Assembly: GCF_001305575.3 (NCBI RefSeq)
Contig: NZ_CP012373.2
Location: forward strand, 2,170,001-2,234,000
Length of the DNA stretch: 64,000 nucleotides
Direction of reading: 5' to 3'
Source of the DNA: Beggiatoa leptomitoformis
GTDB lineage: Bacteria; Pseudomonadota; Gammaproteobacteria; Beggiatoales; Beggiatoaceae
How positions within the stretch are numbered: position 1 is the stretch's first letter; each line of letters starts with the position of its first letter. The notes beneath the pieces were generated by a model, which was not told where the DNA came from, ran no database searches, and saw only the letters and a program-made list of their open reading frames with translations. Positions 1 through 64,000 of the stretch are shown here, piece by piece. A program made the translations under genes and the position numbers.

Positions 1-763
1 CATCAAGTTGCAACTGTTGTGCATAGGCTTGTAATGCTGTCTTCTGGTATCCATCACCAACTAAATGACAACAAAAGGCTAATGTCGTCGTATCGCGTAA
101 TTTTTTTAACTGCTTTAATAAAAAGAATAAATTTTTCTGTTCCTGAAAACGTCCAACGAATAAAAATTGAAAAATTGGGTTTTCATGCGGAATAGGGAAA
201 AAAAAGTGGGTATCTACACCATTAGCTATTATTTGGGTCTGGAAGGGGTCAGCTTTTTGCGCGACTTGTTGTAAGCCAATAGAGTTAGCAACAATGGCTA
301 TTGCTTGTTTTAAAATTACACGGCGTAACGGTTGCAATATGCGGTGTATCCACATAATACGCGGCTCTAAACCGGGAACATCGCCCCCCCGTAATGACAC
401 AATGTAAGGTGTTTTATACAAAAGCTTAGCCCATAGACCCAATGGGCCACAAGGAATTGAAAAATAAACAATAATTCCTTGAATATTCTGTTTCTTTAAC
501 AAACGGGGCAAAACCATCATTGCGGATAAAACAAAAGAAAATTGCTCAAACAAACTAGAACGACTGACTTGATGACGGAAAGCTAAACAACGATAAATAA
601 ATACACCCTGTTCTTCTGACCAACCACGTAATTCTTGGAAACAACTGGTTAAAACAGTAACCTGATGCCCTTGCTTAGCCAACTCATGGGCGGTATTCCA
701 CGTTGCAGTTGCCGCTCCACCGCCAATAGGCGGAAACTCGTAATTTATCAATAGTAAATTCAT
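1..763 (-). CDS. Glycosyltransferase family 4 (GT-B fold), 3' end cut by window edge
   Basis: The reading frame starts at the ATG at 763 and runs open for 254 codons to the left edge, so the C-terminal part is missing. The N-terminus (MNLLLINYEFPPIGGGAA) carries the PP-x-GGG loop typical of GT4 glycosyltransferases, which move a sugar from a nucleotide-sugar donor to a lipid-linked or glycan acceptor at the cytoplasmic face of the membrane. Around residue 205 'FVGRFQEQKN' marks the start of the second Rossmann domain, where the donor binds. It begins 5 nt after the asnB-like gene stops, so it is the last visible gene of the same minus-strand operon. A C7 run (384-390) lies inside the gene. 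Donor and acceptor cannot be read from the sequence. Confidence 0.88.
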   Translation of the reverse strand, partial: MNLLLINYEFPPIGGGAATATWNTAHELAKQGHQVTVLTSCFQELRGWSEEQGVFIYRCLAFRHQVSRSSLFEQFSFVLSAMMVLPRLLKKQNIQGIIVYFSIPCGPLGLWAKLLYKTPYIVSLRGGDVPGLEPRIMWIHRILQPLRRVILKQAIAIVANSIGLQQVAQKADPFQTQIIANGVDTHFFFPIPHENPIFQFLFVGRFQEQKNLFFLLKQLKKLRDTTTLAFCCHLVGDGYQKTALQAYAQQLQLD

Positions 764-768
764 ATTTT

Positions 769-2622
769 CTAAAAAGACTTAGATTCACTCCAACGACTTA
801 ATAACGATAGATTCCATAAAAACGCCCGATTATCAACCGTATTGCATCTATGTTCATGAATTTTTTCTTGAATAAAAGGACTATGTAACAGGGGAAATGT
901 TGTCGGTATTGTTAGTTTCCCTTGTGCTAACCATTTCCCAATGGGTACACCAAAACCTTTTTTACTGCGATATAAAATCTCGTTGGGCAATATACCTTCC
1001 AATGCCTTTTTTAATAAGTATTTCGTCTGTCCATGACGGAATTTATAATCACTGGGAATTTGACGGATAAAATTAACCAAATCAATATCTAAAAATGGAC
1101 AGCGTCCTTCTAAAGAAACCATCATGCTAGCGCGATCTAGCTTTACGAGAATATCATCTTGTAAATATAACTTTGTATAAAACTGCAATGTTTTATCAAC
1201 TAAATTATCCTGTTGACATGCATCCCACTGTATTATTGCTTCAGAATATAAATTTTCTAAATCAATCGGTTCTTGAAATAAATCGTTGAGTTCTTGAGGG
1301 TCTAATGTTGCCATCCACACAGGCGACCAGAGCGATGGGGGATAGCTTAAACCGCGTAATGTCCGCTTAATTTTAAAATCTACGCTCATATTACGGTGAG
1401 AAACAGGCAACCGCGCGAAAAGCAAACGAATTCCCTGATGAAGCGGTTTAGGGATAAACTTTTGATAAAGTGTTGCCCAGCGTAACGCACGAAAGGGGTC
1501 ATAACCTGCAAAAAGTTCGTCGCTACCATCGCCCCCCAATGCGACCGTCACCGTTTGCCGTGCGAAACGACAAAGCAAATAAGTTGGCAATAATGAGCTA
1601 TCCCCCATCGGTTCATCTAACTTATCGATAATACTGGGTAATAAAGTTTGCGCTTTATCCAACGATAGCACATCTAAATGATGTTGCGTGCCTAAATAAC
1701 TTGCAACTTGTTGTGCATACTTAGATTCATCAAAATCTGCTTCTGTAAATCCAATGCTGAACGTATTGAGTTTATCGCGGTCAACATGCCGACGTGCAAA
1801 AGCCGCAACCGCAGAGGAATCCACCCCGCCACTGAGAAAAATCCCCAACGGAACATCTGCCATTAAACGTATTTTAACAGCATTATCCAGCAATTCGCGC
1901 AACTGTTCTGCCCATACAATGTCGGGGTTAGAAGGAATAGTTGTAAAGGGTTCTAGCACAAAATCCCAATATTTTTGAATGTTACAATGCTGTGTTTGCA
2001 GGTTATAAATGAGGGAATGCCCAGCAGGCAGCTTATAAATATTTTTATAAAGTGTGTGTGGTGCAGGAATATAACCGTAGGCAAAATATTTTTGTAATGC
2101 TAAGGGAAAAAGAGTAGGAGTTACTGCGGGATGTGCTGTAATTGCTTGTAATTCTGAAGCAAATACAAATAAATCTTTTTGACAGGTATAAAAAAACGGT
2201 TTTTCCCCGAAACGGTCACGACTGCAAAAAATCACTTGTTGTTTACGGTCATACAATACAAACGACCACATCCCATTTAACTTGTTTGGTAGTTCCGTAC
2301 CCCATTCTCGATAACCATGTAATAACACCTCGGTATCTGAATGGTCGGTAACAAAAACGTGTCCTTTACATTGCAGTTGTTGGCGTAGGGCAATATGGTT
2401 ATAAATTTCCCCATTAAAAACAATTACTAAATCTTTATCGCTAGTCAACATGGGTTGTTGCCCTCCTGAGAGGTCAACTATAGCCAATCGTCGATGTCCT
2501 AAAAAAACCGTCTGTTCATGCCATAACCCTTCAGCATCGGGTCCACGATGTTGCAATCGATGGGTTAAACTGCGTAAATCTGCAATTGTCCCCGTACCAA
2601 TAAAACCTGCTATGCCACACAT
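769..2622 (-). CDS. asnB: Glutamine-hydrolysing asparagine synthase-type amidotransferase
   Basis: A 617-residue class II glutamine amidotransferase/ATP-pyrophosphatase. Cys2 of MCGIAGFIG is the glutaminase nucleophile; the glutaminase domain covers roughly residues 2-210, and the synthetase domain follows with the P-loop SGGVDSS at 264-270. The family makes asparagine from aspartate, glutamine and ATP, but copies inside polysaccharide clusters are often presumed to amidate a sugar acid or another glycan component. Here it sits between a GT2 gene (2-nt gap upstream) and a GT4 gene (5-nt gap downstream), which favours a glycan role (inference). Both catalytic motifs look intact and the length is normal for the family. 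Confidence 0.9.
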   Translation of the reverse strand: MCGIAGFIGTGTIADLRSLTHRLQHRGPDAEGLWHEQTVFLGHRRLAIVDLSGGQQPMLTSDKDLVIVFNGEIYNHIALRQQLQCKGHVFVTDHSDTEVLLHGYREWGTELPNKLNGMWSFVLYDRKQQVIFCSRDRFGEKPFFYTCQKDLFVFASELQAITAHPAVTPTLFPLALQKYFAYGYIPAPHTLYKNIYKLPAGHSLIYNLQTQHCNIQKYWDFVLEPFTTIPSNPDIVWAEQLRELLDNAVKIRLMADVPLGIFLSGGVDSSAVAAFARRHVDRDKLNTFSIGFTEADFDESKYAQQVASYLGTQHHLDVLSLDKAQTLLPSIIDKLDEPMGDSSLLPTYLLCRFARQTVTVALGGDGSDELFAGYDPFRALRWATLYQKFIPKPLHQGIRLLFARLPVSHRNMSVDFKIKRTLRGLSYPPSLWSPVWMATLDPQELNDLFQEPIDLENLYSEAIIQWDACQQDNLVDKTLQFYTKLYLQDDILVKLDRASMMVSLEGRCPFLDIDLVNFIRQIPSDYKFRHGQTKYLLKKALEGILPNEILYRSKKGFGVPIGKWLAQGKLTIPTTFPLLHSPFIQEKIHEHRCNTVDNRAFLWNLSLLSRWSESKSF

Positions 2623-2624
2623 AA

Positions 2625-3584
2625 TTATGGTTTATCTGCTGTAATGTTGAAGCGGGTTCTAATACTATATGTTGGTTTATCTTGCGATTCATAATAAGTA
2701 CGCATTAATAATTCACCAATTAATCCAAAAAAGATAGATTGCACACCAACGATGAAAAACATGGCAGACATTAACAATAAGGGACTGGTTACTAAGGACT
2801 GTGCATAAAAAAACTTATCTAGTAACAGATAGATAAGTAGCAAAAAACTGCCAACAATAAATCCTGCCCCAATACTGCCAAATAGATAAATGGGTTTTTG
2901 CCCATATTTGCTTAAAAATTTAACTGTAAATAAATCTAAAATAACCTTAAAAATTCGTTCTAAACCATATTTAGACTGTCCAAAGCGACGCGGATTATGA
3001 TTAACTGGTATTTCCGCAATGCGTGCGCCAACTTGTGCAGCATAAGCAGGCAAAAAGCGGTGCATTTCACCATACAAGCGATAACCCTGTAAAACCTCTT
3101 TACGATAGGCTTTTAAGGTACAACCATAGTCATGCAACCGTACACCCGTTACTTTGGAAATTAGCCAATTTGCCATGTTTGAAGGTAATGTCCGTGTCAA
3201 CCATGCGTCTTGCCGATTCGCACGCCACCCACTGACCAAATCATAGCCTTCATCTAATTTGTTTAATATCATTGGAATATCAGCAGGATCGTTTTGTAAA
3301 TCAGCATCCATAAAAATAATCACATCACCCGTCGCATGGTCAATACCCGCAGCAATTGCGGCAGTTTGCCCATGATTACATGTAAATTGAATGACTTTTA
3401 TGAATGCGTTGTTCTGTGCAAGAGCGGTTAAAACCGCAAAACTTTGGTCTTGGCTACCATCATCAACATAAATAATTTCATAAGGATAAGAAAGTTGAGC
3501 AAGCGTTTTCGCAATTTTTTCTTGAAGTAATGGGATATTTTCGGCTTCGTTATAAACAGGAATGATAAGAGAAAGTGAGTGCAT
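2625..3584 (-). CDS. GT2 glycosyltransferase, dolichol-phosphate-mannose synthase/GtrB type
   Basis: A 319-residue protein with an N-terminal GT-A domain: DDGSQDQS near residue 41 and DADLQNDP near 93 are the nucleotide and metal binding acidic motifs. Two long hydrophobic helices follow at about 235-260 and 268-295. This arrangement is that of enzymes that load a sugar onto undecaprenyl (or dolichyl) phosphate at the inner membrane, such as GtrB and ArnC. The likely role is to make a lipid-linked sugar donor for the cluster (inference from architecture). It precedes the amidotransferase with a 2-nt gap and follows the flippase-like gene, so the genes are probably one transcript. The sugar is unknown. 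Confidence 0.88.
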   Translation of the reverse strand: MHSLSLIIPVYNEAENIPLLQEKIAKTLAQLSYPYEIIYVDDGSQDQSFAVLTALAQNNAFIKVIQFTCNHGQTAAIAAGIDHATGDVIIFMDADLQNDPADIPMILNKLDEGYDLVSGWRANRQDAWLTRTLPSNMANWLISKVTGVRLHDYGCTLKAYRKEVLQGYRLYGEMHRFLPAYAAQVGARIAEIPVNHNPRRFGQSKYGLERIFKVILDLFTVKFLSKYGQKPIYLFGSIGAGFIVGSFLLLIYLLLDKFFYAQSLVTSPLLLMSAMFFIVGVQSIFFGLIGELLMRTYYESQDKPTYSIRTRFNITADKP

Positions 3585-3626
3585 AATTCTTTATATAACC
3601 AGTTGTTATTTATATTTTTTAATGGC

Positions 3627-4544
3627 TTAGGTGTGATAAAAATCCATAATACCACCCACTATTCCCATCACAATATTCAAACCAAATACACACAAAGACA
3701 GTGCTAAGGCTTGTTCTATAGGAACACCTAACATTCCTAAAAGACTAATAAATGTTCCCTCACGAATACCAATACCCGCAATAGTTAAGGGTAACAGTAA
3801 AGCGATTGAAACCAGTGCAAATATCCAACACCAATCAGCAAAGGCTAGGTAAATATTTAAGTCTATTGCCAGTAACACAATGGCTAATATGGTTAATAGT
3901 TGAAAACATGCCCCTAGTATTACAGAAATGAATAATACAGGGGAATTTCGCAAATAATGCAACCAAGCCAATGAAACTCGTTCAAGTTGTGTAGCTATGT
4001 TTTCCAACCATTTGAAATAGCGTTTTGTTTTCCATAAAAGCTTATGCAAAGGCTTAATAAACCAATTCATCATAAATAGAATGGTAATTAATCCTAATAA
4101 CGCAATGATGAGCAACCATAAAAAAATGACAGGTAATAATAAGTTACTATAATAAAATCCGATAGTGCCTACAATTAATAAACCAATCAATCCTGTTATT
4201 TTATCTACGACAACAGAGGTTGCTATCGTTTCTATTTCTTGTTTGCCCTTACCCAGATAATAAACTTTAACAGCTTCACCAAATAGTTGCCCAGGTAAGA
4301 TTAAAGAATAATATGTTGCAATCACATTTAGTTTTAGTAAGTTAGTTAATTTATATTGTGGTAGTAATAATTGCCATTTAGTAGCACTAATCCAGAAAGT
4401 AATTGCAATCAATCCTAATGCTAATAATAGGTTTACTAACGTAAGCATTTTAAATAAAGAAAATAGTGCTGATAAATTGGTATTAGACAGAAACCATGTC
4501 AATAAAATGATGGAAACACCTAATTTAAAATATTGTTTATTCAA
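3627..4544 (-). CDS. Lysylphosphatidylglycerol-synthase-TM/UPF0104 family membrane protein
   Basis: A 305-residue polytopic membrane protein with about eight hydrophobic segments and no soluble catalytic domain. It resembles the transmembrane half of MprF and the AglD-associated UPF0104 group; the patch 'LPGQLFGEAVKVYYLGK' near residue 80 is typical of the family. Members are found beside GT2 genes in glycan clusters and are suspected of flipping or binding lipid-linked intermediates, but their activity is not firmly established. Its ATG overlaps the stop of the upstream methyltransferase by 4 nt (4541-4544), indicating translational coupling. It could equally be an assembly or scaffold protein. 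Confidence 0.8.
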   Translation of the reverse strand: MNKQYFKLGVSIILLTWFLSNTNLSALFSLFKMLTLVNLLLALGLIAITFWISATKWQLLLPQYKLTNLLKLNVIATYYSLILPGQLFGEAVKVYYLGKGKQEIETIATSVVVDKITGLIGLLIVGTIGFYYSNLLLPVIFLWLLIIALLGLITILFMMNWFIKPLHKLLWKTKRYFKWLENIATQLERVSLAWLHYLRNSPVLFISVILGACFQLLTILAIVLLAIDLNIYLAFADWCWIFALVSIALLLPLTIAGIGIREGTFISLLGMLGVPIEQALALSLCVFGLNIVMGIVGGIMDFYHT

Positions 4545-5317
4545 CTTGTTACTACTTTTAGCGATTCCGTATCAACCCGTTCAAATAAACCACAAAATTG
4601 GTCACCATAATATTTTCTGGTTGATAAGTAGCGAAATAGAAAATAGAAAATAGCGGAAATGGTTTTTTGTGTAAAACCATATTCACCTTGTGTAAAAGAA
4701 TTATTTCCTGCATTTGTTAAATTATTTAATTCTCTATAAATCGGTGAATAAAAGGGAAAACCCGCATAAAATACTTGACGCGCAACAAAACCTTGTTGTA
4801 AAAGGAATTTTTCTACTTCGCCTTGGCGAAAATTCCTAACGTGTCCTACATTCACTTCAAAGGTGCGCATTCTACCTGTTGGAAAAGACAGTAATATATA
4901 TTTAGTGCTTGCCGTCGCGATAGCGGTTAAGAGTGATTGCCATGTTTCCACATGTTCTAATACTTCAAAACAACAAATTAAGTCCCATGATTCTTTTAAA
5001 GAAGTTGTATCATCCTCATGGATAAATTGTAAATTTGGCAATTGCCACGCACTTTTCGCACATTCAATGCCTGTTTTTGAAAAGTCAACACCACGAATCT
5101 GTATTGCAGGATATTGGGTAGCGATAAAATGCGTCGTTGTTCCTTCTCCGCAACCCACGTCTAAAATGGAGGTAATCTCTTGTTGAGAAATATTTTTTAA
5201 TATGTCACTAATTAAGGCACGTAACCAACAACTTGCTGCACCATACTTTTTCATATCGCGCCATTGTTGCCAAGTGTTGTCGTATATCTTTTTGTTATCT
5301 AAAGTATTAATTGTCAT
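4541..5317 (-). CDS. Class I SAM-dependent methyltransferase
   Basis: A 258-residue protein with the SAM-binding motif I 'ILDVGCGEGTTT' near residue 52, an acidic loop 'RGVDFSKTGIE' (motif Post I) and 'DLICCFEVLEHV' (motif IV). This is the Methyltransf_11/23 type often found in polysaccharide and lipid biosynthesis clusters. The substrate is unknown; O-methylation of a glycan component is the simplest guess from the neighbours. It is translationally coupled (4-nt overlap) to the membrane protein downstream and separated by 79 nt from a second methyltransferase upstream. Confidence 0.88.
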   Translation of the reverse strand: MTINTLDNKKIYDNTWQQWRDMKKYGAASCWLRALISDILKNISQQEITSILDVGCGEGTTTHFIATQYPAIQIRGVDFSKTGIECAKSAWQLPNLQFIHEDDTTSLKESWDLICCFEVLEHVETWQSLLTAIATASTKYILLSFPTGRMRTFEVNVGHVRNFRQGEVEKFLLQQGFVARQVFYAGFPFYSPIYRELNNLTNAGNNSFTQGEYGFTQKTISAIFYFLFRYLSTRKYYGDQFCGLFERVDTESLKVVTS

Positions 5318-5396
5318 TACAGTAATAAACCGAAAGTTTTGTGACTAGATAGGCGATGTTTGACTAAAAGTGAATGAAACATAATGAACGTCATAT

Positions 5397-6194
5397 CTAA
5401 GTAAACCCTATCCACAGCACGGCAAAAGTAACACCCAATAGTGAATCATTTAAATCATAGTCGTTTGCAATATAAGGTTTTATTTTTTCAAAATGGGCTG
5501 TATCAATATGTTGTTCCATCATTTCTACGACAAAGCCTATTTGTTGAAAGATTTCTAGTTGTTCACGTAATCGCCAAACAGGTAAATCACCGGGATTAAG
5601 GTAAGAATGCCATGTTTTTTTGCTAAATTGTAGGAAATGATAGGGATATTTAAAAAAATGGTCACGATAATCTACCAGATGTAACATCTTTCCTGTGGGT
5701 TTTAGAATTCTTTTTAACTCAATAAATAAATTTTCTAAATTATCAACATGTTCTAAAACAGAGTTTGATAAAATTAGGTCTATGCTATTGTCTGGTATCG
5801 TTTGCAGGTTATTTAGGCGTTTTACTTTTTGTACAATAGTTGTTTTTATTACGTCTTTTGGACATAAACGCGCGAGTAAAGCGTCATCTTCTTTAATAGA
5901 AAGGGAAATATAGGGTTCAAAAAGAAAAATGTTTCCCCAGTTTTGTAATGCCATGAGATAGCCTGTTGAATTGGTTGCACCAACACCGATTTCTAGAATT
6001 GATAAGGCTTCTGGTTTAATTTGTTTTTTTGCAAGATAATGGCTGTATTGCTCAAGAATAATAGTTGGATTTATTTGATTGCTATTTGTTTGATAATAAG
6101 GCAAAAACTGACCTATTTTTAGTAGTAATTTTTCAGTTAAAAGAAACTTACGAATTAAGCGGAGTGGAATATATTCCAAGTTGGATAGTAACAT
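5397..6194 (-). CDS. Class I SAM-dependent methyltransferase, second copy type
   Basis: A 265-residue methyltransferase-fold protein, unlike its neighbour in sequence. Motif I reads 'ILEIGVGATNST', where the usual third glycine region is loosened, and motif IV is 'DLILSNSVLEHV', followed by 'LKRILKPTGKMLHLVDYRDH'. The last stretch resembles methyltransferases that act on small molecules or glycans. The N-terminal 45 residues are basic and hydrophobic and may contact the membrane. It is the first gene of the minus-strand cluster; a short AT-rich gap (6195-6243) separates it from the c-di-GMP gene on the same strand. Substrate unknown. Confidence 0.82.
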   Translation of the reverse strand: MLLSNLEYIPLRLIRKFLLTEKLLLKIGQFLPYYQTNSNQINPTIILEQYSHYLAKKQIKPEALSILEIGVGATNSTGYLMALQNWGNIFLFEPYISLSIKEDDALLARLCPKDVIKTTIVQKVKRLNNLQTIPDNSIDLILSNSVLEHVDNLENLFIELKRILKPTGKMLHLVDYRDHFFKYPYHFLQFSKKTWHSYLNPGDLPVWRLREQLEIFQQIGFVVEMMEQHIDTAHFEKIKPYIANDYDLNDSLLGVTFAVLWIGFT

Positions 6195-6243
6195 TATGTT
6201 GATAACGCTTTAAAAGATAGATATTTTGTGTTTTATTTTTGTA

Positions 6244-8307
6244 TTAAATATCATTATGTGTGTTTTTTTCATATTCTATAGTCCATTTGGCAAATTCTTC
6301 ATGATTTAGGGGTTGGGAATAATAGTAGCCTTGCGCACAATCACAGCCATGGTCACGTAAGAAGTCACGTTGTTCAACTGTTTCTACGCCTTCAGCGATA
6401 ACACTTAAACCGAGTGCATGTGCCATATCTATGGTGGCGACAGTAATGGCAATGTCTTCAGGTTCAGAAATAATGCCTTTTATAAAGGATTTATCAATTT
6501 TTAGGCTATCTACAGGAAAACGACGTAAATAGCTGAGGGATGAATAGCCTGTGCCAAAGTCGTCGATGGTAACACGAATACCCATGTCTTTAAATTGCTT
6601 AAGTGTTTTAACTGCTGAATTAGTATCTTCTAGTAATAAACTTTCTGTCAGTTCTAATTCTAAACATTCTGCGGATAATCCTGATTTTTCTAAGGCTTCT
6701 CTTACGGAGTCTAATAGGTGTTTGTTGCGAAATTGGGTTGCTGATAGGTTGACTGCAACGTGTTTTAATGGCAGTCCTGCATCTTGCCATGTTTTGAATT
6801 GATGAACAGCCGTTTGAATAATCCATTCACCAATTTTAATGATAATGCCCGTATCTTCTAAAATAGGAATAAATCTAAGTGGTGACATCAGTCCATATTG
6901 GGGGTGGTAAAAGCGGACAAGTGACTCCATCCCCAGCAGCTCTTTGCTTTGGAGTTCTATTTGTGGTTGATAAACAAGCACAAAGTTGTTTTGTTCAATC
7001 CCTCTATTAAGTTCTGCTTCTATTTGTAGGCGCGACATAGCTTCAGCGTGCATGTTGCTGTTAAATACACTGTAGCAGGACTTACCACCCGCTTTAGCAC
7101 GGTACATGGCAATGTCTGCATCGCGCAGTAAGTCGTTGCTGGACTGGTGGTAGGTGCTGTAGGCAATGCCAATACTTGCTGAAGTTTGTACTTCATAGCC
7201 GTCTAGTAAAAAGGCTTGGGCAACTTCTTGGTTGATGGTGCGTGCCAAACGGATAGCATCACTCAGGTTTGAGAGTTCATCAAGCAGTATCATAAATTCA
7301 TCACCACCTGAACGCGCTAGAAATCCGTTTGTTGGTAGGCAATTTTGTAAACGTAGGGCAATTTCCATGATGAGCCAATCGCCCATATCAGGCCCTAAAC
7401 TTTCGTTGACCACTCTGAATCTGTCTAAGTCTATGTATAAAACAGCAATGCGGTAATTTTTATTGCCTTGTACATTGAGCATTGCGCGTTCTAAGCGTTC
7501 AAGAAAGAAATGTCGGTTAGGTAGTCCTGTCAGTTGGTCTGATTGGCTGGCTTGGAGGAGTTGTTGTTCTGCGAGTTTATAAGCACTTAAATCATGCGTT
7601 TCTACAAGTATCCAGACGACATTACCTGTGGAGTTAGTAATGGGACTGACTGCAACCTCTAGGGTTATTGGTTTATTATTGCCTTGCCCTTTAATATTAA
7701 CTTCATATTTAAGCGTTTTTGCACGTCTAGCAATGCGAATGGCAACATGAAAACGTCGACGTAATTTTTCTGTGAGTTTGTTCCATGGTATATCCCATGC
7801 GGGCGCGTTAACGACTTCTTCATAAGATAATCCAACAAAAGTTAAGGCATTTTCGTTAATTTCAATAATAGTACCTTGTGGGTTAAGTAGGCATAAGGAT
7901 GTTGTCGCTTGCATAAAAGCAGAAAGAAATTTATTCCCCGTTTCTTGAAACTGACGTAAGGTTTCAAAATGGTGAATCATTTGTTTTATTAATGCCCAAC
8001 TAACATGCGTTTTATTGACGTATTCAGTACGAAGGGAGTCTAAGCGGGGAGCTGCCTTTGGAAACCATGATTTTATTAGAAATATAATGGGTGATGTGGT
8101 GTATTCATATAACCAGTCGATGAAAGATTGTTGACTTTCATCGTAAAAAGCGACCAGAAAAATCGTGTAATTATTTTTTTTTATGAGACGTACTGCGTTT
8201 TCATGATTGGGTGCCCATTCCATTGTGACAGCATCATCTTGTTCATCAACTAATTGACGAAGTTTTAAATAATCTTGACCATCTTTTTCTATCAGCAGAA
8301 TTCGCAC
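6244..8307 (-). CDS. Degenerate receiver-PAS-GGDEF-EAL c-di-GMP signalling protein
   Basis: A 687-residue cytoplasmic protein. Residues 1-115 look like a response-regulator receiver, but the strand that should end with the phospho-accepting Asp reads 'TIFLVAFYDES', with Ala53 at the expected place. A PAS domain spans about 128-245, a GGDEF domain about 255-420 with intact SGGDEF (333-338), and an EAL domain about 430-675. The EAL signature is 'MESLVRF' (Ser for Ala, catalytic Glu kept), and DDFGTG and AEGVET are intact, so phosphodiesterase activity is plausible. No RxxD inhibitory site is visible before GGDEF. The protein probably sets c-di-GMP in response to a PAS-sensed cue; which activity dominates cannot be told. 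Confidence 0.93.
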   Translation of the reverse strand: MRILLIEKDGQDYLKLRQLVDEQDDAVTMEWAPNHENAVRLIKKNNYTIFLVAFYDESQQSFIDWLYEYTTSPIIFLIKSWFPKAAPRLDSLRTEYVNKTHVSWALIKQMIHHFETLRQFQETGNKFLSAFMQATTSLCLLNPQGTIIEINENALTFVGLSYEEVVNAPAWDIPWNKLTEKLRRRFHVAIRIARRAKTLKYEVNIKGQGNNKPITLEVAVSPITNSTGNVVWILVETHDLSAYKLAEQQLLQASQSDQLTGLPNRHFFLERLERAMLNVQGNKNYRIAVLYIDLDRFRVVNESLGPDMGDWLIMEIALRLQNCLPTNGFLARSGGDEFMILLDELSNLSDAIRLARTINQEVAQAFLLDGYEVQTSASIGIAYSTYHQSSNDLLRDADIAMYRAKAGGKSCYSVFNSNMHAEAMSRLQIEAELNRGIEQNNFVLVYQPQIELQSKELLGMESLVRFYHPQYGLMSPLRFIPILEDTGIIIKIGEWIIQTAVHQFKTWQDAGLPLKHVAVNLSATQFRNKHLLDSVREALEKSGLSAECLELELTESLLLEDTNSAVKTLKQFKDMGIRVTIDDFGTGYSSLSYLRRFPVDSLKIDKSFIKGIISEPEDIAITVATIDMAHALGLSVIAEGVETVEQRDFLRDHGCDCAQGYYYSQPLNHEEFAKWTIEYEKNTHNDI

Positions 8308-8512
8308 AGAAATCCTTTTACACTTAACGTAATTTGTAATGGTTTATTCAAATCCACATTGTATGTCAAGCCTAAAATTTTAGGTAAGGAAATTGTCTCG
8401 TAATTATGCTAAGCAACGTGATAGTTGCTGCGTAAATGTGATTTTCATTACTATCTGAGCAATTACCGCTTAATTAATAGCTTTGGTCATCATCATAAAT
8501 GAGGTTGTGTTT

Positions 8513-9502
8513 ATGTCTATTGTTTTTCCTCGTATCGCACTAACACCCGGCGAACCTGCGGGCATTGGCATTGATATTACGTTGGCACTTGCACAACAAG
8601 ATATTTCTGCACATATTGTTGCTTTTGCCGATCCAAATTTATTGGCTGAGCGAGCACGATTATTGGGTCTTAGCATAAATTTTGATGTCCATGACTGTCA
8701 TATTCCTACCCCACAAATTGCAGGGACGTTAAAGGTCAAGCCGATTTCATTGGTTGAACCAAGTCATTGTGGCGTACTTAATCCACGCAATGCCTTATAT
8801 GTATTAACAACTTTGCGTCAAGCCTGTCAAGGCTGCATAGACAAACAATTTGATGCGTTAGTCACAGCACCCGTGCATAAAGGCGTTATTAATGAAGCGG
8901 GGATTCCATTTAGTGGGCATACTGAATTTTTTGCCCATCAAACAGGAACAAAAGAGGTTGTGATGATGTTGACAACCTCAACACTTGCCGTAGCACTGGT
9001 TACAACACACCTCCCATTAGCCCTCGTTAGCCAAGCAATTACCCATGAAAAACTAACAAGCGTTATACAAATACTCTATCATGATTTACAAGTAAAATTT
9101 GGTTTAAAAGACCCACATATTCTTGTCTGCGGGTTAAACCCTCATGCGGGTGAAGGGGGATATTTAGGAGATGAGGAAATCACAACCATTATTCCCGTGT
9201 TACAAACGCTCAGGGCAACAGGTATGCGCTTAATAGGACCTGTACCTGCTGATACAGCTTTTACAGCTGATATGTTACAAGATATTGATGTTGTTCTAAC
9301 AATGTATCACGATCAAGGACTCCCTGTTCTAAAACAACAAGGTTTTGGAGAAGCGGTAAATATTACGTTAGGATTACCGATTATTCGTACCTCTGTTGAC
9401 CATGGAACAGCATTGTCTCTAGCGGGAACAGGCAAAGCAACGGCTGACAGTTTACTGAGTGCAGTAAATATGGCATTAAAAATGATTAATGCACAATTTT
9501 AA
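8513..9502 (+). CDS. pdxA: 4-hydroxythreonine-4-phosphate dehydrogenase
   Basis: PdxA oxidises 4-phosphohydroxy-L-threonine with NAD in the DXP-dependent pyridoxal phosphate pathway. The protein shows the family pattern: GEPAGIG near the N-terminus, SGHTEFFA in the middle, ADTAFT and [11 protein letters not shown] toward the C-terminus, the last containing metal-binding His. I place the start at 8513 ([10 protein letters not shown]) because a GAGG Shine-Dalgarno lies at 8501-8504; an upstream in-frame start at 8483 adds ten residues that the family lacks. This gives 329 residues, the usual length. It is divergent from the GGDEF/EAL gene and followed by a 176-nt gap before nuoA. Confidence 0.96.
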
Positions 9503-9678
9503 AATCACCAAAAAATGACTTAATAAACGATAAGTTACTAATGTTGATTATTTTTGTTGGTATTTATTGGTTGATTTTTTAACCTAAATTATGAAATTAC
9601 TATATGCTTTCTGGGTATTTCAGCTTAAAATACGCACTCCATTCTCCTAGTGGGCAACCAAGAGGGTAATACCAAGTC

Positions 9679-10035
9679 ATGTTGGAAGATTATTTTCCTA
9701 TACTTTTATTTATCATAATTGGCATTTTAGTTGGTGTCGCGCCTATTGGTATCGGTTTCCTACTGGGTGCACATAGACCTGATCAAGAAAAGAATTCGCC
9801 ATACGAATGCGGTTTTGAAGCGTTTGAAGATGCACGGATGAAATTCGATGTACGCTACTACCTCGTTGCCATTCTATTTATTATTTTCGATTTAGAAATT
9901 GCTTTTCTCTTTCCGTGGGCGATTATCTTCAGTCAACTAGGCTGGTTTGGTTTTATTGCCATGATGATATTCCTAGGTATTTTGGTTGTTGGCTTTATCT
10001 ATGAGTGGAAGAAAGGGGCTTTGGAATGGGAATAA
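9679..10035 (+). CDS. nuoA: NADH-quinone oxidoreductase subunit A
   Basis: The first gene of the complex I operon. NuoA is a small subunit with three transmembrane helices in the membrane arm near the quinone site. The 118-residue product has hydrophobic segments at about 8-28, 63-85 and 88-110, and the family motif [22 protein letters not shown]-type loop between helices 1 and 2 (quoted only in part: SPYECGFE and [12 protein letters not shown]). Its end overlaps nuoB by 10 nt. No strong promoter was recognised in the 176-nt leader. Confidence 0.97.
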
Positions 10036-10511
10036 TTGAAGGTGTTTTAGAAGAAGGCATCGTCACTACAACCGCTGATAAACTCATCAATTGGGGACGG
10101 ACAGGTTCATTATGGCCAATGACATTTGGTCTTGCCTGTTGTGCGGTAGAAATGATGCAAGCAGGCGCGTCGCGCTATGACCTTGACCGTTTTGGTATCG
10201 TTTTTCGCCCCAGTCCACGTCAATCCGACGTAATGATTGTTGCTGGCACCCTTGTTAATAAAATGGCTCCAGCCTTACGCAAAGTGTATGACCAAATGCC
10301 TGAACCCCGCTGGGTTATATCTATGGGTTCCTGTGCGAATGGTGGTGGCTACTATCACTACTCTTATGCCGTTGTTCGTGGTTGTGACCGAATTGTCCCT
10401 GTTGATATCTATGTCCCCGGCTGTCCGCCAACGGCTGAAGCCCTGTTGTATGGCATACTTCAACTCCAAAATAAAATCCGTCGCACGAATACCATTGCAC
10501 GTGCCAGTTAA
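10026..10511 (+). CDS. nuoB: NADH-quinone oxidoreductase subunit B (cluster N2)
   Basis: NuoB carries the [4Fe-4S] cluster N2 that passes electrons to quinone. Ligand cysteines are seen in [19 protein letters not shown] and VPGCPPT, all intact. I start it at 10026 ([11 protein letters not shown]), as in other NuoB proteins, with a GAAAGGGG ribosome site at 10011-10018; the longer frame from 10005 adds seven residues. This gives 161 residues and a 10-nt overlap with nuoA, consistent with coupled translation. Confidence 0.97.
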
Positions 10512-10531
10512 ACCTAAAGGTAAGATTCTCT

Positions 10532-11203
10532 ATGTCTAACGCACAAGAAATACTACTGACACGTTTACAACATAAATTTGCCGATGTCCTCCAACAATCC
10601 TGTATTAGCTTGGACGAAATCACGATTGAAGTTGAGAGTAGTCACTTACTAAACACCTGTGAATCTCTGCGGGATGAATTTGGCTTTCTCTTACTCGTCG
10701 ACCTATGTGGTGTGGATTATCTTAACTATGGTGTTGCCGATTGGGAACCCTCCTCCCAAGTAACGGGATCAGGATTTAGTCGCGGTGTTAGCAAGTCCAT
10801 TTACAAAGAAAATAAAGAAAATGAAACGGCTGATCGTCGTTTCGCAGTGGTTTATCACCTGCTTTCTATTCAACACAATCAACGTCTTCGCCTGCGTGTT
10901 TTTGCTAATGGCGAGTCTCCCCGTATTCCCTCCGTCATTGATATTTGGAACGTTGCCAATTGGTATGAACGTGAAGCATTTGATATGTACGGTATTCTAT
11001 TTGAAGGTCACCCCGATTTACGGCGTATCTTAACCGACTACGGTTTTATCGGACATCCCTTCCGCAAAGACTTCCCCTTAAACGGCTATGTCGAAATGCG
11101 TTATGACCCAGAAAAGAAGCGGGTTATTTATCAACCCGTTACTGTTGAAAATCGTGTGCTTGTACCCAAGGTTATTCGTCACGATAATCGTTATGTAGAT
11201 TAA
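10532..11203 (+). CDS. nuoC: NADH-quinone oxidoreductase subunit C
   Basis: The 30-kDa peripheral subunit that packs against NuoB and NuoD. The 223-residue protein shows the family core '[10 protein letters not shown]', '[25 protein letters not shown]' (read here only as the [16 protein letters not shown] block near residue 145) and '[16 protein letters not shown]' at the end. An insertion of about 35 residues after 'GVADWEPSS' contains a charged stretch (KENKENE) that is not part of the shortest family members. A separate nuoC and nuoD, rather than the nuoCD fusion of enteric bacteria, is normal in most proteobacteria. Confidence 0.96.
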
Positions 11204-11287
11204 TCCACTGAATTGACACGTAAACTCGTGTTTTCTGTTTGCATTCGTCAAGGCAAAGCAACGAGCTATTGACTAAGGAAGTACAAA

Positions 11288-12541
11288 ATGCCTGAAATTC
11301 GTAACTACACCATGAATTTTGGACCCCAGCACCCCGCCGCACATGGGGTGTTGCGTTTAGTCTTGGAGTTAGATGGCGAAGTAATTGAGCGCGCTGACCC
11401 GCATATAGGCTTGTTGCATCGTGCCACTGAAAAACTGGCAGAAAACAAGCCATTTAATCAATCTATACCCTACATGGATAGATTAGATTACGTTTCCATG
11501 ATGTGTAATGAACACGCTTATGTCATGGCAATTGAGCGGATGGTGGGTATTGAACCGCCAATTCGGGCAAAATATATTCGTGTTATGTTTGATGAGATTA
11601 CACGTGTTCTCAATCACCTTATGTGGTTGGGTGCGCACGCGCTAGATATTGGTGCGATGACGGTTTTTCTGTACGCATTTCGTGAGCGTGAAGATTTAAT
11701 GGACTGCTACGAAGCGGTATCAGGCGCGCGTATGCACGCAGCCTATTATCGTCCGGGTGGTGTTTATCGTGATTTACCTGATTCAATGCCGTTTTACGAA
11801 GCCTCTAAATGGCGTAATCCTAAAGAAGTTAACCGTCTAAATGCAAATCGTAGTGGCTCTTTGTTAGACTTTGTTGAAGATTTCACCACCCGTTTTCCGA
11901 CATATATAGACGAATATGAAACCTTATTGACGGATAATCGTATTTGGAAACAACGCACGGTTGGCATTGGTGTTGTAACCCCAGAACGGGCGCAACAATT
12001 AGGTTTTACAGGTGTTTTGTTACGGGGTTCGGGCATTGAGTGGGATTTACGTAAAAAGCAACCGTATGAAGTCTATGACCGTCTTGATTTTGATATCCCT
12101 ATTGGTGTGAATGGCGATTGTTACGATCGTTATTTAGTGCGTATTGAAGAAATGCGCCAATCTAATAAAATTATTAAACAATGTGTTGAATGGCTACGTA
12201 AGAATCCCGGTCCTGTGATGGTTGATGATCACAAAGTCACTGCACCCAGTCGTGAAACCATGAAAGGTGATATGGAATCCTTAATCCATCACTTTAAACT
12301 GTTTACTGAGGGTTATTGTGTCCCCGCTGGTGAATTCTATTCTGCTATTGAGCATCCAAAAGGCGAGTTTGGTATTTACCTAATTTCCGATGGCTCAAAT
12401 AAACCTTACCGTTTAAAAATTCGCGCGCCTGGTTTTCCACATCTTGCGGCAATGGATGAATTGTCGAAGGGACACATGTTATCCGATGTGGTCGCCATTA
12501 TTGGTACAATAGATATTGTTTTTGGTGAAATTGACCGTTAA
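11288..12541 (+). CDS. nuoD: NADH-quinone oxidoreductase subunit D
   Basis: The 49-kDa subunit that with NuoB forms the quinone pocket. The 417-residue protein begins with [19 protein letters not shown], whose HPAAHG loop contains the quinone-binding His, and contains [15 protein letters not shown] and the C-terminal 'FGEIDR', all as in the family. An AAGGA ribosome site precedes the ATG. The 84-nt gap after nuoC has no clear feature. Confidence 0.98.
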
Positions 12542-12577
12542 AACATCGCATCTCTATAAAGACTTGGAAACAATCCG

Positions 12578-13123
12578 ATGGCAGAACAAACAGTTTCTAC
12601 TTACCCTTTGCAGTACATCAGTAAACCGCATAAAGGGATGGCAGACAAACACTTATCAGCCGACCTTAAAGCACAAATTGATCGCTGGATTGCAAAATAT
12701 CCTAGCGACTGGAAACGCTCCGCAGTAATGCCCTCTCTTACCATTGTACAAGAAGCCAATGGTGGGTGGTTGACAACAGAATTGATGGATGCAGTTGCTG
12801 ATTACTTAGAAATGGAACCTATTGCTGTTTACGAAGTAGCAACATTCTATTCCATGTATGAACACAAACCCGTTGGACGCTATAAAATTTGTGTTTGCAC
12901 CAATGTCTCCTGTATGTTGTGCGGTTCAGATGAAATTGTTGAACACTTACAACAAAAATTAGGGGTTGGATTTGGTGAGGTCACAACTGACGGTAAGTTT
13001 AGTTTAAAAGAAGTGGAGTGCCTCGCTGCTTGTGGTGGTGCGCCAATGATGCAAATTGGCAATAAATATTATGAAAATTTGACACCTACCCAAGTAGATG
13101 AAATTCTAGCGAGTCTGGAGTAA
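12578..13123 (+). CDS. nuoE: NADH-quinone oxidoreductase subunit E ([2Fe-2S] N1a)
   Basis: The 24-kDa thioredoxin-fold subunit of the NADH-dehydrogenase module. The 181-residue protein has the two halves of the [2Fe-2S] site: [13 protein letters not shown] near residue 106 and [11 protein letters not shown] near residue 148. It lies 36 nt after nuoD and 5 nt before nuoF, with which it forms the NADH-oxidising head. Confidence 0.97.
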
Positions 13124-13128
13124 CAATT

Positions 13129-14421
13129 ATGGCGAACGAAGTCTGTTTTCAGCACATCCATTTAGACAAATCATGGACATTACCTGTTTACGAACAGAGT
13201 GTAAGCGGTTACGCTGTTTGGCGTAAGATTCTACAAGAAAAAACACCACCACAACAAATCATTGACCAAGTGAAAGCCTCTGGTTTACGCGGACGCGGTG
13301 GGGCAGGATTCTCTACAGGATTAAAGTGGAGTTTCATGCCTAAAAGCCCTGATATTCAAAAATACCTTGTCTGTAATTCTGATGAAGGTGAACCGGGAAC
13401 TTTTAAAGACCGCGATATTCTTCGCTACAACCCTCATGCAGTTATTGAAGGGATGGCAATTGCAGCCTATACCATCGGCGCAACCGTTGCCTACAACTAT
13501 ATGCGTGGTGAATTTCGCGAGTCTATTGAACGCTTTGAAGCCGCATTGCAAGAAGCCTATGATGCTGGGTTATTAGGCAAAAACATATTAGGTTCAGGTG
13601 TTAATATTGACCTTTATACACATCATGGTGCGGGTGCGTATATTTGTGGTGAAGAAACTGCCTTACTAGAATCCATTGAAGGTAAAAAAGGGCAACCTCG
13701 TTATAAGCCCCCTTTCCCTGCTAGTTATGGTTTGTTTGGCAAACCAACAACCATTAATAATACTGAAACCTTTGCGTCCATCCCCACCATTTTAAACAAA
13801 GGGGCGGAATGGTTTTTAGGCTTAGGTAAACCAAATAATGGTGGTTCAAAGATTTTTGCTGTTTCTGGACACGTTAATAAACCGGGCAATTATGAAATCC
13901 CAATGGGTACGCCCTTTGCCGAATTATTAGAAATGGCGGGGGGAATTCGCACGGGACATCAACTTAAGGCAGTTATCCCAGGCGGGTCATCTGTGCCTGT
14001 ATTAAAAGGCGACGTGATGATGAAACTCACGATGGATTACGACTCCATTGCTAAGGCAGGTTCCATGCTAGGTTCAGGAGCGGTCATCGTGATGGATGAA
14101 ACAACCGATATGGTTCGTGTCCTAGATCGTATTTCTTATTTCTATTATGAAGAATCTTGCGGTCAATGTACCCCTTGTCGGGAAGGGACGGGCTGGTTGC
14201 ATCGTGTTGTCCATCGTATTCGCATGGGGCAAGGTAAAAACGAAGATTTAGAACTACTGAGCAACATCGCTAATAAGATTATGGGCAAGACAATTTGTGC
14301 GTTAGGTGATGCGGCATCCATGCCTGTTTTAAGTTTTGTCCGCGAATTTCCTGAAGAATTTAAGCATTACATTGAGCATGGTCATTCTTTATTGGATACA
14401 AAGCGTGCTGAGGCAGCTTAA
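13129..14421 (+). CDS. nuoF: NADH-quinone oxidoreductase subunit F (NADH/FMN binding)
   Basis: NuoF oxidises NADH through FMN and passes electrons to cluster N3. The 430-residue protein shows the FMN/NADH glycine loop [14 protein letters not shown] near residue 47, the second motif [16 protein letters not shown] near 165, and the [4Fe-4S] ligands [15 protein letters not shown] near 344 with the fourth Cys in TICALGDAA. All expected residues are present and the length is normal. Confidence 0.98.
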
Positions 14422-14488
14422 CCCATTATTTATGAAGAATGATAATGTTGTTAGCATATGTATTACCCTACTATTTGGTGATTGAAGA

Positions 14489-16867
14489 ATGGCAACCATT
14501 GAAATAGACGGCAAGACTTACGAAGCAGAACCCGGCACGATGTTGATTAAGGTCACAGATGCAAATGGGATTGATATTCCACGTTTTTGCTATCACAAAA
14601 AGCTGTCGGTAGCTGCTAACTGCCGTATGTGCCTCGTTGAAGTGGAAAAAGCCCCGAAGCCCATGCCTGCCTGTGCGACACCTATTATGGACGGTATGAA
14701 AGTCTATACCCGTTCAACAAGAGCGTTGTTAGCACAAAAAGCGGTGATGGAGTTTCTACTCATTAACCACCCGCTTGATTGTCCCATTTGTGACCAAGGC
14801 GGAGAATGCGAATTACAAGATATTGCTGTCGGCTACGGTGGGGATGTATCTCATTATCAAGAAGGCAAACGAGTTGTTGCGGATAAAAATTTAGGCCCGC
14901 TGGTTGCGACAGAAATGACGCGTTGTATTCATTGCACGCGCTGTGTGCGCTTTAGTGATGAAATAGCAGGCATGATGGAGCTGGGTGCAACAGGGCGTGG
15001 TGAACACACCAAGATTGGTACTTACATTGCAAAAACCGTCGATTCCGAATTGTCTGGTAACATTGTTGATCTCTGTCCCGTTGGTGCATTAACCAATAAA
15101 GTGTTTCGTTTTTCTGCTCGCGCTTGGGAAATGCAACAGTACAACGGTATTGCACCCCATGATGGAATTGGCTCACATGTACATTTGCATGTGCGTCGTG
15201 ATGAAGTCATGCGTGTTGTGCCTAAAGAAAATGAAGCCATTAATGAGATGTGGTTATCCGACCGTGACCGTTATGGTTATACTGGGTTGAAAGCGGATGA
15301 CCGTTTAACCACGCCCATGATTAAAAAAGATGGGCAATGGCATGAAACGGATTGGGAAACTGCTTTAAGTGTTGCCGTTGATGGATTGAAAAAAGTTATT
15401 AAAACTCATCAGAGCAAAGCGATTGGTGCATTAGCCAGTCCCACTGCAACGCTAGAAGAGCTTTATTTGTTACAAAAACTCTTGCGTGGTATTGGTAGTC
15501 ATAATATTGATCACCGTTTACGCCAATCTGATTTTAGTCAGCAAGATACTGCACCACTATATCCTGCATTAGGTCAAACCATTAGCGAACTGGAAACTGC
15601 CCAAGCTGTTTTAGTCATTGGTTCACACATTCGTAAAGAACAACCTTTATTGAATCACCGTCTGCGTAAAGCCAGTTTGCGTGGTGGTAAGATAATGTTT
15701 GTTAATCCAATACGTTATAATTTTAACTATCCTGTTGCGGCTGAGTTAATTACACCACCAGCACAATTAGTAGCAACACTTGCAGGAATTGCAAAAGCCT
15801 TATTGTTAAAACAACCTGTTACGATTCCTGATGGTGTTGATAGTTTGTTAACCTCTGTCACTCCTGATACGAGTCAACAACAGATTGCTGACATACTTTT
15901 GGCGGGTGAACAAAGCACGATTTTACTGGGTAGTTTAGCAACAGCGCATCCTCTATATGCCACTGTCTGTGCATTAGCCAACGCAATTGCTCAAATGAGT
16001 AGCAGTAAGTTAGGCTATTTAGCTGAATCTGCTAATACGGTGGGGGCTTGGTTAGCAGGTGCATTGCCACATCGTAGTGTTGCTGGTGAAGTTTTAAAAA
16101 CATCAGGATTAGACGCACAAGCCATGCTGACCAGTGGCGTAAAGGGTTATGTGTTGTTAGGTGTAGAACCCGAATTAGATAGTATTTGGGGAACGACTGC
16201 ACTACAAACACTAAAACAGGCTGATTTTGTTGTGTCAGTAACAGCATACTGTACGCCCGCGATAGAAAGTTATGCGCATGTTGTGTTGCCAATGAGTCTT
16301 TATGCGGAAACATCAGGAACTTTCGTAAACACAGAAGGTAAATGGCAGAGTTTCACTGGTGCTATAAAACCTTGTGGTGATATTCGCCCTGCATGGAAAA
16401 TATTGCGTGTTTTAGGCAACCTATTCAATTTAGCTGGATTTGATTACGTGTCATCCGATGAAGTACGTGATGAAGTTAGCCAATTGATTGGGGATAAAAG
16501 TGTAGTTACAATCGTCAATAACATGTTGCCTGCTCAACTACCGACAACAACTGTCATTAACGGATTGCAACGAATTACTGAGTTACCTATTTATGCAGTA
16601 GATGCACTAGTAAGACGCGCTAAAGCCCTACAAGAAACAATTGATGGCAAGACGACCAATGGTATTCATCTTAATGCGGTCACTGCAAATAAACAGGGAC
16701 TGAGCAAAGCATCACAGGTAAAAGTTAAACAAGATGAAGTGACTATCCAATTAACATTGGTAATTGATGAGCGTGTTCCTGACGATTGCGCCCTGATTTA
16801 TGCAGGGCAAGCAACTACTGCTGTGTTAGGTACGTGGCATGGTGGTTTAAAACTCAGTGTTGCATAG
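14489..16867 (+). CDS. nuoG: NADH-quinone oxidoreductase subunit G
   Basis: The 75-kDa iron-sulfur subunit. The N-terminal 220 residues hold the [2Fe-2S] site (CYHKKLSVAANCRMCLVEV region, residues about 33-51), the His-Cys ligated cluster (HPLDCPICDQGGECEL) and the [4Fe-4S] site (CIHCTRCVRFSDE plus VDLCPVGALT). The rest is a molybdopterin-oxidoreductase-like fold that no longer binds Mo. The 792-residue length fits proteobacterial NuoG. No extra N7 cluster motif was noticed in the C-terminal domain. Confidence 0.97.
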   Translation: MATIEIDGKTYEAEPGTMLIKVTDANGIDIPRFCYHKKLSVAANCRMCLVEVEKAPKPMPACATPIMDGMKVYTRSTRALLAQKAVMEFLLINHPLDCPICDQGGECELQDIAVGYGGDVSHYQEGKRVVADKNLGPLVATEMTRCIHCTRCVRFSDEIAGMMELGATGRGEHTKIGTYIAKTVDSELSGNIVDLCPVGALTNKVFRFSARAWEMQQYNGIAPHDGIGSHVHLHVRRDEVMRVVPKENEAINEMWLSDRDRYGYTGLKADDRLTTPMIKKDGQWHETDWETALSVAVDGLKKVIKTHQSKAIGALASPTATLEELYLLQKLLRGIGSHNIDHRLRQSDFSQQDTAPLYPALGQTISELETAQAVLVIGSHIRKEQPLLNHRLRKASLRGGKIMFVNPIRYNFNYPVAAELITPPAQLVATLAGIAKALLLKQPVTIPDGVDSLLTSVTPDTSQQQIADILLAGEQSTILLGSLATAHPLYATVCALANAIAQMSSSKLGYLAESANTVGAWLAGALPHRSVAGEVLKTSGLDAQAMLTSGVKGYVLLGVEPELDSIWGTTALQTLKQADFVVSVTAYCTPAIESYAHVVLPMSLYAETSGTFVNTEGKWQSFTGAIKPCGDIRPAWKILRVLGNLFNLAGFDYVSSDEVRDEVSQLIGDKSVVTIVNNMLPAQLPTTTVINGLQRITELPIYAVDALVRRAKALQETIDGKTTNGIHLNAVTANKQGLSKASQVKVKQDEVTIQLTLVIDERVPDDCALIYAGQATTAVLGTWHGGLKLSVA

Positions 16868-16960
16868 GTAATGAAGTGATGATAGGGATAAATGCGAGGG
16901 TAAAGTAGTTATCCCTATACTTCAAATATCAAACGAATAACCCTATAGTTTTCAGTAAAT

Positions 16961-17995
16961 ATGGACTTCCCCATGCTTGAAACACTCTATTACATAATTA
17001 AGATTGTTGCTATTGTTTTGCCTCTGATGGCGTGCGTGGCTTATTTAACACTCGCTGAACGTAAAATCATTGGTTATATTCAAATTCGTTTGGGACCTAA
17101 CCGTGTTAATCTTTTAGGTTTAAAAGGATTCGGACAGCCTTTAGCAGATGCGATTAAGTTGATGTTTAAGGAAATCATTATTCCATCAAATGCTAATCGT
17201 TTTCTCTTTTTATCTGCGCCTGTTCTCTCAATCGCACCTGCGCTTGCCGCATGGGCTGTAATCCCTTTTTCTGAAGGATTAGTATTAACCAATATCAATG
17301 CGGGATTGCTCTACATTTTGGCAATGACTTCATTGGGTGTTTATGGTGTCATAATCGCTGGTTGGGCCTCTAACTCCAAATATGCCTTCTTGGGTGCAAT
17401 GCGTTCCGCAGCACAAATAGTTGCTTACGAAATTGCGATGGGTTTTGCTTTAGTGGGTGTTCTGATGGCGGCCAGTAGCTTGAATTTAAGTCAAATTGTT
17501 TTGAAACAATCTGGTGGTCTATTGCATTGGTACTGGTTACCGCTATTACCTTTATTCGTCATTTATTTTATTTCGGCCGTAGCAGAAACAAACCGCGCTC
17601 CCTTTGACGTAGCTGAAGGGGAATCCGAAATTGTGGCAGGATTTCACGTAGAGTATTCAGGCATGTTGTTCGCCGTGTTCTTTTTAGCTGAATATGCCAA
17701 TATGATTCTTGTTTCTGCACTGGCAGCACTGATGTTTTTAGGCGGCTGGTTATCTCCTTTCCAAGGAATTTCCGCTTTTGAAGGTAGTCTGCTTGCACAA
17801 CATGGATTCATCTGGTTTGCACTTAAAGTTTCTCTGTTCTTATTCTTATTTTTGTGGTTTCGTGCAACATTCCCACGTTATCGTTATGACCAAATCATGC
17901 GTTTAGGTTGGAAAGTCTTTATTCCTATCACTATCGTTTGGATTGTTGTTGTTGGATTTGCTGTGTTAGCGAAATTACCACCTTGGTTTGCATAA
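16961..17995 (+). CDS. nuoH: NADH-quinone oxidoreductase subunit H
   Basis: The membrane subunit at the junction of the two arms, lining the quinone channel. The 344-residue protein has about eight hydrophobic helices and family motifs [19 protein letters not shown] near residue 28, [18 protein letters not shown] near 145 and [15 protein letters not shown] near 208. Two in-frame ATGs (16961 and 16973) are possible and neither has a strong ribosome site; the longer form is listed. It follows nuoG after 93 nt. Confidence 0.97.
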
Positions 17996-18006
17996 GGTTT
18001 ATCATC

Positions 18007-18495
18007 ATGAACAGAGCATTAAATTATTTAAGAAGTCTTTTTCTGTGGGAACTGGTTAAAGGAATGCGCCTAACAGGGCGATATTTGTTTGATAGAAAAA
18101 TTACCATACAGTATCCCGAAGAAAAAACCCCCTTGTCCCATCGTTTTCGTGGATTGCATGCACTACGGCGTTATCCTAATGGTGAAGAACGTTGTATCGC
18201 CTGTAAACTATGTGAAGCTGTCTGTCCTGCGGTTGCCATTACAATTGACTCCTCAGTACGTGAAGACGGTACGCGACGTACAACACGCTATGACATTGAT
18301 TTAACAAAATGTATTTTCTGTGGTTTTTGTGAAGAATCCTGTCCTGTTGATTCCATTGTTGAAACCCGTATTTTTGAATATCACGGTGAGCAGCGCGGCG
18401 ATTTATTAATGACTAAAGAAAAGTTACTGGCTGTTGGCGATAGAATGGAGAAGCAGTTAGCCGCTGATCGCGCTAAGGATTCACGTTATCGTTGA
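18007..18495 (+). CDS. nuoI: NADH-quinone oxidoreductase subunit I (2x[4Fe-4S])
   Basis: NuoI carries clusters N6a and N6b. The 162-residue protein begins [16 protein letters not shown], an amphipathic membrane-contacting helix, and has two ferredoxin motifs, [12 protein letters not shown] near residue 60 and [12 protein letters not shown] near 99. I choose the start at 18007, right after nuoH ends at 17995. The longer open frame from 17908 would overlap nuoH by 88 nt and adds 33 residues with a cysteine-rich sequence unlike the family, so it is rejected. Confidence 0.96.
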
Positions 18496-18533
18496 TGCTT
18501 TGCTTCTCCTTAGCTAAACAAGGAGAAATACCT

Positions 18534-19226
18534 ATGCGGTTCATGAAAGTTCTACTCTTCCCTTTGTTATTGGGGATAGCTCCGGTAGCTTATTCAGAAC
18601 CTACCCTGCCGGCGGTTGGATATCCAGAAAAAGAATATTATGAAAATGGTGTTGTTCATTTTGAATATTCTTATCTGAATGAGAAGTTTCACGGACAAGT
18701 CCGTGAGTTTTACGAGACAGGGGAAAAAAAAGGAGAGTTCAACTTTAAAGAAGGTAACTTGGTATCTTCTAAAGAATTTCTCAAAGATGGTAAGCTGGAG
18801 CGTGAAATAAAAATCGTTGGTGGTAATCGGCAAGAAACGCAAATTCAATATTACCAAACGGGCGAGAAATTACGCGAAAGAACATTGCTCAATAATAAGT
18901 TGAATGGTCAAGAAACCGAGTATTACCAAAATGGGCAGTTAAAAGCCACCCGTTCTTATCGTAATGACAAACGGGATGGCTATGCAAAAGGCTATCATAA
19001 CAATGGCAAATTACAAGGTGATTGGGAATTTGTGGATGGTGAGCCTGTCTCAGCCCTGATTTATTATCGAAGTGGTGAGTTATGGATGAAACATCATTTC
19101 GAAAACGGCAAGCTTAATGGTATTACAGAAGAATACGACAAAGACGGTAAGTTAGTTGCCGAACGTTACTATGAGGATGATCGCCTTGTAAAACGCCAGC
19201 GCGTAACGGGTTTCAGACTTTGGTAA
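18534..19226 (+). CDS. Exported MORN/YwqK-type repeat protein embedded in the nuo operon
   Basis: A 231-residue protein with a clear signal peptide (MRFMKVLLFPLLLGIAPVAYS) followed by about seven copies of a 20-24 residue repeat of the form 'YY.nGql..e..y.ngkl.G...Y', which is the MORN_2/YwqK pattern. The function is unknown; in some databases such proteins are labelled 'YwqK antitoxin', but no toxin is near. The start at 18534 has an AGGAGA ribosome site at 18521-18526; the frame from 18492 is too long and lacks one. It lies between nuoI and nuoJ in the same direction with small gaps (38 and 40 nt), so it is probably cotranscribed with complex I. It is predicted to act in the periplasm or at the outer membrane. 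Confidence 0.85.
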   Translation: MRFMKVLLFPLLLGIAPVAYSEPTLPAVGYPEKEYYENGVVHFEYSYLNEKFHGQVREFYETGEKKGEFNFKEGNLVSSKEFLKDGKLEREIKIVGGNRQETQIQYYQTGEKLRERTLLNNKLNGQETEYYQNGQLKATRSYRNDKRDGYAKGYHNNGKLQGDWEFVDGEPVSALIYYRSGELWMKHHFENGKLNGITEEYDKDGKLVAERYYEDDRLVKRQRVTGFRLW

Positions 19227-19266
19227 TGAGTCATTTGGTTCAAACAAAAACAGCATAGAGTACTAT

Positions 19267-19866
19267 ATGATATCCGAAAAACTTCTTTTCTATCTTTTCG
19301 CCCTAATCTTGGTTTTTGCCGCTAGCCGTGTAATTAGTGTCCGAAATCCTGTTCATGCCGCTATGTTTTTGGTATTAGCGTTCTTCTCGTCAGCTGCTAT
19401 TTGGTTATTACTCAATGCAGAGTTTTTGGCTATCGCATTGGTATTAGTGTATGTTGGCGCAGTGATGGTGTTGTTCTTGTTTGTGGTGATGATGTTGGAC
19501 ATTAATATCACCGTATTACGAGAAGGATTCACACGCTACTTGCCTATTGGTATCTTTGTCAGTGCTCTCATTCTTGTTCAAATGACATTGGTTTTATGGA
19601 ATGCTAAAGGTCATTCTGTTGAACCTATTGGCATGATGATTGACGGCAAATCTAATACTGAAGCAATAGCACACGTGCTTTATACTACCTATGTTTACCC
19701 ATTTGAAATTGCCTCAGTAATTTTGTTAGTTGCCATTATTGCAGCAATTACCTTGACTATGCGTTCTTCTCGTCGCACGAAGTATCTGACCCCTGAAAAG
19801 CAGATTAATGTTCGTCGCGAGGATCGTATTCGCCTTGTTAAGATGCCAGCCGAAAAGAAGGACTAA
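19267..19866 (+). CDS. nuoJ: NADH-quinone oxidoreductase subunit J
   Basis: A 199-residue integral membrane subunit of the proton-pumping arm with five hydrophobic helices in the first 165 residues. The family motif '[27 protein letters not shown]' is recognised from the block [18 protein letters not shown] near residue 60. A charged 30-residue tail ends the protein. It follows the MORN protein by 40 nt and precedes nuoK by 5 nt. Confidence 0.96.
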
Positions 19867-19871
19867 TCCCC

Positions 19872-20177
19872 ATGCTTGTTCTTTCTGACTTCCTAATTTT
19901 AGGAGCGGTTTTGTTTTGTCTGAGTGTAGCGGGTATTTTTCTTAATCGGAAGAATATCATTATTCTGTTAATGTGCATTGAATTGATGTTACTCTCTGTC
20001 AATATGAATTTCATCGCTTTTTCCTATTTTAATGCAGATATTGCAGGACAAATTTTTGTGTTCTTCATTCTCACAGTGGCTGCCGCTGAATCTGCTATTG
20101 GATTAGCCATTCTAGTCGTCTTATTCCGTAATAAGAATACGATTAATGTTGAAGACTTAGACAGCATGAAGGGTTGA
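19872..20177 (+). CDS. nuoK: NADH-quinone oxidoreductase subunit K
   Basis: A 101-residue subunit with three transmembrane helices related to MrpC. Conserved acidic residues are present: Glu in '[13 protein letters not shown]' near residue 36 and Glu in '[11 protein letters not shown]' near 72, both thought to be part of the proton path. Five nt separate it from nuoJ and one nt from nuoL. Confidence 0.97.
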
Positions 20178-20178
20178 T

Positions 20179-22143
20179 ATGCAAACAATTTATCTGACTA
20201 TTGTGCTGGCACCGTTAGTGGGTGCAATTATTGCGGGACTGTTTACTGTCAGTCGTCGTGCTGCGCATACGGTGACCATTCTTGGTGTAGCTACTGCCTG
20301 TATTCTCTCGTTATTTGTTTTTAAACATATTGCGATTGATGGAAATGAGCCTTTCAATGAAACCTTATATACTTGGTTGATGTCGGGAAGTGTTCGTTTC
20401 GAGGTTGGATTCTTAATAGACACGCTAACCACTACAATGATGGTGGTAGTCACTTTCGTATCATTAATGGTTCATATCTACACCATCGGTTATATGGCTG
20501 ATGATCCGGGTTATCAACGGTTCTTTAGTTACATTTCATTGTTCACGTTTTCCATGCTGATGCTGGTTATGTCTAACAACTTCTTACAACTCTTTTTTGG
20601 TTGGGAAGCCGTTGGTTTAGTTTCTTATTTGTTGATTGGTTTTTGGTTTCAACGTGAAACAGCGATTTATGCCAATTTAAAGGCGTTTTTGGTCAATCGT
20701 GTGGGTGACTTTGGTTTCTTGTTGGGCATTGCTGCGGTATTGATGTACTTTAACAGTTTGAATTATGCGGATGTTTTTGCGCAAACCGAAACTTTTAAAG
20801 ATACAATGATTCAAATTATTCCAGGATGGGATTGGTCTTTAATAACAGTTATTTGTATTCTGTTATTTATTGGTGCAATGGGTAAGTCCGCACAAGTGCC
20901 TTTACATGTTTGGTTACCTGATTCTATGGAAGGTCCTACGCCCATTTCAGCCTTAATTCATGCTGCAACCATGGTGACTGCTGGTATTTTTATGGTTGCT
21001 AGAATGTCGCCCTTATTTGAACTGAGCGAAACCGCATTAAGTTTTGTTCTAATAATAGGTTCAATTACAGCGTTGTTCATGGGTTTCTTAGGGTTAGTGC
21101 AAAACGATATTAAACGAGTTGTGGCGTATTCAACCTTATCACAGTTGGGCTACATGACCGTAGCGTTGGGTGCATCTGCCTATGCGGCGGGTATCTTCCA
21201 TTTGATGACTCATGCCTTTTTTAAGGCACTGCTTTTCTTAGCGGCAGGTTCTGTTATCGTTGCTATGCATCATGAACAGGATATTCGTAAGATGGGTGGT
21301 TTGTACAAGTACATGCCCATTACCTATATTACTTCCTTGATTGGTTCTTTAGCATTAATTGGTTTTCCAGGTTTTGCTGGGTTTTTCTCCAAGGATGCCA
21401 TTATAGAAGCGGCTCATCATGCGAGTGAAATAGGACGCACAGGTGCTGGATTTGCTTATTTTTCTGTTTTGATTGGTGTATTTATCACAGCATTATATAG
21501 TTTTCGTATGTTTTTCTTAGTTTTTCATGGGAAGGAACGTATAGATGAACACACACGCAAACACTTACATGAAACGCCCGCTGTTATCACTGTCCCGCTT
21601 GTATTGCTTGCTATTCCATCAGTTATCATTGGGGCACTGTTTGTAGAACCCATGTTGTATAGCAAATTCTTTGAAGGTTCTATTTTTGTGGAAGAAGCAC
21701 ATCGTGTTTTTGAAGCAGAAGAATATCATGGTGTGTTAGCGTTTATTAAACATGGTATGGGAATGCCTCCCTTTTGGTTAGCAATGGGTGGGCTATTTAC
21801 TGCAGCTTATTTGTATCTCATTCAACCACAATTAGTAACCCGTATCACTGAGCTATCAGTTGTGCAGAAAATTCAAAAGGTGTTGCTAAATAAATATGGG
21901 TTTGACCAATTTAATGCATGGTTCTTTGCAGGTGGGTCTTTGCGCATTGGGTTTTGGTTGTGGCGGTTTGGTGATGTCAAAACGATTGACGGCTATATTG
22001 TCAACGGGTCGGCAAAAATGGTGGGATGGTTGTCAGGTACAATGCGACATGTACAAACAGGTTATCTCTATCACTATGCGTTTGCCATGATAATCGGACT
22101 TGCTGTGTTACTCAGTGTGTTTGTCCTTTACGGTACTGCTTAA
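20179..22143 (+). CDS. nuoL: NADH-quinone oxidoreductase subunit L (antiporter-like)
   Basis: The largest of the three Mrp-antiporter-like proton pumps, with a long lateral helix at its C-terminus. The 654-residue protein contains 'FFGWEAVGLVSYLLIGFW' near residue 138 (conserved Glu), 'GKSAQVPLHVWLPDSMEGPTP' near 235 (conserved Lys) and 'LMTHAFFKALLFLAAG' near 340. It precedes nuoM by 15 nt. Confidence 0.98.
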   Translation: MQTIYLTIVLAPLVGAIIAGLFTVSRRAAHTVTILGVATACILSLFVFKHIAIDGNEPFNETLYTWLMSGSVRFEVGFLIDTLTTTMMVVVTFVSLMVHIYTIGYMADDPGYQRFFSYISLFTFSMLMLVMSNNFLQLFFGWEAVGLVSYLLIGFWFQRETAIYANLKAFLVNRVGDFGFLLGIAAVLMYFNSLNYADVFAQTETFKDTMIQIIPGWDWSLITVICILLFIGAMGKSAQVPLHVWLPDSMEGPTPISALIHAATMVTAGIFMVARMSPLFELSETALSFVLIIGSITALFMGFLGLVQNDIKRVVAYSTLSQLGYMTVALGASAYAAGIFHLMTHAFFKALLFLAAGSVIVAMHHEQDIRKMGGLYKYMPITYITSLIGSLALIGFPGFAGFFSKDAIIEAAHHASEIGRTGAGFAYFSVLIGVFITALYSFRMFFLVFHGKERIDEHTRKHLHETPAVITVPLVLLAIPSVIIGALFVEPMLYSKFFEGSIFVEEAHRVFEAEEYHGVLAFIKHGMGMPPFWLAMGGLFTAAYLYLIQPQLVTRITELSVVQKIQKVLLNKYGFDQFNAWFFAGGSLRIGFWLWRFGDVKTIDGYIVNGSAKMVGWLSGTMRHVQTGYLYHYAFAMIIGLAVLLSVFVLYGTA

Positions 22144-22158
22144 TTTAAGGAAAACAGG

Positions 22159-23769
22159 ATGTTTGCTGACTTACCTTTACTCAGTTTATTAATTTGGCTG
22201 CCTATTTTGGGCGGTCTTTGGGTGTTGGCAGTGGGTCGTCAGGACAATGGTGGCTCCACAGCAAAACCCGTAGCACTGGCAATTTCTATTGTTACGTTTG
22301 TGTTGTCTTTGCCACTATTTTTTGGTTTTGATAGCACAACGCCCGCCATGCAATTTAGCGAAAAATTGGCTTGGATTCCCGCTTTTAATATCTACTATCA
22401 TTTAGGCGTAGATGGTATATCCATGCCATTGATTATCTTAACCTCTTTTACAACAATTTTGGTTGTTTTAGCGGGTTGGGAAGTGATTCAATACAAGTCT
22501 GCACAATACATGGCATCCTTTCTTATTATGGAAGGTATCATGATTGGCGTGTTTGCTTCTTTAGATGCCATTCTTTTCTATGTTATGTTTGAGGCAATGC
22601 TTGTTCCAATGTTTATCATCATTGGGGTTTGGGGGGGAGTCAATCGGATTTATGCAACGATTAAATTCTTTCTTTATACCTTTTTGGGTTCAGTCTTTAT
22701 GTTAATTGCCTTGTTGTATCTTTATACGCAATCAGACAGTTTTTACATTTTAGACTATCATCAGTTAAAAATTGGATTTCAAGCTCAAGTTTTTATTTTC
22801 TTTGCCTTTTTTATGGCGTTCGCGGTTAAAGTACCTATGTGGCCTGTGCATACATGGTTACCTGATGCACACGTAGAAGCACCAACGGGTGGTTCTGTCA
22901 TTCTAGCGGCTATCATGTTGAAATTAGGTGCTTATGGTTTCTTACGTTTCACGCTGCCAATTGTACCTGATGCCAGTAAAGATTTAGATTGGTTCATGAT
23001 ATTTTTATCTTTAGTGGCTGTTGTCTATATTGGTTTTGTCGCGCTTGTGCAAAAAGATATGAAGAAACTGATTGCTTATTCCTCCATTTCACACATGGGG
23101 TTTGTCACTTTGGGTTTCTTTATGGTTTTTCGCATCTTAGGAAACACAGCTATTCCCCATGAAATGGCAACGGCTGGTGCTGCAATGGGTATGCAGGGTG
23201 CGATGGTGCAAATGATTTCTCATGGATTCATTTCTGGTGCAATGTTCTTATGTGTCGGTGTGTTATATGACCGTTTGCACAGCCGTATGATTCATGATTA
23301 TGGTGGTGTCGCCAATACCATGCCATTATTTGCCATGTTCTCTGTCTTTTTTGCCATGAGTAATTCAGGATTACCGGGAACATCTGGTTTTGTGGGTGAA
23401 TTTTTGGTTATTTTGAGTGCATTTAAAGCAAATTTCTGGATTGCTTTTCTGGCAGCTACAACCCTGATTTTGGGGGCAGCTTATACCTTATGGATGGTTA
23501 AACGGGTGATTTTTGGTAAGGTTCATAATTACAATCTTGACCATTTAGATCGTTTCTCTAATCGTCGCAGACGGCGTGCTGAATCTGAACAACTTGCTCC
23601 AACAGGTGTCGCTACATTGCATGATATAAATGCAAGAGAAATAACTATTTTAGCAATCCTTGCTGCAATGGTTTTATTCTTTGGTATTTATCCCGCACCA
23701 TTATTAGAAGTAATGCAAGTTTCAGTACAACACTTGTTAGAACATATTTCGCAATCCAAATTGATGTAA
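22159..23769 (+). CDS. nuoM: NADH-quinone oxidoreductase subunit M (antiporter-like)
   Basis: The second antiporter-like pump, 536 residues, about 14 helices. Motifs include '[17 protein letters not shown]' near residue 144 (conserved Glu), '[19 protein letters not shown]' near 230 (Lys just before it) and '[16 protein letters not shown]'. A ribosome site AAGGA at 22147-22151 precedes the ATG. It ends 64 nt before the chosen nuoN start. Confidence 0.98.
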
Positions 23770-23833
23770 GCGGTTAGTGGTGTTCTCTTTTGGGGAACAC
23801 CCGTATCCGTTGTTTATTTCAAGGAAAATGAAC

Positions 23834-25279
23834 ATGACTTTTGAGTTTGTAGCCGCAGAGCTAGGATACTTGATGCCAGAAATTTTGTTGTTGACACTGG
23901 CATGTGTGGTGCTGTTGGTAGATGTTTACTTGCCTGAACAGTTGCGGAATCTAACCTATCAATTGACGCAAGGCGCATTGATTGGTAGTGCTTTAATGGT
24001 GGTTGCGACCTATCCTGAAAGTCGGATGGTGGTCATGAGTGGTATGTACATCAGTGATCCTATGGCGGCTATTCTCAAACTATTCATCTTATCCATTGTC
24101 TTTTTTGTGTTTATTTACTCACGTGACTATTTACGTGACCGTGGGTTATTAAAAGGTGAATTTTTTGTTTTAGGGTTATTTGCCACGTTGGGTATGTTAA
24201 TAATGGTTTCTGCACATAGCCTCTTACTGGTGTATTTAGGCTTGGAATTGTTATCACTTTCCCTATATGGCATGGTTGCCATGCAACGTGAGTCACATCA
24301 AGCAACTGAAGCAGCAATGAAATATTTCGTGCTGGGTGCTATTGCATCAGGAATGTTGTTATACGGAATGTCAATTTTGTATGGTGTGACCAATTCGTTA
24401 GACCTCAGTGTCATCGCACAAGGTATTAATGCCAATACAGTAAGTAAAACCATGTTAGTTTATGGATTGGTGTTTATTGTTATTGGGTTAGCCTTTAAAT
24501 TAGGTGCAGTTCCTTTTCACATGTGGGTACCTGATGTTTATCAAGGTGCGCCTACTGCAGTGACTTTATTCATTAGTTCCGCACCTAAAATCGCAGCATT
24601 TGCAATTATGATGCGTTTATTGGTTGAAGGCTTGGGTGATTTACAAAGCCATTGGCAAGGTATGTTAGTTTTATTATCCTTCTTGTCTATGGGGTTGGGT
24701 AATATTGTAGCGATTGCTCAGACCAATATTAAACGGATGTTGGCATACTCTACAATTTCGCATGTAGGCTTTTTAATGTTAGGTGTTATTGCTGGTACAT
24801 CAAAAGGTTATGGTGCAGCAATGTTTTATACACTTGTTTATACCCTCATGTCACTGGGGAGTTTTGGGGTCATTTTATTGCTCAGTCGTGCGGGGTTTGA
24901 AGCTGAGCGTTTAGAAGATTTCAAAGGTCTTAACGAGCGTAATAGTTGGTTTGCTTTCATTATGCTGATTCTGATGTTGTCTATGGCGGGTATTCCTCCA
25001 TTGCTGGGATTCTGGGCGAAGTGGGTTGTATTAACAGAGGTTATTCAAGCAGGTTATCTTTGGTTAGCCATTTTTGCTGTGATTTTCTCTGTTATCGGTG
25101 CGTTCTACTATTTGCGCGTCATCAAAATGATGTATTTTGATAAGCCTGAAGATACTACTGCCATCAATCCGCAAATGGATATGCAGGTTGCACTTAGTGC
25201 AAATGGTTTATTAATATTGGGTTTAGGAATTGTCCCTCAACTTTTGTTAAGTTTGTGTTTTGGCGCAATGGGTGTCTAA
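23834..25279 (+). CDS. nuoN: NADH-quinone oxidoreductase subunit N (antiporter-like)
   Basis: The third antiporter-like pump and last gene of the operon. Motifs include '[18 protein letters not shown]' near residue 135, '[21 protein letters not shown]' (read as the [17 protein letters not shown] block near 225) and '[17 protein letters not shown]'. The open frame reaches back to 23777, but AAGGAA at 23821-23826 fits the ATG at 23834, giving 481 residues, the usual length. An intrinsic terminator follows at 25305. Confidence 0.97.
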
Positions 25280-25304
25280 ACCATAAGTAAAATTAATTAA
25301 TCTC

Positions 25305-25342
25305 AAGGTTGATTCATATAATTTATGAGTCAACCTTTTTTT
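25305..25342 (+). terminator. Intrinsic terminator after the nuo operon
   Basis: A hairpin with arms AAGGTTGATTCAT and ATGAGTCAACCTT (one G-T pair) and a short AT-rich loop, followed by a T7 tract, 26 nt after the nuoN stop. It fits Rho-independent termination of the 15.6-kb operon. Confidence 0.85.
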
Positions 25343-25375
25343 ATGCTAAGAAACTCAAAAAAGCTTTTCAGTTAC

Positions 25376-25403
25376 TTGTAATACATGCAATATTTGTTAT
25401 ACT
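25376..25403 (+). promoter_or_regulatory. Candidate sigma-70 promoter of the comEA-like gene
   Basis: TTGTAA at 25376-25381 and TATACT at 25398-25403 are separated by 16 nt, with a TG extended -10 at 25395-25396. The start codon of the helix-hairpin-helix gene is 70 nt further on. Seen by eye only. Confidence 0.45.
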
Positions 25404-25472
25404 CTGTTTTTCCTTACTTTTAAGGAATATGACTAAATACCAAGCGGTTATAATAATATGGAGTATTAAATA

Positions 25473-25835
25473 ATGCTAAAAAAAATACGGGTAGGTTTGT
25501 TAAGTGCATTGTTTTTATTGAGTGGTAATATTTTTGCGGCGGAATCTGTACAACCTGTTATACAACAGAAAGTTGACTTGAATACGGCTGATATTGCAAC
25601 GCTAGATGCAGAACTGATAGGTGTTGGACCTAAGAAAGCAGAGGCGATTTTTAAGTACCGTACGGACAATGGTTCATTTAAAACCATTGATGAATTGAAG
25701 AAAGTGCCGGGCATTGGGGATAAGTTGTTTGAGAAAAATCGGGATAAAATAACCGTTTCTCAGCCAGTACAGCCAAACACTGTGGCAGAAACTCCCGCTT
25801 CAGCCGAACAACCTACTTCTACAGAAACACATTGA
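25473..25835 (+). CDS. ComEA-like exported helix-hairpin-helix DNA-binding protein
   Basis: A 120-residue protein with a signal peptide (cleavage near FAAES, residue 23) and a ComEA-type double helix-hairpin-helix domain: 'VDLNTADIATLDAELIGVGP' region (residues about 34-53) and 'IDELKKVPGIGDKLFEKN' (67-85). In competent bacteria ComEA binds incoming double-stranded DNA in the periplasm and pulls it through the secretin; many short gammaproteobacterial homologues, such as YbaV, have an untested role. The Thr/Pro/Gln-rich tail is probably disordered. It stands alone between two terminators. A GGAG ribosome site precedes the ATG. Confidence 0.9.
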   Translation: MLKKIRVGLLSALFLLSGNIFAAESVQPVIQQKVDLNTADIATLDAELIGVGPKKAEAIFKYRTDNGSFKTIDELKKVPGIGDKLFEKNRDKITVSQPVQPNTVAETPASAEQPTSTETH

Positions 25836-25848
25836 TTTATATTGTGTT

Positions 25849-25878
25849 AAAAGCCTTCAAGTTGGGTTGAAGGCTTTT
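25849..25878. terminator. Bidirectional terminator between comEA-like gene and bpt
   Basis: A perfect 12-bp hairpin: AAAAGCCTTCAA, loop GTTGGG, TTGAAGGCTTTT. It has A-rich and T-rich ends, so it can end transcription from both converging genes. Confidence 0.85.
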
Positions 25879-25882
25879 ACTT

Positions 25883-26596
25883 TTAAGGCTTCAACTGCCA
25901 TATACCATGTCGATAGTGTTCCAATGGGTGATAATTTATTTTATAGCTCATTTTTTGGCAATCTTTAATCCAATATCCCAAATACAATGCATCACAACAT
26001 TGTCGTTTACATTCCTCAATTTCCCATAAAACAGCATAAACACCTAAGCTCCGTTTTGTATATTCGGGCGTGGGGTCAAAAAACGTATAAACAGCAGAAA
26101 GTCCTTGTTCAAAACGGTCAACAACAGCAACACCAATCAATGTTGTTTGCAAATAAAACTCGTAGAAAATAGTATCCGCCCAGCCACTGGTTAAAAATTG
26201 TATATAACTATCACGGGTTGGATTATCCATCCCGCCACCTGCATGGCGTGCTGCTAAATAACGACAGTAAAGTTGAAAATGTGCTTCACAAAAAACGCTG
26301 GCTGTTGTTTTAACAGTGATATCTTGGTTTTTTTGCCATATACGTTTTTGCGTCCGATTGGGTTTGAATAGCCAAACAGGAATACGTACAGGCACACAGG
26401 CATCACAACTATGACAATGTGGACGATATAAATGATTACCGCTGCGCCGAAATCCGTGTTGTGACAGTGTGTTATATAAGGCTTTGTCTTTCGGAAAATG
26501 GGGGTCTATGAAAACGGTTGTTGCTTGACGATTGGGCAGATAACTACATGTATGTGGGGGCGTTGCATATAAATTAAACTGTGTTCGAAAATTCAT
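25883..26596 (-). CDS. bpt: Aspartate/glutamate leucyltransferase (N-end rule)
   Basis: Bpt transfers leucine from Leu-tRNA to proteins beginning with Asp or Glu and so marks them for ClpSAP degradation. The 237-residue protein contains the N-terminal 'CSYLPNRQATTVFIDP' motif with the CxYLP cysteine, 'FRRSGNHLYRPHCHSCDACVPVR' (recognised as YRPHCHSCDACVPVRIP near residue 57) and the GNAT-like 'YLGYWIKDCQKMSYKINYHP' near the end. It lies 9 nt after aat in the same direction, a conserved pair in proteobacteria. Confidence 0.96.
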   Translation of the reverse strand: MNFRTQFNLYATPPHTCSYLPNRQATTVFIDPHFPKDKALYNTLSQHGFRRSGNHLYRPHCHSCDACVPVRIPVWLFKPNRTQKRIWQKNQDITVKTTASVFCEAHFQLYCRYLAARHAGGGMDNPTRDSYIQFLTSGWADTIFYEFYLQTTLIGVAVVDRFEQGLSAVYTFFDPTPEYTKRSLGVYAVLWEIEECKRQCCDALYLGYWIKDCQKMSYKINYHPLEHYRHGIWQLKP

Positions 26597-26605
26597 TACA
26601 TCTAC

Positions 26606-27352
26606 CTATGATTTAGTCGCTAACATAGTGGTGACCAAGTCATCATCAAATTCCCAATTTCCTATATAAGCAGGCATTTCACTTAATCGGTCTAATAACA
26701 TACAAAATTGCTTACGTGGAATTTCTCGTGCGCCAAGACTATCTAAATGATTAGTATAAACTTGACAATCAATTAATTCATATCCCCAACGTTGTAATTG
26801 CCAAACCAACTGTGTAAATGCAACTTTTGATGCGTCTGTCATACGACTAAACATTGATTCACCAAAAAATAATTTTCCAACCGTTACGCCATACAATCCG
26901 CCCACCAACTGATTGCCATACCACGCTTCTATCGAATGTGCGAAGTCATATTCATGTAATTGACAATAAGCCTCTATCATATCTGTTGTTATCCATGTTC
27001 CTTGCTGATGGGAACGTGGTTCAGCACAAGCTTGCATCACCTCATGAAAGGCTTGGTCTATTGTAACGGTAAATAACTGCTTACGTAGTGTTTTACGTAA
27101 ACTCCTTGCTGTTTTTAACTCATTAGGAAACAATACCATACGTTGGCTGGGCGACCACCATAAAATAGGTTGCTCATCACTATACCAAGGAAAAATCCCC
27201 CGATGGTAAGCAACCATTAACCGACTAGGGCTTAAATCTCCTCCAATAGCAAGTAAACCATCTGGTGTATCAAGAGCATTGTCGACATTAGGAAAGTCAT
27301 AAGGACTAGCATTTTTAGGAATCCAGTAGGGGCGACGCATAGTTTTAATCAA
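26606..27352 (-). CDS. aat: Leucyl/phenylalanyl-tRNA--protein transferase
   Basis: Aat adds Leu or Phe to N-terminal Lys, Arg or Met to create N-degrons. The 248-residue protein has 'FPNVDNALDTPDGLLAIGGDLS' (seen as the PDGLLAIGGDLSPSRLMVAY block near residue 29), 'YHRGIFPWYSDEQPILWWSP' near residue 49, 'HSIEAWYGNQLVGGLYGVTVG' and 'GESMFSR', all diagnostic. A start at MRRPYW (residue 5) is also possible. With bpt it forms a two-gene N-degron operon. Confidence 0.97.
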   Translation of the reverse strand: MIKTMRRPYWIPKNASPYDFPNVDNALDTPDGLLAIGGDLSPSRLMVAYHRGIFPWYSDEQPILWWSPSQRMVLFPNELKTARSLRKTLRKQLFTVTIDQAFHEVMQACAEPRSHQQGTWITTDMIEAYCQLHEYDFAHSIEAWYGNQLVGGLYGVTVGKLFFGESMFSRMTDASKVAFTQLVWQLQRWGYELIDCQVYTNHLDSLGAREIPRKQFCMLLDRLSEMPAYIGNWEFDDDLVTTMLATKS

Positions 27353-27516
27353 TACCAGTAAGTAATAATTTGTATTTCAACCCTAAATAAGGGCTGAAGG
27401 CTATCTTTATGATTAAATACAAATAATAAATTGTTTAGTAGTATATTTACTATTCATCTTTCTTCCAACTTATTTACTTATAATAATTGTTTTTTCTCAA
27501 GGAGCTTTACGTAATC

Positions 27517-27951
27517 ATGGCTAGACTTATCTTAGAGTTACCCGAACAATTTACATTTACAACTGAAATACCTGTTTTAATTGGACATATCAATTATGGT
27601 GGACATGTTGGTAATGATGCTATTTTATCACTCATTCATGAAGCTCGTTTTCGCTATTTAAAGCAGTTGGGTTATTGCTCAGAATTAGATATTGAAGGAT
27701 TAGGCATGATTATGACGGATACGGCCATTATTTATAAAGCAGAAGCATTTCATGGTGAAACCATGTTAGTTCAAGTCACACCACAGGATTTTAACAAATA
27801 TGGTTGTGATTTCATTTTTAAACTGACTAATCAACAGACAGGAAAGGAAATTGCGCGGGCTAAAACGGGCATTGTTTTTTTTGACTATCTCCAACGCAAA
27901 GTCGTAGAAATCCCCACTGAATTTCGTAAAAAAAGTCAGTCCAATGTATAA
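27517..27951 (+). CDS. Hotdog-fold acyl-CoA thioesterase-like protein
   Basis: A 144-residue protein with the 4HBT pattern: 'PVLIGHINYGGHVGNDAIL' near residue 20 replaces the commoner DxxGHVNN motif, followed by the long helix 'HEARFRYLKQLGY'. Members hydrolyse acyl-CoA or acyl-ACP thioesters; the substrate here is unknown. I choose the start at 27517 (MARLILELP); an AAGGAG site at 27499-27504 lies 12 nt upstream. The longer frame from 27487 has the ribosome site inside the coding part. It converges on the next gene with a 1-nt gap and no terminator between them. Confidence 0.85.
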   Translation: MARLILELPEQFTFTTEIPVLIGHINYGGHVGNDAILSLIHEARFRYLKQLGYCSELDIEGLGMIMTDTAIIYKAEAFHGETMLVQVTPQDFNKYGCDFIFKLTNQQTGKEIARAKTGIVFFDYLQRKVVEIPTEFRKKSQSNV

Positions 27952-27952
27952 A

Positions 27953-28525
27953 TTATTTTACACGACGCGCAATTAGTTGCGCTTTATCTCGAAATCCTTG
28001 ATGTACATCACCTAATTGTCCTTCCTCTCGATAAAAAATGATTTGTAATGAATTAAATAATTGCAATAATTCGTTTTCGGCTAAACGATAGGTAGGATTT
28101 TTAGGGCCTGTATCTGTTACACAACAACGGGTGAATGTTTGATAAAATAATAGCCCATTGGGTTTTAAAGCGTGTATCAAATCTTCCGTAATAGCCCTCT
28201 CCAAAAAGTGTGCAACAAGGATAACATCAAATGTTTCAGTTTCTGGTGGATGACTAACGACATCGCGTAGGGCTGTGTGTACAGTCAATTGTTGTTGCTG
28301 GGCAATGAGTTGTAGTTTCGCCAATGCAACATCCGAATAATCCCACGCATGACTGTCCAAACCATGCTGTGCCAAAAATAAGGCATTTGCACCCAACCCA
28401 GATGCAATATCAAGCGATTTACCCGTTGTTGGCAATAAATACGCATGACTAGAAAGAATCTCACAAGGTGATGGACTGTTTATGATTGAGAGATAACGAT
28501 TATTCCATTCTGTTGCGCTGGTCAT
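27953..28525 (-). CDS. TehB-like SAM-dependent methyltransferase
   Basis: A 190-residue class I methyltransferase with motif I 'SLDIASGLGANALFLAQHG' near residue 33 and 'DVILVAHFLERAI' near 99, close in length and layout to TehB-type proteins that methylate tellurite or small thiols. The usual Gly-rich loop is partly replaced (ASGLGANA). The C-terminal 'VHQGFRDKAQLIARR' is common in this group. The substrate is unknown. It is the gene nearest the left end of the insertion sequence. Confidence 0.82.
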   Translation of the reverse strand: MTSATEWNNRYLSIINSPSPCEILSSHAYLLPTTGKSLDIASGLGANALFLAQHGLDSHAWDYSDVALAKLQLIAQQQQLTVHTALRDVVSHPPETETFDVILVAHFLERAITEDLIHALKPNGLLFYQTFTRCCVTDTGPKNPTYRLAENELLQLFNSLQIIFYREEGQLGDVHQGFRDKAQLIARRVK

Positions 28526-28624
28526 TATGTTTTTTGTAAGCCGATTAAAAAGGAGAATGACACATTACAGAAAAATCGATAGTAGATACAAGAACCATTT
28601 TGTAAAACTTGTTTGAATAGCTAG

Positions 28625-29473
28625 GGCGTGTCATCAAATAGTAAAAAATGTTATATTATAGGTATATACCCAGATATCGCCAAGGATAAAACAATGAGTC
28701 GTCGCTATGCCTTAACCGATGAACAATGGTCAAAACTAGAACCGCTACTCCCTGGGCGTAAAGGACATGTCGGGATGACGGCTAAAGATAACCGCTTGTT
28801 TATTGATGCTGTTCTATTCCGTTATCGCAGTGGCATTCCTTGGCGCGACCTCCCCGAACGCTTTGGTGATTTCCGTGTCGTCCATACCCGCTTCAGTCGT
28901 TGGTCTAAGAAAGGTGTCTGGGAACGTGTTTTCAAGATACTAAGTGCCGATGCCGATAATGAATATGCCATGATAGACAGCACAATAGTTAGAGCGCATC
29001 AACATAGTAGTGGTGGTGGCGCAGATGAAGCCATTGGACGTAGCGCAGGGGGTTTAAGTACCAAGATTAACTCCGTTGTTGACGCACTGGGCAATCCGAC
29101 CCTTTTTTTTTGACTGCGGGACAGGCAAGCGACCTTGAAGGGGCTGATGCTCTTATTCCTCAGATAAAGGCAAACGCTTTATTGGCTGATAAGGCTTATG
29201 ATGCTGATGAACGGGTTAGAGATGTTTTAAAACAGAAAAGCATAGAACCTGTGATTCCGTTCAGGAAAAATCGTTTAAATCCACCTGATTATGATAAAGC
29301 TCTTTATAAGGCACGTTATTTAATCGAGCATTTCTTTGGTAAATTAAAGCAATATCGTGCAATAGCTACACGATATGATAAACGCGCTAGGAATTTCTTA
29401 AGTGGGGTTTATTTGGCTTCTACCTTGATTCTTTTAGCTTGAACCTTTAACCCTTCTTATTTGATGACAGGCT
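28625..29473 (+). mobile_element. IS5-family insertion sequence (849 bp)
   Basis: Imperfect 16-bp terminal inverted repeats (GGCGTGTCATCAAATA on the left; the right end reads AGCCTGTCATCAAATA in reverse complement, 14 of 16 matching) bound the element. Both sides are flanked by CTAG (28621-28624 and 29474-29477), a 4-bp duplication that fits the YTAR target of IS5-type elements. It encodes one DDE transposase in two overlapping frames. The right end stops 71 nt before the glmS start codon, so it may affect glmS expression. Confidence 0.92.
28694..29442 (+). CDS. IS5-family DDE transposase, two frames joined by -1 shift at T9
   Basis: The first frame runs from the ATG at 28694 (MSRRYALTDEQW, AAGGA site at 28682-28686) to a TGA at 29111-29113. 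The second frame continues from 29110 to 29442. They meet at nine T residues (29103-29111), and a -1 slip gives a continuous protein of about 249 residues reading '...GNPTLFFLTAGQASD...', as in full-length homologues. The catalytic triad is present: Asp in MIDSTIVRAH, Asp in LLADKAYDAD and Glu in YLIEHFFGKLK. Programmed frameshifting is known in the IS427 subgroup of IS5; an indel in the homopolymer or a sequencing error would look the same. Confidence 0.85.
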
Positions 29474-29544
29474 CTAGTGTAGTGCAAAAAAAGCTGTTAA
29501 TTTCGACGGCTCAAGCATTCTTAACTCTAAAGGATTTACTTGCT

Positions 29545-31380
29545 ATGTGCGGTATTATTGGTGCGGTTGCAGAGCGTGACGTTGTTCCCATTTTGTTAGA
29601 AGGATTAAAACGATTAGAATATCGTGGGTATGACTCCGCTGGTGTCGCTATTATTGACTATCAAACACAAGGGCTTGCACGTCAGCGTGTCGTTGGAAAA
29701 GTCGATATTTTAGAATCTGCATTGCAGCAAAAATCCTTATATTCACCAACAGGTATTGCGCACACTCGTTGGGCAACACACGGAAAACCAACAGAGCAAA
29801 ACGCACATCCGCACATTTCCAAAGACATGATTGCTGTAGTACACAACGGCATCATTGAAAATCATCAAATATTACGCGCTTTTTTACAAGAAAAAGGTTA
29901 TATATTTACTTCTGAAACGGATACAGAAGTTGTCGCACATCTTATCCATTATTATACCGAGCAAGGTAAAGACGTACTCAATGCTTTTCGTGCGACCTTA
30001 AAACGTTTAGAAGGAAGCTATGCACTGGCCGTGATTAGCCCTTTGGCTTCTGGTCATGTATTTGCGTCCCGCCAAGGATGTCCTCTAGTCGTTGGTGTCG
30101 GGATTGGTGAATATTTTGTTGCTTCAGATGTTGCTGCTTTAATCCCAGTGACACAAAGAATTATTTATTTAGAGGATGGTGATATTGTTGATTTACAACG
30201 TGACCAACTCAGTATTACAACAATAACGGGTAAATCTTGTGAACGCCCCATTCATATTAGCCAGTTACAAGCGGACGCTGTTGAACGGGGTGAATTTCGT
30301 CATTACATGCTCAAAGAAATATTTGAACAACCGCGTGCGTTGGCAGAAACCTTGGAAGGACGTATCCACAATGACCAAGTGCTAGAAGCCGCTTTTGGCG
30401 CGAATGCTCACCAGTTATTAGATGAAATTTATGCAGTGCAAATTATCGCTTGTGGCACTAGTTATCATGCGGGGTTAGTTGCACGTTACTGGATAGAATC
30501 ACTTGCAAAACTTCCCTGTAGCGTGGAAATTGCGAGCGAGTTCCGCTATCGCCAACCCCTTCCCAATCCTAATGCCTTGGTTGTCTGTATTTCTCAGTCA
30601 GGTGAAACGGCGGATACATTGGCGGCATTACATGAAGCTAAACGGTTGGGCTTTGGACCTAGTTTAGCCATTTGTAATGTTCCAGAAAGTGCCTTAGCCC
30701 GAGCTGCTGATATGGTACTGATGACACGTGCAGGTCCAGAAATTGGCGTTGCTTCTACCAAAGCATTTACCACACAATTATTATGTTTGCTGATGTTGAC
30801 GGTTGTCTTGGGCAGACGAAACGGGACAATTTCAGAATTAGAAAAAGTCATTGTGCGTTCCATGCGTACATTACCTGAACAGCTTAATAAATTGTTATTG
30901 CTAAATGATACGATTAAACGATTGGCAGAAAAGTTTGCTGATAAACATCACACACTATTTTTGGGTAGAGGGGTACATTATCCTATTGCAATGGAAGGGG
31001 CATTAAAGCTAAAGGAAATTTCCTATATTCATGCAGAAGCCTATCCTGCAGGTGAGCTTAAGCACGGACCACTGGCATTGGTTGATGCAGACATGCCTGT
31101 TGTTGCGGTTGCGCCTAATGATAGTCTGCAAGAAAAGCTTAAATCTAATTTAGAGGAAGTTCATGCGCGCGGTGGACAATTGTTCATTTTCGCCAACCAT
31201 CGAGCCATTATGCAAGCTTCTAGTTTTGTAAACGTTATTGAATTAGGCGAAATCAACGAATACATTTCCCCAATTGCGTACACGATTCCTTTACAACTGC
31301 TTGCCTATCATGTTGCTTTAATACGTGGTACAGATGTCGATAAACCACGTAATTTAGCAAAATCGGTTACTGTTGAATAA
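29545..31380 (+). CDS. glmS: Glutamine--fructose-6-phosphate aminotransferase
   Basis: GlmS makes glucosamine-6-phosphate from fructose-6-phosphate and glutamine, the first step to UDP-GlcNAc for peptidoglycan and surface glycans. The mature N-terminus after Met is CGIIGAVAERD with nucleophile Cys; 'GIAHTRWATHGKPT' follows near residue 71, and two SIS domains contain 'IACGTSYHAG', 'CISQSGETADTLAAL' and the end 'PRNLAKSVTVE'. I choose the start at 29545 (AAGGA site at 29530-29534) because the catalytic Cys must be residue 2; the open frame reaches back into the insertion sequence. The 611-residue length is normal. Any original promoter further than 71 nt upstream has been separated by the insertion. 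Confidence 0.98.
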   Translation: MCGIIGAVAERDVVPILLEGLKRLEYRGYDSAGVAIIDYQTQGLARQRVVGKVDILESALQQKSLYSPTGIAHTRWATHGKPTEQNAHPHISKDMIAVVHNGIIENHQILRAFLQEKGYIFTSETDTEVVAHLIHYYTEQGKDVLNAFRATLKRLEGSYALAVISPLASGHVFASRQGCPLVVGVGIGEYFVASDVAALIPVTQRIIYLEDGDIVDLQRDQLSITTITGKSCERPIHISQLQADAVERGEFRHYMLKEIFEQPRALAETLEGRIHNDQVLEAAFGANAHQLLDEIYAVQIIACGTSYHAGLVARYWIESLAKLPCSVEIASEFRYRQPLPNPNALVVCISQSGETADTLAALHEAKRLGFGPSLAICNVPESALARAADMVLMTRAGPEIGVASTKAFTTQLLCLLMLTVVLGRRNGTISELEKVIVRSMRTLPEQLNKLLLLNDTIKRLAEKFADKHHTLFLGRGVHYPIAMEGALKLKEISYIHAEAYPAGELKHGPLALVDADMPVVAVAPNDSLQEKLKSNLEEVHARGGQLFIFANHRAIMQASSFVNVIELGEINEYISPIAYTIPLQLLAYHVALIRGTDVDKPRNLAKSVTVE

Positions 31381-31509
31381 AAATATCAATTTTAGAAAGT
31401 ATTTTCATTTTTTATCTTATTAGTCAAGATATTACTCACAATGAGCAACGAAAATAACCGCATCAAGGAATAACTAAAACATCAAAAATCATTTAATGCA
31501 TTTAAACTA

Positions 31510-31538
31510 TTCCCAATTAGACCAAATCTACTTATAAT
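31510..31538 (+). promoter_or_regulatory. Candidate sigma-70 promoter upstream of a possible small RNA
   Basis: TTCCCA at 31510-31515 and a perfect TATAAT at 31533-31538 with a 17-nt spacer. The -10 box lies inside the arm of a 10-bp inverted repeat, so binding of a dimeric regulator or an RNA structure could control it. An intrinsic terminator lies about 165 nt downstream of the expected start. Confidence 0.4.
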
Positions 31539-31681
31539 GACGAGCTGATTTGGGACGTAATTGGTCATTATAATCCACACACAATCCTGACTTAATTACT
31601 GTGGATTGTTGTTTTGCACAAAAATAATAAAAAATTGATTTAGAAAGTAACAAGAGAGTACTAAGAACAACTATATTGTTC

Positions 31682-31709
31682 GGATTTTGTGATAAAAAAA
31701 TCCTTTTTT
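31682..31709 (+). terminator. Intrinsic terminator before the atp promoter
   Basis: A 7-bp stem GGATTTT/AAAATCC with an 8-nt loop followed directly by T6. It may end glmS readthrough or a small RNA starting near 31545; 21 nt further on begins the -35 box of the atp promoter candidate. Confidence 0.6.
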
Positions 31710-31730
31710 AGAAAAGTATGAAAAACATAG

Positions 31731-31759
31731 TTGACCCCCCTCTTGTGTCCCATTATCAT
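31731..31759 (+). promoter_or_regulatory. Candidate sigma-70 promoter of the atp operon
   Basis: TTGACC at 31731-31736 and TATCAT at 31754-31759 with a 17-nt spacer, each one mismatch from consensus. It would give a leader of about 105 nt before atpI. It lies just after a terminator, which supports a new transcription start. Confidence 0.55.
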
Positions 31760-31871
31760 ACAGCCTTGCTTAACACATGCCTAAGAATTAAATCAATAAA
31801 AAAATTAGGGCAATCAATGATTTTATATGTTCATAAAATCTCTCCATATTGCTGACAGAATTATAATTTGA

Positions 31872-32279
31872 ATGAATGAACAAGTGTCCTCTATACACCC
31901 ACCGTTAAGCGATACGGGTGCGCGAAAAGTTTTGCGTGTACAAACCCTGCTTATTTCGGGAATAACGCTTGTTTTTTATTTTGGCTTCGGACAAGCAGAA
32001 GCCTTAGCTGCCCTTTACGGTGGTTTTATTGTGTTGTTCAACGTGTGGATAACCCACCGTCGTCTGCAAACTGCGCTAGAACTCGCAAAAGTAGCACCAG
32101 GAAAAGAAGTTGTCGCATTATATGCAGGCGCAATTCAACGTTTCGTTGCAACATTGATCTTTTTTGGTTTAGGAATGGGATGGTTACAATTATCACCTGT
32201 TCCCATGCTCGTGACATTTGCAGTTGCACAAATAGGTTATGCCGTTGGACATGTTATTCGTTCAAAACCGATTTCTTAA
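31872..32279 (+). CDS. atpI: ATP synthase subunit I
   Basis: AtpI is a small membrane protein thought to help assemble the c ring, and is the usual first gene of the operon. The 135-residue product has four hydrophobic segments (about 25-42, 45-62, 80-100, 103-122) and the pattern 'ALYGGFIVLFNVWITHRRL' typical of the family. It precedes atpB by 24 nt. Confidence 0.88.
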   Translation: MNEQVSSIHPPLSDTGARKVLRVQTLLISGITLVFYFGFGQAEALAALYGGFIVLFNVWITHRRLQTALELAKVAPGKEVVALYAGAIQRFVATLIFFGLGMGWLQLSPVPMLVTFAVAQIGYAVGHVIRSKPIS

Positions 32280-32291
32280 TTTAATTTTTAG

Positions 32292-33116
<825 letters not shown>

Positions 33117-33138
33117 ATAATACGTTCCGTCGTCTTAA

Positions 33139-33170
33139 CCATTGGTGAGTATTTTAATACTTACAAATGG
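33139..33170 (+). promoter_or_regulatory. Intercistronic hairpin between atpB and atpE
   Basis: Arms of 15 nt (33139-33153 and 33156-33170) pair at 13 positions plus one possible G-T, around a 2-nt TT turn; an A/T-rich stretch follows, but not a clean T tract. In the ATP synthase operon the c subunit is needed in many more copies than a, and structures upstream of atpE are known in E. coli to raise its translation. A role in mRNA processing, stability or partial termination is inferred. Confidence 0.5.
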
Positions 33171-33230
33171 AAAATTTTTAATTTTTAACTATTTTTCTTT
33201 AACATTCACTATTTTAAGGAGATATTTCAC

Positions 33231-33524
33231 ATGACACCTGACATCATTGCTCAAATTGGTTCTGTTTATGCCAACACAGTGTTAGTCGTCGGTTTTATTT
33301 TAGCAGCAGGTGTGTTTGCTTCTGCATTTGGTTGGGCAATTATTTGTTCTAAATACTTAGAAGGGATTGCCAGACAACCTGAAATGAGAGCGCAATTAAT
33401 TGGTCAAATGTTATTTAGTGGTGGTTTGATGGAAGCGTTCCCCATGATTGGTTTGGGTATCGCCATGTTCTTCACTTTTGCAAACCCGTTCGCTGCTTCC
33501 TTACGTGCCGCGATTGGTGGTTAA
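33231..33524 (+). CDS. atpE: ATP synthase Fo subunit c, Glu carboxylate type
   Basis: A 97-residue hairpin of two membrane helices that builds the rotor ring. The polar loop 'KYLEGIARQPEMRAQL' is conserved. The ion-binding carboxylate is Glu68 in 'GLMEAFPMIG', where E. coli has Asp61. The first helix has an unusual glycine region, 'GVFASAFGWAIICS', with Trp35 at the place of E. coli Ile28 and several glycines replaced. Gln and Ser ligands used by sodium-type rings are absent (Trp35, Ala69), so the ring should carry protons. An AAGGAG site lies just upstream. Confidence 0.95.
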   Translation: MTPDIIAQIGSVYANTVLVVGFILAAGVFASAFGWAIICSKYLEGIARQPEMRAQLIGQMLFSGGLMEAFPMIGLGIAMFFTFANPFAASLRAAIGG

Positions 33525-33572
33525 TTTAAACCTCCAATTCCCCTATTACTTAAAAAGTTGGGAGCTTAGCGT

Positions 33573-34043
33573 ATGAGTATTACAGCGACCCTCTTTGGAC
33601 AGATGATCACGTTTGGCGTGTTAGTCTGGTTCGTGATGCGTTATCTGTGGACACCGATGATTCAGATGCTTGAGCAAAGAAATGCGCAAATAGCAGATGG
33701 ATTAGCTTCCGCAGAACGTGGTAAACACGAACTAGAGTTAGCCTCACAACGTGCCGCAGACCGTCTTCGTGAAGCGAAGCAACAAGCGGCCGACATTGTG
33801 GCTCACGCGAACAAACAAGCTGATTTAGTTGTCGAAGAGTCTAAGGAAAAAGCGCGCTTAGAAGGTCAGCGTCAACTTGAAGCCGCACAGGCTGAAATTG
33901 AGCAAGAAAGAAGTCGTGCTCGTGAACAATTGCGTGAAGAAGTTGTGAGCTTGTCCATTGCATGTGCAGAAAAAGTCTTAGCACGTGAAATCAATGCGGC
34001 GAACCATAGCGAATTCATTGCTCAAATGATTAAACAGCTATAG
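33573..34043 (+). CDS. atpF: ATP synthase Fo subunit b
   Basis: The peripheral stalk subunit: one N-terminal membrane helix ('[18 protein letters not shown]', residues about 8-25) and a long charged helix that dimerises and reaches F1. The 156-residue length and the beginning '[14 protein letters not shown]' fit the proteobacterial family. It lies between atpE and atpH as usual. Confidence 0.96.
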
Positions 34044-34053
34044 GCAGTGAGTT

Positions 34054-34590
34054 ATGGCAGAATTTGCAACTCTAGCACGTCCTTACGCGGAAGCAGTGCT
34101 TGGTCTTGCCAAAGCGTCAGGTGATTTTACCCAATGGTCTGACAATTTGCGCTTGTTGACTATGATAGTTAAGGATTCTGCAATTGCAGTGGTCATTGCC
34201 AACCCACGCGTCGAAAAATCCGTTTTAATTAGCTTGTTGTTGGATGTATGTGCAGACAAGATTGGTGATGAAGCTCAAAATTTGGTTAAAGTTTTGATCG
34301 ATAATAATCGCTTGTCTATTGTGCCTTACATTGCGCAAGAGTATGAATTACTCAAAGCCCAACAGCAAGGTTATGAAACGGTGGAGTTAATCTCCGCTTT
34401 CCCCGTTACCGAACCCCAAGAACAAGAATTATCATCTGTACTAAAAAAACAGTTAGATAAGACAGTTAATATCAGCGTAAGAATTGATGAATCGCTGATG
34501 GGGGGCTGGTTAGTGCGTGTGGGTGATCAAGTTATTGATGCCTCTGTTAAGGGTCGTCTGCAACAATTAGCCACTGAATTGCGTCGTTAA
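34054..34590 (+). CDS. atpH: ATP synthase F1 subunit delta
   Basis: A 178-residue subunit that joins the b stalk to the top of F1. The N-terminal helical domain begins 'FATLARPYAEAVLGLAK', and the C-terminal 'SLMGGWLVRVGDQVIDASVKG' block near residue 150 is the family signature. It is 10 nt after atpF and 15 nt before atpA. Confidence 0.96.
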   Translation: MAEFATLARPYAEAVLGLAKASGDFTQWSDNLRLLTMIVKDSAIAVVIANPRVEKSVLISLLLDVCADKIGDEAQNLVKVLIDNNRLSIVPYIAQEYELLKAQQQGYETVELISAFPVTEPQEQELSSVLKKQLDKTVNISVRIDESLMGGWLVRVGDQVIDASVKGRLQQLATELRR

Positions 34591-34605
34591 AGCGAGAAAG
34601 AACAC

Positions 34606-36156
34606 ATGCAGAAGATGCAGCTTAATCCCTCTGAAATCAGTGATCTGATTAAACAAAAAATTCAAAGCTACAACCTCGTAACTGAAGGTCGTAGTGAAGG
34701 TACTATCGTCAGCATTACTGACGGGATCGTGCGTATTCACGGTCTTGCTGATGCTGTGTATGGTGAAATGTTAGAGCTTCCCAGCGGTTCTTATGGGATG
34801 GCATTGAACCTTGAGCGTGATTCTGTTGGTGCAGTGGTGTTAGGACCTTATGAGCATTTGTCCGAAGGTGACACCGTTAAATGTACTGGTCGCGTGTTAG
34901 AAGTTCCTGTAGGACCCGCATTGTTAGGACGCGTCGTCAACTCTTTAGGACAACCATTAGATGGTAAAGGTCCTATCGATACACAGTTAAGTTCTCCTAT
35001 CGAACGTATTGCGCCTGGCGTTATTACTCGTCAATCTGTTAGCCAACCTTTACAAACAGGTTTAAAGGCGATTGACGCAATGGTTCCTGTTGGACGTGGG
35101 CAACGTGAGTTAATCATTGGCGATCGTCAAACGGGTAAAACAGCTGTTGCCGTTGATGCTATCATCAATCAAAAAGGCACGGGTGTTAAATGTATCTACG
35201 TAGCAATTGGACAAAAAGCGTCCTCTGTAGCCAACGTTGTACGTAAACTAGAAGAGCATGGCGCGTTAGAACACACCATTGTTATTTCCGCCTCTGCTTC
35301 AGATACCGCCGCATTACAATTTATTGCACCTTATGCGGGTTGTTCGATGGGTGAGTATTTCCGTGATCGTGGTGAAGACGCATTGATTGTTTATGATGAC
35401 TTGACCAAGCAGGCTTGGGCATATCGTCAAGTATCCTTGTTATTGCGTCGTCCTCCTGGACGTGAAGCCTATCCTGGTGATGTATTCTATTTGCATTCTC
35501 GTTTACTCGAACGTGCGTCTCGCTTAAATGCAGACTATGTTGAAAAAATCACCAATGGTGAAGTAAAAGGTAAAACGGGTTCTTTAACTGCTTTACCCAT
35601 TATTGAAACCCAAGCAGGTGATGTGTCTGCTTTCGTACCTACCAACGTAATTTCTATTACTGACGGACAAATTTACTTAGAGACTGATTTATTTAACTCT
35701 GGTATTCGTCCTGCTATTAATGCTGGTTTATCTGTGTCCCGTGTTGGTGGTGCAGCCCAAACCAAGATTATTAAGAAATTAGGCGGTGGTATCCGTTTAA
35801 GCCTTGCACAATACCGTGAGTTAGCCGCATTCGCTCAGTTTGCCTCTGATTTAGATGACAGTACCCGCAAACAGATTGAACGTGGTCAACGTGTTACGGA
35901 ATTAATGAAGCAAAAACAATACTCTCCCTTGAGTGTTGCGGAAATGGCTGTCTCTTTGTATGCCGCTAATGAAGGCTACTTAGACGATGTACCCGTGAAG
36001 AAAGTGGTCGATTTTGAAAAATCCTTGCACATCTATATGAAAAATAATCAAGCTAAGTTATTGGCTGATATTAATGCAACGGGTGATTATACCGACAATA
36101 CTGCCGCGAGTTTCAAAGCCGCCTTACAAGACTTCAAGGCTAATCATACGTGGTAA
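34606..36156 (+). CDS. atpA: ATP synthase F1 subunit alpha
   Basis: The non-catalytic nucleotide-binding subunit. The 516-residue protein has the P-loop '[15 protein letters not shown]' near residue 170 and the family signature '[17 protein letters not shown]' near 366. ATG 34606 has a GAGAAAG site five nt upstream; an in-frame ATG at 34615 (MQLNPSEIS) matches the E. coli N-terminus better, so the first three residues are uncertain. Confidence 0.97.
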
Positions 36157-36230
36157 AACGGCGATGAGGGTGATTAGTATTTATCACCCTTATCCTGTTC
36201 ATCATCTACCTTTTACCAAGAGTCTTCGTT

Positions 36231-37094
36231 ATGGCAGGTAGCAAAGAGATACGCAATAAGATTAAGAGTATTAAAAATACGCAAAAAATTACCCGTGCGA
36301 TGGAAATGGTCGCCGCCAGTAAGATGCGTAAAGCGCAGGATAGAATGCGTAAATCTCGCCCCTATACAGAAAAAATTCGCTCTGTTATTGGGCATTTAGC
36401 GCAGGCACACCCTGACTATAAGCATTCTTTTATGGTTGATCGTCCTGTCAAGCGTGTTGGCGTGGTGATTGTGTCCTCTGATCGGGGATTGTGTGGTGGT
36501 TTGAATACTAATTTATTTAAGACAACATTGTCAGCCTTAAAAACATGGCAAGCTGATGGTATTGCAGTTGATATATGTCCTATTGGCAATAAAGGCAGTG
36601 GTTTTTTTAAACGGATTGGTGGCAACATCGTTGCACAAGCAACACATTTAGGGGATGCACCCTCTCTTGAGGATTTAATTGGCTTAGTTAAAGTCATGTT
36701 GGATGCTTATAACAGTGGCACTATAGATCGTCTATATATCGTCTATAACCGTTTTGTTAATACAATGACCCAATCTCCACAAGTGCAACAGTTGTTGCCA
36801 ATTCATGCGGGAGAAGGTGATAAATTAGAACGGCATAGCTGGGATTATCTGTATGAGCCTAGCGCACCCGAAGTTGTGGATGCACTGTTGATGCGTTATA
36901 TCGAATCACTGGTTTATCAAGGTGTGGTGGAAAACATCGCATGTGAGCAAGCCGCGCGAATGGTTGCAATGAAGAGCGCGTCGGATAACGCAGGTAATTT
37001 GATTAATGAACTCCAACTGGTTTACAACAAAGCCCGTCAAGCCGCTATTACGCAAGAAATTTCCGAAATTGTGGCAGGTGCTGCAGCGGTTTAA
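36231..37094 (+). CDS. atpG: ATP synthase F1 subunit gamma
   Basis: The central rotor shaft. The 287-residue protein starts '[20 protein letters not shown]' and ends with '[22 protein letters not shown]', the two helices that form the coiled-coil in the alpha3beta3 core. '[16 protein letters not shown]' near residue 82 is also diagnostic. Normal length and position. Confidence 0.97.
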
Positions 37095-37158
37095 CCAGTC
37101 ACGGTAAGCAATGCTTACTGAAAACTGCGTATAGAATACTCGCAATTTAAAGATATGA

Positions 37159-38550
<1,392 letters not shown>

Positions 38551-38614
38551 GCAGTGTACGGTTATTGACCGTTAATCTGTCGATAACCGCCCTCTGGTTA
38601 CTGAGGAGCTTAGA

Positions 38615-39034
38615 ATGACAATGACCATTCACATTAATATAGTAAGTGCTGAATCTGATTTATATTCAGGGCTGGCTACAATGGTGATCGCCCCCGCCGT
38701 TATGGGTGATGTGGGTGTAACCCCTCGTCATGCTCCTTTATTGAGTCCGTTACGTGCAGGTGAAGTACGGGTCAAAAAAGAAGATGGCACAGAGGAAGGT
38801 TTTTATGTGTCGGGTGGTATGCTTGAAGTTCAACCACATATGATCACTGTATTAGCGGATACCGCGTTACGTGCGAAAGATTTGGATGAAGCAGCCGCCT
38901 TAGAAGCAAAACAACGTGCTGAAAAGCTGTTGGCAGATAAAAAATCGGATATTGATTATTCTCGTGCTCAAGCCGAGTTAAGCGAGGCGATGGCACAACT
39001 GCAAGCTATTCAACGCTTGCGGGGTAGACGATAA
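38615..39034 (+). CDS. atpC: ATP synthase F1 subunit epsilon
   Basis: A 139-residue subunit with an N-terminal beta-sandwich ('[20 protein letters not shown]', '[20 protein letters not shown]') and two C-terminal helices that can inhibit ATP hydrolysis. The last gene of the operon; a terminator follows 8 nt after its stop. Confidence 0.96.
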
Positions 39035-39041
39035 TATTTGT

Positions 39042-39072
39042 CCCTTTCTCTATAATGGAGAAAGGGGTTTTT
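39042..39072 (+). terminator. Intrinsic terminator of the atp operon
   Basis: A 9-bp stem CCCTTTCTC / GAGAAAGGG with a TATAATG loop, followed by G and a T5 tract. Perfect pairing and position make this a confident Rho-independent terminator. Confidence 0.9.
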
Positions 39073-39130
39073 ATTCCTTAACAAATGTATCAATAGATAC
39101 ATCCTCTTTTAAATCCCCCTAAACAACTTG

Positions 39131-41155
39131 TTATAAACTTGACAACGCGATAGCGTGCTTCTTCATTTTTCGATAAAGCGTGTTACGACTCATTTTTAAG
39201 CTCACCGCAGTATTCGTGATATTCCAGCGATGATGCTCTAATGTTTGTAAGATAACATTTTTTTCTGCTGAATCTAAATCAGGAATATCTGTTGTTGATG
39301 GCGGTTGAACACGTGAAACGGCAGGTGTTGTAATACTGGAGTGCGGTACTGTGTTGGACATGTCCGCAACATCAATAAGCGATGTACGCAAAGAGAGAAG
39401 CGGTCTACAGGTAATTTCTGGTGGTAAATCATGACGTGTGACCAGATTTCCTGTTTGTAGTGCTAACGCCGTGCGAATAACATTACGCAATTGGCGGATA
39501 TTACCCGGCCAGTTATAACTTGCTAATAACTCAAAAGCTTCAGCTTCTATCTCTATGGCCTCATTTTCTGTATTTTCAGCCGCTAGCGCGCAATGGATTA
39601 GCGAATCAATATCAGTACGTTCGCGTAGTGAGGGTAAGGTTAGCGTAATGCCATTGAGCCGATAATATAAATCTTCACGAAAAGCACCTTCTGCAATCAG
39701 TCTTGGCAAATTGTGATGTGTTGCACTGACAACAGTAAGATCAATCGCAATAGGTACTTCACTTCCTAGTGGTAATACTTCTTTTTCTTCTAATACCCGT
39801 AACAGTCGAGTTTGAAGTGTTAAAGGCATATCGCCAATTTCATCTAAAAACAGTGTTCCACCATGTGATTGTAGAATTTTGCCACGCATCCCTTCACGTC
39901 GCGCGCCTGTAAACGCGCCATGTTTATAACCAAACAATTCGCTTTCGATTAATGATTCTGGAATTGCCGCACAGTTTAAGGCAACAAAAGATTTATGTCT
40001 GCGTTGGCTAGCTTCGTGAATGGCTTTTGCAAGGGCTTCTTTGCCTGTTCCTGTTTCCCCTTGTAAGAGGATAGGAATATTTTTATTCATTACCTTTTGT
40101 GCATACCGTACGTTAAAAGCCATACTTGGGTCTTTACCCGCTAAAGCTTCTAATGTCATGCATAAGGGCATTTGTGTTGTCGGAATCCGTTGAATGCTCG
40201 TGCTAGGAACACTACGACGTTTAGGAAATTGTAGCTGGGTATGATAAGGATGTCCGTGTTGAGCATCGTAAACCAGTTGTAGCCCATTTGGTTGACGATT
40301 TGTATAAGTCATTAGTAATGTTAAACTTGTTGTAAATAACTCACTAATGTTTTTACCAATAAATTCAGTTCTATTTTTATTAAAATAATGCACAGCGTTT
40401 TGATTAGCTGCGATAACATGTCCAGCTTCATCAATAGCAAGTAGGCCTTCTGTTACATGTCCGATATAGTAAGACTTTGGATGGAAATGTAAAATCCAAT
40501 GGTGTTGACATTGACGAATGAAGCCAAAGTTCTCAATTTGACGAGCGGAAATATTAACCAAAGCCGCTGTATGACGGTGGCTTTCTCGAGAGTCTTGCGC
40601 ACTGGTTGAGGAGACATCCAACACGGCGAGTAAATCACCTTGCGCATCAAAAATAGGGGCAGCAGAACACGTTAGAATAGTGTGAGAGGTGCGGAAATGT
40701 TCCTCACGACAAACAATAACGGGAGATTTTTCATAAAGACATGTACCAATCCCATTGGTTCCTTCTTTTTCTTCCGTCCAAATAGCCCCCGGTAATAAGC
40801 CTGAGCGATTAAAATATTCTGTGAGCGTTGGGTCGCCAACATAATTGACAATAATACCATCGCTATTCGTTAGGATAACTGAATATCCTGAACCAACAAT
40901 GCGTTGATATAACTGAGCCATTTCTTCTTTGGCGAAGTCACCTAACAATTCATCAATGCGTTCACGATGGTCTGTTAGTTCTGCATGTTCAATAATCAGT
41001 GGCTTCCGTGGTGCTTCTGGGTCTATACGATAACTTTGGACGCATCTTTCCCACGAGCGGGCAATTTGTGCCTCCAGTTTTTCTGTAAGACCTTGTTTAT
41101 CTATATTGGAATAGATTTGTTGAACATGGTGGTGAGTAACTGCATCAAATATCAT
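39131..41155 (-). CDS. Sigma-54-dependent transcriptional activator, AcoR type (GAF-PAS-AAA-Fis)
   Basis: A bacterial enhancer-binding protein. The N-terminal 300 residues hold a GAF-like sensor ('GIGTCLYEKSPVIVCREEHF' and 'HTILTCSAAPIFDAQGDLLA' patches) and a PAS-like segment; the AAA+ domain has GETGTGKE, an intact GAFTGA loop ('HGAFTGARREG') and 'GGTLFLDEIGD'; the end is a Fis-type helix-turn-helix ('NITNTAVSLKMSRNTLYRKM'). Close relatives activate acetoin or alcohol oxidation genes, but no such genes are near, so the target is unknown. I choose ATG 41155 because AGGGG and AGG lie just upstream; the ATG at 41215 has no ribosome site and adds 20 residues. Confidence 0.9.
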   Translation of the reverse strand: MIFDAVTHHHVQQIYSNIDKQGLTEKLEAQIARSWERCVQSYRIDPEAPRKPLIIEHAELTDHRERIDELLGDFAKEEMAQLYQRIVGSGYSVILTNSDGIIVNYVGDPTLTEYFNRSGLLPGAIWTEEKEGTNGIGTCLYEKSPVIVCREEHFRTSHTILTCSAAPIFDAQGDLLAVLDVSSTSAQDSRESHRHTAALVNISARQIENFGFIRQCQHHWILHFHPKSYYIGHVTEGLLAIDEAGHVIAANQNAVHYFNKNRTEFIGKNISELFTTSLTLLMTYTNRQPNGLQLVYDAQHGHPYHTQLQFPKRRSVPSTSIQRIPTTQMPLCMTLEALAGKDPSMAFNVRYAQKVMNKNIPILLQGETGTGKEALAKAIHEASQRRHKSFVALNCAAIPESLIESELFGYKHGAFTGARREGMRGKILQSHGGTLFLDEIGDMPLTLQTRLLRVLEEKEVLPLGSEVPIAIDLTVVSATHHNLPRLIAEGAFREDLYYRLNGITLTLPSLRERTDIDSLIHCALAAENTENEAIEIEAEAFELLASYNWPGNIRQLRNVIRTALALQTGNLVTRHDLPPEITCRPLLSLRTSLIDVADMSNTVPHSSITTPAVSRVQPPSTTDIPDLDSAEKNVILQTLEHHRWNITNTAVSLKMSRNTLYRKMKKHAIALSSL

Positions 41156-41544
41156 ATCCTGACATCCCCTGATATTTGGTCTGTGAAAAAGTGTGTCATT
41201 ATAATTGTTATTCATGTGTTACAGAAATGTAACAGTCAAATAACAGTGTGGCACACGCTTAATAAAAACGCTAGTGTTAATTTTTATGTTTTTCAAGATA
41301 ATATATATATTTTTCAGCCATATAATGTTTTTCATAAACAGATTTAAATGTGTAAAAAACCCAAGTTTTCCCCCTATTAATAAGACTAAATACCAATCTA
41401 TCCTTTAATTTTAAGGATTAATTTAGTTTTTAAAGAAAGCCAATTTTTATAAATGCACTATTCTGTTAAATAGATGAAATATTTTCAATAATCGTGTCAC
41501 CCAATGTAGCTAGTAAAAGTAACGTTGTGGTTGAGGAAAATAAT
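41156..41544. other. Divergent intergenic region with two short palindromes
   Basis: An AT-rich stretch between the sigma-54 activator and the exoprotein gene. TGTTAC-N6-GTAACA (41217-41234) and GTGTGGCACAC (41246-41256) are perfect short dyads that could be operators for the adjacent regulator. CCTTTAATTTTAAGG (41402-41416) lies beside a 13-nt motif (41384-41396) also found before the comEA-like gene. No -35/-10 pair stood out. Confidence 0.45.
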
Positions 41545-44370
41545 ATGACGAAATACCTTTTTTACGTCGTTACCGTCTCGCTAAGCTTCATTTTTAGCTA
41601 TATAGCACAGGCTGATATTGTGTTAGATGGCACCATTGGTACAGCAACAGAAGCAACACGGATTAATGAATCATTAATATCAACACCAAATAAGGGAGAA
41701 CAAAATGCCTTTGTGATTACGCCTAATTTGGGCGCGCAGTATGGGAGCAATTTATTTTATAGTTTTAAGGAGTTTAATTTACAATCTGGCGAAATAGCTG
41801 ATTTTACAGTAGGGCAAGGCGCTGAGATACAGAATATTATTAGTCGGGTAACTGGTGGTAGTGCTTCTTTTATCGATGGAACATTAAGATCGGATCTCGT
41901 TGACGGTAACTTATTTTTTCTCAATCCATACGGCGTTATTTTTGGTGAAAACTCACAGATCGAACTATTCAGTTCATTTCATGTGTCCACCGCAGATACC
42001 CTTATGTTAGGAACGGATGGGGAATTTAACGCACGTTTTCCTGAACAGAGTATCTTGAGTAGCGCGCCTCCCAGTGCTTATGGTTTTTTAACAAATACAC
42101 CTGCAAGCATTGATTTGCAAAGTACAAAAATGATTAGTTTTAATAATAACATTACGTTAACGGGAGGTGAAATTAATATTAAAGATAGTTTGTTATGGGC
42201 TGTTTCTAAACGTATAGCACTGGTTAGTTTAGCCAACCAAGGAATAGTTTCATTTAATGCAGAAGCAGGCGAAGAAAATATGGATGTAAGTTCCACAACA
42301 GCACGCGGTAATATCACCATTGATGATAGCTACTTATTGGTATCGGGTGCTAACGTGAATAACGAAACACTAACCGTTAATACGCAAAAAGCGGGGGACT
42401 TATATATCTATGGCGGAAAATTTATTGTTAGGAATAGTTTATTAATGAGTGGTGGTGTGCTTGATTTATCTATAGATGATACTAATCCCGATATCATCAA
42501 TAATGAAGATAGTGGCAGTATCACGATGCAAATTAACTCGCTTAAATTAGAAAACAGCTTTATCACAACATTAACAAATGGTAGCGGTAAAGGAGGCAAT
42601 GTTTATATTTTTGCTGAAGAATTTGTAGATATTGGTGGAACAAAAAAAGACGAATCTAATAATGATGAAATACGAACGAGTCAAATTTCAGCAAATACGT
42701 TAAGTACCAGCGAAAATGCAGGACAAGCAGGCATTATTTATGTAGAAACCCCCGTTTTACTACTGCATGATGGTGGAAAACTGGATAGTTCATCTGGCGG
42801 ATGGGGCGATGCTGGCGGAATTCTTGTTAAAGCAGATGAAATTGATATCAATGGCAGCACAATGGTAGATACTGACAATAATCCTTATAGTGGTTTGTTT
42901 GTCAATTCCACCGATACCTCAGAAAACGCAGGCGATGCAGGATTAATTGCGATTGAAACAAAGAATATGCGCCTAACGGATGGAGGACAAATTAGCAGTA
43001 GTACCTCGGGCGGTGGAAATGGTGGGGTAATTGCGATTGCCGCAAGTGATACATTAACAATAGGCAATGCAAATATAGGTAATCCCTTAGAAGACCCAAA
43101 GGACATTATAGATGAAGTGAAGGATAAACCAGTGGCTGAACATACTGATGAAGGCGATATTCCCTCCCGAACCACCACCAGCGGTATTTTTGCCGCGTCA
43201 ACCAATACAACCCTAGAAACAAGTGGTAATGCAGGGGCTGTAATGATTCAAGCAAAAAATGTCGATATGAATAATGGTTTTATCACCACTACAACGCGCG
43301 GTAGTGGAAATGCAGGCACAGTGAGCATCATCGCTGATAATTTGTACATGCTTAATGGGGCAAATCTCTCTAGTTCTACAGAAGGGAGTGGTAATGGCGG
43401 AACGATTACCTTACAGATTAGTGATACATTAAACATGCAAGCAGGGGAACTTCAAAAAGAATTTGCTTATCCCACGGTAATTCAAGCAACCTCTAGTAAT
43501 GCAGATATTGAAAATGCAGGTCAGTCTGGCAACATCAAAATTGATGCCAAAAATCTGACAATGAACGGTTCACTTATTGCCAGTTCAACCAATGGAACTG
43601 GTGCAAGTAATCTCATAGAGATAAATGCAGACACCGTTGAAATTAGTGGTAGCACAATTCTGGAAGGTAAAATGCGCCATGCGGGTATTTATGCCAATTC
43701 GGAAAGCACTGAGACAAATGCAGGACAAGCAGGCGAGATACACCTGACCGCTCAAACGTTAACATTAAAAGAGGGGGGCAGTATTAACACCTCCACACAA
43801 AATGCAGACGGTGGCAACATTATCCTAACCATTCCAACCCAAATTTATTTACGTGATGGCGGTAACATTACTACCAGTGTTCGTGGTGGAACAGGAAATG
43901 GCGGCAATATCACCATCCAATCCCCCCACTTTGTCATTATTGATAAAGGACAAATTGTTGCACAAGCAGCTGATGGCAATGGTGGTAATATCACCGTTAC
44001 AACCGACCAATTTTTAGCCTCGACCGCCGCCCAAACGCAAGTTGATGCCAGTTCAAAAAAGGGAATTTCTGGAAAAATTGTCATTACCTCACCCATTGTC
44101 GACATAAGCGGTAATGTTATTAGCTTGCCCACTAACTTTTTAAATGCAACGACTCAATTACAAGCTAAATGCGGCGGGCTAGGGGAACAATTAGAAAGTC
44201 GTTTTATCGTACGGAGTTTACAAGGGATAGGCAAAACCCCGCGCGACTTGCGCACCATGACCGCTTATACCCCGTCCAAATCGACAGAGGTCGCACAAAA
44301 AACCACAAAACTACCCGATTTGAGCGGACAATTATTTGTACAAGTTCGTTGTGGGAAGAAAACAGCCTAA
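41545..44370 (+). CDS. Two-partner-secretion exoprotein (filamentous haemagglutinin N-terminal domain)
   Basis: A 941-residue TpsA-like protein with a signal peptide (MTKYLFYVVTVSLSFIFSYIAQA), a TPS/haemagglutination-activity domain at about 24-150 containing 'NLFFLNPYGVIFGENSQIEL' region, and a long beta-helix of Gly/Asn/Thr-rich repeats ('GSGNGGTITL', 'GTGNGGNITI', 'SENAGQAG'). Such proteins are threaded through an outer membrane TpsB pore and act as adhesins. It has exactly two cysteines, Cys876 and Cys936, both near the C-terminus, as in HMW1-type anchored adhesins. No TpsB gene lies in the window. The start at 41545 has a GAGGAA site; the frame from 41494 (GTG) adds 17 residues before the signal peptide. 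Confidence 0.9.
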   Translation: MTKYLFYVVTVSLSFIFSYIAQADIVLDGTIGTATEATRINESLISTPNKGEQNAFVITPNLGAQYGSNLFYSFKEFNLQSGEIADFTVGQGAEIQNIISRVTGGSASFIDGTLRSDLVDGNLFFLNPYGVIFGENSQIELFSSFHVSTADTLMLGTDGEFNARFPEQSILSSAPPSAYGFLTNTPASIDLQSTKMISFNNNITLTGGEINIKDSLLWAVSKRIALVSLANQGIVSFNAEAGEENMDVSSTTARGNITIDDSYLLVSGANVNNETLTVNTQKAGDLYIYGGKFIVRNSLLMSGGVLDLSIDDTNPDIINNEDSGSITMQINSLKLENSFITTLTNGSGKGGNVYIFAEEFVDIGGTKKDESNNDEIRTSQISANTLSTSENAGQAGIIYVETPVLLLHDGGKLDSSSGGWGDAGGILVKADEIDINGSTMVDTDNNPYSGLFVNSTDTSENAGDAGLIAIETKNMRLTDGGQISSSTSGGGNGGVIAIAASDTLTIGNANIGNPLEDPKDIIDEVKDKPVAEHTDEGDIPSRTTTSGIFAASTNTTLETSGNAGAVMIQAKNVDMNNGFITTTTRGSGNAGTVSIIADNLYMLNGANLSSSTEGSGNGGTITLQISDTLNMQAGELQKEFAYPTVIQATSSNADIENAGQSGNIKIDAKNLTMNGSLIASSTNGTGASNLIEINADTVEISGSTILEGKMRHAGIYANSESTETNAGQAGEIHLTAQTLTLKEGGSINTSTQNADGGNIILTIPTQIYLRDGGNITTSVRGGTGNGGNITIQSPHFVIIDKGQIVAQAADGNGGNITVTTDQFLASTAAQTQVDASSKKGISGKIVITSPIVDISGNVISLPTNFLNATTQLQAKCGGLGEQLESRFIVRSLQGIGKTPRDLRTMTAYTPSKSTEVAQKTTKLPDLSGQLFVQVRCGKKTA

Positions 44371-44393
44371 GACATGAAACTTTATACAGGCAA

Positions 44394-44425
44394 GATATTA
44401 GCGCGAATTTATTCACGCTAATATC
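44394..44425. terminator. Hairpin between convergent exoprotein and PAS genes
   Basis: A perfect 10-bp stem GATATTAGCG / CGCTAATATC with a 12-nt loop, 24 nt after the exoprotein stop. No T tract follows on either strand, so it may be a weak or protein-assisted terminator or an mRNA 3'-end stabiliser. Confidence 0.5.
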
Positions 44426-44480
44426 ATTACGTATAAACATTAAAACGCGGACTATCAACTAATTAAAGCCAATAATTTGA

Positions 44481-47400
44481 TTAAATAACCTTGTTTACCA
44501 CACTTAATAATAAACGTCGTTTATCATTTAAAATAACCCGACTTGCCATTACGTTGGTCTCGAAAATCGCGCCTGTACGATGCTGTTCATTACGCTGCCT
44601 ATACATAATGGCCTGCTCATTGGTCATCAACAAACTGTAATATTCACGAACTGCCTCACTGTGTGTGTTAGACGGTAAAACTAGCGTGAATGGTTGCCCT
44701 AATAACTCATCTTGACGATACCCATAAAACTCTGCGTATGTCCGATTAACACGTAAAAAACGTCCTCGATCATCCGTTAAGCATAAACCCAGTTTACTCG
44801 CATCAAAAACCGCCGATAACATCACATCATCATCATGCAATGCATCATCATCATAACTATCTAGCGGGATTTCATAGCCTAAATACCATGTAAACCACTT
44901 AGGCAATGCAAAATATTTAGCTAAATCGTACCAAACGACATTTTTTAATTGTCCATCTTTTGCTGTGAGTAAACTTTCCCAATGGAATGACGCTTGATTA
45001 CTAGTGCTAAATAAAATGTCCTCTAATTGATCGATACTGGGATAAAGCTGCTTGAGCGCGGCAGGATCACCCACCATTTCCTCACCACTATAACCCGTTA
45101 TAGTAGTACACATTTCATTCCAAACCATTAAGGTTCTTTCTTTATCAAAAGCCATGAGCATAAACGGCAGCTTTTGCAAAGCCTCATAAACACTCTCATC
45201 AGTCGGTTTATTCGCAGATAAAGACATATTATCTTGCAATTGTATGGCATAGACGATAACCCCACTGACACGCCCCAAGCCGTCATGATAAGGCAATTTA
45301 TCAATTTTCAAGCGTACCGCATCGCCTGTTTTAGTTGGATAAGTTTGTATAATACCAAACTGAGCCAGTCCATTACGCAATACATCTTTACCATCCGTCA
45401 GTTGCATAACCAACGGATTACCTGTTCCAAATGTTGTATCGGCTAATAAATTTTGTCTTACCAACTGGTTTTCCCTATCACGATACCAAATAAAAGCAGG
45501 TATCGTATTGAGAATAACGTGATTTTCCTCTGCCTGCTTGTACAACGTGTCGCGTGTACGTTGCTGTTCGCTAATATCATGCAACAAACCAAAACTAAAT
45601 AAAATATTGCCACCTGTATCCCGTACCGCATCCACCCGTTCCCACACAGGGAAAAGTTGCCCCTCTTGCGTATGAACCTCTAACTCTCCTTCCCAACTTC
45701 CGCCCTCTTCTAAAGCGGGTACAACATCACTTTCCCAAACCATCAACGATGAATCTGAATAATAAGTCCGATAATTCATCTGACGAGAATCTTTTGTGGA
45801 ATAACCCAAGAGTTTTTCATGTGCAGGATTGACGTAAACCACTTGTCCTTCGGGATTACTAACAAAAATAGCTTCAGCAGATGACTCAATAATAGACTTA
45901 AATAATCGCAAATGTCCTTGCGCTTTTTTGCGCTCAGTCACATCGATACCAACACCAAAGATATAATCTAATGCACCATTTGCCTTAACAATCGCGCGAC
46001 TATGCCACTCTACCAACAAAGGCACGCCTGATTTACTAATGACATGACTTTCTAACAAAGAGGGCTGCATTGATTTGCGTAACGTATCGAATTCTGTTGC
46101 GACAATGCCACGTTCACTTTCTGGTACAAACGTTAAATATTCCTTACCTGCAACCTCATCTAATACATAACCCAATGCGTTCAACATCGCCTTATTCATC
46201 AAACGAATTTTACCATCAGGCTCAAGCGCAAAGAAAAAAGCAGGCGAGGCTTGCACCAACATATTGATAAAATCGCGTTCTTTACGCAAAGCCTCTTCGG
46301 CCGCTTTACGCTCTGTAATATCACGCACCGTCGCACAGATTAATGAACGTCCTTGAAACAAATAAGTATTACCCGTAGAAATTTCTACAGGAAACACCGT
46401 ACCATCTTTCTTCCGATGCCAACGTAAAGGGATAGTTTGAACTTTTTTCGTTGTCCCCCCCCCAAACGCTGAACGTTGTTTCATCGACTCGGCGGACACT
46501 TCCTCTGTTTTTAGCCGTAACCAATCTTCCTTACTAAAACCATATAAATCAACAGCCGCATGATTCACATCAAAAATTTGCTGTGTATTCGCATCAAAAA
46601 CAATTGTAGGGTTAGAAGATGCCTCAAACAATTGCCGATATTTAGACTCACTTTCCCACAACGCCGTTTCAATTTTTTGGCGTTCGCTAATATCATGCAC
46701 AATCAACATTAAGACTTGTTTTCCACGCCAAATAAAGGGGTTTGCAGTCACTTCTACAGGAAAAACCGTACCATCTTCTTTTTTATGATACTGCTGCGAC
46801 GTATATTTCAGACCCTTTTTAATGGATTTAGCCGTTTTTTCAGGTTGTGCAGATAAATCCAAGGTCTTCATTTTGAGCAAATCATTACGCCCATAACCAT
46901 ACATCTGCACAGCCGCTTTATTTAGCTCTAAAATCCCTGTAGATTCCGCGTCAATCATAAATACAGCATTATTTTCTACTTCAAGCAACTGCCGATATTT
47001 TTTCTCCGTCTCTTGTAATTCTTCCTCTACCCGTCGCGTTTCAGTAACGTCAATATGCGTACCAACCATGCGTTGTGGCTTACCATTCGCATCACGTACC
47101 AACACAGCACGGCTCAAAATCCACCGATAACTTCCATCCTTATGTTGCAAACGATGCGTATTTTCACAAACGGGTGTAACCCCTTCTAAGTGATTTTGTA
47201 TATCCGCCATGACTTTTTTATAATCTGAAGGATGAATACGTTGATGCCATGTATCAATATGATTTGGCAATTCAGCCTCTTCAAACCCCAACATTTTTTT
47301 CCAACGGCTAGAAAAATACACCTCATTACTGTCTAAATTCCAATCCCATAACTCATAATTATTATCCGTCACTGTCTCAGGAGAACTGCTACGCTTCTGA

Positions 47401-48161
47401 ATTTCCTTACGAATAGTCAGCTCATTTTCCTTATAATGACTAATATCCGAAAAAGAAATGACGACCGCATACGGCGTAGTCACATCATCCCGCCACAAAG
47501 GATAAGAATTAACCCGTAACCAAAATATACTCTCATCCGATTTCACAACACCCATCACCACATCAGAATAGGCTTGTCCCGTGCGTAAAGTACAAATAGC
47601 AGGATGTGTTTCTGTTGGAAAGGGTGAACCATCTTCATGAATTGCCCGCCAATCAGGGTCTATAAGAGTCCAACCCATCATCTGTTCCGCAGGTAAACCA
47701 ATAATTTGCTCAGCACTTGGATTACACGCGCCGATAGTTCCATTCGCATATTGCAACACAACACCCTCTTGCAACACGCTCAGGATTTCATCAGCAATCA
47801 TCGGTTGCTCACGTCCTGTGATGTCCATACCAACAGCATGATAAGCATATTCTTGCGATGCTGCACCATTGATTTCCCACAGAATCTGGCGATAAGTTCC
47901 ATCATGATGACGGAAACGACAGGCAAACGACACCGAAGCCATGCCTTTTTCTAGCTGCTCAAAATAATATTTGGTTGAAGGCTGATCTTCCTGATGAACA
48001 AAGGCAAAAAAAGTCTTTGCCAACAATTGCCCTGTGGATAAGCCTAGCGTTTTTTCCCAAGCAGCGTTCACTTCCTTAAATTGACACTCCATATCAAGAA
48101 TGCCGAACATTGCGGATGAACGCCAGAAAAAGCGTGAGTGACGAGGGTTGTTCACTGCCAT
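44481..48161 (-). CDS. Giant multi-PAS protein (about ten PAS domains) without an output domain
   Basis: A 1226-residue soluble protein made almost wholly of PAS domains, at roughly 10-117, 122-243, 265-375, 388-495, 506-612, 625-740, 745-865, 868-975, 985-1095 and 1098-1226. Domains are spaced by PAC endings such as 'GMDITGREQ', 'HIDVTETRR', 'VHDISERQK', 'VRDITERKA' and 'GIDVTERKK'. No histidine-kinase, GGDEF, EAL, HAMP, helix-turn-helix or membrane segment is visible; the chain stops in the tenth PAS domain. PAS domains bind haem, flavin or small ligands or mediate dimerisation. It may be a sensor that acts by binding a partner, or the front half of a broken kinase. Codons 567-569 are GGG GGG GGG (a G9 tract). 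Confidence 0.9.
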   Translation of the reverse strand: MAVNNPRHSRFFWRSSAMFGILDMECQFKEVNAAWEKTLGLSTGQLLAKTFFAFVHQEDQPSTKYYFEQLEKGMASVSFACRFRHHDGTYRQILWEINGAASQEYAYHAVGMDITGREQPMIADEILSVLQEGVVLQYANGTIGACNPSAEQIIGLPAEQMMGWTLIDPDWRAIHEDGSPFPTETHPAICTLRTGQAYSDVVMGVVKSDESIFWLRVNSYPLWRDDVTTPYAVVISFSDISHYKENELTIRKEIQKRSSSPETVTDNNYELWDWNLDSNEVYFSSRWKKMLGFEEAELPNHIDTWHQRIHPSDYKKVMADIQNHLEGVTPVCENTHRLQHKDGSYRWILSRAVLVRDANGKPQRMVGTHIDVTETRRVEEELQETEKKYRQLLEVENNAVFMIDAESTGILELNKAAVQMYGYGRNDLLKMKTLDLSAQPEKTAKSIKKGLKYTSQQYHKKEDGTVFPVEVTANPFIWRGKQVLMLIVHDISERQKIETALWESESKYRQLFEASSNPTIVFDANTQQIFDVNHAAVDLYGFSKEDWLRLKTEEVSAESMKQRSAFGGGTTKKVQTIPLRWHRKKDGTVFPVEISTGNTYLFQGRSLICATVRDITERKAAEEALRKERDFINMLVQASPAFFFALEPDGKIRLMNKAMLNALGYVLDEVAGKEYLTFVPESERGIVATEFDTLRKSMQPSLLESHVISKSGVPLLVEWHSRAIVKANGALDYIFGVGIDVTERKKAQGHLRLFKSIIESSAEAIFVSNPEGQVVYVNPAHEKLLGYSTKDSRQMNYRTYYSDSSLMVWESDVVPALEEGGSWEGELEVHTQEGQLFPVWERVDAVRDTGGNILFSFGLLHDISEQQRTRDTLYKQAEENHVILNTIPAFIWYRDRENQLVRQNLLADTTFGTGNPLVMQLTDGKDVLRNGLAQFGIIQTYPTKTGDAVRLKIDKLPYHDGLGRVSGVIVYAIQLQDNMSLSANKPTDESVYEALQKLPFMLMAFDKERTLMVWNEMCTTITGYSGEEMVGDPAALKQLYPSIDQLEDILFSTSNQASFHWESLLTAKDGQLKNVVWYDLAKYFALPKWFTWYLGYEIPLDSYDDDALHDDDVMLSAVFDASKLGLCLTDDRGRFLRVNRTYAEFYGYRQDELLGQPFTLVLPSNTHSEAVREYYSLLMTNEQAIMYRQRNEQHRTGAIFETNVMASRVILNDKRRLLLSVVNKVI

Positions 48162-48370
48162 GCAATCTAATCCTCTACGGTGGTTGTGCCGTATTGCCCA
48201 CTGTTATAGGAATCGCTATAGCGAGAATGGGGCGGTTAATCCTAGTTCTTATAGCCTAGTATAAAGGAGTTTTCGTTAGAAATAATGATAGCTTTTACGC
48301 ATTAACAAAGGATGTTATGGAAATAATCACATTGAAAAGACAATGGCAATTATCACGCCAATTATTCACA

Positions 48371-48763
48371 TCATTCGCCCATCAGATAAAACCATTGTTG
48401 GTCAATTCGTTCAAATTGGCTAATTTCTTCTAAACGACCGCCACGTCCCGTCGCAAGTTTATAATAGGCTCTAAAATGGACAGTACCCTGAATATCTGTC
48501 GCTTTACCCGCTTGGGTTTTTACAACTTCTAAGGCTACCCAACGACATGAGTCATCAAGTATCAACGTTGCAGGACGTGTGTTTGGATGCCATGTTGTCT
48601 GCAAATAATCAACATTTCCCAATACATAAGCGGTATAACGAGAGCGCATTAAGGCTTCTGCTGTCAGTGGATAATCTTGCCTTTGTAAATAAGGCTCACA
48701 ACAGCGTTGTAAAACTTGACCAGAACCACACGGACAAGTGGTTATTATCGTTTTTTTTGCCAT
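48371..48763 (-). CDS. ychJ: YchJ family protein with SEC-C zinc motif
   Basis: A 130-residue protein with the N-terminal metal motif 'CPCGSGQVLQRCCEPYL' (SEC-C) and 'TAEALMRSRYTAYVLGNVDYL', followed by an NTF2-like fold ('HPNTRPATL', 'VHFRAYYK'). This is UPF0225/YchJ; its function is not established. Its ATG overlaps the mlaE stop by one nt (TAATG), so it is translationally coupled to the lipid-transport permease gene. Confidence 0.92.
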   Translation of the reverse strand: MAKKTIITTCPCGSGQVLQRCCEPYLQRQDYPLTAEALMRSRYTAYVLGNVDYLQTTWHPNTRPATLILDDSCRWVALEVVKTQAGKATDIQGTVHFRAYYKLATGRGGRLEEISQFERIDQQWFYLMGE

Positions 48764-49545
48764 TAAACATCACTAAACATGATAGCTGTCAACATAAAAT
48801 CTAACGCAAGCGTTGCCAGTGCAGAATAAACAACCGTGCGCGTTGTCGCACGACTGACACCTTCAGACGTAGGTAAACAATCATAACCTTCAAAAACGGC
48901 AATCCAAGTTACGGCAATACCAAACACAAAACTTTTAAGTAAACCATTAAAAATATCATCATACAGTTCAACCGTGCTTTGCATTTGTGACCAGTAAGAA
49001 CCCGAATCTACCCCGAGCAAATTAACAACAACTAAATGCCCCCCAAAAATACCTATCATATTAAACATCGCGGCTAACAAAGGCATTGCCAATACACCCG
49101 CCACAAAACGCGGTGCCATAACACGGTGATAAGGATTAACGGCCATCATTTCCATCGCGGCAAGCTGTTCTGTTGCTTTCATTAAACCGATTTCTGCCGT
49201 CAGTGCTGAACCTGCACGTCCTGCAAATAAAATAGCCGTCAATACAGACCCTAACTCCCGCAACAAGGACAAAGAAACCATGACACCTAACATTTCTGTC
49301 GCGTTAAAATTAACTAAAATATTATAACCTTGCAAACCAAGCACCATGCCAACAAACAAACCTGATACCAAAATAAGGCTTAAAGACAAAACCCCAACAG
49401 AATACAATTGCATGACCACCAAACGCGGACGCAACAATAAACTGGGTAAACCGCTAAGCAGATGCAACATAAAAAGCACACTCCGCCCTAACCGTTCGAA
49501 AAGCGCAAGTGTTTGACTACCTATCTGTTGAAATTGGTCTAACAT
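48763..49545 (-). CDS. mlaE: MlaE-type ABC permease (phospholipid/toluene transport)
   Basis: A 260-residue inner membrane protein with the MlaE/YrbE/TrnD signature: 'LSLLRELGSVLTAILFAGRAGSALTAEIG' region near residue 95 (seen as RELGSVLTAILFAGRAGSAL) and 'EGYDCLPTSEGVSRATTRTVV' at the end. Partners normally include MlaF, MlaD, MlaC and MlaB, forming a system that moves phospholipids between membranes. The start at 49545 (MLDQFQQIG) follows a GGAG site; an upstream GTG at 49563 overlaps the mlaF stop. No mlaD, mlaB or mlaC lies beside it. Confidence 0.94.
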   Translation of the reverse strand: MLDQFQQIGSQTLALFERLGRSVLFMLHLLSGLPSLLLRPRLVVMQLYSVGVLSLSLILVSGLFVGMVLGLQGYNILVNFNATEMLGVMVSLSLLRELGSVLTAILFAGRAGSALTAEIGLMKATEQLAAMEMMAVNPYHRVMAPRFVAGVLAMPLLAAMFNMIGIFGGHLVVVNLLGVDSGSYWSQMQSTVELYDDIFNGLLKSFVFGIAVTWIAVFEGYDCLPTSEGVSRATTRTVVYSALATLALDFMLTAIMFSDV

Positions 49546-49562
49546 CACTGAGTTGCTCCACA

Positions 49563-50375
49563 CTACTTATCGCCCAATAAATCGGTTTCATAATCCATTC
49601 CCTGATAATGAAAAGGAACAGGTCCATCAGGTTCAGCATTGATAAATTGCCGTACCCACGCGGAGCTTGATTGACGTAACTCATCAGGATGCCCTTCACC
49701 AACCACTTTACCATTCGCAATAATGTAGATTTTATCGGCAATACTGGCCGTTTCATGAATATCATGCGACACAATCAAACTAGTTACCCCCAACGACTTA
49801 TTAATCGAACTAATCAAACGAACTAACACCCCCATAGAAATTGGGTCTTGTCCTGTAAATGGCTCATCATACATAATCATTGTTGGGTCAAGCACTAACG
49901 CACGAGCCAATGCAACACGGCGCGCCATTCCACCTGATAATTGGCTAGGCATTAACGCACGGGCATTACGTAAACCAACGGCTTGTAATTTCATCAACAC
50001 CAAGTTTCTAATCAAGGCTTCCGATAACTGCGTATGTTCCCTTAAAGGAAAAGCGACGTTTTCAAAAACCGTAAGGTCTGTTAATAACGCACCACTTTGA
50101 AACAACATGCCCATCTGCTTACGAATTTTATATAATTCATTTAAAGATAACTTATTAATATCCAAGCCATTTACTTCAATTGTGCCTGCTTGGGGACGCA
50201 ATTGTCGTCCGATAAGACTTAAAAGCGTTGTTTTTCCCGTACCGCTAGGACCCATAATGGCCGTAATTTTGCCGCGCGGAATATCCATATCGACATTATC
50301 AAAAATAAGGTGTTTACCGCGAGAAAAGCGTAAACCCCGTACTTTAACCAAACTATCATTTGCTGTTTCTGTCAT
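49563..50375 (-). CDS. mlaF: MlaF-type ABC transporter ATP-binding protein
   Basis: A 270-residue ATPase with Walker A 'GPSGTGKTTLLSLIG' near residue 43, Q-loop, signature 'LSGGMARRVALARAL' near 148, Walker B 'PTMIMYDEPFTGQDPIS' and H-loop 'SHDIHETASIAD'. Sequence and adjacency to mlaE identify it as the MlaF subunit. An AGGA site precedes the ATG at 50375; the permuted-papain gene ends 3 nt upstream. Confidence 0.94.
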   Translation of the reverse strand: MTETANDSLVKVRGLRFSRGKHLIFDNVDMDIPRGKITAIMGPSGTGKTTLLSLIGRQLRPQAGTIEVNGLDINKLSLNELYKIRKQMGMLFQSGALLTDLTVFENVAFPLREHTQLSEALIRNLVLMKLQAVGLRNARALMPSQLSGGMARRVALARALVLDPTMIMYDEPFTGQDPISMGVLVRLISSINKSLGVTSLIVSHDIHETASIADKIYIIANGKVVGEGHPDELRQSSSAWVRQFINAEPDGPVPFHYQGMDYETDLLGDK

Positions 50376-50378
50376 GCT

Positions 50379-51194
50379 TTATCCTACTTTTTTCCAGACT
50401 TCTTCTAAATCAGTGTTGGTAAATGTATCAGCTTCAATGACACGCCGTTGTTGGAAAAAAATCTTTTGTTTTGTGGGTTCAATGTCATAATTCCAGCAAA
50501 TACTTTTAGTGGCAAAATAAATAAGTTCTGTACACGACAATGGAGAAAAATTATCAAAACCAAAATCAGCAGGATGCGGTGTTATCAACTCACTTAATGC
50601 AACGCGATAAATAATTTTAAATAAAGTGTCAAAGTGTAAACTATCCCCTTGTGCAAGTCGCGTCATAATATCTATTTCAGCTTTTAATACAGCTGCTTGA
50701 TGACTTTTAGCTTCAACTTTAGCATATTCAGTTAAATAATTTAAAACGGTATCGGGGGGAATACGCCCTTTTTGCAACACCAATTGTTGCGGGAAACGCA
50801 AAATTGCCAACGCATCACAACGACAAAATTGAATTAAATCCTCCAAAATCACCGTATCTGCTAAGGCATGAATGACCATTTGCGTACCTGTTGCATAACG
50901 TTCGGGTTTATCAACTTTAGCAATTTGGCGTAAATGATTTTCCGTTACTTCGCCTAAATATAAACCTGCATGGGTAAACGTACCCTTAACAAAATATTTA
51001 TCTAAATAATTGTTATATGTTCGTAAAAGAATGTCACCCGGTTTAATCAAGTGCATCACCTCTTGCGTATCTTTACCTTTTATCAAAAAACTATGCGGTT
51101 GATAAACAATAAATAAAGGTGATTTGTAACCTTTCAAACGGCTTAAGAATGTCAACAGTTTTTCCACAAATGATTTTTTACGCTCAACTTGCAT
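50379..51194 (-). CDS. YiiX/permuted NlpC/P60 papain-like hydrolase
   Basis: A 271-residue protein of the circularly permuted NlpC/P60 (LRAT-like, YiiX/YebB, DUF830) type. Instead of Cys first, the His motif comes first: 'GTFTHAGLYLGEV' near residue 76, and the Cys motif 'LSCTELIYFATKS' follows near 236. 'IKPGDILLRTYN' near residue 46 is also typical. No signal peptide is seen. The family includes amidases and acyltransferases; the substrate here is unknown. It is the first gene of a minus-strand operon with mlaF, mlaE and ychJ, with gaps or overlaps of a few nt, which suggests a role in envelope lipid handling (inference). Confidence 0.85.
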   Translation of the reverse strand: MQVERKKSFVEKLLTFLSRLKGYKSPLFIVYQPHSFLIKGKDTQEVMHLIKPGDILLRTYNNYLDKYFVKGTFTHAGLYLGEVTENHLRQIAKVDKPERYATGTQMVIHALADTVILEDLIQFCRCDALAILRFPQQLVLQKGRIPPDTVLNYLTEYAKVEAKSHQAAVLKAEIDIMTRLAQGDSLHFDTLFKIIYRVALSELITPHPADFGFDNFSPLSCTELIYFATKSICWNYDIEPTKQKIFFQQRRVIEADTFTNTDLEEVWKKVG

Positions 51195-51273
51195 AATGGT
51201 TACTCCATATCTTATTTATCTAAAGTAAATTTGTTGGTTATCATCCAATATTACAACGATGATTATTGTTTTA

Positions 51274-53985
51274 TCACTGTTGCAAATACTGCTCAATCAA
51301 CGCGCAAATTTCATCTAGCTGAAATCCCTTTGCAAGCACGTGAATTTGTTTCACAAAAGGGGAAAACTGCTTATCCATGGTTTCTAAATGATTTAATTGT
51401 TTAAAAATACCATTAATATGCCCCATTGTTGCTAATTCGTGTAAGGAACGAAGCATCGTTGGTGAAGGTAATATGATTGTTTTATCAATGTACTGTGTGG
51501 CATTCTGTTCAACATTTTCCGACAATATACCTTGAGGCTTTTTATATATCCATGTCAATGCTAACTGTTTTTCTAAAATGGCCAATAATATTTCAATTTT
51601 TATTGGTTTAGGTAAAAAAGCATTAATTTCTATGTTAGAAACGGTATTTTGTGGATAATCTAATAAACTCATAGAATCCGCAATAATTGGAATATTTTTT
51701 AACGCTGGAATTTTACGTAATTGTCTAACAACTTCAAACCCATCCATCACAGGCATAACAAAGTCAGTCACAATTAAATCAGGGATATAGTATTTCGCTT
51801 TTTCTAAGCCATCAGCCCCATTCACGGCTTCAATCATTTCAAATCCTAGTGGTTTTAATAAACTGTTTAATAATGCTCTATTTTCCCAGTGATCATCGAT
51901 GACCAAAATTTTACGCGGTGTGCCAGTATAACCAATGGCTAATGGCGTTTCTGTTGGTTTTTCCAACTCAACTATTTCCGATAAATGTAAACAAAAACTG
52001 AAACAACTACCTTTTCCAAGCTCGCTATTTATAAGTAGTTCTCCACCTAATAGTGCTAATAATCGTTTCGTAATCGACAAACCCAATCCTGTGCCATCTG
52101 GACGATACTTTGGGTCGCCAACTTGTTTGAATGATTCACAAATATGTATTAAATCCTCAGGTGAAATTCCTACGCCTGTATCTTCTATTTGGAAACATAA
52201 TTTTTCATCAAGATAGCTCACTCGGAAAGTAATGCCACCGCGTGCAGTAAATTTAACCGCATTGCTAAGTAAATTAATCAAAACTTGGCGCAAGCGTTTT
52301 TCGTCAGTACAGATAAAACGGGGTAAAAGGGTGAGTGCCTCATACAAAAAAGTCACATTTTTCTGTTGGGCATTGGTTTTGAAAAAAATCACTAGCTCTT
52401 CTAAAAATTGTTTTAATTTAAAACTGCTTGGATATAGTTCTAAACGGTTTGCTTCTATTTTCGTTAAATCTAAAATATCGTTAATTAATGTTAATAAATA
52501 TTCACCGCTGCGTTGAATTGTTTTAATGCCTTCTTGTTGTTCTAACGTTAAATTTTCATCATCTTCTAAAATCTGGGTATAGCCTAAAATACCATTTAAT
52601 GGGGTGCGTAGTTCATGACTCATTGTCGCTAAAAAAGTGCTTTTTGCACGATTCGCTGCTTCAGCCGATGCTTGGGCTTGAGTACGTGCAACAACTTCAT
52701 TTTCCAAGTTTTTAAAAGAGATATAAAGCTGGTCTGCCATGCGTTGAAAAGAGTTGGCAAGTTGTCCAAGCTCATCTTGTCGTTGGGTTTGTAATAAAGA
52801 TTGTGCTTGCCATTGTCCATTCGCCAGATTTTGAGCTGCATGATTTAATTCTAAAATAGGTTTAATAACCCAGCGAGCCGTCAGTAAGCCGACAAAAATA
52901 GCGATAATTAAGGCGAGTAAAGATAAAACGAAAGTAACCCGTGTATTTGTATGAATTTGCGCCATAAAATCCGCTTCGGGAATTAAGACTACAATCAGCC
53001 AGTCTAGCCCATAATCGTCTTGATAAGGGGTTACTTGCAGAAAATAACGCGCATCTGACCAAACAAAATCAATTTGTTGTTCAGTCTGTATGGTAGATAG
53101 TTGTGTAAAACGTTGTAATAAAACATCGGCGATATATCTGGTTAATGCATTAGTGCTTTCGGTTACAGCCATTCGTTTAGTCGTATTATCTTCTTTTTTA
53201 AATAAATTTTCTCCTGTAGAACTGGCGACTAACATACCATTACGTTCAATAATAAAAGTTTGTCCTGTTTTGCCTATTTTTAAATTCTTTAGAAAATCAC
53301 TTATATAGGTAAGCCGTAATGTACTCGCAATAACGCCTGATAGTTGTGCTTGTACATTGGTAATGGGAACGCCTACAGTGAGTTGTAGCGCAGTTGTATC
53401 TAGCGCGATAAATATATCACTCCACCTTAACCCATTATATTTTACAGGATTTTTATACCAAGAACGTGAACGTGGGTCAAAATTATCTGAGCGTGCAATT
53501 TCTTGATTGGTGTAATAATCGTAATTAATGAGGTTAAAGTTAGTTTTTTCGTTAGACAGGGCAAAACTTAGTTTTGATGCTTCAATACGACGAATTGCAA
53601 CAAATTCTTTTTGCTCATTTGCTAAGGCGATAGAGTTAATTGTTTTATAAGTATATATTTGCTCTCTGAATAATTTTTCCCATTTGGTTAAATCGCTTGC
53701 TGTTAAAAAATGTTGATTCAGTAAAGCAAGGTTATTTTTAACCACATAAAAGGGAACAGAAAGATAATCAGCTAAATTTTGTTGAATTTTTTGAGTAATT
53801 TCGCTTCGTAAAGCTTGACTGAGTTCTTGTACCGCTTTTTGTCCATTAGCAAAAGAGAGCCAAGCGACTAATCCAACGGTAATAATTAATTGAGCTAAAA
53901 AAGGAACAATTAAAACAACACGTAAAGGAAAAACAGCAAGTATCCTATTTGTTGTTTGTTGTGCGAAATGAATTATATTTGACAT
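51274..53985 (-). CDS. Hybrid sensor histidine kinase (Cache-HAMP-HisKA-HATPase-receiver)
   Basis: A 903-residue inner membrane kinase. A membrane segment at about 22-45 and another at 350-370 flank a double-Cache-like periplasmic sensor (about 46-345, with 'RDFNFDPRSRSWYKNP'-type motif seen as FDPRSRSWYKNP). HAMP follows at 372-425, a HisKA domain with His457 in 'FLATMSHELRTPLNGILGY', a HATPase_c domain with 'GLSITKRLL' and 'ISPEDL', and a receiver with acceptor Asp in 'LIVTDFVMPVMDG'. The last 75 residues are helical with no clear Hpt motif. It lies 79 nt upstream of the YiiX/Mla operon in the same direction; whether they are linked is unknown. Confidence 0.93.
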   Translation of the reverse strand: MSNIIHFAQQTTNRILAVFPLRVVLIVPFLAQLIITVGLVAWLSFANGQKAVQELSQALRSEITQKIQQNLADYLSVPFYVVKNNLALLNQHFLTASDLTKWEKLFREQIYTYKTINSIALANEQKEFVAIRRIEASKLSFALSNEKTNFNLINYDYYTNQEIARSDNFDPRSRSWYKNPVKYNGLRWSDIFIALDTTALQLTVGVPITNVQAQLSGVIASTLRLTYISDFLKNLKIGKTGQTFIIERNGMLVASSTGENLFKKEDNTTKRMAVTESTNALTRYIADVLLQRFTQLSTIQTEQQIDFVWSDARYFLQVTPYQDDYGLDWLIVVLIPEADFMAQIHTNTRVTFVLSLLALIIAIFVGLLTARWVIKPILELNHAAQNLANGQWQAQSLLQTQRQDELGQLANSFQRMADQLYISFKNLENEVVARTQAQASAEAANRAKSTFLATMSHELRTPLNGILGYTQILEDDENLTLEQQEGIKTIQRSGEYLLTLINDILDLTKIEANRLELYPSSFKLKQFLEELVIFFKTNAQQKNVTFLYEALTLLPRFICTDEKRLRQVLINLLSNAVKFTARGGITFRVSYLDEKLCFQIEDTGVGISPEDLIHICESFKQVGDPKYRPDGTGLGLSITKRLLALLGGELLINSELGKGSCFSFCLHLSEIVELEKPTETPLAIGYTGTPRKILVIDDHWENRALLNSLLKPLGFEMIEAVNGADGLEKAKYYIPDLIVTDFVMPVMDGFEVVRQLRKIPALKNIPIIADSMSLLDYPQNTVSNIEINAFLPKPIKIEILLAILEKQLALTWIYKKPQGILSENVEQNATQYIDKTIILPSPTMLRSLHELATMGHINGIFKQLNHLETMDKQFSPFVKQIHVLAKGFQLDEICALIEQYLQQ

Positions 53986-54383
53986 AATTTATTTTAACTT
54001 CCTTCCACCTTAGCAACGAATTGCTAATAAGACGTGCTGTACATTTTAAGGGTTATTCAAACACGCATCATAAATATTTTTGCAAGGTGTCAGTTTTATA
54101 TATCTTAACAAGTAAATAAACGCTTATCTTCCCTATAAATTATATGGAATTAACGACAATATGTAGTAGTATTTAAAATAGAGAACTTAAAAAAATAGCG
54201 TAGTACCAAATAAATTAAAGCAAGGATGGATTTTATTTAAATTAAGATACCTGATGATGGGTAGGAATTGGTTATAACGATTTATAATCAATGAAATTTT
54301 GTAATTTTTATAACCACTTTATCCTCGTTTATTTCGGTATTATTGATAACAAGAACAATTCACACTGACAATGAGGAGGTTAT
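53986..54383. other. Divergent intergenic region, 398 bp, no gene seen
   Basis: AT-rich sequence between the kinase and the exported orphan. It contains a perfect 7-bp hairpin TTAGCAA-cgaa-TTGCTAA (54010-54027) near the kinase start and an 8-bp inverted repeat GGTTATAA / TTATAACC (54270-54277 and 54308-54315) before the orphan. A full AGGAGG (54374-54379) serves the orphan. No promoter pair with good spacing was found. Confidence 0.45.
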
Positions 54384-57002
54384 ATGTGTGTATTTAAACA
54401 GCATTCAAACAGTTGTGTGTGGACTGATTACGCATTTTACCTGTTGTTTTTTATAGGATTAAGTTTTACCTTTCCTGCACAAGCAGCCGATACGACATTG
54501 CCCCAATTAGAGGGCGCGTCAGGCTTAGACACGACTGGGGAATCGTTTTCTCCTAATGTCATTTTTTCGGGTGGAAATGCCGTTGCTGGACAATCTTATC
54601 AAACGACAGTAACTCAATCCTTAAATGCAGTTGCTGATGTTAAGGCAACAATTCAAGTTGACCCTACGCATATTGGTGAAAAAGCAGATATTTTTGTTTT
54701 TGCGGTCACTACATTATCTGTCTCAACAGACGTTTATTATTTCATGCTGGGTGAGGGCTTATATATTGACTTATGGGATCAATATACAAATACCATCGTC
54801 CCCTTCATCCCCAATGTCACATTAACAGCAACACAATCGCTGTCCCTTTATCAAGGCAAGTTTTTTTATCCCGGTAAACTGGATATTTATTTTGGCTATC
54901 GTTTGTTGGATGGAACATTTATTTATAATTATCAACCTATTTCCATCACAATTACCGATACCACGACAGAGCCAACGCCTGACCCTGATCCATCTACTGA
55001 TGCAATCAATGGTATTCCCGCCTTAACCAGCTATGCGTTTAAATCAGAACAAAGTAAAACGATTCAAGGTACAAGTACGGAAAATGCGACAGGGTTCAAT
55101 TGCTCAGGAACGATTAAAGCGACCGACCAAATTGGACGTTTAGCCCTAGTCTCATTGTTTTATCAAAACGGGTGTTATACCGATGGCACTTATAACAATA
55201 ACAACTACCTTGTAGAAAAAGGCACGCTCAACAGTTCCACACAACAACAATTTGAGGCGTATCAGATTCATGAACCAAGCAGTAAAGCGCAGGCGTTTCT
55301 TGCCTCTGAACATGCTATCTACTACCAATTTCCAACACAAGAAGATTACACCGTTTATAGTTTTAACAATAACGGATTAGTCAAAGTTGCTGACATTGCT
55401 GCCTCTGCCATTACGCTCAATGAATTTACACCGATTAAAAGCCTAACCGTTAGTAAAGTCTCAGGTTCTGTTATCTACGTTTTTATCCCCGCAACCCAAC
55501 GTATCAGTCCATTTACGGCACTCAGTACAAACGTTGAAGCGGCTCATTTAACGACAACCGCATTAGGCACGCCATTCAAATACCGCTACAATGTTAATGG
55601 CTTACCCTTTGACACTAAACAAGGTTTTCCTTATAGCCCAAGTGACCATGCAAACATTTACGCTCAACCGCGTCAGTTTTTCTTCGTGCGTAAAACCAAC
55701 GGACAAATCGGTATTGTTTGGCAAAATCAAGCTGACCATAGCATTCAACTCACTTGGTTAAGCAATGACTTACAATCTTATACTACCATCACATTAAACA
55801 ATAATGGAATGGACCTTGCTGTTGCAACAGGTGACGATGAGGGCTTTATTTACTACCTAACAATTCAATCAGGTAATGGTGCGCAAACCGATAGCTCGCG
55901 TGTAGCAACCCTTTATAAATCTAATGAGAATGGCGTGCTGAGTACCAGTCTAGCCTTAGACACGGCAAAAACAGGTTTAAACATTGTCAGTTTCGACACA
56001 GACAATGTTGCGAGCCTGCGTTATGCACAAGGCAAATTAGGTTTAATCATTGGGCGTTTAATGCACACTAGCAACGACGGCTTAAACCATCAGGGGGCGA
56101 TTGCTGTTACCTTTGACGCTAACACCTTAGCACTACTGAAAAATTTTGGGCAAACATCAGGACATTCTTTTGAAAACATCCTAACAACCAACAGTCAAAA
56201 CGAATTTGTGGGTGTGGACTTAGGTGATAACTATCCGCGCGGTATCAACTTACACAAATTTACTGACAGCCGTATCGACTCCCGTGTGATTTACACGTTT
56301 AAAACCCAACATGGCACTACCGCAACCAGTCCCGCAGGCAAGAGTTACCCACTCTACTCAGAAATTAGTGATAGCAGTCATACCTATTACAAATGGTCAA
56401 ATGATAATAATACTTACAGCGAACTGGGTGGTGTGATTGAAGGACAACAAGGCTACACCGTTATTTTTGCAGGTGAAAAGAGTCCAACAGGCGTATCACT
56501 GGATAACAGCCGTGTTGGTAGCTATCTCAATGACCCCCGCAATCTTGGTATTGTGCAAGTTATCCACGATTTTGCCAGCATCACGCCCAATACCGATAAT
56601 GAAGTCCCTGAAGGTCTCATTCTGACCGACGGACTGACAGAAACAGGCGGTTTTTACACCTTTAACGGTACATGGTCGCCACAACGCAATACGGGTGTCG
56701 TCTGGCTGACGAATTACCAAGATAAAACGCAAGCCAATGTATCCCGCTTAAAATCAGTTAAATTGAACGACGGTAACATATTATTATTGTGGGAATTATG
56801 GACTGATAGCCAATACGTAAATACCTACATGCTAAAAATTAGCGAACAAGGGCAAAAACGTAGCGATATTATTGCACTAGGCACAGAAGTTCGTTTAAAT
56901 CGCACTGATGATATTTTAGTAAACGACAACACGGTTTATATTGTTAATGGCAATAAAAGCGAGAAAAAATTAGAGCTGATTGCCTTACCACTTACAAATT
57001 AA
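54384..57002 (+). CDS. Large exported orphan protein, N-terminal beta domain plus propeller-like region
   Basis: An 872-residue protein I do not recognise. A hydrophobic leader ending near 'FPAQAAD' (residue 35) predicts export. Residues about 36-190 form a beta-rich domain ('VDPTHIGEKADIFVFAV'), then a Pro/Asp/Thr linker ('TTTEPTPDPDPSTD'), then about 670 residues of short beta strands with recurring 'NNNG', 'YYLTIQSGNG' and 'GAIAVTFDANT' turns that look like a propeller. No catalytic motif, sorting signal or membrane anchor is visible at the C-terminus. A perfect AGGAGG site precedes the ATG. Gene neighbours (kinase, M48 protease) give no clear hint. Confidence 0.7.
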   Translation: MCVFKQHSNSCVWTDYAFYLLFFIGLSFTFPAQAADTTLPQLEGASGLDTTGESFSPNVIFSGGNAVAGQSYQTTVTQSLNAVADVKATIQVDPTHIGEKADIFVFAVTTLSVSTDVYYFMLGEGLYIDLWDQYTNTIVPFIPNVTLTATQSLSLYQGKFFYPGKLDIYFGYRLLDGTFIYNYQPISITITDTTTEPTPDPDPSTDAINGIPALTSYAFKSEQSKTIQGTSTENATGFNCSGTIKATDQIGRLALVSLFYQNGCYTDGTYNNNNYLVEKGTLNSSTQQQFEAYQIHEPSSKAQAFLASEHAIYYQFPTQEDYTVYSFNNNGLVKVADIAASAITLNEFTPIKSLTVSKVSGSVIYVFIPATQRISPFTALSTNVEAAHLTTTALGTPFKYRYNVNGLPFDTKQGFPYSPSDHANIYAQPRQFFFVRKTNGQIGIVWQNQADHSIQLTWLSNDLQSYTTITLNNNGMDLAVATGDDEGFIYYLTIQSGNGAQTDSSRVATLYKSNENGVLSTSLALDTAKTGLNIVSFDTDNVASLRYAQGKLGLIIGRLMHTSNDGLNHQGAIAVTFDANTLALLKNFGQTSGHSFENILTTNSQNEFVGVDLGDNYPRGINLHKFTDSRIDSRVIYTFKTQHGTTATSPAGKSYPLYSEISDSSHTYYKWSNDNNTYSELGGVIEGQQGYTVIFAGEKSPTGVSLDNSRVGSYLNDPRNLGIVQVIHDFASITPNTDNEVPEGLILTDGLTETGGFYTFNGTWSPQRNTGVVWLTNYQDKTQANVSRLKSVKLNDGNILLLWELWTDSQYVNTYMLKISEQGQKRSDIIALGTEVRLNRTDDILVNDNTVYIVNGNKSEKKLELIALPLTN

Positions 57003-57205
57003 AGTGTTTCAAACCGTCCTTCATCTTACGTGTAAAAAAACGGATAATACCGCTTTAGTCGGTGTTATCCGTATAACATATAAACAATTAATTGCCTGAA
57101 CCTTTATATTTTTTAATTCTGAAAACTCAGCAAGTTCTGATTCAGGCAGGCTTTAAAAGCCGTATAAAATCTAATAAACATAATCCCCTGTTGCAGGAAA
57201 AATAC

Positions 57206-59113
57206 ATGCTAAAAGTCGATTTTTTTGGGCAACAAGACCAAGCACAACAAAAAACTCGGTGGTTAATTCTCTACTTTATCATCGCACTCTTTGTCATTAT
57301 TGGTTTTATCAACCTGACTTTTTTTCTTGTCGGCAAGTTTATTAGCCTACATCATTACCAACTCTCCCAATGGTTACAAAGCCCTGCCAGCCATTGGGTT
57401 ATTGGTATAACGCTTATGGTTATCTTGGGTGGGACAATACGTCGTCTTTATCAACTACGTGAAGGCGGTGAAGCCCTTGCCATTATGATAGGTGCAACAC
57501 CTATAGAACCCGATACTTATCGCGAAGAAGAACGCCGTTTAATGAATGTCGTGGAAGAAATGGCCATTGCGGCGGGAATTCCTGTTCCCGCTCTCTATGT
57601 TTTACAGATGGAACATGGAATTAATTCTTTTGTTGCAGGCTACCATGCCTCCGATGTTACGCTGGTTGTTACCCGTGGCGCATTAGAACAACTAGACCGT
57701 CGAGAATTACAAGGCGTAATAGGACACGAATTTAGCCATATTTTACAAGGTGACATGCGGTTAAATTTACATTTAATCGGGATTCTTGCAGGTATTTTGG
57801 CGATTGGACAAATGGGGTTTTACCTGCTGACAGGCGGAACTTATCAATACGAAGACCGATTAAACCGTAATCTGCGTGACTTAAATATTTTTCCCTTTGC
57901 CCTTCCCTTTTCTATTTTACTCATCAGCTTAGGCTATATTGGTCTATTTTGTGGACGTGTAATTAAATCCGCCATTTCGCGCCAACGTGAATTTCTTGCG
58001 GATGCGGCGGCTGTGCAATATACCCGTGACCCCGCTTGTCTTGTTGGCGCGTTACTAAAAATTAAAGGGCATAGAATTGGTTCAAAATTATATAATTATC
58101 GTGCAGAAGAAGTAAGCCATTTATGCTTTGGTTCTGCCTTTAACCTATCACGATTACTGGCTACCCACCCCACACTTGATGAACGTATCACCCGCATCGA
58201 CCGCGCATACCCCTACCGTTTAAAATATGGCAAATTAGGCGAACAAACCGCCAGCCAACAAACCGCCCCACTAAGCGAGGAATATTTAAGTTTTCAATCC
58301 ACTCCAACAGTTAGACCGCCAACAACCAAAACAACCGTCGTGGCTTCCATCGGCAATCCTACCCCCGAACATTTAGCCTATGCTACAAAGATTTACCAAC
58401 AAATTCCTAAAAATATTTTAACCCTTGTACATCAACAAACAGGTGCAAAAATCATCACTTATGCCCTGCTGTTTCAAGGCAAAGTAGCGGATAAACAAGC
58501 CCGCGAAATCGTCTTAAATACCGCCGAATCTACAGAAATAACACAACAAGTTATTGCGTTACGCCAACAACTAGACACATTAGGTAATCAAGTACGGGTT
58601 CCATTACTCGATTTAGCCTTACCCGCATTAAAAAAATTACCTTATGTGGAACGTACCACATACTTGACAATTATCAATGATTTAATCAAAGCAGATGGTA
58701 AGGTTAGTTTATTTGAATATGTATTAGAAACGATTTTACGCCATCATTTAGACACGCATACCATGCGCACATCAACCGTGAGCTATAAAAATTTAGCGGA
58801 AGCGTTACCCGATATTAGCCTGATTTTATCCTTACTTGCCCATGTTGGCAGTGGACAAAGTGCCTATACTATCGCCTTAAAAACCCTAACGACACAACCC
58901 CTTCCCTTTGCCTCAATCGTTGCGTGTAAACCTGAGAAATTAAACGGAGCTATCAATCGGTTAAAATATCTTACCCCGCAATTAAAAAAATCGGTTATCG
59001 ATGCCTGCGTAACCTGTGTGTTGGCAGATAAACAAGTAGAAACCGCCGAGTTAGAAGTATTGCGCGCTGTGGTAGAAAGTTTAGATTGTCCCATGCCCCC
59101 ATTAATTGGATAA
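57206..59113 (+). CDS. M48-family membrane metalloprotease with TerB-like C-terminal domain
   Basis: A 635-residue protein with two membrane helices at about 20-45 and 63-80, the zinc motif HEFSH at 174-178 ('VIGHEFSHILQGD'), two more helices near 190-208 and 228-250, and the third zinc ligand Glu262 in 'REFLADAAAVQYTRDP'. This is the HtpX/Ste24-type M48 core. The last 130 residues ('LTIINDLIKADGKVSLFEY') resemble a TerB-like helical domain. Many gammaproteobacteria have a similar fusion; its substrates are unknown, and quality control of membrane proteins is the common guess. The start at 57206 has a CAGGAAA site; 38 upstream residues in the open frame have no signal or ribosome site. Confidence 0.88.
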   Translation: MLKVDFFGQQDQAQQKTRWLILYFIIALFVIIGFINLTFFLVGKFISLHHYQLSQWLQSPASHWVIGITLMVILGGTIRRLYQLREGGEALAIMIGATPIEPDTYREEERRLMNVVEEMAIAAGIPVPALYVLQMEHGINSFVAGYHASDVTLVVTRGALEQLDRRELQGVIGHEFSHILQGDMRLNLHLIGILAGILAIGQMGFYLLTGGTYQYEDRLNRNLRDLNIFPFALPFSILLISLGYIGLFCGRVIKSAISRQREFLADAAAVQYTRDPACLVGALLKIKGHRIGSKLYNYRAEEVSHLCFGSAFNLSRLLATHPTLDERITRIDRAYPYRLKYGKLGEQTASQQTAPLSEEYLSFQSTPTVRPPTTKTTVVASIGNPTPEHLAYATKIYQQIPKNILTLVHQQTGAKIITYALLFQGKVADKQAREIVLNTAESTEITQQVIALRQQLDTLGNQVRVPLLDLALPALKKLPYVERTTYLTIINDLIKADGKVSLFEYVLETILRHHLDTHTMRTSTVSYKNLAEALPDISLILSLLAHVGSGQSAYTIALKTLTTQPLPFASIVACKPEKLNGAINRLKYLTPQLKKSVIDACVTCVLADKQVETAELEVLRAVVESLDCPMPPLIG

Positions 59114-59175
59114 TTACCCTTATGATGCGTCATACAAGCATTAATTATTAGTCAACACCTGACAGAGGCAACGCA

Positions 59176-59718
59176 GTGGAACAATTTGATGGAACAACAA
59201 TATTATCTGTACGTCGGAATGGACAAGTTGTTATTGGGGGCGATGGGCAAGTTACATTCGGCAATACCAAATTAAAAGGAAATGCGCGTAAAGTAAGACG
59301 CTTATATCAAAACAAAATTATCGCAGGATTTGCAGGCGGAACAGCGGATGCGTTTACTTTATTTGAACGCTTCGAAGCTAAATTAGAAAAACATCAGGGC
59401 AATTTAACCCGTTCAGCCGTAGAATTAGCAAAAGACTGGCGCACTGACCGCATGTTACGCCGTTTAGAAGCCATGTTAGCCGTGGCTGATCACACCGCAT
59501 CTTTAATTATTTCAGGCAATGGTGATGTGGTTGAACCTGAAATGGGACTCATGTCTATCGGCTCTGGCAGTATGTTTGCCCAATCTGCCGCCCGCGCCTT
59601 ATTAGAAAACACGGAGTTAAGTGCCGCAGAAATCGTAGAAAAATCGCTACATATCGCCGCAGATATTTGTATTTACACCAATCATAATTTAACCATTGAA
59701 ATATTGAATGCCGTTTAA
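59176..59718 (+). CDS. hslV: ATP-dependent protease subunit HslV
   Basis: HslV is the threonine protease that works with the HslU ATPase. The 180-residue protein reads '[20 protein letters not shown]'; after removal of a six-residue propeptide (MEQFDG) Thr7 would be the nucleophile. '[21 protein letters not shown]' and '[19 protein letters not shown]' are also diagnostic. Translation begins at GTG 59176 with GAGG nearby. hslU normally follows in an operon; here a terminator, a small repeat and an unrelated gene follow instead, so HslU must be elsewhere or lost. Confidence 0.96.
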
Positions 59719-59730
59719 GCATTTTTGAAG

Positions 59731-59750
59731 GGCGAATTTATTCGCCTTTT
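59731..59750 (+). terminator. Intrinsic terminator after hslV
   Basis: Hairpin GGCGAA-ttta-TTCGCC followed by T4, 12 nt after the hslV stop. It shows that transcription is expected to stop right after hslV, with no hslU. Confidence 0.75.
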
Positions 59751-59751
59751 A

Positions 59752-59884
59752 GAGTAGTGCTAAATAAGAACTGTTTGTAATAGTTAATGAAAAAACATCC
59801 TCAGTATTAAGGATAAGTCGCGCTGTAAAAATAGCGACCTAACGCACCCTACGCTGACTTATCTTTACGCATTTAGCACTACTC
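59752..59884. repeat. MITE-like element, 133 bp with 14-bp perfect inverted ends
   Basis: GAGTAGTGCTAAAT at 59752-59765 and its exact reverse complement at 59871-59884 bound an AT-rich core with a second imperfect hairpin (GGATAAGTC... / ...GACTTATCTT) and the block AACGCACCCTACG, a sequence common in small palindromic repeats of many bacteria. No gene is inside. Target duplication is not clear. It fills the gap between hslV and the SUMF1 fragment. Confidence 0.7.
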
Positions 59885-59889
59885 ACTAT

Positions 59890-60570
59890 TTACTGTTCCA
59901 TTTCTATTATTAATCTAAATCCTAAATATGCCGTTTTTTTCTCAGGTTCATGATACCCGCGAAATGAAGAACGTGAACGGCGGGCGTTATCTTCCCAACT
60001 ATTGCCACGAATAACACGGTGCGAGCCGATAATCGGCCCGTAAGGGTCAGTTTTGGGTTCTCTGCTATAAGAAGCATACCAATCGCGTGTCCATTCCCAC
60101 ACATTTCCCGTCATGTCATATAAACCATAAGGATTAGCAGGAAATGAACCCACAGGTGCCGTTTGGTTCACAAATTCATCACCGCAGTCTATGCAGTTTG
60201 CCATATTGGGTTTAACCTCATCTCCCCACCAATAGGCTGTTTTTGTGCCACCACGCGCGGCATATTCCCACTCTGCCTCTGTTGGTAAACGATAACGTTT
60301 ACCTGTTAATTCACTAAGCCAACGAGAATAATCCGTTGCATCTTGCCAACTAACATTAATAACAGGGCGATTATCGCGTCCCCATCCCTCATCGCTGGGT
60401 TTCTCTCGTCCCGTTGCATCACAAAATAAGTCGTATTGTGCAAAAGTGATTTCATATTGACTCATATAAAAATCACTGGTAATAGTTACCGAATGTACAG
60501 GCTTTTCATCAGGGTCTCCGCCCCCTAACAAATCACCTGCCAAAAATTTCCCCATCGGGATTTTTACCAC
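59890..60570 (-). CDS. SUMF1/FGE-domain protein fragment, start uncertain
   Basis: A 226-residue SUMF1-type domain: 'IPMGKFLAGD', 'RPVINVSWQDATDYSRWL', 'YRLPTEAEWEYAARGG', 'DMTGNVWEWTRDWY' and the end 'RVIRGNSWEDNARRSRSSFRG...LGFRLI'. The two cysteines used by true formylglycine-generating enzymes are absent, so it is a non-catalytic member or an effector-associated domain. The listed start is GTG with no ribosome site; the frame stays open about 26 codons further ('AADKKPLYIEPTVVKIP') without an ATG, then meets stops in AT-rich DNA. It looks like the C-terminal part of a larger protein cut by a rearrangement. Confidence 0.75.
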   Translation of the reverse strand: MVKIPMGKFLAGDLLGGGDPDEKPVHSVTITSDFYMSQYEITFAQYDLFCDATGREKPSDEGWGRDNRPVINVSWQDATDYSRWLSELTGKRYRLPTEAEWEYAARGGTKTAYWWGDEVKPNMANCIDCGDEFVNQTAPVGSFPANPYGLYDMTGNVWEWTRDWYASYSREPKTDPYGPIIGSHRVIRGNSWEDNARRSRSSFRGYHEPEKKTAYLGFRLIIEMEQ

Positions 60571-60703
60571 TGTTGGTTCAATATAAAGCGGTTTTTTGTC
60601 CGCTGCGTGTAGGCGGAAAATTTAAACTTAAATTTTAAATTTCATAACTATATGAAAATAAATAAATGTTCGTTTTTTAAATTTTACGTCTATAACCTAA
60701 ATA

Positions 60704-60752
60704 AAAAAATAGAAACTTAAATTACACGAAAAAATTTAAGTTTCTATTTTTT
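60704..60752 (-). terminator. Strong hairpin terminator at the end of the phage-tail genes
   Basis: A perfect 20-bp stem (60704-60723 with 60733-60752) and a 9-nt loop. Both ends are A6/T6 runs, so it can end transcripts from both strands. It lies 49 nt after the stop of the coiled-coil phage gene on the minus strand. Confidence 0.85.
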
Positions 60753-60800
60753 CATAATCCCCATTTAAACCCGATTTAAACGGCATTTAATCTGACAGAA

Positions 60801-62081
60801 TTAAAACGCTACTGCTAATTCATCAACACTGCTTCCTACAAATGCAATTGCTACCTGATACACTTCACTATCCACTAGCGTTAGTGTAAGCGGTGCTAAT
60901 GTCCCATGATTTACCAAAGACTTTTGAACCTCTGACAACGTGGATTCTAAGGCGACTATCTCAGATTGAGCGGTTGTTAGTTCGGCTTGAACAGTGACAA
61001 GGTCAGCTTGGGCAATGGCAAGGTCTGCCTGAGCCGTTGCAAGGTCTGCTTGAGCGGTAGTTAGTTCGGCTTGAACAGTAGTCAATTCGGCTTGGACTGT
61101 TGCGAGTTCCGCTTGAACCGTTGCAAGTTCAGCTTGTACTTCTTCAAACTGTTCAGGCAATACGTATCCTGCAACTTGCAAGGTATTAATCTGGCTTTGT
61201 AGTGATGCGATAGTGGTTTGTAACTGAACAACTTGTTGTTGCAAGGTCGTAATCTGTGATAAATAACTTAGGCTTAAACTATCAGTTGTCCCTGTTTCAT
61301 TTCCGCCTACGGTTTCTTCAATCGTAAATTGTAACTGGTAACGGTCGTAACCTGCTCCACTAAATTTTCCTAACGCCGTGAATTTCCCCATAAAGGCAAA
61401 GTCCACTGCGCGCTTGCCTGATGTATTGGGAAATAAACACACAAAAATCTGTTTTTTCTTTCCAACATAGGCGATAGAAGCCGCCCATGTAGCCCGCTCG
61501 CTTTCTCTCAAATGGTTAAGAGGAAACTGTAAGGTTCTGTACGTGGGCAAATTATCCGATTGTAGGCTATTACCTGCGGTTCTTTCCTGTTCACTATCAT
61601 CTTCGTGTCCCCATGAGTAACCGTATTCAATGTTAATTTGAGGGGATAACGCCAAACCAATGAATAATCGCCCAACATCAATATAACTATCTGTATTATT
61701 CGTATCGGTTATCGTAATAATAAATTCATCATAGGCAGTTTCAGTAAAGAAATTGAAGGCATAATTGCGGGTGGTATCGGGTGCAATAGCTTGATTGCTC
61801 GCTAACGACACGGTTAGAACCGTGTCAGATTCTAACTTTAAGGTTAAGCTAATACTAACCGTTGCAGAAAAATTGCAATTCCATAGGCAACAACCGCTTG
61901 CCACCCGTGCAACGGCTAATGCACCGCTAATAGTTATGCTTGTCCCAATAACACGGGCGGGATGTGAAGCCGATTCCATTTTTAAATTATCAATCGGCGT
62001 AACAGGGGTAGGTACACAGGATAGTGTGGCATTATCTCCATCATTTACCATGATAATTTTTAGATTATCTGTGTTACTCAT
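60801..62081 (-). CDS. Phage-tail-like protein with nine-heptad coiled coil
   Basis: A 426-residue protein. Residues 1-265 form a beta-rich domain with no family I can name, containing 'YGYSWGHEDDSEQ' and 'YRTLQFPLNHL'. Residues 272-390 are a coiled coil, with nine tandem heptads of the form xQAxLxx at 315-377 (VQAELAT, AQADLAT and so on). The C-terminal 36 residues are beta-like ('EVYQVAIAFVGSSVDELAVAF' in part). Such structure suits a tail fibre, tail-tip or chaperone-like protein. It overlaps the next gene by 4 nt. No homologous name is given because the sequence alone does not identify one. Confidence 0.65.
   Translation of the reverse strand: MSNTDNLKIIMVNDGDNATLSCVPTPVTPIDNLKMESASHPARVIGTSITISGALAVARVASGCCLWNCNFSATVSISLTLKLESDTVLTVSLASNQAIAPDTTRNYAFNFFTETAYDEFIITITDTNNTDSYIDVGRLFIGLALSPQINIEYGYSWGHEDDSEQERTAGNSLQSDNLPTYRTLQFPLNHLRESERATWAASIAYVGKKKQIFVCLFPNTSGKRAVDFAFMGKFTALGKFSGAGYDRYQLQFTIEETVGGNETGTTDSLSLSYLSQITTLQQQVVQLQTTIASLQSQINTLQVAGYVLPEQFEEVQAELATVQAELATVQAELTTVQAELTTAQADLATAQADLAIAQADLVTVQAELTTAQSEIVALESTLSEVQKSLVNHGTLAPLTLTLVDSEVYQVAIAFVGSSVDELAVAF
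60951..61139 (-). repeat. Nine 21-bp tandem repeats coding for coiled-coil heptads
   Basis: The DNA encoding residues 315-377 of the coiled-coil protein is nine units of 21 nt with the core (G/A)CNCAAGCxGAACT on the coding strand, diverged at third positions. In-frame gain or loss of units would lengthen or shorten the coiled coil without a frameshift. Confidence 0.8.
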
Positions 62082-63799
62082 CTTAAAACCCCTATTTCAC
62101 TTGAACCGCCGATTAAGGGCGCGGAAATACTTAATACAATCACATTTGTCGCAACTGCCAAACCAAAACGATTATAGGCAATGGTGATTTCTGAGCCGAT
62201 TGGCAACAAACTTGCGTTAAAATATACTTTAAATTTAAACACATCACGCATTCGTGAGTACATTACTGTACGGCGCGAGGCTTCAGCAAACGCATCTAAT
62301 TCATTAACTAGGCAGGTTTCTGTTATATCGCCTGTTGATTCTAATAACGTTGCTTCCCGCCATTGTTCTTCAATCCCCGTATTGCTTGTTTGTGCAATCA
62401 ACCATTCTTGCTTAAATGGCTGTCTTTCTGCTTCGGTTAAGTCTTCTGCAAAGCTGTCTGCCTGTACAGTGTAATTTTTCTTATAGCCTAAGCGTAGGCT
62501 TGCAACGGGCGGAATTCGTTTGGCTAATTCCATACTCCCTTGCACAATGTCATTTTTCGGAATATTGATGACAGGATTTCCTGTTACGTCACCAAAGCGT
62601 TTTAGACTTAATCGCCCTTCATTATCCGTTATGGCAAACGCACCAATAGAACTTAATAGCTTATTAAAGAGCGTTTTAAATGTCATTTTCTCTTTAATAT
62701 AAATCCCCACTGGCTGAGGACATAAATAGTTAAATTCTGCCAAATTAACCAGTTCTAATTCTGGCAGTCTATTTACCAGTACATAGTTAATAATATCGCC
62801 TACGGTTTGCACAAATTGCCCATTCCACGTCGCCCCTTGAACGTCGCAAGTCAGCCGATATTTAACGGGTTGAATCAATCGGAACGTGCTGTTTTGCAAG
62901 TCAACATCGGTGTAATCAATTCCCAACGTTAAACCAATGCCACCATCCCTAACAGCCGTTAAGGCGTTAGACGAACCACTATGAAATTGATAAATTAACA
63001 AAGCCGTATCAATACAAATAGGCTCAATATTAAAAACCGTCCCGAATACATCAGGATAAATCTGATTTTTAATATGTGTTTGTGTGTACGTATTTGTCTG
63101 CAAGGGATTATCTAAGATTTCCGTTGCATCTCTAAACGGAATACTTAACTGGGTTTCGCCACTGGTGGTGATGCCTTCCCGCGCAATATAGCCATAAGCA
63201 ATTTGTGTCAGGGTATCTAAGGCTTGATTTTTACTGCCTACCCACATTCTATAACGACGCATTCCAAACGATTGCATTAACCAATCATCGCGCTCATTGG
63301 CGAAGTTTTTCACGGTTAAAGCGTCGGTATTGGTTTTTATAATTCCATCAAATGCCCCGCTTAACTCACGACTAACCGTTGGTTTATTAACAATACATTC
63401 ATAGAATGAAGTATTAGCGCGTGCATCAGTAGGCTTGCTGATGTAGGGTGCAGTAGCAATAAAATGGCGTTCAACAACGCTGGTTTGTGGGTTAAAGTAA
63501 TTGAGTTGTACCAATAAAACAGCGGTATCTGTTGCGGGTATAGTTACGAGCGCCTGTTCACTACTTGGCATCTCTACTAATAAGGTATAGCTGTAGGCGA
63601 TTCCGCCTACGAGTAGTTCTATAACGTGACTACCTACTTGGTAAGGTGTGCCAGATAACGCATAGCCTGTTGGCGTGGTCGTCAGGCTTAAAAAAAGGGG
63701 AAGACTAACAGCCTCTACCATTTCCCCATCACTGGTAAAATGCCAATAATAAGCGTTGTTGACACTCGAATTGGTTGGTGGGGCTGGGGTTATGCTCAT
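62078..63799 (-). CDS. Predicted phage tail/baseplate protein with N-terminal Ig-like domain
   Basis: A 573-residue protein. Residues about 15-75 match a putative Ig (He_PIG) pattern: 'PLFLSLTTTPTGYALSGTP'. The rest includes 'RMWVGSKNQALDTLTQIAYG', 'EKMTFKTLFNKLLSSIGAF', 'NEGRLSLKRFGDVTG' and 'LPIGSEITIAYNRFGL', a pattern I associate with tail-hub or baseplate proteins of siphovirus-type phages. It overlaps the following gene by 4 nt and follows the next upstream gene by 1 nt, a compact phage-like operon. The exact tail role is not certain. Confidence 0.55.
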   Translation of the reverse strand: MSITPAPPTNSSVNNAYYWHFTSDGEMVEAVSLPLFLSLTTTPTGYALSGTPYQVGSHVIELLVGGIAYSYTLLVEMPSSEQALVTIPATDTAVLLVQLNYFNPQTSVVERHFIATAPYISKPTDARANTSFYECIVNKPTVSRELSGAFDGIIKTNTDALTVKNFANERDDWLMQSFGMRRYRMWVGSKNQALDTLTQIAYGYIAREGITTSGETQLSIPFRDATEILDNPLQTNTYTQTHIKNQIYPDVFGTVFNIEPICIDTALLIYQFHSGSSNALTAVRDGGIGLTLGIDYTDVDLQNSTFRLIQPVKYRLTCDVQGATWNGQFVQTVGDIINYVLVNRLPELELVNLAEFNYLCPQPVGIYIKEKMTFKTLFNKLLSSIGAFAITDNEGRLSLKRFGDVTGNPVINIPKNDIVQGSMELAKRIPPVASLRLGYKKNYTVQADSFAEDLTEAERQPFKQEWLIAQTSNTGIEEQWREATLLESTGDITETCLVNELDAFAEASRRTVMYSRMRDVFKFKVYFNASLLPIGSEITIAYNRFGLAVATNVIVLSISAPLIGGSSEIGVLR

Positions 63800-63800
63800 T

Positions 63801-64000
63801 TTAACCTTTGGGGATTAAGAGATGATAGCCTGTGCTATAAATGAGTACAGCCTCATAAGTAACACCTTCTTTATCAATCGTTGCAAGGTTTGAAAAAAGA
63901 CTACTTGGAGCTAACCAAATATCACAAATGCTGGTAATTTGTCCCACTGGAGCAGCATACTTGCTGGGGTTATGCAGATACAACGGATAGAAAGGGGTTG
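63801..64000 (-). CDS. Partial hypothetical phage-linked protein, 5' end beyond the window
   Basis: The frame is open from its stop at 63801 to the right edge; the last residues read '...YLHNPSKYAAPVGQITSICD' and '...VLIYSTGYHLLIPKG'. No start is inside the window except a TTG at 63983 that is probably internal. It lies 1 nt before the Ig-domain tail gene and is therefore probably part of the same phage operon. No function can be given. Confidence 0.55.
   Translation of the reverse strand, partial: TPFYPLYLHNPSKYAAPVGQITSICDIWLAPSSLFSNLATIDKEGVTYEAVLIYSTGYHLLIPKG

What the first reader, a model, noticed from the sequence alone, without database searches (positions are those of the whole stretch)
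48371..51194. MlaF-MlaE with a permuted papain-like hydrolase and YchJ, but no MlaD/C/B
Four tightly coupled genes encode a YiiX-type hydrolase with His-then-Cys order, an ABC ATPase, its permease and YchJ. The usual periplasmic and lipid-binding partners are not adjacent. A permuted NlpC/P60 (LRAT-like) enzyme could work on lipids carried by MlaFE, forming an unusual lipid-handling unit.
Basis: partly seen in the sequence, partly recalled or inferred. Interest (0 to 1): 0.6.

Follow-up and report, generated by a model that had tools for sequence, protein, structure and literature searches.

The report
Broken-up Mla operon beside degenerate hydrolase
The lipid-transport genes here belong to an ordinary bacterial lipid transporter whose other parts lie elsewhere on the chromosome, and the enzyme-like protein beside them belongs to a small family that has mostly lost its catalytic residues, so it probably binds rather than cuts.

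Summary
The four genes are real and tightly packed: a permuted NlpC/P60 (C92, YiiX-like) protein, MlaF, MlaE, YchJ. MlaD and MlaC are not adjacent, but the same chromosome holds MlaD, MlaC with a MlaB-like gene, and MlaA at other places, so MlaFE is most likely the core of an ordinary Mla system with a broken operon. The break is widespread in this Beggiatoa/Thioploca/Thiomargarita group: MlaD follows MlaE in 2 of 22 family genomes, against 8 of 8 loci held from other families. YchJ is a neighbour only in the two genomes of this genus. The C92 gene was found in 22 genomes of the group; MlaF lies within 3 kb downstream in 6, and is absent from at least 5 kb downstream in 9. The pairing thus recurs but is not fixed. 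The main new point: the catalytic Cys is present in only 6 of 22 and the His in 13 of 22; the same-genus relative, with the same gene order, lacks both (Ala, Asn). An FCRCD motif is invariant instead. The predicted fold matches YiiX (Z 12.2). A lipid-cleaving MlaFE enzyme is therefore unlikely as the family's general function; a non-catalytic lipid-binding protein is the better guess. Novelty is modest.

The parts
50379..51194 (-). C92/YiiX-like permuted NlpC/P60 protein, 271 aa; His75, His109, Cys221 and invariant F123-C-R-C-D127
   Evidence: Pfam C92 just over the cut-off; predicted fold matches YiiX, Z 12.2; residue counts in 22 genomes
49563..50375 (-). MlaF, ABC ATPase
   Evidence: ABC_tran; best NCBIfam model MlaF, 390.3 bits, under its cut-off of 441
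48763..49563 (-). MlaE permease (likely true start ATG at 49545)
   Evidence: MlaE model NF033619 397.7 bits against 315
48371..48763 (-). YchJ-like protein; neighbour, probably not part of the system
   Evidence: YchJ_M-like and SEC-C; linked to MlaE only in the two genomes of this genus

Best explanation
MlaF-MlaE here is the inner-membrane ATPase-permease of an ordinary Mla phospholipid transport system whose operon broke up in this group of sulfur bacteria: mlaFE parted from mlaDC in most of the family, and in this genus mlaD also lies apart from mlaC (the order of the breaks is inferred). The products are expected to assemble as usual from separate loci (inferred). The gene upstream of mlaF encodes a probably cytoplasmic or membrane-peripheral permuted NlpC/P60-fold protein (no signal sequence seen by eye) of a family found, in the collections searched, only in these bacteria. 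Its catalytic Cys and His were lost several times while the gene stayed constrained, so the job shared by the family is most likely non-catalytic: binding an acyl chain or lipid in the hydrophobic pocket described for this fold, and possibly tuning or scaffolding MlaFE or another membrane process. Shown: gene content, scattering, residue loss. Predicted: the fold. Inferred: lipid binding, contact with MlaFE.
For: Own genome: MlaD at 432.8 kb, MlaC plus a MlaB-like protein at 2.599 Mb, MlaA at 1.926 Mb. Loci held from other families have MlaD beside MlaE in 8 of 8; family genomes in 2 of 22, of which two end at the contig edge right after MlaE. Of 14 family genomes with both, MlaD and MlaC are neighbours in 11, not in G000, G001, G010. 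C92 family: Cys 6 of 22, His 13 of 22, FCRCD 22 of 22; conservation ranks of C221 and H75 are 170th and 161st of 271; Cys/not-Cys takes 6 changes and His/not-His 5 on the tree. Same-genus relative: Asn and Ala with the same gene order. dN/dS of C92 between the two genus members about 0.26/1.97 (NG86, dS near saturation), so constrained. Distant ~500-aa relatives keep the His in 11 of 12 and a CSEL/CTEL motif in 9 of 12 by a simple pattern. Fold: YiiX Z 12.2, 3kw0 Z 10.9, H-REV107 Z 7.8. YiiX crystallised with a fatty acid (passages of PMC3142127 and PMC7387801).
Against: The window copy keeps His75 and Cys221, and all 6 members with Cys also have the His, so some members, this one included, may be active. 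Seven members have His with Ser in the Cys place; a Ser enzyme is not excluded. MlaF is absent from at least 5 kb downstream of C92 in 9 of 22 genomes, so a role unrelated to Mla is possible. The structure model is middling (pLDDT 69.8, pTM 0.72) and plain Foldseek found no match with E <= 0.001. MlaF is under the cut-off of its model. Nothing here shows lipid binding or an interaction.
Confidence: 0.6

Rival explanations
1. The C92 protein is an active lipid amidase, phospholipase or acyltransferase acting on lipids handled by MlaFE, and members without Cys or His are derived losses.
For: His75, His109 and Cys221 are present in the window copy; fold relatives YiiX and H-REV107; permuted NlpC/P60 proteins act on lipids: Tox-Act1 is a phospholipase and LnsA is needed for lipoprotein N-acylation (passages); C92 lies upstream of mlaFE on the same strand in 6 of 22 genomes.
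Against: Catalytic Cys in 6 of 22 and His in 13 of 22 only; the same-genus relative with the same gene order lacks both; in 9 of 22 genomes no MlaF within at least 5 kb downstream.
Confidence: 0.2
2. The C92-MlaFE neighbourhood is chance and inheritance only: C92 came to lie upstream of mlaFE once in the group's history, has no functional tie, and is drifting away.
For: Neighbours of C92 differ widely; on the 21-row C92 tree the near label needs 4 changes, at least 2 forced by well-supported branches (26 of 500 shuffles as low), which losses after one gain could give; in L102 and L105, family loci without C92 there, the same yciB-like gene (named by eye) sits next to mlaFE as it does next to C92-mlaFE in L043, L079 and L083.
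Against: Three directly adjacent cases with 3, 3 and about 60 bases between, order and strand kept in all 6 near cases, including the Beggiatoa pair where the yciB-like side is absent.
Confidence: 0.2

Closest known systems
Mla phospholipid transport system (mlaFEDCB, mlaA)
   Same: MlaF, MlaE, MlaD, MlaC, a MlaB-like protein and MlaA are in the genome
   Different: Genes in three separate places plus MlaA, instead of one mlaFEDCB operon
YiiX/YaeF, peptidase family C92 (2if6, 3kw0)
   Same: Predicted fold (Z 12.2 and 10.9); His-then-Cys order in the window copy
   Different: Lineage-restricted in the collections searched; catalytic residues lost in most members; invariant FCRCD; a poorly predicted N-terminal stretch of about 40 residues and, in many members, an inserted variable stretch
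LRAT/H-REV107 family
   Same: Permuted NlpC/P60 fold (H-REV107 Z 7.8, HRASLS3/LRAT chimera Z 6.3); His in the third polar place of the window copy (that LRAT has His there is recalled)
   Different: Weaker structural match than YiiX; no sequence match to these in the solved-structure searches
LnsA of Staphylococcus aureus
   Same: Permuted papain-like protein tied to lipid work (passages of PMC7387801)
   Different: Not compared by sequence; an LnsB partner was not sought

Membership tests
Mla system | MlaE permease by curated model | tested here: met
   NF033619 397.7 bits against 315
Mla system | MlaF ATPase by curated model | tested here: inconclusive
   Best model is MlaF, E 4e-117, but 390.3 bits is under the cut-off of 441
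Mla system | MlaD, MlaC and MlaA in the genome | tested here: met
   Over the Pfam cut-off: MlaD, MlaC, MlaA
Mla system | MlaB in the genome | tested here: inconclusive
   A 99-aa protein after MlaC is similar (about 31-38% identity) to the MlaB-position proteins of intact operons; no family model was run on it
Mla system | one mlaFEDCB operon | tested here: not met
   Three separate loci in the own genome; unity of the operon is a usual arrangement, not a need for function
Mla system | phospholipid transport between the membranes | not testable with these tools
   Needs experiment
C92/YiiX-like permuted NlpC/P60 | profile match over the curated cut-off | tested here: met
   27.3 bits against 27, over profile positions 2-76 of 166 only; of 6 relatives scanned 1 was over, 2 under, 3 had no match
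C92/YiiX-like permuted NlpC/P60 | fold | tested here: met
   2if6 Z 12.2, 146 residues, rmsd 3.3; 3kw0 Z 10.9, on a model of pTM 0.72; Foldseek alone not significant
C92/YiiX-like permuted NlpC/P60 | catalytic His and Cys kept | tested here: inconclusive
   Both in the window copy; in the family His 13 of 22, Cys 6 of 22
C92/YiiX-like permuted NlpC/P60 | amidase or acyl-chain activity | not testable with these tools
   Needs experiment

The most novel reading that the evidence does not exclude
A lineage-specific, mostly catalytically dead permuted NlpC/P60 protein serves as a cytoplasmic lipid-sensing partner or regulator of MlaFE in giant and filamentous sulfur bacteria, keeping the lipid pocket and a new invariant FCRCD site in place of the old active site.
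Probability: 0.15. Interest if true: 0.6.

Novelty: new variant of a known kind. Interest (0 to 1): 0.3.

Why it matters
It shows that a seemingly partner-less MlaFE can be a complete but dispersed Mla system, and it points to a C92 lineage in which the active site was lost repeatedly while other residues stayed invariant: a natural set for asking what this lipid-binding fold does without catalysis, and whether it touches Mla transport.

Tried and rejected
Missing Mla partners: rejected, they are elsewhere. YchJ as part of a four-gene unit: rejected, linked only in this genus. A mobile or viral origin of the C92 gene: no relatives of the alignment in viral contigs and none of the window protein in plasmids. 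Solved-structure look-up by sequence gave nothing useful, and plain Foldseek nothing significant; VIA-align gave the YiiX match. The promoter scan was at chance level, 9 found against 10.2 expected; terminator-like sites were 6 against 3.0 expected, one of them just after YchJ at 48360-48344; not used. The superfamily's conserved tyrosine (passage of PMC3142127) could not be placed safely in the alignment; the window has Ala where many relatives have Tyr, Phe or His. The YN00 estimate of dN/dS failed for C92; only NG86 is given. The tree kept the His and Cys columns in. Paper searches for Mla with Beggiatoa, mlaFEDCB with operon and scattered, YaeF/permuted/pseudoenzyme and MCE proteins with MlaE and genomic context listed no paper whose title or abstract start describes this arrangement; only the open library was searched and the listed papers other than three were not opened.

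Full report
Observation. Pfam and NCBIfam name them Peptidase_C92 (27.3 bits, cut-off 27), an ABC ATPase closest to MlaF, MlaE and YchJ-like. The junctions are tight: 3 bases; a one-base overlap (or a 17-base gap if MlaE starts at the ATG at 49545); and a one-base overlap. The upstream neighbour is a histidine kinase on the same strand, 79 bases away; the downstream one is a protein of repeated PAS domains.

The rest of Mla. The window lies at 2.170-2.234 Mb of a one-contig 4.27-Mb genome. That genome has a MlaD of 160 aa at 432.8 kb between genes that read as mutL and a glycosyltransferase (named by eye), MlaC followed by a 99-aa MlaB-like protein and an ABC transporter pair (by eye) at 2.599 Mb, and MlaA at 1.926 Mb. 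The 99-aa protein is similar to the proteins in the MlaB position of intact operons. A second MCE set is scattered too: a MlaE-type permease with a STAS-like N-terminus (by eye) at 3.196 Mb, a single-MCE protein at 1.008 Mb and a protein with two MCE matches at 1.278 Mb.

Relatives. Of the 40 genomes, 25 are of the own family, the window's genome included; 22 of these 25 have a close MlaE (67% identity or more); G004 and G014 have none and G016 only a distant one. MlaD directly follows MlaE in 2 of the 22 (G005, G010); for two (G002, G009) the contig ends right after MlaE. In 3 of the 22 (G007, G021, G022) the same comparison found no MlaF beside MlaE. From other families, 8 loci were held (MlaE identity 49-72%, one a fragment), and MlaD is beside MlaE in 8 of 8; further outgroup genomes have only more distant MlaE, without a locus here, or none. 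MlaD and MlaC were sought in 25 genomes, 16 of the family: 14 of the 16 have both, 11 of these as neighbours, not in G000, G001 and G010; G002 had neither hit and G014 only MlaC. So the parting of mlaFE from mlaD is common in the family, and in this genus D also lies apart from C. YchJ was found in 7 of the 16 family genomes; outside the genus none of the 3 that also have a close MlaE (G006, G010, G015) has it on the same contig.

The C92 family. Close relatives occur in 11 of the 25 family genomes (G004 has only a distant ~500-aa protein, which G018 and G020 have besides; 13 have no match), at 17 loci of named genomes such as Parabeggiatoa, Thioploca, Thiomargarita and Halobeggiatoa, and in one more family genome, G306, among the 369 genomes; the other 9 genomes with a match there hold only distant, longer proteins. 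MlaF lies downstream on the same strand within 3 kb in 6: directly in the window, L038 and L043, and with two ORFs between in L083, L090 and L079. G002 (L091) is inferred from two contigs that carry the same intervening genes. Nine have at least 5 kb of downstream DNA without MlaF. Six contigs are too short to tell; for one of these six, G020, the MlaFE locus itself shows no C92 in about 4.3 kb upstream of MlaF (L101). On the C92 tree of 21 rows (without G306; L091 counted as near) the near label takes 4 changes, at least 2 forced; 26 of 500 shuffles were as low. The tree cannot tell one old linkage with losses from repeated gain.

The active site. In the alignment of 22, Cys is at position 221 in 6 (window, L043, L082, L086, L089, L117); 13 have Ser, and one each Ala, Gly and Asn. 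His is at position 75 in 13; 6 have Gln, 2 Asp, 1 Asn. All 6 with Cys also have His; 7 have His with Ser. The third polar place (109) is His, Tyr or Thr. FCRCD is in 22 of 22. C221 and H75 rank 170th and 161st of 271 in conservation. The same-genus relative has Asn and Ala with the same four-gene order. Distant ~500-aa relatives have the His in 11 of 12 and a CSEL/CTEL-like motif in 9 of 12 by a simple pattern, so loss is probably the derived state. Between the two genus members dN/dS (NG86) is about 0.26/1.97 for C92, 0.10/1.21 for MlaF, 0.07/1.46 for MlaE and 0.24/1.39 for YchJ (dS is high, so ratios are rough): C92 is constrained, though less so than MlaF and MlaE.

Fold. The model of the window protein (alignment of 18) has pLDDT 69.8 and pTM 0.72, with most of the first 40 residues poor. 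Foldseek alone gave no match with E <= 0.001. VIA-align over 641 of Foldseek's chains put YiiX first (2if6, Z 12.2, rmsd 3.3, 146 residues), then the Bacillus cereus cysteine peptidase 3kw0 (Z 10.9), a chain of a Euglena respiratory supercomplex (8iuf_E7, Z 8.1), H-REV107 (Z 7.8) and an HRASLS3/LRAT chimera (Z 6.3); the next row is at 3.8.

Literature, passages only. PMC3142127 describes permuted enzymes with a Cys/His/polar triad and a hydrophobic pocket and proposes specificity for lipid amides. PMC7387801 ties LnsA, distantly similar to YiiX, to lipoprotein N-acylation and calls the Cys/His dyad invariant in the superfamily. PMC12994826 reports a permuted member with phospholipase activity. 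Against that background a lineage with the dyad mostly lost is unusual.

Verdict. An ordinary Mla system with a dispersed operon, next to a lineage-specific, largely degenerate C92 protein whose most likely shared role is non-catalytic lipid binding; the tie to MlaFE is suggestive, not shown. That the organism is a Beggiatoa is inferred from its kin; no name was given.

Noticed in passing
L079:6933-9376 and L090:6942-9451 (also L091, L099): Between C92 and MlaF of relatives sit a Schlafen/AlbA_2 protein and a ParA-like ATPase (for L039), in the same order in separate genomes; a related piece is in L083.
   Followed up: partly
L008:4141-5184, L009:4143-5270, G000 at 1.278 Mb: The second MCE lipid-transport set of this genome is scattered too: MlaE-type permease, single-MCE protein and two-MCE protein lie at three places.
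   Followed up: partly
window 44481-48161: 1226-aa protein made of many PAS domains (9 PAS stretches); no kinase or cyclase domain listed by Pfam at E <= 1; the part held in the same-genus relative is 91% identical.
   Followed up: no
window 41494-44370: Long repetitive protein that reads like a haemagglutinin-type secreted exoprotein (named by eye, not scanned).
   Followed up: no
L039:2005-2744 / L079:9684-10423: MlaF of this relative (G018) lies in two reading frames, perhaps a sequencing error.
   Followed up: no
PDB 8iuf_E7: A chain of the Euglena respiratory supercomplex matches the same permuted NlpC/P60-like model (Z 8.1): perhaps another case without catalysis; not examined.
   Followed up: no
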